A stretch of 22,803 nt of DNA, from IMG/VR virus record IMGVR_UViG_3300027870_000347, positions 1 through 22,803 of that record. One strand, given 5' to 3'. The stretch is from a virus. Both the position numbers and the translations under genes were made by a program. Below, one piece after another: positions 1-22,803 of the stretch (position 1 is its first letter; every line of letters begins with the position of its first letter). The notes beneath the pieces are model-generated. The model was not told where the DNA came from. It ran no database searches and was given only the letters and a program-made list of their open reading frames with translations.

Positions 1-312
1 TCAGCGCCGGGCGAGGCGGCGCACCCCGTCAAGACCGATGCCGCAAAGACCTGCGCCAGGATCGTGCATCGCCGCATTTTCCAGCTCCCTTGCCAATGTG
101 TCCGCTTGGGCCTGTGCAGCCAGCCGCGCAGCTTCGCGCCTGCTGGCCGCCTCGGCTGCTTTGGCTACCTCCGCCTGCGCTTTCAGAGTTGCCGCCCTGT
201 GGGCCGTTTCTGCGGCGCTGAAGCCCATGGCATATCCACGGCGGTCGATCCACCAGGCTGCCGCGACCAGGGCGAGGATCAGGCCAATGTTGATCCAGGC
301 TCTCAGGCCCAT
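1..312 (-). CDS. Rz-like inner-membrane spanin (i-spanin)
   Basis: The 103-aa product has the architecture of an i-spanin: one N-terminal membrane segment (about residues 6-22, ending in WWIDRRG), then a long Ala/Glu/Arg-rich helix predicted to form a periplasmic coiled coil (about 33-82), and a short tail with one Cys (residue 90). Spanins bridge and fuse the inner and outer membranes in the last step of Gram-negative lysis. It follows the endolysin with a 10-nt overlap, as expected for a lysis cassette. The TGA stop occupies the first three bases of the window, so the gene is complete. An outer-membrane lipoprotein partner (Rz1) could lie beyond the left edge; I see no lipobox-bearing nested frame inside this gene. 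The call rests on architecture and position, not on a diagnostic motif. Confidence 0.7.
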   Translation of the reverse strand: MGLRAWINIGLILALVAAAWWIDRRGYAMGFSAAETAHRAATLKAQAEVAKAAEAASRREAARLAAQAQADTLARELENAAMHDPGAGLCGIGLDGVRRLARR

Positions 313-917
313 GCCGCCACCCGCGCGCGGTGCTGGGCATCGGTCAGCCGCGCGGCAGGCGACATGAATTCCTCGGCCCGGGTGATCCAGCCGCCCTTGC
401 CGCCATCTTGCCGGCGGGCATATTTGCGGCTCGTCGGCCGGGCATCCCCGATCCGGTAGTAATATTCCCGCCGCGCGGCGCCATAGGCGTCGGCCAGTGC
501 CTGATCGCCCAGGTGATCGGCCTCGGTCTGCGCCAGCCGGATCGTCTGCGGGCCAATGCCGCCATCGATCGCGATGTCGTGGCCCATGCCGTGCAGCAGC
601 CCTTGCAGGATCTTCACCGCCTGCGTTCCTGCATTCACATACATGTCGAAGATCGCCGGCTGGATCGCCGCGGGCAGCGCGCCCAGGCGAGGCCGGTTGA
701 AATATTCGTCGATGAAAATCTGGCGCGCCTGTGAAATGGTCAGCGCCCGCACGTCGGCCGCATCGACCAGGCCATCGTGGTTCAGGTCGAGCCCGAGCCG
801 CCGCATCGTGCCGATCGTCACGCCAAAGTTGGTGGCGCCGCCGGGATCATCGGGATCGTTCACAAAGCCGCCTTCGCGGGCGACGATTTCGGAGGCGAGG
901 TCAGGTACGGATTTCAT
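303..917 (-). CDS. Endolysin, GH108 N-acetylmuramidase
   Basis: This 204-aa protein would cleave the glycan backbone of peptidoglycan at lysis. The family signature is near the N-terminus: REGGFVNDPDDPGG then TNFGVT (residues 14-34), with E15 as the expected catalytic acid in the E-G-G-Y/F motif of glycosyl hydrolase family 108. The middle part (about 100-130, with DGGIGPQT) and a C-terminal Tyr-rich helix match the PG_binding_3 domain that usually accompanies GH108. No signal peptide is seen, so export through a holin is expected. An insertion at residues 44-55 reads as an EF-hand-like loop (D44, N46, D48, G49, V51, D52, D55). The ATG overlaps the preceding stop as ATGA and has AGAGGTG upstream. 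Length is usual for the family. Confidence 0.9.
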   Translation of the reverse strand: MKSVPDLASEIVAREGGFVNDPDDPGGATNFGVTIGTMRRLGLDLNHDGLVDAADVRALTISQARQIFIDEYFNRPRLGALPAAIQPAIFDMYVNAGTQAVKILQGLLHGMGHDIAIDGGIGPQTIRLAQTEADHLGDQALADAYGAARREYYYRIGDARPTSRKYARRQDGGKGGWITRAEEFMSPAARLTDAQHRARVAAWA

Positions 918-1102
918 CGGTCACCTCTGATCTGTTTCGCCCAGGCGTCGAACCCGAAGGCCGCGCCCGCGAAGGTGAATATCGGCAGGGTCAGGAACTT
1001 CGCCCCCTCGAACGCCGTCGGCTGCCAGACGCCCCAGATGAACATGCCGAACAGATAGGCCAGCATCGCCGCCGACAGCTCGCGCTTGTAGGTCCGGGTC
1101 AT
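914..1102 (-). CDS. Small two-helix phage membrane protein (possible second holin or antiholin)
   Basis: The 62-aa product has a basic N-terminus (MTRTYKREL), a hydrophobic helix at about 11-27, a short loop with Pro and Glu, a second hydrophobic helix at about 34-51 containing PIFTFAGAAFGFD, and a charged C-terminus. Small proteins of this design (TYKREL start, PVFTFAALAFG-type second helix) are common next to phage endolysins and are usually left unnamed or called holin-like. It sits between a LydA-like holin and the endolysin, overlapping the endolysin by 4 nt. An AGGTG motif lies about 7 nt before the ATG. Two helices would fit a class II holin or an antiholin; the sequence alone does not decide which. 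Confidence 0.7.
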   Translation of the reverse strand: MTRTYKRELSAAMLAYLFGMFIWGVWQPTAFEGAKFLTLPIFTFAGAAFGFDAWAKQIRGDR

Positions 1103-1135
1103 TTCAGCACCTGCATCGTAATGCCCATGTTGGTT

Positions 1136-1480
1136 TCAGGTTTTCTTGATGAGCCGCTCGAGGATGACCTCGGAGCCGCGCGGGCCAAGATAGGCCATCA
1201 CCGCGATGACGGCCGTCTTCACCGGCTGGTCCAGGTGCGTGTAGGCCGCAACCCCTTCACCGATGATCGCCATGCCGACCGCGATCGGGACTTCCCACAG
1301 GATTTCCCAACCGAAGAACCGCCTGCGCTTCGCTTTGACCTCAGTGGCGTGATACATGAGTCTTCCCATAGCTGCCCCGATCAGTGTCGTTGCCGCGCCG
1401 CCGAGGAGCGCATCCATCGTCGCGATAAAGCCCTGCGGCTCTTTTGGATCCACGGCAGAACCCCTCCTGCTTGCCTGCAT
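1136..1480 (-). CDS. Holin, LydA / phage holin 3 superfamily type
   Basis: The 114-aa protein has three candidate membrane helices (about 24-44, 61-82 and 87-107) separated by a basic loop (KAKRRRFF, 50-56), and ends in Lys-rich residues. The glycine-rich first helix, WE-containing start of helix two and the YLGPRG segment before the last helix fit the LydA-like holin family. Such proteins permeabilise the inner membrane so the endolysin can reach the cell wall. The start is well supported: GGAGG stands 5 nt before the ATG. It is the first gene of the lysis cassette, separated from the upstream spike gene by 70 nt that include a 7-bp hairpin. Family assignment is from pattern recognition and not from a strict motif. 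Confidence 0.75.
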   Translation of the reverse strand: MQASRRGSAVDPKEPQGFIATMDALLGGAATTLIGAAMGRLMYHATEVKAKRRRFFGWEILWEVPIAVGMAIIGEGVAAYTHLDQPVKTAVIAVMAYLGPRGSEVILERLIKKT

Positions 1481-1507
1481 GTTTACCTCCGTGGTCGGAG
1501 AGTGATA

Positions 1508-1526
1508 CCGCCCCGGAAAGGGGCGG
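1508..1526 (-). terminator. 7-bp hairpin between spike and lysis genes
   Basis: CCGCCCC and GGGGCGG form a perfect 7-bp stem with a 5-nt loop, 24 nt downstream of the spike stop codon and 28 nt before the holin start. On the transcribed strand it is followed by TATCACTCT, not by a clear U tract, so it may be a weak terminator or an RNA-processing or stability stem. Confidence 0.45.
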
Positions 1527-1550
1527 CAGGCTTGGTGTAGTCGTCATGGC

Positions 1551-3878
1551 CTACACACTGTCGCCGTTGGCGTCGAAGTTCATGCTGGTGTCATGCAACC
1601 CGCTGAAATTGTCGCCCCGGTCGAAGTCCTCGATGAAGATTTGCCGGGTCGGCCAGCCCTGTTTCGACAGCACCGCCTGGCTGTCACCAAGCAGGAGCTT
1701 GGACCAGAGGTCATAGCTTCCGATGCGGGCGCTTGGGGTCGCGTAGAACGGATCGGTGACAGTCCCGGCCTTGGGCCTGATGTCCCAAAGATCGTTGAGG
1801 TGTGTCGGGACCGCCTCGTGATAGGCGAGGATTTCATGGTGGTCCGACGAACAGATCAGTTTAAGCCCGCCGGTCCCCTCGTTGACCACATAGGCGCTGT
1901 TGGGGGCGGTGATGAAGTTGTCGTTCGAAATGTCGGTCGCCACGATGCGCGGCCATGGCGCCCGGCCAGCCTGACCGTTCGGCCATGGCGCGTTCGGCAG
2001 GATGCTGTCGATCATCGAGTTGTTGTTGGTGGTCAGGATCGAGCCGCCGGGGATCTTGTCGACACCGCGCTGTTGGCCACTGCAAACAAGGTTCTGGTTG
2101 AAACTGTGCGGCCCGGTCGAGGTGGACCCACCCTTCGACTGGTAGAGGGTTTGCGTCGCGTTCGATGAGTAGCCATCGGCATCAGGGTCATAGCTTGCCG
2201 TCCAATAGCCCCGGAAGTTGACGTTGTACCGGAAATTCTGGCGATGGCTGATCGCCCCGTCGTTGAACTGGAAGTCGTCGCCATGCAGCTTCTTGTAGGG
2301 ATGAAAGACCCGGTCGGTGAAGCAGAACTCGCGGAGCAGATCGGAGATCACCGATCCTGTGGCGAGCTTCTGGAAGTTGCCGCCCGAATGACGGCCCATG
2401 AGACCCCGGAAGATCGGGCTGTTGACAGTCCCGTAGGCATCTACGGAGCTGTCGCAGATGTAGAGCGTAGCCGAGTATTGTACCGAACAGTTGGTGCCGC
2501 CGTCGATCCTGATCCCCCGCTGTGTGGTCCCGAGGTTGCCCTGGACCAGATCGAAGGCCCAGCCGCGCGCCACGTTCTTGATCGAATGGCAGTTGGTGCA
2601 GTTCTTGATGACCAGGATCGCTCCGTTGAACAGGCCGGTGTTCGGCGCCCTGATGTCGTTGCGCCACAGGCTGATGTTAGTGCAGCCGTTAAGGGTCGTG
2701 ACGCCATTGATATAGGTCGAACAGGTCGGGTTGCTTTTCCCGAAGGCCAAGGTGCTGCCGTAGACCCCGACCGGCCGGAGGTAAACATTCATCGGCATGT
2801 GGATGTTGTTGATCGTCAAGCCGGGCAGGATCGCGTTGTAGCCCAGCACACGGTCATCGAGCGGTGCCTTGCCCGCTGGCGCAGTCGTCACCGGATCAGC
2901 GGCCCAGGCAGCCAGTGTCGAAAGAATGGCGCTGAGCGAACTGACGACCAGGTCAGGCGTGAAGGTGGTGATCGGCGTCGTGGCGATCACTGTCGTGACT
3001 TGCCACACCCCGCGCGCAACGGCCGCGATCCCGTTGCCCGCCAGATCCTTGATGACACCGGCCGAAAACTCGATGGACACATCGACGCCGTAAGGCAGGG
3101 CGCTTGTCGGCGTGACGATGACCTGCCCGGTGCCAATGGCGATCGATCCCGGCCCGCTCGACGGGGCCGTGGCCACGTCCAGCGTTTCGATCAGCGCATT
3201 CGTCGTCTCGTTCCAGATCTTGATCGTGCCGCTGGTGCCCTTCGCCACCGGTTCGGACATGGTGAAGGTGAAGGCTGACCCAATGGCCACGCTCGACCCC
3301 GACGGCGACATGGCGCTGATCGTGGGGGCGATCACGTCCGTCGTGACCGTCTGGCCCTTGACCTTGATGTGCACCCCGGTTTTCGGATTGGATGGCACGG
3401 TCACGCCATTCACCGTGGTATATGTCCGATAGCTGGTGATCGTCAGGACCGTGACGGTTTGCACGTTGGTCGGATTTGCACCTTCGGTCCCGTTTGCTTG
3501 TGACACCAGGACCACGCCTTCCGGCGTCACGGAAATCGCGAAGGGCGGCTGGTTCAGTTCCGCCGGCCCCGGCGAGTTGAACATGTTGATGGTGCCGAAA
3601 CCGGTGGCGGTGAAGTCATACATCAGATGCCCGGTCGAAATCGGGATCAGGGTTTTTCCGGTGCTTTCGGGATAGCCGGTCATGTCGATCTCCAACTCAA
3701 AGGGCTCTGGGGGTGGGGGCGCTGGCACCACCGGCGGCGGAACCAGTTCGATTTCGGTGAATTTTCCGGTCGCCGGATCGGGCATGAGCGAGATGGCGCC
3801 CGCTTCGACCTTGGCGATGCTGAACGCCCGGTCTGCGACCTTGGCCTTGTTGCTTGCCCAGCGGATCGTGTTGCTCAT
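1551..3878 (-). CDS. Tailspike-like receptor-binding protein with Ig-like and beta-helix domains
   Basis: The 775-aa product is organised as an N-terminal segment (1-45) probably used for attachment, a Pro-rich linker (47-59, PPPVVPAPPPPEP), a beta-rich region (60-180), an Ig-like domain of the SbsA/Big_5 type (about 183-296: APTISAMSPSG, then TFTMSEPV, KDLAGNGI), and a long central part (about 335-690) rich in Asn/Gly turns and short strands typical of right-handed parallel beta-helix spikes. An HGDDFQF motif (532-538) resembles the HxDxxQ motif common in such helices. No catalytic triad can be assigned. It would bind or degrade a surface polysaccharide at the tail tip. GAGGTG, overlapping the previous stop, sits 5 nt before the ATG. 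Composition is a little less GC-rich than the tail genes, as is usual for exchanged host-range genes. Confidence 0.7.
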   Translation of the reverse strand: MSNTIRWASNKAKVADRAFSIAKVEAGAISLMPDPATGKFTEIELVPPPVVPAPPPPEPFELEIDMTGYPESTGKTLIPISTGHLMYDFTATGFGTINMFNSPGPAELNQPPFAISVTPEGVVLVSQANGTEGANPTNVQTVTVLTITSYRTYTTVNGVTVPSNPKTGVHIKVKGQTVTTDVIAPTISAMSPSGSSVAIGSAFTFTMSEPVAKGTSGTIKIWNETTNALIETLDVATAPSSGPGSIAIGTGQVIVTPTSALPYGVDVSIEFSAGVIKDLAGNGIAAVARGVWQVTTVIATTPITTFTPDLVVSSLSAILSTLAAWAADPVTTAPAGKAPLDDRVLGYNAILPGLTINNIHMPMNVYLRPVGVYGSTLAFGKSNPTCSTYINGVTTLNGCTNISLWRNDIRAPNTGLFNGAILVIKNCTNCHSIKNVARGWAFDLVQGNLGTTQRGIRIDGGTNCSVQYSATLYICDSSVDAYGTVNSPIFRGLMGRHSGGNFQKLATGSVISDLLREFCFTDRVFHPYKKLHGDDFQFNDGAISHRQNFRYNVNFRGYWTASYDPDADGYSSNATQTLYQSKGGSTSTGPHSFNQNLVCSGQQRGVDKIPGGSILTTNNNSMIDSILPNAPWPNGQAGRAPWPRIVATDISNDNFITAPNSAYVVNEGTGGLKLICSSDHHEILAYHEAVPTHLNDLWDIRPKAGTVTDPFYATPSARIGSYDLWSKLLLGDSQAVLSKQGWPTRQIFIEDFDRGDNFSGLHDTSMNFDANGDSV

Positions 3879-3887
3879 ATCGACACC

Positions 3888-5627
3888 TCAGTACGGTTTC
3901 AGGGCGAGGGTGGCAGACGACCAACTGTCATTGGCGCTATCCTCGCCGGAGGTGCAGGGGTTCGGATCGAACGCCCCGCTCGTCCAGTCGGTCTTGCGGG
4001 CAATGATGGCCTTGTAGCCTCGGTTGGTAGCGGCCCCGGCGACCTGTGCGCTCAGGGTCATGTTCGACGGTGCGGCCAATACCTGCGGGGTGTTGTCGCC
4101 AGATGCGCCACCCAGAAGCAGGATGATTGCGCCAGCCGAGACCGGCGTGACCGCCGCACCATCGACAAGCGTCGTACCTACCCCACCAGAGAACACCGGA
4201 GACACGTCGAACGGGCTTGTCGGATCGACATAGCGCCAGAACGAGACTGCTCCAGCACTACCATTCACCGAGTTGTTGGAGGCCACCACATCGACGCTGG
4301 TATCCGGCGTGGCCCCCATGGCTTTCCACGCGACCGAGGTGTTCGCGTCGCGGGTAGCATCCCGGTAGTCGTCGAGAATTTCAGTCCAGCCTGCCGTGTT
4401 GATGCCGGGGTTCTCGTTCGAGTTGGACGTTGTCCAACCAGTGACAGCGAAGCCTACGTCGCCCTGTTGCAACGCACCGCCGGTGCCCCCCGTGTCGGTC
4501 AGCAGCGCGGTCAGGTCGAGCAGGTAATTCGCACCGGTGCCGTTGTTCTTGGCATAGCCAAGGAAGACAGGCACCTTCATCGTGAACTGCGCCGAGCTGA
4601 CGACGTTCGAGTTTTGCGAATAGGCGTCATGGTGGACGAGGTGCGCATAATAGGCCGCGCCCGGCATCATCCCGCTCGAAACGGGGATCGTTTTTGCCCC
4701 GATCGAAGATACCGCGACAGAACCGGCGCAGATCGCCGCCGCACCGGCCGCATTCTGCCCGGCGATGATTTGCGGGGCGGTCGGCTGCGTCGATGCGACC
4801 GTGACCACCGCGTAAAGCGTGCCCGTGTTCTTGTCCGTGGTGGCGCCGACCGTGGCGGCGAGGCACCGGATCGCCGTTCCAACCGGCGTCGTCAGGACCG
4901 GAGCGGCAGGGATGAGCGCGACCGTGCCAGAAATGATCGAAACGGCCGACAGGTTGCCGTAGGCGTCTTCGTGCGCATAGGCCACCTTGTAGGCGGCGGC
5001 GCCAGAAATGCCGGTGAAGGATACCGCTTGCGCCCCCGAGACGGTAACGCTTTGCGACAGCGTGCCGATGGCGGCCCCCGCGCCGTCCTGCCCCGCCTTC
5101 ACCTGCGTCGAGATCGGGGCGGTATGCCCGCTGTCGTAGGCCACGGCATAAAGCGTGCCGTTGCCCTCGTCGGTCGAGATGGTGCCGTTGATGCCTGTCG
5201 CGCCATTGGCGGTCGCTGTCGGGCTGGATAGCGTGGGTGCCGTCGTGTCACCGGCGCCCGCAGGCACGATGTATTCGAAATCGCTGGTGGTGTAGCTGAA
5301 GTCCGTCACGTCTGTCGGTTCGGCATAGACGGTGCCGACCGGGGTGCCGCCGACCGACGCCGGAACCGCCGCAGCCGCGACCGTATCGCCCGTCTGCAGA
5401 ACATAACTCGACGCCACGGTGGCGCCGTTGACCGTGTAGACCGGTGTTCCAAGCGTCACCGCAGCCCCACCGTAGGTATAGGTGCCCGCCACATAGGCAA
5501 GACCGATCTGATCACCCACCCGCAACTTTGCCGGGTCCAGGTAGGATGCCGGCGCGGCGACGAATGGAGAGAGACGCGCACCTCCGCCGCCCACAAGCCA
5601 TCGGGTGATCAGGCCGCGCCGCCGCAT
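3888..5627 (-). CDS. Tail-tip or adhesin-like protein with twin FN3-like repeats
   Basis: This 579-aa protein shows two homologous repeats of about 108 residues (about 130-237 and 240-348). Each has a GTLYAVV/GTLYAVA strand, a KAGQ/IAGQ turn, a VSGAQAVSFTGISG-like strand, and a YYAH/YKVAYAHEDAYG ending, as in fibronectin-III-like modules of phage and secreted proteins. The C-terminal half (about 352-579) resembles a recurring phage beta-sandwich domain with a QQGDVGFAV strand, a GWTEIL turn and a terminal SWSSATLALKP. A short N-terminal basic segment precedes a small beta-rich domain. It is likely a virion adhesin, but no enzymatic motif is seen. The start is the ATG sharing one base with the preceding TGA (TGATG) with GAGG 7 nt upstream; an in-frame TTG one codon earlier is less likely. 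Confidence 0.6.
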   Translation of the reverse strand: MRRRGLITRWLVGGGGARLSPFVAAPASYLDPAKLRVGDQIGLAYVAGTYTYGGAAVTLGTPVYTVNGATVASSYVLQTGDTVAAAAVPASVGGTPVGTVYAEPTDVTDFSYTTSDFEYIVPAGAGDTTAPTLSSPTATANGATGINGTISTDEGNGTLYAVAYDSGHTAPISTQVKAGQDGAGAAIGTLSQSVTVSGAQAVSFTGISGAAAYKVAYAHEDAYGNLSAVSIISGTVALIPAAPVLTTPVGTAIRCLAATVGATTDKNTGTLYAVVTVASTQPTAPQIIAGQNAAGAAAICAGSVAVSSIGAKTIPVSSGMMPGAAYYAHLVHHDAYSQNSNVVSSAQFTMKVPVFLGYAKNNGTGANYLLDLTALLTDTGGTGGALQQGDVGFAVTGWTTSNSNENPGINTAGWTEILDDYRDATRDANTSVAWKAMGATPDTSVDVVASNNSVNGSAGAVSFWRYVDPTSPFDVSPVFSGGVGTTLVDGAAVTPVSAGAIILLLGGASGDNTPQVLAAPSNMTLSAQVAGAATNRGYKAIIARKTDWTSGAFDPNPCTSGEDSANDSWSSATLALKPY

Positions 5628-5863
5628 CAAAGAGCCTCGCGCCGGATCACGGCGGCGGTGTCAGTGACACGCCGATAGCTGATCGTCTTGCCGGCCGAAA
5701 CTTGCACGCCCAGGCCTGCCTCGAGGCGGATGCCGTCGGGCGTGGCGGGGGTGGCCCCGGCGGTGATTTCGACCGTGCCATCGGTGCATTGCCAGTATTC
5801 GTTGGCGGCGGTCGGGGCGCCGATCGCCGTCCAGGTTTGCGGGATGTTGGTGATGATCGCCAT
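5627..5863 (-). CDS. Small tail-accessory protein, unknown
   Basis: The 78-aa product is predominantly beta-strand by composition (TWTAIG, YWQCTDG, TVEITAG, ISYRRVTD) with no membrane helix or signal peptide. I do not recognise a named family; small proteins of this pattern occur beside tail fibres, and it could be a spacer or tip component binding the adhesin that follows. The start at MAIITNIP is chosen because AAAGGA lies 8 nt upstream of that ATG; an upstream in-frame extension of 26 residues overlaps the previous gene and looks like shadow coding. Its stop overlaps the next start by one base, which indicates coupled translation with the 579-aa adhesin. Confidence 0.65.
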   Translation of the reverse strand: MAIITNIPQTWTAIGAPTAANEYWQCTDGTVEITAGATPATPDGIRLEAGLGVQVSAGKTISYRRVTDTAAVIRREAL

Positions 5864-5906
5864 GATCAGATCCTTTCGGCGGGGTTTGGGGATTGCGGTG
5901 GCTGGG

Positions 5907-6365
5907 TCATGCGGCCGCCTCGAGTGCCGCGGCGGCGGCAAAAAGCGTGTCGAGCTGGCCGCCGGTCAGGTTCACCCCGCCGGCGTCCTGAAAGTAGGTG
6001 ACGATTTCGGCGGCGGTGCGCCGGAACTTGGCAATGTCGGCATAGCGGGCCTGGTCGGTCGCACTCAGCGCCGGCAGGCGCGCTTGCAGCGCCGACCAGA
6101 CTGTGCCGCCACCGTAGGATGTGGCCCGGCAGGCGTCGTGGAAATAGAGCCGCGCGACGAACGCAACGCCGGTGGCTGGCACCGCCTTGGCGACCGGCTT
6201 GCCGGTTACCCCGTCCGGTTCCAGATCGACGCCGAGCGCCAGGGCCGCCTTCCATTCCGCCTCGGTGATGAGCGTTTTCGGCGAGGGGATGTTCGCCAGC
6301 GGGATCTCGGCCGTGATGTAGAAGCCGTAGGTTCCGTCCCCATTGTTCGCGTAGTAGATTGCCAT
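5907..6365 (-). CDS. Tail-fibre-assembly-like protein
   Basis: The 152-aa product begins MAIYYANNGDGTYGFYITAE, followed by IPSPKTLITEAEWKAAL. This layout (YY near the start, GFY, a Pro-containing strand, then an E-E-type helix) recalls the N-terminus of tail-fibre-assembly chaperones. The C-terminal part (about 100-152) is an Ala-rich helical segment ending in repeated Ala. It starts 1 nt after the fibre gene stop, the usual position for a fibre chaperone. The start is chosen because the longer in-frame extension upstream lies inside the fibre gene and lacks a ribosome site, whereas a G-run precedes this ATG by about 12 nt. The chaperone role is inference. Confidence 0.55.
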   Translation of the reverse strand: MAIYYANNGDGTYGFYITAEIPLANIPSPKTLITEAEWKAALALGVDLEPDGVTGKPVAKAVPATGVAFVARLYFHDACRATSYGGGTVWSALQARLPALSATDQARYADIAKFRRTAAEIVTYFQDAGGVNLTGGQLDTLFAAAAALEAAA

Positions 6366-6366
6366 G

Positions 6367-7671
6367 TCAGTATCCCACCCCCCAAACCCAACCGTTGCGC
6401 GCAGCCGTATCGGCATTCCCTTTTTGAACCGTCACCCCGAACCGCGTGATTGCGGTTGTGCCGATCATGTCGCTCGCGGCGTTATCGACGCCGACAAAGG
6501 TGGCGATACAGGCGTTGGCGAAGGCGGTCGGCCAGGTCACGCTGACGTTCGCCCCGGCGGCTGCGCCAATCGAATACCGGCGCCATTGCAGCTTGAAGGT
6601 GTTGGCACCAATCTTGATTGACAACGCATCGCTGCTGCTGCTGCCGAAGGCGATCCGGTCGCTGAAGAAGTCCAGAAGCGCCTTTGGCGTCACCAGCTTG
6701 TTCAGGATCGCGCCGGCGATGGCCTCGGCACTTGACGCGACGAAGGCGCCCGACGCGGTGTCCGCGCCCAGATCGCCCGTGATCTTCGCCCCGGTGTTCA
6801 GTGTCTCGAACCGCTTGACGTTGTTGAAATAGGCCGAAAAGGCGCCATCGGCCACCGCCTGGAAAAGCAACTCCCCCGCTACCGATTTGAACGTGACCGC
6901 ATCGAAGGCTTCCTCTGATGCGACGCCGGGCAGCCCGCCGCGCAGCAGCTTTTGCAAGGCGTTGTCGAAATACTGATAGGCGTCGCTGTCGTTGCCGAAG
7001 CGCAGCACGCGGCCGTCCCGCAGCTTCACCTCGTTGTCGAAGGTGTTGATGCCGGTGAAGGTCTGGGTGCCGGCGCGGGTCACGTCGGCATTGGCCACGA
7101 CACTGGCCGCGGCCGCCGCGCTGGCCGCCGCGTTCGTTTCGCTGGCGCTGGCCGCGCCGGCCGACGCCGCGGCCGCTGCGGCATTGCCTTGGGCACCAGC
7201 GATGGCCGCAGCCGTCGGCCCGGCCATCGGCTGCAGCTGGTCGTCGAAGATCACGGCGGCGTCGGGCTTGGGCACGAAGGTCGCGGCCGCCGTATCGAGC
7301 CGCAGCGTGTTGGCAAGGATCTGCTCGAGCTCCTGGACTTTCATGGTCAGGATGTCGAGCTGCGCCTCCATGCCCTTTTCGCGGTCGCCCAGCACGCCCA
7401 GCCAGCCCTGCTGGGCTACCGTGTCGCGCGTCAGGAAAATCTGCCCGCCGGCATAGGCCGCCGCGGCGCCGACGCTCAGCGTCAGATTGCCGGTCGTGGT
7501 GCTTTCCGTGGGCGCCACGCTGAAATCCGTGCCCGCCACCAGGTCGGTGCGCACGCCCGCCAGGATCACGGCTGCCCGGACGGCGCCGGTGGAATAGGGC
7601 CAGCCGATCGCATAGGGCCCGGTGCCCATCACGGTATAGTCGCCGTCGGGAATGTCCGGTTCGATCGTCAT
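6367..7671 (-). CDS. Tail fibre, T7 gp17-like N-terminus with gp53-like C-terminal domain
   Basis: The 434-aa protein starts with a T7-tail-fibre-type attachment domain (about 5-130), including the FSVAPTES, ILTRDT-like and LGDREKGMEAQLDILT stretch that ends in a heptad-like helix with LEQILANTLRL. A long Ala/Ser-rich stalk (about 153-195) follows, then beta segments around TFTGINTF and FETLNTGAKITGDLG. The C-terminus (about 350-434) fits the gp53-like fibre tip: FKLQWRRYSIG, VTWPTAFANAC and a terminal GWVWGVGY. It should attach to the tail tube and recognise the host surface. Its ATG overlaps the 826-aa gene by 4 nt and has GGAGG 6 nt upstream. It is short for a complete fibre, which fits the presence of two further adhesins downstream. 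Confidence 0.85.
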   Translation of the reverse strand: MTIEPDIPDGDYTVMGTGPYAIGWPYSTGAVRAAVILAGVRTDLVAGTDFSVAPTESTTTGNLTLSVGAAAAYAGGQIFLTRDTVAQQGWLGVLGDREKGMEAQLDILTMKVQELEQILANTLRLDTAAATFVPKPDAAVIFDDQLQPMAGPTAAAIAGAQGNAAAAAASAGAASASETNAAASAAAAASVVANADVTRAGTQTFTGINTFDNEVKLRDGRVLRFGNDSDAYQYFDNALQKLLRGGLPGVASEEAFDAVTFKSVAGELLFQAVADGAFSAYFNNVKRFETLNTGAKITGDLGADTASGAFVASSAEAIAGAILNKLVTPKALLDFFSDRIAFGSSSSDALSIKIGANTFKLQWRRYSIGAAAGANVSVTWPTAFANACIATFVGVDNAASDMIGTTAITRFGVTVQKGNADTAARNGWVWGVGY

Positions 7672-10148
7672 TGGCTACCTCCGAAGGCGTTGGACAGGTT
7701 GGGCAGGCGGGCACCGGCGGCACCGCGCGCGATGAAGGGCCGGTTGCCATAGTCCTTCTGCATCCGGGAAACCTGCTGGTCCCACTGGGTTTGCGCATGC
7801 GGGTCCAGGAAGGATTGCAGCGTGTCGGCGACCACCCGGTTATAGGCGGCGCGCACATACCAAAGGGTCGACAGGACCGGGAAGTCCTTGCGAACGAGGG
7901 TCGACAGATCGCGGCCGAAACTGCCGCTGGTATGGGCAAAGAGCCCGATCAGATCGCCGGCCAGCGATGCCTGCGGGCCCATCAGCGTGCCCGCCAGCCC
8001 CTGGCCGGTGCGGCTTTCCTCGGATGCGAAGAAATCGCCGAAGATGCCAAGGCCGCCGCCCTGGAACAGCGCGGCTTTCCAGAATACCCCGCGATCCATC
8101 GGGCGGGGGTCATTGCCCTTGGCCAGTTCCTTGAGCTGGATCGACAGCGCCCCCATCAACAGAAGGCCGGTAAAGGTCAGCGCGGCCAGGCCCACCTTGG
8201 TTTCCCAGCCGCCCTTCAGCGCGGCAAACTGGCGATACTGGCCGACCATCAGCGATGCGGTGTAGCCGCGAAACATCATGCCGCCCCGCAACACTTCGCC
8301 GCCGATGGTGCCGGCCGACGTGCCGGCCAGCACGCGGGTGGTCACCTCGAGGTTGCTGGTCGGGATCAGGATGGCGAGCTTTTCCTGCACCGACATCGAC
8401 AGCTTCAGCGCCAGATCGTCCGCCTGGTCGGCGCTGGTCGACCGCTGCATGGCCCGCCAGCTGTGCGGCGTGATCATCGTCGCCCCCGTGCGGGGGTCGC
8501 GGAACAGCGCCGCCGGGTCGCGCAGCCGGTCCCAGTCGCGCGCCGAAATCCCGCGCCGTTCGAAGATCGTGCGGATCCCGTCGTTGATCTGGTCGAAGGG
8601 CAGATGAGCGTTGCGCGCCAGCTCGGCGCCGAACTCCATCTTGACGGCGGTGCGCAGCATGTCGGTCCAGAACGACAGGCCCGACGCGCGCATGGTGATA
8701 TTCGACAGGCGCTGCGAAATGCCGGTGCCGATCATCTGGCCCATGAAGCGGGCGGCGCCGCCGCCGGCATCGGTCAGCGTATCGAAGATGAAGCCGGCGG
8801 TTGCGGCGGTCGCGCGCTCTTCGGGGCTTGCCGCCAGCTTGACCGCCTGGCTCAGCACGTTGGCGGGTTTGAGGCCCATGATATGTGCGCCGACCGACAC
8901 GGTGACCAGATCGGTCGGGGCCGACAGAACCGCCGAGCCGAGATAGGCCGAGCCGAGGAACTGCCGGGTGCCGCGCATCATCGCCGCCGCCGCCTGATCG
9001 CCGATCACATTCTGGCTGCCGTCAAGCCCGTGCAGCATGCCCCGGGCGATGTCGCCGTTCTTTTTGACCGCGTCCTGCAGCGCCTTGTTGCCCGACTTGG
9101 CCGCCTTGATCGTCGCGGTCTGGATGGCGAATTCCAGCCCCGCCGACGGGTTCGGCCCCAGAACCTTCATCAGGGCGATGTCGCGGTTCAGGCCATGGAG
9201 GCCATGCAGCAGCGCCGTGAACGGGTCCGACGCGCCGAATTCGCGGTTATAGTCGCGCCAGCCCTGGCCGGTGGCGAAGTGGAATTCCCGGTGATCGGCG
9301 CGCCGGTTGTAAAGCGCCTTGCCGCCGGCGATCGCGCCCGCCGTCCGGTCGGCCCAGCCGCCGGTGGTGATGTTGCGATACATCGACCGCAGGAAATCCT
9401 CGGTCACCGCCCTGGGCGGGACGATGCCCTTTTCCGTGGCAAAGGGGCGGCCGGTCGATTTGTCGATGATCCGGTCCCAGGCGCCCAGCTTTTCGATCCT
9501 GGCGGCCCAGACATCGAAGCCGGCGCGCGCCACCGCTGCCGGATCGTGGGAATGGGCGACGCCGTAATGGGCCAGTTCGCCGATGTCCATGCCACGGGCG
9601 TTGGCCATCCGGCGCAGGCGGTCCTGTTCCTTCATGACGATCGTGGCCAGATCGCGGGCGGCGGCATCGCCGGTCGCATCGCCGTGCATTTCGTCGATCA
9701 TGTTGTCGAAGCCGGCCTTGTTGGTCGTGCCGCCGATCAGGCTTTGGTGATGGACCTCCAGCATCTGGCGCAGGTTCGCGGCGGTTTCCTGGTTCAGGGC
9801 CTCCTGCAGATAGCGGACATTGGCGCCTTGGAACCCGGCGCTGGGGGAATCTTCCAAGAGCGCCTTCAGCGCCAGGCCGGGGTCGGGTGCGGTTTCGATC
9901 TGATGTTTCAGCAGGCGGAACGCCTCGAGCTGGTTGATGATGGCATGGAAGCGAGCGCGGGCAGACTTTCGGGTTGCCTCTTTCAGGTCTGCTGCCGCGC
10001 TCGCTTCCGCCTGGTGGCGCGTCATGTCGAGATTGCTCTCGTAACGGGCCACTAGCCTGTTGAATTCGTCCTTGGCCGCCTGGGCGCGGTCGGCGGTGAT
10101 TTCGCCCGCGTTCAGGCCCACGTCGATGCAGTCGGCGATCGTGCTCAT
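7668..10148 (-). CDS. Large internal virion / DNA-ejection protein with membrane segment
   Basis: The 826-aa product is mostly helical with a coiled N-terminal region (20-80), a long Ala-rich middle and one strong hydrophobic segment at about 652-671 (TFTGLLLMGALSIQL). After it come KGNDPRPMDRGVFW and a QGGGLGIFGDF stretch (about 678-706) that recur in podovirus ejection proteins. By position it is equivalent to the C-terminal part of T7 gp16, which is ejected into the envelope to form the DNA translocation channel. It overlaps the lysozyme-ddrB protein upstream and the fibre downstream by 4 nt each, with AAAGGTGG ahead of its ATG. No enzymatic domain is visible. The assignment rests on size, gene order and the conserved C-terminal pattern. 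Confidence 0.75.
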   Translation of the reverse strand: MSTIADCIDVGLNAGEITADRAQAAKDEFNRLVARYESNLDMTRHQAEASAAADLKEATRKSARARFHAIINQLEAFRLLKHQIETAPDPGLALKALLEDSPSAGFQGANVRYLQEALNQETAANLRQMLEVHHQSLIGGTTNKAGFDNMIDEMHGDATGDAAARDLATIVMKEQDRLRRMANARGMDIGELAHYGVAHSHDPAAVARAGFDVWAARIEKLGAWDRIIDKSTGRPFATEKGIVPPRAVTEDFLRSMYRNITTGGWADRTAGAIAGGKALYNRRADHREFHFATGQGWRDYNREFGASDPFTALLHGLHGLNRDIALMKVLGPNPSAGLEFAIQTATIKAAKSGNKALQDAVKKNGDIARGMLHGLDGSQNVIGDQAAAAMMRGTRQFLGSAYLGSAVLSAPTDLVTVSVGAHIMGLKPANVLSQAVKLAASPEERATAATAGFIFDTLTDAGGGAARFMGQMIGTGISQRLSNITMRASGLSFWTDMLRTAVKMEFGAELARNAHLPFDQINDGIRTIFERRGISARDWDRLRDPAALFRDPRTGATMITPHSWRAMQRSTSADQADDLALKLSMSVQEKLAILIPTSNLEVTTRVLAGTSAGTIGGEVLRGGMMFRGYTASLMVGQYRQFAALKGGWETKVGLAALTFTGLLLMGALSIQLKELAKGNDPRPMDRGVFWKAALFQGGGLGIFGDFFASEESRTGQGLAGTLMGPQASLAGDLIGLFAHTSGSFGRDLSTLVRKDFPVLSTLWYVRAAYNRVVADTLQSFLDPHAQTQWDQQVSRMQKDYGNRPFIARGAAGARLPNLSNAFGGSQ

Positions 10149-13069
10149 GCGCCACCTTTCGGGTTGCAGGCCGTCAGCAGGTCGACCAGGTTGTGGTCGG
10201 CCTCGATGCCATCAAGGATGTCGGAGACACGTTCTTCGGGGCCGTCGCGGGTAAGCCGTACCGTCAGCTGACCGAAATCGGCGCGGGTGGCTGTCAGATC
10301 GGGGCGGTCGGGCTGAGGGGCGGGCCCTTGGATTGTGGTTTCGTTGGGGTCAGGCTTCGGCGCACCCTGTCCGGTATCGCCCCTGAGCGCGTCAAACGCC
10401 GCCCTGTCGGCCACCTCGGCCTCGGGGCTCTGTGCCCCCTTGGCATAGGCGGTCTCGGGCATGGGCGGGGCTGTTTCAGCCTGCCCGCGCGTGATAACCG
10501 GGCGGGGCGCGCCGATGTCGTCGGGCAGATCGCCGAACACCGCCGGATCGATCTTGCGCAGGATCTCGGGCGTGGTGGCCGCGAACATGGTGTCGGTCGC
10601 GGCGACCTTGCGCGCCTCGCTCGCGTAGCGCTTCAGGAAATCGCCGATCTCGGCCGCGCTGGCAGCCTTGCCGTTCTTCCAGAACTTGTTCCTGACCAGG
10701 GCGACGGTCAGTGGCGACACGACGCCGTCGAACATGTGGACCTGGTCCAGCAGCTCGCGGATCGCGTCGGCCATGCCCAGCCCATCGGTCTGGGCCACGT
10801 CGCGCGCCGCGGCGATCAGGCGCATGGCGTCCAGCACATAGGGGCTGATGTCGGCGTCGGCGCGTACCCGGCCGGCTTCGATGTCGGCCTTGAGCGCGGC
10901 CCATTCCGGTGCGGCGGTTTGCAGCGCGTCCATCAGGCTTTTCAGATCGCCCGCGTCGGTTTCGGTCAGCCGGGCCAGAATGTCGGGTGCATTCCAGGCG
11001 CGCGCGAACATCGCATCGCGCAGCCGCTCGCGGCCGGCCTTGTTCAGTGCGCCGGCGCCATCGAACATCGCGTTGCGTTCCGATGCCGGCAGCGCCGCAA
11101 GCGCCTTGCGCACGAAACCTGCGTTGGCGGGATGGAACAGGTCTTCGGCCGGGTGCAGGTGCGCGATGGTTTCCGGTGTCATCGACCGGGCGGTGGTCTG
11201 GGCAATCTCGGTGGGGGTCATGCGCGCCACGCCGCTGTCCTGGGCATCGACGACAAAGCCCTTGCGCTCGGCCGGCGTCAGATCGGACGTGCGGCGCGCG
11301 ACCAGAACCGGCTGGCGAACATCGGCCGGGATTGGCTGGCCGGTCAGATCCTCGATCGACTTGCGATAGGCGGCGCCCCGATCGGGGAAATTCTCGTAGG
11401 CATGGGTGATCGCGCCGACGCGGCCGTTGCCGCTTTCGATGATATTGTCGGGCCCGACGATCGGCGCGCCGGTCGCCGCATTGGGCCCGGGCATCAGTTG
11501 CGCAGGGTCAAGCCGCGCGGCGGTTTCCTTGATCCAGGCATCAGAATTGGCCCGGCTGCGGTCGCGCGGTTGCAGATCGCCGGTGGCGCGGCGCAGCAGC
11601 GAGGCATCGACCACTTCGTAATTGACATCGATGCGGCGGCCCGATGGCGTGCTGACCTGGCCGTCGCCGGTATAGCCGCGCGAGGTGCGATAGGTGGTGG
11701 CAGGCGCACCATCGTCGATCAGAACGCCAGTCCATTTCGGCACGGTGCCGGCCTCGAACTGGGAATAGACATCGCGGGCATGGGCAACGCGGCGTTCCAG
11801 ATGCGGCACGCCCGGGCGCTCGAAAAGGTTGGAGATCAGCGCCGCCGCTTCTTCAGGTGACTTCGCCGCACGGATTTGCGCCCAGGCGGCAGCCTCGGGA
11901 CCGTCAAGCTCGTGCTTGAGGAAATTGATCTGGGTATCGAGATCGGTCGCCGGCTTGCCGGCCTTTGCCGCGAAATCCTCGAGCGCCGCCTTGCGCGGAC
12001 CGTTCCATTGCAGGAACCCCAGGGCATTGCCGCCATCACCGATCGCGTTGGCATGCAGCGCAGGGCTGCTTTCAACCATGCCGTTGCCGACGAAGCCGGC
12101 CGCGACTTGCGGCTCATAGCCCATTTCCAGCAGGCGCCCATAGACATAGCCCACGCGGTTGGTGCGGGGCGATGCGTTGCCGGCGCTCGAGAAATCGAAA
12201 TCCGACATGGCCAGGGGCCGGCCCGTGCCGTTCTGGCGGGTATTGTCGGCCAGGGTTTGCGCGGTCGACATAGTGTCGGTCAGCGCGTTCTGCGTCGCCT
12301 GGATTTCCGCCTCGTGATCGATCGGATGGATGCCGTCGGGTGCCGTGGCCCGGGCCGCCGCCCGCTTGGCCCAAAGGTATGACGCGGCGCGGACCACACC
12401 ATGCGCGACCGCGCCGAACGCCCCGCCGATCGCGGCTCCTTCGGCCATACGGTTCAGAAGGTTCGGCTTTGGCAGGCCCAACTCGTCGGCGACCTGCTGT
12501 TCGCGCGGCACGTTCAGCCCCTCGGCCAGGCCGTTCAGCAATGCCTCGCCGGCGATGACCCTGACCGCGCCGCCTTCGACCCCGAGCGGCGCAAGCGCCA
12601 GATTGACCGGGTCGACGACGCTGCGGGCGGACGAACCGAGAAACTCGGCAAATCCGCCGCCGGGCCGGTCGAGGATGGTCTGGGCATCGGCGATTTCCGC
12701 CTGGCGCTGGCGGTCGACGTGATCCTGAAACTGGCGCGGATCGAGCGGGTAGCTGCCCCACTTGACCGGATCGGTCGGCACCTCGCGCGATGCGGCGTCG
12801 GTGACCAGCGCGATGTTGGCGGCCAGGGGGTCGGCGAACCTGCGGCCGTTGGTCTGTCGGGTAACGGTTTCGCGGCTGGCCGGCGAAAGCTTGTTCAGCA
12901 TTTCCACCATCAACTTTTGTCGCAACTGGCTATCATAGCCGCCCGTGTCGCTGACGACGGTCTGCTTGCGCCAGGCGGCACCGGCCACATCCCAGAAGGG
13001 CGCCGGGCCGGGCTCGGCGGGCGGCTCCGGCGTGGTGTTCTTGCGCAGGCTGGCGATGTCGATGTTCAT
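10145..13069 (-). CDS. Ejection protein fusing tail lysozyme to a ddrB/ParB-like polyvalent module
   Basis: The 974-aa protein has an N-terminal virion part (1-295) with a Gly/Ala hydrophobic stretch (211-229). A phage tail lysozyme domain follows (about 302-438: NRVGYVYGRLLEMGY, GFVGNGMVESS with E333 the likely catalytic acid, GFLQWNGPRK, FERPG). Next comes a ddrB/ParB-like domain (about 482-630) with the ESGNGRVGAI motif (545-554) where the family has its GGNSR/GNGR loop. The helical region that accompanies ddrB domains comes after that (about 641-820: FHPANAGFVRKAL, LPASERNAMFD, NKAGRERLRDAMFARAW). A Pro-rich disordered part leads to a C-terminal helix. It should open peptidoglycan during DNA entry and deliver the ddrB module into the cell. 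The latter role is inference from the polyvalent-protein concept. Four-nt overlaps join it to both neighbours. Confidence 0.8.
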   Translation of the reverse strand: MNIDIASLRKNTTPEPPAEPGPAPFWDVAGAAWRKQTVVSDTGGYDSQLRQKLMVEMLNKLSPASRETVTRQTNGRRFADPLAANIALVTDAASREVPTDPVKWGSYPLDPRQFQDHVDRQRQAEIADAQTILDRPGGGFAEFLGSSARSVVDPVNLALAPLGVEGGAVRVIAGEALLNGLAEGLNVPREQQVADELGLPKPNLLNRMAEGAAIGGAFGAVAHGVVRAASYLWAKRAAARATAPDGIHPIDHEAEIQATQNALTDTMSTAQTLADNTRQNGTGRPLAMSDFDFSSAGNASPRTNRVGYVYGRLLEMGYEPQVAAGFVGNGMVESSPALHANAIGDGGNALGFLQWNGPRKAALEDFAAKAGKPATDLDTQINFLKHELDGPEAAAWAQIRAAKSPEEAAALISNLFERPGVPHLERRVAHARDVYSQFEAGTVPKWTGVLIDDGAPATTYRTSRGYTGDGQVSTPSGRRIDVNYEVVDASLLRRATGDLQPRDRSRANSDAWIKETAARLDPAQLMPGPNAATGAPIVGPDNIIESGNGRVGAITHAYENFPDRGAAYRKSIEDLTGQPIPADVRQPVLVARRTSDLTPAERKGFVVDAQDSGVARMTPTEIAQTTARSMTPETIAHLHPAEDLFHPANAGFVRKALAALPASERNAMFDGAGALNKAGRERLRDAMFARAWNAPDILARLTETDAGDLKSLMDALQTAAPEWAALKADIEAGRVRADADISPYVLDAMRLIAAARDVAQTDGLGMADAIRELLDQVHMFDGVVSPLTVALVRNKFWKNGKAASAAEIGDFLKRYASEARKVAATDTMFAATTPEILRKIDPAVFGDLPDDIGAPRPVITRGQAETAPPMPETAYAKGAQSPEAEVADRAAFDALRGDTGQGAPKPDPNETTIQGPAPQPDRPDLTATRADFGQLTVRLTRDGPEERVSDILDGIEADHNLVDLLTACNPKGGA

Positions 13070-15237
13070 CGGTGCACCGCCGCGTTCAGCTGCGACAGGC
13101 TGAAGTAATATTCCTTGCCGGTCGGGTCGGTGACGATATGCTCGACGCCCCGTCCGGTCGTTCGGACCAGCAGGTAGGCGTCCTGGCCGATCTTGCCGGC
13201 CGGTTCGATGCGCAGCGTATTCCAGACCGTTTCGGGATCGGCGCCGTTGGCCCCCAGATCGGGATACTGACCAGGCACCAGGCTGGCGGCCTTCAGGCCG
13301 CGGTAGATGTCGGGACTGGGCAGGGCGCCCGTCTGGGGCGGCGTTTGCTTTTGGCCGGTATATGTGGGCCAGCTCGGTGTTTCGGAAAGATCGCTGAAGC
13401 CGCTCAGCTGCAGGCCGACGATGTTGACCGCATCGTTCACCTCTGTCGCGGCGATCCCGCGCGGCAGGGCGACCGGAACCCCCCGAATGTCTTGCACCCC
13501 GCCGATCGTGTAGTTGCCGCTGCCATCCCGGCTCGCGCCCTGCGCCACCGAAATCGCATCCATCAGCTTGGTGCGCGCCGGGCCGTCGTTGAAATATCCG
13601 GCCTTGATGTCGTCGGGGCTGATCGTGCCCATGTCATCGGCATAGATGGCCTCGGCCGCTTGCTGCACCCGGGCGGCGGCTTCGGGGTCGGCGGCATAGG
13701 CGTCGTGGGTCATCTCGTTGAAAAGCGCCTGGCGGGCGGTCTTGGCCGGCGCCGCCGCGACATCGCTGGCCAGCTTCTGCTCGCCGCGCAGGATCGGCAT
13801 GACCGTGGCCGGATCGGCGCCCTGGCCCAGCAGATCGACTGCCTGCTGAAACGCCGGCGTGGCATCGGCCGTCTTGGCGATGCCGATGGCCTTGTCCTGG
13901 CCGCCCCGCGCCAAGGCGATCGCCATGTCCAGCCGCTGCCCCGCATCGGCGGTTTTCGCCAGCAACGGTTTCAGCGCCGCCTTGTCGGCATCCGACAGAT
14001 AGGCGGGGGCCGTCATGTGGCCGGTCTCAACCAGGTGATCGGTGCGCGCGATGCGGCCCTGCAGGCTTTTGGCGGCGGCATCCGGGCTTGACAGGTCCAG
14101 CGCCGGCAGCATGTCGGGCATGGCCGATTGCCAGAACCCCTGCGGATCGGTCGTCATCGCCTTTTTCACATCGGCGATGCGGCCGTCGAGGTAGGTCCGT
14201 TTATCCGTCTCCCAGGGCTTGTTGACCGGGACCGCCGCCAGCGTGTCGCGTTCCTTTTGCAGCTCGGCCAGCGACATGCGGTTGATGTTCTTGCCGTCGG
14301 CCTGGAGCCCGATCGCGCCTCGGATGCGGGCGACCTCGTCGGGCAGGGCGGCCGCGACTGCGGGATCCTTCAGCTTGTCGGCCCCGGCCCAAAGGCCGCC
14401 CTTTTCGATGACGGCCAGCCCGTCGGCCAGATCGGATTTCCAGCTCGCGACCTGCTCTTTCGCCGCCGCCTTTGCCTCATCGGCCGCGGCCTTGGTGCGA
14501 CGGTCCAATTCATTATGCGCCTTGGCCTCATAGCTCGCCCGATCTTCGGGGGTGAGGTTCGTCAGCTCCTTGGCATCGAGATGGTCCAGCAGCCCCTGCG
14601 GATCGTCCTGCAACATGCGGAAGGCGGCATTCGCATCGCCATCCTGGCGGAACTTCTGGCCCTCGCGCGCCGCCTGCTCGGGCGACATGACGCCGGATTT
14701 GACCCGCTCGGACAGGCGCTGGTCGTTCTGGCGGTAGATCTCGTCGCGGGTGCCCGGATCGCTGACCGCCGCCTGCTGGGCCGCGACGGCCCTGTATTGG
14801 ATGTCGCTGGCCATCGTCTGGCTGTGGCGCAGCGCGATGACGTTGGTGCCGAGCGCGAACGCATGCTTTTGGGCCAGATCGTCGAACCCGAGCGCGAAGC
14901 GCTGCGCGATCTTGGGATCGACGCGCGGCCGGCCGGTGTCGGTCTGGCCGGTCAGATAGCTTTGCTTCAGATCCGTGATGTCCTTGGCCCAGCCGGCATC
15001 GATCGCGTTGGGGTCGCCCATGTTTTCATATTTCAGGCGCAGGTTGCCCATGTCGCGGGTCATGTCGACCTGCAGCTGGCTCATCTCGAGGTCGAGCCGC
15101 TGGCCCTCGATCTTGTCGCCAAAGCCCTTGATCGCATCGCCGAAGGCCGAAATGACATTGCCGGTCTGCGATGTCTCGAACTGCGGCTGCGCGGCGCGGC
15201 CGGCCGACACGCCGGCGGTGGGGACGGTCAGGCTCAT
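13066..15237 (-). CDS. Internal virion protein, T7 gp15-like
   Basis: The 723-aa product is Ala/Asp/Lys-rich and almost entirely helical, with no membrane segment or enzyme motif. Its size is close to T7 gp15 (about 750 aa), and it follows the gp14-like gene and precedes the lysozyme-bearing ejection protein, the T7 gene 14-15-16 order. The N-terminus (AFGDAIKGFGDKIEGQRLDLEMSQ) begins like many gp15-type proteins, with a Gly-rich amphipathic helix leading into a coiled coil. These proteins are held in the capsid around the portal and form the periplasmic part of the ejection channel. The start overlaps the previous stop by 4 nt with GGAG about 8 nt upstream. Confidence 0.75.
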   Translation of the reverse strand: MSLTVPTAGVSAGRAAQPQFETSQTGNVISAFGDAIKGFGDKIEGQRLDLEMSQLQVDMTRDMGNLRLKYENMGDPNAIDAGWAKDITDLKQSYLTGQTDTGRPRVDPKIAQRFALGFDDLAQKHAFALGTNVIALRHSQTMASDIQYRAVAAQQAAVSDPGTRDEIYRQNDQRLSERVKSGVMSPEQAAREGQKFRQDGDANAAFRMLQDDPQGLLDHLDAKELTNLTPEDRASYEAKAHNELDRRTKAAADEAKAAAKEQVASWKSDLADGLAVIEKGGLWAGADKLKDPAVAAALPDEVARIRGAIGLQADGKNINRMSLAELQKERDTLAAVPVNKPWETDKRTYLDGRIADVKKAMTTDPQGFWQSAMPDMLPALDLSSPDAAAKSLQGRIARTDHLVETGHMTAPAYLSDADKAALKPLLAKTADAGQRLDMAIALARGGQDKAIGIAKTADATPAFQQAVDLLGQGADPATVMPILRGEQKLASDVAAAPAKTARQALFNEMTHDAYAADPEAAARVQQAAEAIYADDMGTISPDDIKAGYFNDGPARTKLMDAISVAQGASRDGSGNYTIGGVQDIRGVPVALPRGIAATEVNDAVNIVGLQLSGFSDLSETPSWPTYTGQKQTPPQTGALPSPDIYRGLKAASLVPGQYPDLGANGADPETVWNTLRIEPAGKIGQDAYLLVRTTGRGVEHIVTDPTGKEYYFSLSQLNAAVHR

Positions 15238-15779
15238 GTTCCGAGCTCCGGCCAGATGTCGGGCGCGCCGGTGAGGAACTTGCCGGCGGCGCTGACCGTG
15301 CCGTTCAGCAGCGACGTTGTGGCCCGCGCATTGGCGATCTTTTCGCTCGATGTCAGTTCGCGCTGTGTTGCATCACCTTTCGACCGCACCGACTGGCTGG
15401 CAAAGCTCATCTCCTGCGCGGCGGTTTGCCCCAGCAGAACGGCGGTGGGGCTGTCAAGGCTGATCCCGCGGGCGATCAACTCGCCTGCCTGGCGGCGCAT
15501 CGCGGTGCGGAATTGCAGCCGCGTGCGCTGATCCTCGGTCGCGGTCAACTGCGCCTCGGTGACCTTCTGGTCGGCGATGGCCCGCGCCTGGGCCTTGGCG
15601 GTTTGATAGCCGGATATGCCTTGCGCCAGCGCGCCGCCGACCGATAGCGCCAACCCGAGCCCCTGGAAGATGCTGCCGGTGGTCGCGGCCGCTGCGGTCG
15701 CGCCAGCCGCAGCAGTTGCCCCGGCTGCCGTGGCGGCACCGGTGCCCAGAAGCGGGGCCAGAAATGCCGGGTTGCACAT
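15234..15779 (-). CDS. Internal virion protein, T7 gp14-like
   Basis: The 181-aa protein begins with MCNPAF, then an Ala/Gly/Thr-rich hydrophobic region (about 10-58), then a helical coiled-coil stretch (58-110) and a segment RGISLDSPTAVLLGQTA. That layout, an N-terminal hydrophobic domain followed by a helical tail in a protein of about 180-200 aa directly before a gp15-size gene, matches T7 gp14-like proteins that insert in the outer membrane as the first ejected pore component. It overlaps the tail tubular B stop by one base (TAATG), with a GAGGGGGG run about 6 nt before the ATG. Confidence 0.75.
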   Translation of the reverse strand: MCNPAFLAPLLGTGAATAAGATAAAGATAAAATTGSIFQGLGLALSVGGALAQGISGYQTAKAQARAIADQKVTEAQLTATEDQRTRLQFRTAMRRQAGELIARGISLDSPTAVLLGQTAAQEMSFASQSVRSKGDATQRELTSSEKIANARATTSLLNGTVSAAGKFLTGAPDIWPELGT

Positions 15780-17998
15780 TACTGGCCCCCCTCGTTGATC
15801 GGGGGCACGATGGCCGTGATTGTCATCGGGGCGCCGCCCACCGGGCTGAAGCGCAGCGATTGTTCCGGGGCGTTTCCGCCGGCCAGATCGACCCGGGCGA
15901 CGCCACTGAAGGCCGTGGTCAGATCCTGCGCGACGCCGCGTTTCAGGATATTCTGGGCCGGGCTCACGCGGTCGGGCGCGCCGATCTCGCGCTCGACCAC
16001 CGCCACCTTGCCGGCGGCGGTGCGATGAACGCCGATCCTGACCGATGGCGACAGGCGCCGCCAGCGGCCCATCGGGCTGCCGTCGGGCGCGGCGCCGAGA
16101 AGATCGAGCGTTTCGGCCTGATGCGTTGCATCGAAAAGCCCGATCGTTGCGCGATTGACCGCCGATGGCAGCACCACGTCACCCCCGACCGGCACGACGA
16201 GCGGGCCGAATTCGCCAAGATCGGTCCAGGCATAGACGGTTTCGCCGACGAGATGCGGGACCGAAAACGTGGTGGCCGGCGCGCCCGGCGTAAAGATCAG
16301 GGCCGCGAACAGATGCACCGCCTCGGCGATCGGCTGATTGCCGAACTGCACACCGAAAGGCTGGGCCAGCTCTTCGATGCGGCGCACCGTTACCCCGCCG
16401 ATCACGCGGCGCACCACCATGGTCAGCACGTCATAGGTACCGGTCGCATCCGGCGATACCGACATGCTTTCCACCGCGCCGCCCGCCAGCGAATAGGGCG
16501 CCCAGCCAAGCACCTCCTGCGCTGCGTCATGGATCATGATCGCCAGCTCACCGGTGCCGCGACGGGCCCAGGCCATGCGCAACGGCGCCGACTGCCAGGC
16601 CAGTTCGGCAAAGCCGCTGTCGCCCAGATGGTCGGCCGGCAGCGACAGTTCGGACGAGACGTTCGCATCTTCCTGGAAGGAATAGGCGATCTCGAAGAGC
16701 CGCCGGCCATCCTTCGAGACGAAGATCGGCCGGCCATCCGGGGCGATAGGGCGGACGTTCGGCGCCGATCCAAGGCCGCTGTCCTGGCCAAAGACCGTTG
16801 TCGTCGGGCCGATGGCCTGGCCGCGATCGGTGGTGCGGGTCGAATATTCCTCGCCGAGCGCGCCGATATGCAGGCCGTTCTTGCCGCGCTTCAGCCAGAT
16901 CACGCGATTGATGCTGGACGTTCCGGCGATCGCATAGGCAAAGGCGCTGTCTGCATCGATGCCCGGTTCGAAATCGTCGAACGTGCCGGCCGTCGAAAAC
17001 CACAAGGTGCGCGGCTCGGACGGGCTGGCGGCCGCGACCATGCGCTGCTCATAGATCTCGAGTGCCGCGGGATAGCCATAGACCGCCGACCAGGCGCCTT
17101 CTTCCCAGCGATAGGTGTTCGCACTGACCACGCCCTGCGGCAGGGCCTGCAGCACGGTGGCCGTGGCCGTGCCGCCCCCGCCGATGGCGGTGATGCGCAC
17201 GATCCCGGCGCCGTCGTCGAGGAATTTCCAGCGCACGTCGGGGCTCAGGCTGACGCGCTGCGTGCCTTCGGTGTGGGTGGGCGGGTTGACGCCGGTATCG
17301 GTGCCGACCGTCAGCTGGTAGGTGTTGCCGTCATAGCGCATGCGCTGGCCGACGCTGACCGCGGTGTTCCCGGTCCAGAGCGGGTCGAGATTGTCGACCG
17401 CCTTCAGGCGCATCAGGCTGCCGACATGATTGGCGGTGAAGAGCGCGAAACTGGCGGTCAGGGTGACGGTGCCGGTGGCCGCACTGGCCTGCACGGTTTT
17501 TGTCGTATCGAGGTTCTGCACCCGAAATGGGCCGGAATTGAACGCGGCGGCCGCGATGGTCCAGCTGTTCAGCGCCAGGCGGCTGATCTTTTGAATGGGG
17601 CGCAGCCCGTCGGTGATCCAGATCACGTCGGCCGTCTGCACCCATTGCAAGAGCGGCAGCGAGCTGGCCGGAAAGGGCGTGGCCAGCTCATATGGGCTCG
17701 GGCCCGACAGGACCAGCGCGCCATAGCGCCAGACGCGCATCCGAAGATCGGTGAATTCGAGCGTCAGCGCATCGTTTTCGGCGAACTCGAAATTCACCAG
17801 GCGCGCCGGCTGATTGTTATAGCTCGCACCACGATCGATGGTGCCAGGGGCGCGGGTAAAGCCGCCCTGGCGCATCGGCAGGTAGCCTCGGCAGGCACGC
17901 ATCCCGGTCTGGTAGCGCTGGTAGTCGAACCTGCGGTGCAAGAGCGGCGAAATCTCGCCGGCGGAAAAGGCGGTCTGGGCGGTGCTGACCCGGGTCAT
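15779..17998 (-). CDS. Tail tubular protein B / tail nozzle (T7 gp12-like)
   Basis: The 739-aa product carries the hallmark N-terminus of tail tubular B proteins: FSAGEISPLLHRRFD (11-25), QRYQTGMRACRGYLP (27-41), then RQGGFTRAPGT (43-53). The remainder is beta-rich and includes a middle region with WSAVYGYPAALEIYEQRM, followed by RTLWFSTAGTFDDFEPG, typical of the family's propeller-like body. Tail tubular B forms the nozzle at the end of the short tail. Length is similar to T7 gp12 (about 790 aa). The start is coupled to the tail tubular A gene by a 4-nt overlap and has GGAGG 7 nt before the ATG. Confidence 0.9.
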   Translation of the reverse strand: MTRVSTAQTAFSAGEISPLLHRRFDYQRYQTGMRACRGYLPMRQGGFTRAPGTIDRGASYNNQPARLVNFEFAENDALTLEFTDLRMRVWRYGALVLSGPSPYELATPFPASSLPLLQWVQTADVIWITDGLRPIQKISRLALNSWTIAAAAFNSGPFRVQNLDTTKTVQASAATGTVTLTASFALFTANHVGSLMRLKAVDNLDPLWTGNTAVSVGQRMRYDGNTYQLTVGTDTGVNPPTHTEGTQRVSLSPDVRWKFLDDGAGIVRITAIGGGGTATATVLQALPQGVVSANTYRWEEGAWSAVYGYPAALEIYEQRMVAAASPSEPRTLWFSTAGTFDDFEPGIDADSAFAYAIAGTSSINRVIWLKRGKNGLHIGALGEEYSTRTTDRGQAIGPTTTVFGQDSGLGSAPNVRPIAPDGRPIFVSKDGRRLFEIAYSFQEDANVSSELSLPADHLGDSGFAELAWQSAPLRMAWARRGTGELAIMIHDAAQEVLGWAPYSLAGGAVESMSVSPDATGTYDVLTMVVRRVIGGVTVRRIEELAQPFGVQFGNQPIAEAVHLFAALIFTPGAPATTFSVPHLVGETVYAWTDLGEFGPLVVPVGGDVVLPSAVNRATIGLFDATHQAETLDLLGAAPDGSPMGRWRRLSPSVRIGVHRTAAGKVAVVEREIGAPDRVSPAQNILKRGVAQDLTTAFSGVARVDLAGGNAPEQSLRFSPVGGAPMTITAIVPPINEGGQ

Positions 17999-18591
17999 CG
18001 AACCGCCTCCGTCGCCCAGTCACCCTGCATCGGGCGACCGTCATAGCGCGCCGCACTGGCCTGGCGGGCATCGATGCGCATCGCCTGGCGCAGCGCCACC
18101 GATCCGGCCTGTTCCAGCCGGCTGACCTTGCTTTGCGTGCCGGTCCAGATCGGCGCCAGAAGGGCCGCAAGCTGGAATGCCACCGCGGTCTGGAAGGTGG
18201 CGGGCAGGGCAGCCTCGTTCGATGTCTGGCCGGTGTAGCGGATCGCCAGCGGGCCCGCCGCATCGGCGCGCAAGAGGTCGCGGTCGCGCCGCCAGCGGAC
18301 AGTCGGATCGACCACCTCGCGCAAGACGACGCAATCGCCGGGAAGCTGGTAGGCAAAGGTCAGATCGTCGTCGATCGCGGCACCTGACGGTAGCGATGCC
18401 TCGGGCAGTTTTGCCAGGACCGACGCGAAGGACCAGTCGGCCGCCTCGAGACACATGGTCAGGGCGATGGGATATTGCTCGGCCGCTGCCTGCGCCTGGG
18501 CGCTGTCGTCCGCAAAGGACGAGATCGGCGACAGTTCCATCAGCCGGAAGGCCTGGGCGGCTATCGTCGAGGTGGCGATCGGCACGGTCAT
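17995..18591 (-). CDS. Tail tubular protein A / head-tail adaptor (T7 gp11-like)
   Basis: The 198-aa protein has helical N- and C-terminal parts around a short beta region, with the pattern of tail tubular A proteins: a start region with QAFRLMELSPISSF, an internal AADWSFASVLAKLPE (W after a CLEA helix), YQLPGDCVVLREV, then a helical end with FQTAVAFQLAALLAP. It should sit under the portal and connect it to the nozzle. The chosen ATG is preceded by GAAAGG at 6 nt; a longer form starting at a GTG eight codons earlier would include that ribosome site and is unlikely. It directly precedes tail tubular B with a 4-nt overlap. Confidence 0.85.
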   Translation of the reverse strand: MTVPIATSTIAAQAFRLMELSPISSFADDSAQAQAAAEQYPIALTMCLEAADWSFASVLAKLPEASLPSGAAIDDDLTFAYQLPGDCVVLREVVDPTVRWRRDRDLLRADAAGPLAIRYTGQTSNEAALPATFQTAVAFQLAALLAPIWTGTQSKVSRLEQAGSVALRQAMRIDARQASAARYDGRPMQGDWATEAVR

Positions 18592-18614
18592 GGGCAACCT
18601 TTCGGGCGGATGCA

Positions 18615-18636
18615 CCGGGGCCAGCCAAAGCCCCGG
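18615..18636 (-). terminator. 7-bp hairpin after cement protein gene
   Basis: CCGGGGC and GCCCCGG pair perfectly around an 8-nt loop, 20 nt downstream of the cement-protein stop and 23 nt before the tail tubular A start. There is no U tract, so it could be a weak terminator, an attenuator or an mRNA-end stabiliser separating abundant capsid messages from tail messages. Confidence 0.45.
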
Positions 18637-18654
18637 CGGTTGTCATGCGGAACC
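18637..18654 (-). repeat. 18-nt direct repeat, copy 2
   Basis: This sequence (minus strand GGTTCCGCATGACAACCG) matches 16 of 18 bases of a segment at 20220-20237 in the same orientation. It lies between the cement-protein stop and the hairpin that follows. Confidence 0.6.
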
Positions 18655-18656
18655 GG

Positions 18657-19118
18657 TCAGGTGCGGTAGCGGTAGGCGATCGAGAACTTCAGCGTGCCGG
18701 CGGCGGTCGCGTCGGCCGGGCCGGTGACGTAAAGCATGATGTCGCCGCCCGGGCTGGCGGCGAGGCCGAGCCGTTCCCAAAGCCGCTTGCCGTGGTTGGC
18801 ATCGCCAAAGGCCACCGGGTTTTGCACGTTGGCGGCCGACCGGGCGACACTCAGGATCGCGGTCGGGTCGGACTTGGTGCCGATATTCACGGTGGCAAAG
18901 CCCCAGTTCTGCACCTGGAGCGCGGTACGTTCGTCCAGGATCGCATCGGCCGGCACCGGGCAGAGCTTGTATTTCGAACCGGCATTGTCGGTCGATGCGT
19001 TGATGACGGTGCCCGTGGCAATGATCAGCCGGCCGCGCATGAACTGGGTGTCGGGCGGGTAGCTGTTGGGATCGAGATAGTCGGCGATCAGGTCGGATTT
19101 TCCGGTAACGACAGCCAT
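18657..19118 (-). CDS. Capsid cement (decoration) protein, Bbp16 family
   Basis: The 153-aa beta-rich protein resembles the BPP-1 Bbp16 cement protein in size, position right after the major capsid gene and pattern. Recognisable parts are a SYPPDTQFMRGRL-like N-terminal segment with a following strand, a central LQVQNWGFATVNIG strand, and an ending TLKFSIAYRYRT typical of a jelly-roll capsid subunit. In BPP-1 this protein clamps neighbouring capsomers to stabilise the shell. The ATG is preceded by AGGAGG at 8-9 nt, one of the strongest ribosome sites in the window, fitting a high-copy virion protein. Hairpins lie both before and after the gene. Confidence 0.8.
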   Translation of the reverse strand: MAVVTGKSDLIADYLDPNSYPPDTQFMRGRLIIATGTVINASTDNAGSKYKLCPVPADAILDERTALQVQNWGFATVNIGTKSDPTAILSVARSAANVQNPVAFGDANHGKRLWERLGLAASPGGDIMLYVTGPADATAAGTLKFSIAYRYRT

Positions 19119-19150
19119 TTCGGTGGCCTCCTGTGAAGGAAAGGGGGATA

Positions 19151-19175
19151 GCCGGCCGGTGTGTTACCGGCCGGC
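19151..19175 (-). terminator. Perfect 10-bp hairpin after major capsid gene
   Basis: GCCGGCCGGT and ACCGGCCGGC pair perfectly around a 5-nt loop, 10 nt after the major capsid stop codon. The transcribed strand continues TATCCCCCTTTCC, so there is only a weak pyrimidine run and no clean U tract. It could be a leaky terminator giving more capsid than downstream transcripts, or a 3'-end stabiliser. Confidence 0.6.
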
Positions 19176-19185
19176 CGGGATCACA

Positions 19186-20115
19186 TCAGGCGCACTCGAT
19201 CACGCGCACGCCGCCGTCCTGGATGCGGACGCAATCGACGAAGACCGAGGTGTAGATGTAGGGCAGGTTCTGCTTCGACGTATCGTTCCAGATCCGCCCT
19301 TCCACATCCTGCCAGAAGCCGCAGGCGATGTTGTTCTTCGACCAGATCGGGATCATCCGTTGACCGGTCGCGTTGACCGGCAGGCGGTTGGTCAGGATCC
19401 AGTTGATACCCAGCAGCGGCGTCGGCTTGCCCGTGCGCAGCTGCTCGATGTTGAAGACGTTGGGCGCGGCACCGCCGGCCGACGCGGCCGACAGGCCGAG
19501 CAGATCGTCTTCCTGGTCAGGCGTGATGCAGGCCCAGAGCGGGTCGTTGTCCTCGATCCCGAATTCGGCCTTTTTCAGCGCCTTGCGCGCGGCGCGCAGC
19601 TTGTCGAGCGTCAGGCCGGTGCCACCATGCACGATGGTGTTGCCACTTGGCAGCGCGGTCGTGGTTTGCGGGCGCTTGCCGCTGGTCGCCAGGCCAAAGA
19701 TGCCCGATCCCGACACCGCGAAGTTGCCGGCACTGTCTTCGTCGATCCCGAGGATCGTATCGAAGACGGCACGCTCGACAGCGGCGACCGAGTTGCGCAT
19801 CAGGAAGGATGTCGGGTCCATCGCCGCATCCCACTTGTCGACCGTGTCGACAAGCTCGCCATCATGGATGACTTCGGGGCGGACCAGCCAGCGGCTGTCC
19901 TTCTTGGTGCGGTTGTCGGGGTTGTTGCGGCCATAGTCCTGACCCTTGACCGCCTTCTTTTTCAAAAGCAGGTCCGACACGCGCGCTGCTTCGCCGGTGA
20001 CGGGCAGGATGGTGACGGCCTGGCGCAGCGGATTTTGCATCTGCTGCGCGACCATCATCACGTTGTTCTGATAGGTAAGCTTGTGATGTGCCTCGACATC
20101 TTGCTGGAAGCTCAT
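19186..20115 (-). CDS. Major capsid protein (Phage_capsid_2 / BPP-1 Bbp17-like)
   Basis: The 309-aa protein fits the HK97-fold capsid family of BPP-1-like podoviruses. It shows an N-terminal helical segment (VEAHHKLTYQNNVMMVAQQ), KGQDYGRNNPDNRTK followed by RWLVRPEVIHDGELVD, an EDNDPLWACITPDQEDDLL stretch and a C-terminal GFWQDVEGRIWNDTSKQNLPYI region with the terminal VRVIECA. No signal peptide or protease-processing segment is evident, and scaffolding is supplied by the separate gene upstream. The ATG follows an AAAGGAGGGGG ribosome site that is itself part of a hairpin (20119-20161). Hairpins bracket the gene on both sides. A 219-aa accessory gene separates it from the scaffold module. Confidence 0.9.
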   Translation of the reverse strand: MSFQQDVEAHHKLTYQNNVMMVAQQMQNPLRQAVTILPVTGEAARVSDLLLKKKAVKGQDYGRNNPDNRTKKDSRWLVRPEVIHDGELVDTVDKWDAAMDPTSFLMRNSVAAVERAVFDTILGIDEDSAGNFAVSGSGIFGLATSGKRPQTTTALPSGNTIVHGGTGLTLDKLRAARKALKKAEFGIEDNDPLWACITPDQEDDLLGLSAASAGGAAPNVFNIEQLRTGKPTPLLGINWILTNRLPVNATGQRMIPIWSKNNIACGFWQDVEGRIWNDTSKQNLPYIYTSVFVDCVRIQDGGVRVIECA

Positions 20116-20118
20116 GGC

Positions 20119-20161
20119 CCCCTCCTTTGAAAACTGACAAATTGGTGAGTTTTCGGAGGGG
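20119..20161 (-). promoter_or_regulatory. Hairpin sequestering the capsid ribosome binding site
   Basis: In the minus-strand message, CCCCTCC pairs with GGAGGGG (7 bp), then GAAAACT pairs with AGTTTTC (7 bp) after a 3-nt AAA bulge, capped by a 12-nt loop. The GGAGGGG arm is the Shine-Dalgarno sequence of the major capsid gene and ends 3 nt before its ATG. The stem could control translation or stabilise the 5' end of the capsid message. Confidence 0.6.
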
Positions 20162-20172
20162 TTGCCCGATCA

Positions 20173-20224
20173 AGCCGGACCCGCCCTGGCGGTAACGTCG
20201 CCTGCACGGCCGTCTCTTCCGGCT
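20173..20224 (-). promoter_or_regulatory. Candidate structured RNA element in capsid leader
   Basis: AGCCGGA and TCCGGCT pair (7 bp) to close a 38-nt interior that contains alternative short GC stems (CCGC/GCGG or GGCG/CGCC). It lies just upstream of the ribosome-site hairpin. Whether it folds as a unit cannot be decided by eye in such GC-rich sequence. Confidence 0.3.
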
Positions 20225-20237
20225 GTCATGCGGACCC
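20220..20237 (-). repeat. 18-nt direct repeat, copy 1
   Basis: Matches 16 of 18 bases of 18637-18654 in the same orientation (shared core TCCGCATGACA on the minus strand). As in the other copy, a stem-loop begins directly downstream. Confidence 0.6.
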
Positions 20238-20261
20238 TGTGAGGGGTTGCCCGCCTTGGGT

Positions 20262-20291
20262 CAAATCAGTAGCCACAGGTCGGGTGATTTG
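20262..20291 (-). promoter_or_regulatory. AT-rich dyad, operator-like
   Basis: CAAATCA and TGATTTG form a perfect 7-bp inverted repeat with 16 nt between, an AT-rich dyad in an otherwise GC-rich region 147 nt upstream of the capsid start. A TTTACA hexamer overlaps one arm but no convincing -10 follows. The dyad could be a protein binding site or chance. Confidence 0.25.
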
Positions 20292-20326
20292 TAAAGCGGA
20301 AATCCAGATCTGGGTCGATTTGTCGT

Positions 20327-20380
20327 CGGCGGGCGCAGATGTTGACCAGGGCCCCGATTGTGAACGATCTGCGCCCGCCG
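20327..20380 (-). repeat. Perfect 14-bp inverted repeat after the accessory gene
   Basis: CGGCGGGCGCAGAT and ATCTGCGCCCGCCG are exact complements separated by 26 nt. The proximal arm begins 6 nt after the stop codon of the 219-aa gene. No U tract follows. It may be a transcription or RNA-processing boundary, or the end of an inserted segment. A 10-bp palindrome, CCAGATCTGG, lies nearby at 20304-20313. Confidence 0.7.
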
Positions 20381-20385
20381 TGCCT

Positions 20386-21045
20386 CTAGGCGCGTCTCGG
20401 TAAAATTGGCTCTGCGCGCTCGACATAACGTCTCAATTCGGCCTCTGCGGCGGGGCCTTCTTCACGCGCCACTTGTTCAAGAATGTGAATGCCGGAATTG
20501 ATTGAGGCATCTACCTCAGCGCGCGTCGCAGTTCGACCCTCGCGCCACCAAGTGACTTCTTCCGGGTCGCCAATATAGAAGCCTCGGCCACGCTGGTATT
20601 CGCTGTTCTTGGTGATCCAAACAGCCGTTACACCGGGGTTTCGCAAAATTGCGATGCCATCCACCCCGGCGCCCTCTACAACCTGATCCTCATTTCTGTC
20701 GGCGCGGCGCGCTCTTGGACGCGACATGAAAGGGCAAACCTGAACGCTCCAAAGGGCGATTTCCCTTGTGACAGGCGGGTCTCCGGCGGTTCGGTTGATC
20801 ACGCACATGGGACCGACGCAGAACGCCTTATATCGACCAAGTTTCTGCCCGCTCACCCAACACTTGTCGAACTTGATCGCCTCATGCATCCGACCTCTGT
20901 CGATGTGCACGAAGTCCCATTTCCCATCTTCGGTCTTTTCCGTAACGAACCACGGTACAGGGAAGCCGCGATGGTCAATCGGCCGCGTCCTCATGGCTGC
21001 TGGGGTTTCGATATGAGATGTTTGTTCTCTAGTGCTCAAAATCAT
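20386..21045 (-). CDS. Accessory (moron-like) protein, conserved unknown
   Basis: The 219-aa product has no signal peptide or membrane segment. Its N-terminal half contains RPIDHRGFPVPWFVTE (21-36), CWVSGQKLGRYKAFCVGPMC (62-81) and VCPFMSRPRA (103-112). This resembles an unnamed family, found in phages and bacteria, in which paired cysteines (CWVCG, GPMC, CPF) suggest a metal site; here the second Cys of the first pair is Ser65, leaving C62, C76, C81 and C104. The second half includes a WITKNSEYQRG strand and a helical C-terminus. AAAAGGAG lies 7 nt before the ATG, so this start is firm. It is visibly less GC-rich than its neighbours, interrupts the scaffold-to-capsid order and is followed by a 14-bp inverted repeat, all consistent with an acquired gene. 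Function is unknown. Confidence 0.75.
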   Translation of the reverse strand: MILSTREQTSHIETPAAMRTRPIDHRGFPVPWFVTEKTEDGKWDFVHIDRGRMHEAIKFDKCWVSGQKLGRYKAFCVGPMCVINRTAGDPPVTREIALWSVQVCPFMSRPRARRADRNEDQVVEGAGVDGIAILRNPGVTAVWITKNSEYQRGRGFYIGDPEEVTWWREGRTATRAEVDASINSGIHILEQVAREEGPAAEAELRRYVERAEPILPRRA

Positions 21046-21067
21046 TTTCTCGCTCCTTTTTACGTAG

Positions 21068-21295
21068 TTACGCGCTCTGCGGCCGCACCAGAAAACCCTC
21101 GATGCCGGACCGGACGATGATCTTCATGCCCAGGATCGCGTCGCACCAATCGTCTATGTCGGTGATCTCGCTTTCCTCGCGGAACCGTCTGGCGGTCGAA
21201 AGCCCCATTTCCAGCACCAGCCGATCGTGCCCGCGCATCATCATCTGCGCGCGGGCATCGGCGATCTGGCCCATAAGATCGCGCTGGTGGCTCAT
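21068..21295 (-). CDS. Small head-module protein, unknown
   Basis: The 75-aa product is helical in its first half (RDLMGQIADARAQMMMRGHD) with a short acidic segment (EESEITDIDDWCD, 40-52) and a hydrophobic C-terminal strand (KIIVRSGIEGFLV). No family is recognised. It overlaps the scaffold stop by 4 nt (ATGA), so it is probably translated by coupling, as the upstream sequence has only a weak GGCGG ribosome-like run. Position between scaffold and capsid suggests a minor head or assembly role, but that is inference. Confidence 0.6.
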   Translation of the reverse strand: MSHQRDLMGQIADARAQMMMRGHDRLVLEMGLSTARRFREESEITDIDDWCDAILGMKIIVRSGIEGFLVRPQSA

Positions 21296-22296
21296 TTGCC
21301 GGCCGCCAGCCGGTCAAGCCGGTCCATTTCGGGTTTCAGCCGCGCCAGTTCGGTGCGGTTCTGGGTACTGGTCGCCTCGGCATAGGCGCCGCCGGGCGCA
21401 CGCATCTGCGCGGCTTTCGACCGCGCTTCGGCCGGGGTCATGCCCAGGCCCGCGCCATCGCGCAGCCCGATGGCCTTGTCCTCGCTCATCATCTCGCCAA
21501 GCGCCGCGAACAGCCGGATCGTGGCCGCGTCGCCGCCGGCCTTGGTGGTCAGGATCGATGACACCGCCACAAGCCCCGCATTGTCCAGTCCGGCCTTCTG
21601 CGCCACGACGCCGGCGGCCTGGCGGGCCAGCGTCATCTTTGCCTCGGTCTGGCCGCCCCAGTCCTTGACCAGGTCGCGCATCATCGCATCATTGGCGGCC
21701 GCGGCCATTGTTTCCGCCGCGGTGTCCTGGGCCGCCACCTTGGCGGCATAAAACTCGGTCATCCCTTGCAGCTGCGCCGGTGTCAGGCCCAGATCGAACG
21801 CCTTGCCCTTGGCGGCCTTCTCGAAATCGCCGTCCCAGGCGATGCCCTCGGCCAGATCCTTCGGCTTGTCGATCTTGTAGCCGTCCGCGTCGGCGGGCAG
21901 GTTGAACAGGTCTTTCTGTTCGCGCATCCATTCGGTCAGCGCCTGGCCGTCCTTGGGCTTGTCGATCACGCTGTCGAGCGGCTTGCCGAACCGGCGGTCG
22001 GCATTCTGGCCGATGCCGATCAGCTTTTGCACCGCTTCGTTCGGATCGTCCACGGTCAGGCCCTTGACGGTCAGGAACTGCTTCTGGTCATCGGTGAACT
22101 TGGCGTTTTCCCACCATTTGGCGCCACCACCGCCGCCTTCGCCGGCGCCAGCCCCGGCGGCGCCCGCCCCGGATGCTGCGGCGGCAGCGGCAGCGGCGGC
22201 AGCGGCAGCGGCATCTGCGCCGCCATCCCCGCCTGCAGCCTCACCTTCAGGGCCAAACACAATGCGCGGGGCGTTCAAAAGTTCAAGAAACGTCAT
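21292..22296 (-). CDS. Capsid scaffolding protein
   Basis: The 334-aa protein has the composition expected of a podovirus scaffold: a low-complexity N-terminus with a run of 13 Ala (residues 29-41) and a Gly-rich stretch (about 52-59), then charged helical segments (KWWENAKFTDDQKQFL, DPNEAVQKLIGIGQNADRRFG, LPADADGYKIDKP) and a C-terminal basic helix ending RLDRLAAGK. It lies between portal and capsid genes, where scaffold belongs. The DADGYKIDKP segment followed by an Ala-rich coiled coil is common in phage scaffold proteins. The second of two nearby ATGs is chosen because GGAGG is 6 nt before it, while the first ATG directly abuts GGAGG with no spacer. It overlaps the upstream gene by 14 nt. 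Confidence 0.8.
   Translation of the reverse strand: MTFLELLNAPRIVFGPEGEAAGGDGGADAAAAAAAAAAAAASGAGAAGAGAGEGGGGGAKWWENAKFTDDQKQFLTVKGLTVDDPNEAVQKLIGIGQNADRRFGKPLDSVIDKPKDGQALTEWMREQKDLFNLPADADGYKIDKPKDLAEGIAWDGDFEKAAKGKAFDLGLTPAQLQGMTEFYAAKVAAQDTAAETMAAAANDAMMRDLVKDWGGQTEAKMTLARQAAGVVAQKAGLDNAGLVAVSSILTTKAGGDAATIRLFAALGEMMSEDKAIGLRDGAGLGMTPAEARSKAAQMRAPGGAYAEATSTQNRTELARLKPEMDRLDRLAAGK
22174..22212 (-). repeat. Ala-codon tract in scaffold gene
   Basis: Thirteen consecutive Ala codons made of mixed GCC/GCT/GCA/GCG form an imperfect hexamer-like repeat. It encodes part of the flexible N-terminus of the scaffold protein and may be prone to length variation. Confidence 0.8.
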
Positions 22297-22600
22297 AGTC
22301 ATCCTCCATCATGGAATTCAGTTCGGTTACGGTCAGGCCCATCAGCGCGCAAAGCTGCTTGGCCAGATCGGCGCGACCGGCCTCATAGGCCAGGCGCACC
22401 GGATCGATCGGCGCGCCCTGGGGCACGCCGTGCTGGTAGATGTCCGGCTGGATCGCCAGAACGCCGCCGATGGCCAGCACATCGGTGGCCAGATCGGGCT
22501 CGGCCATGGCCGCGCGCGACCATCGCGCCGCTATGTCGGCCGCGACGGCCTTGGCCGGGAAAAGCGCGCGGATGATGCCGATACGGTCAAAGATCCTCAC
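22283..22600 (-). CDS. Small head-module protein, Bbp19-like
   Basis: The 105-aa product has a helical N-terminal half and a C-terminal part PIDPVRLAYEAGRADLAKQLCALMGLT (about 65-90) ending in an acidic tail. The F/Y-E-x-G-R-x-x-L-A-x-x-L pattern and position directly after the portal resemble the small Bbp19-type proteins of BPP-1-like phages, whose function is not established. The start is GTG, overlapping the portal stop as GTGA, with a GGGGGG run about 6 nt upstream; no ATG alternative exists near the N-terminus. The family link is a pattern-based suggestion. Confidence 0.6.
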   Translation of the reverse strand: MRIFDRIGIIRALFPAKAVAADIAARWSRAAMAEPDLATDVLAIGGVLAIQPDIYQHGVPQGAPIDPVRLAYEAGRADLAKQLCALMGLTVTELNSMMEDDYDVS

Positions 22601-22803
22601 TGCCCACCCCCCGGCTGCGCGCCCTGCATCAGGGCATGGGCCTGGGCCGCATCCTTCAGCGCCCCCGCCACCGGCTGGGCCATCTGGGCCATCTGCGCCG
22701 CCTGGTTCTGCTGGGCGCGCGCCTCGGCCAGCTTGTCGGCCGCATCGCGCGACCGAAGGATCCGCGCCGGCAGGCTCGGGCTGGCCTCATGCATGGCCTC
22801 GAT
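22597..22803 (-). CDS. Portal (head-tail connector) protein, C-terminal end only
   Basis: The open frame runs off the right edge, so only the last 68 residues are present. They begin IEAMHEASPSLPARILRS, then an Ala/Gln-rich helix with QQNQAAQMAQMAQP repeats, and end in Gly/Gln. This Q/A-rich tail after a SxxxPxRILRS-like segment is typical of the C-terminus of podovirus head-to-tail connecting proteins (portal family PF12236). The location immediately before the Bbp19-like and scaffold genes supports this. The portal is the dodecameric ring for DNA packaging and tail attachment. Confidence 0.75.
   Translation of the reverse strand: MEAMHEASPSLPARILRSRDAADKLAEARAQQNQAAQMAQMAQPVAGALKDAAQAHALMQGAQPGGGQ

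Follow-up and report, generated by a model that had tools for sequence, protein, structure and literature searches.

Can a single phage protein first open the cell wall and then act inside the host? The question is raised by a 974-residue protein encoded in the window, the whole 22.8-kb IMG/VR virus fragment analysed here. The initial annotation had seen in it a lysozyme-type domain followed by a ddrB-like domain, at the position of T7 gene 16. The reading frame is indeed present and begins with ATG; it lies on the minus strand, a detail missing from that annotation.

The gene overlaps both of its neighbours by four nucleotides (13066-13069 and 10145-10148 by ORF coordinates). As overlaps of this length link a run of five genes between 15779 and 6367, it belongs to a tightly coupled late operon, in the order tail tubular proteins, gp14-like, gp15-position, 974-residue protein, gp17-like (phrog_684) and tail fibre. 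Genes of gp14-like and gp15-like type precede its homologue in every close relative (26/26). The gp17-like gene directly follows in 25 of these, the remaining contig ending there, and in 10 more distant relatives as well. The gene is flanked by gp14/gp15-like genes on one side and by a gp17-like pilot gene on the other. Its assignment to the T7 gene-16 position holds only approximately: the closest synteny is with epsilon15 (gp15-like, 974-residue protein, gp17-like), and two genes occupy the place of T7's single gene 16. Near the tail-fibre genes, the window also encodes a 775-residue protein with a Big_5 Ig-like domain (1551-3878), possibly receptor-binding. We rejected a chimeric assembly, since the same layout recurs in about 25 contigs and residues 1-232 are found on another contig at 100% identity.

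Table 1 Features of the ejection protein and of neighbouring genes, in window positions.
Feature	Position	Strand	Evidence
974-aa ejection protein gene (P0001)	10145..13069	-	ORF call; ATG start; 4-nt overlaps with both neighbours
gp15-position internal virion protein, upstream	13066..15237	-	weak profile match, E 0.007; synteny kept in all 26 close relatives
gp14-like internal virion protein (phrog_418)	15234..15779	-	profile match, E 9.7e-10
epsilon15 gp17-like virion structural/pilot protein (phrog_684), downstream	7668..10148	-	profile match, E 3.3e-124
T7 gp16-family segment, residues 138-252 (phrog_342 positions 310-416)	12314..12658	-	profile matches
Phage_lysozyme2 domain (phi29 gp13 type), residues 300-443	11741..12172	-	Pfam and predicted structure
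E333 codon, aligned with gp13 E45	12071..12073	-	sequence alignment
ddrB-ParB domain (ParB/Srx fold), residues 476-615	11225..11644	-	Pfam and predicted structure
ESGNGR motif, residues 545-550	11420..11437	-	five of six positions in 61/61 homologues, G549 in 60/61
Helical region accompanying ddrB-ParB, residues 616-835	10565..11224	-	predicted structure; found in P1 DdrB and other relatives
Conserved C-terminal tail LxDxxxAD...C, residues 933-974	10148..10273	-	conserved in close relatives; profile also finds L014

The lysozyme-type domain, initially placed at about residues 302-438 with E333, is recovered both by profile and by fold. Pfam family PF18013 (Phage_lysozyme2) matches residues 307-438 with 105.9 bits (E 2.6e-30); this match and the PF18763 match described below each exceed the curated cut-off by more than 75 bits. 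In the predicted structure, residues 300-443 superpose on gp13 of phage phi29 (3csq) with a Z-score of 13.8 and an rmsd of 2.2 Å over 126 residues, at 20% identity; the mean pLDDT of the full-length model is 71. E333 aligns with gp13 E45, which we take to be the catalytic residue, and the glutamate is kept in all six Phage_lysozyme2 members. With profile, fold and active-site glutamate in agreement, we assign residues 300-443 to the phi29 gp13 type of lysozyme and predict a muralytic activity. The phi29 protein is a tail protein in a phage of Gram-positive hosts, whereas here the domain is placed inside an internal ejection protein. The window has separate lysis genes, at 306-917 and 1139-1480, for a GH108 endolysin that carries a peptidoglycan-binding domain and for a holin of LydA type; lysis is therefore probably not the task of the lysozyme in the ejection protein.

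Homology to T7 gp16 at the sequence level extends over residues 138-252 only. Nine of 17 homologous N-termini match phrog_342, the T7 gp16 family, with a best E-value of 5e-9. Residues 155-173 and 208-226 are hydrophobic, and the hydrophobic stretches of T7 gp16 lie at about 330-412. The same N-terminal profile also matches SI2, VP5 and the protein of contig L014, all devoid of DdrB; in annotated phages, gp16-position proteins without DdrB are those of SI2 and VP5 and gp16 of epsilon15. Both the lysozyme and the DdrB part are C-terminal of the hydrophobic segment; what lies between the two is a short linker, modelled at low confidence and free of membrane segments.

At the opposite end, the C-terminal tail contains a near-invariant cysteine in close relatives. 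The tail profile also matches L014 (E 2e-4), which was left out of profile building. This LDDxDAD tail with its cysteine occurs on gp16-position proteins of otherwise differing content, and the C-terminal ends of epsilon15 gp16, SPN1S and YeP5 look similar by eye only. It is a possible docking or ejection signal.

The central part of the protein confirms the ddrB-like domain that had been read at residues 482-630 with GNGR at 547-550. A PF18763 (ddrB-ParB) match covers residues 476-593 (110 bits, E 1e-31, with a cut-off of 27.6), so that the profile expected in this stretch is found, and the motif occupies the residues given for it. Residues Q500, R502, R504, P536, D541, N542, E545, S546, G547, N548 and R550 are invariant in 61 homologues, as are P587, R593, R602 and E621. 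We modelled residues 463-835 from these homologues, with a mean pLDDT of 88.5. All of the top four PDB matches found by Foldseek are N-domains of ParB proteins, two with bound nucleotide. By VIA-align, ParB, Noc, KorB and PadC score Z 7.4-9.3, followed by sulfiredoxins at Z 5-6; the nucleotide-bound ParB and Noc reach Z 9.0-9.3 (rmsd 2.2-2.5 Å over 90-93 residues), and sulfiredoxin with ATP comes next. The best of these matches cover model residues 21-153, i.e. residues 483-615 of the protein, and involve the N-terminal domain only. The pocket arginine and the conserved Asp/Asn expected with a ParB/Srx fold are represented by R550, D541 and N542, each present in 61/61 homologues.

When the DdrB module was compared profile to profile with canonical ParB, no match emerged at the sequence level; of the two ParB sets used, parb.aln is the informative one, as parb2 consisted in part of wrong-frame ORFs. 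A PDB profile search with the module gave no match either. The equivalence of the pocket with that of ParB is hence based on fold and topology. By this topology, ESGNGR would sit at the turn of ParB box II, and the box III asparagine of ParB would correspond to glutamine Q610. ParB-fold proteins bind CTP, ATP or GTP, and their specificity is not reliably predictable from sequence (PMC12704722).

The helical region proposed for residues 641-820 is also recognized: with high confidence, residues 616-835 are predicted to be almost wholly helical. It has no confident structural counterpart, its matches being no better than chance among helical bundles. Neither an HTH nor a dimerisation domain could be recognised in the module, nor any ParA among the genes scanned in the window, which is a contig fragment. 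Nearly all of the 61 homologues have a net acidic module, with medians of -4 and -5 for its two parts, which speaks against simple DNA binding or a simple DNA clamp. In four close homologue pairs, the DdrB-ParB part has an omega of 0.03-0.04 and the hydrolase slot one of 0.03-0.06, indicating strong purifying selection on both. In Escherichia phage vB_EcoM_APEC (L009:2946-5555), a DdrB-ParB domain has GSVR in place of GNGR and lacks most of the helical region; it is possibly a decayed module.

Relatives were gathered by a DdrB motif search, with 480 scanned viral contigs encoding them, of which the best 80 were kept; the constancy of DdrB in the family is therefore partly by construction. A close-relative scan with L038 returned its own contig only. 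Homologues occur in the Rhodobacteraceae genomes of Palleronia, Seohaeicola, Cribrihabitans and Oceanicola, including prophage loci of Palleronia pelagia, Seohaeicola zhoushanensis and Cribrihabitans marinus (L100-L102), and more distantly in Acinetobacter. The Rhodobacteraceae relatives make an alphaproteobacterial host likely.

The slot preceding DdrB is far from constant. Phage_lysozyme2 fills it in 6 of 31 cases, and elsewhere SLT, a GESGGDYNALF-type domain or further types are found. When the slot types are placed on a tree of the DdrB modules from 22 phages, they change at least nine times, about as often as with shuffled labels: the wall-hydrolase slot is swapped almost freely among the phages of this group. 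The GESGGDYNALF-type domain (L025:4473-5000 and relatives, alignment A7) is conserved around GIFxGESGGDYNALFG ... TPMGAYQIVG. It has no Pfam match, no clear PDB match and a weak match to a PHROG endolysin (6e-5), and is a candidate for an unclassified wall hydrolase. The ejection protein of L072 is near-identical to those of L073 and L074, with a sharply diverged segment before DdrB (dN 0.57 vs 0.01-0.02 elsewhere), which suggests local exchange or diversification of cargo.

The same chassis also carries other cargo: zeta toxin in 5/31 cases, ART in 2/31 and PBECR1 in 1/31. Zeta toxin occupies the slot before DdrB in L079, while L020 and L022 have a zeta-toxin-like kinase C-terminal of DdrB (e.g. 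L022:6399-7418, E 2.8e-19). A zeta-toxin-like kinase domain is present in the ejection protein of L088 together with a weak ART-PolyVal match. Between DdrB and the C-terminal tail, L023 has a RelA/SpoT-like stretch (6000-7220) below the Pfam threshold (E 0.0033), and L034 and L035 have one by alignment only.

The combination of lysozyme and DdrB-ParB is real and widespread, and was already published in 2017: Iyer et al. (PMC5512222) described a lysozyme fused to DdrB-like ParB in polyvalent proteins of Acinetobacter prophages and proposed injection and wall breaching. As here, these proteins are products of late phage genes. Such a layout also occurs in the epsilon15 gp16 position of Acinetobacter phages TPWB-05 and MD-2021a and of Alcaligenes phage Piluca, whose proteins are about 25-27% identical to the 974-residue protein. 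They have an SLT-type transglycosylase and another N-terminus, in place of the phi29-gp13-type lysozyme and T7-gp16-type segment seen here. What the window protein adds is a membrane segment of T7 gp16 type, together with a lysozyme family unlike that of the annotated relatives identified in this analysis.

Two further systems serve as references. P1 DdrB shares the module of about 350 residues, DdrB-ParB and helices alike, at 28% identity. It belongs to the head of the virion, where 39 unique peptides represent it (PMC9024508), and is ejected together with the Dar system; the Dar proteins, which are co-ejected, protect DNA against type I restriction (PMC12810830). Contrary to the protein studied here, DdrB of this myophage has neither a lysozyme nor an N-terminal membrane segment, and a C-terminal metallopeptidase domain is reported for it. 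T7 gp16 (phrog_342), for which no DdrB module is reported, is likewise an ejection protein with a wall hydrolase and shares the homologous hydrophobic segment; its transglycosylase is periplasmic, and its large C-terminal part is presumed to enter the cytoplasm and bind DNA (PMC8954989). Its order is hydrolase, membrane segment, C-terminal domain, whereas here the membrane segment comes first, then the hydrolase and DdrB.

We now propose that the 974-residue protein serves an epsilon15/T7-like podophage as ejection (pilot) protein, bringing an ejected lysozyme and an NTP-binding DdrB module of early infection, with an exchangeable cassette; we give this reading a probability of about 60%. Homology shows its parts to be an N-terminal chassis with the hydrophobic segment of T7 gp16, a gp13-type lysozyme, a DdrB-type module of ParB/sulfiredoxin fold with its helices, and a C-terminal tail typical of the position. 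The protein would be packaged in the head and expelled along with the genome. The lysozyme would cut peptidoglycan locally during passage of the ejectosome through the periplasm, and the DdrB part would reach the cytoplasm with the DNA or before it. There it may function as an NTP-gated module of early infection, for which NTP sensing or hydrolysis and binding of a protein partner seem more likely than DNA cutting; the partner could be a defence enzyme or a co-delivered protein. Given the domain order, this would require sequential action by one molecule or a division of labour among copies.

The original proposal, that the protein opens the wall and then acts inside, is plausible. The ejection operon, the intact domains under purifying selection, the published precedents and the toxin and ART cargo all favour it, and delivery gains strength from the latter, as these domains have no evident use outside the cytoplasm and ride on the same chassis. 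Its simple version fares less well. Since the membrane-type segment comes before both the lysozyme and DdrB, but after the hydrolase in T7, a T7-like topology with periplasmic lysozyme and cytoplasmic C-terminus is not simply implied, which weakens the case for delivery; the acidic module without recognisable HTH also counts against this version.

The module may instead have no task in the host cell and serve assembly, docking this or partner ejection proteins into the capsid. The documented role of P1 DdrB, which is to aid the incorporation of DarB into the head (PMC9024508; PMC12810830), needs no host activity and argues against our preferred reading; the acidity of the module and its encoding beside other ejection proteins also fit assembly. 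Nevertheless, an invariant NTP-type pocket exceeds the needs of a docking surface, and the module is accompanied in relatives by toxin-type domains that act in cells. Moreover, SI2, VP5 and L014 share the N-terminus without DdrB, so the module is dispensable for assembly as such. We consider this explanation rather unlikely.

It is also conceivable, if unlikely, that DdrB acts in the ejectosome itself, as an NTP-gated switch or clamp: nucleotide met in the cytoplasm would close the module on DNA or on a partner and commit the genome to entry. If true, a ParB-type NTPase would here serve genome delivery instead of partition. Another unlikely reading is a DNA clamp, in which the NTP-bound ParB-fold module would close on the entering genome and ratchet or protect it where the ejectosome ends in the cytoplasm. 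In its favour, ParB, Noc and KorB, all CTP-dependent sliding clamps, are among the nearest folds, the N-terminal segment resembles that of T7 gp16, and the C-terminal part of T7 gp16 is reported to bind DNA and is a candidate clamp (PMC8954989). Against it stand the net acidity of both module parts, the lack of a recognised HTH or dimerisation domain, helices that resemble no known structure with confidence, and the probable replacement of the box III asparagine by Q610. Finally, a nuclease under NTP control, which would nick DNA of the host or of rivals or help early replication, was among the suggestions of Iyer et al. 2017 but is highly improbable: DNA nicking is reported for some ParB-superfamily proteins (summarised in PMC5512222) and acidic residues D541, E545 and E621 are conserved, but the module is net acidic, a virion-borne nuclease would endanger the phage's own DNA, and the same authors favour NTP sensing or degradation.

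In a literature search that was non-exhaustive we found no earlier description of the free exchange of the hydrolase cassette or of the shared tail. Altogether, the podophage ejection protein appears as a chassis made of membrane segment, cargo and tail, on which the wall-cutting cassette is swapped and the module of nucleotide-binding type is kept. Its homologues in Rhodobacteraceae genomes provide material for probing the function of DdrB-ParB, a question that dates from the description of P1 DdrB.
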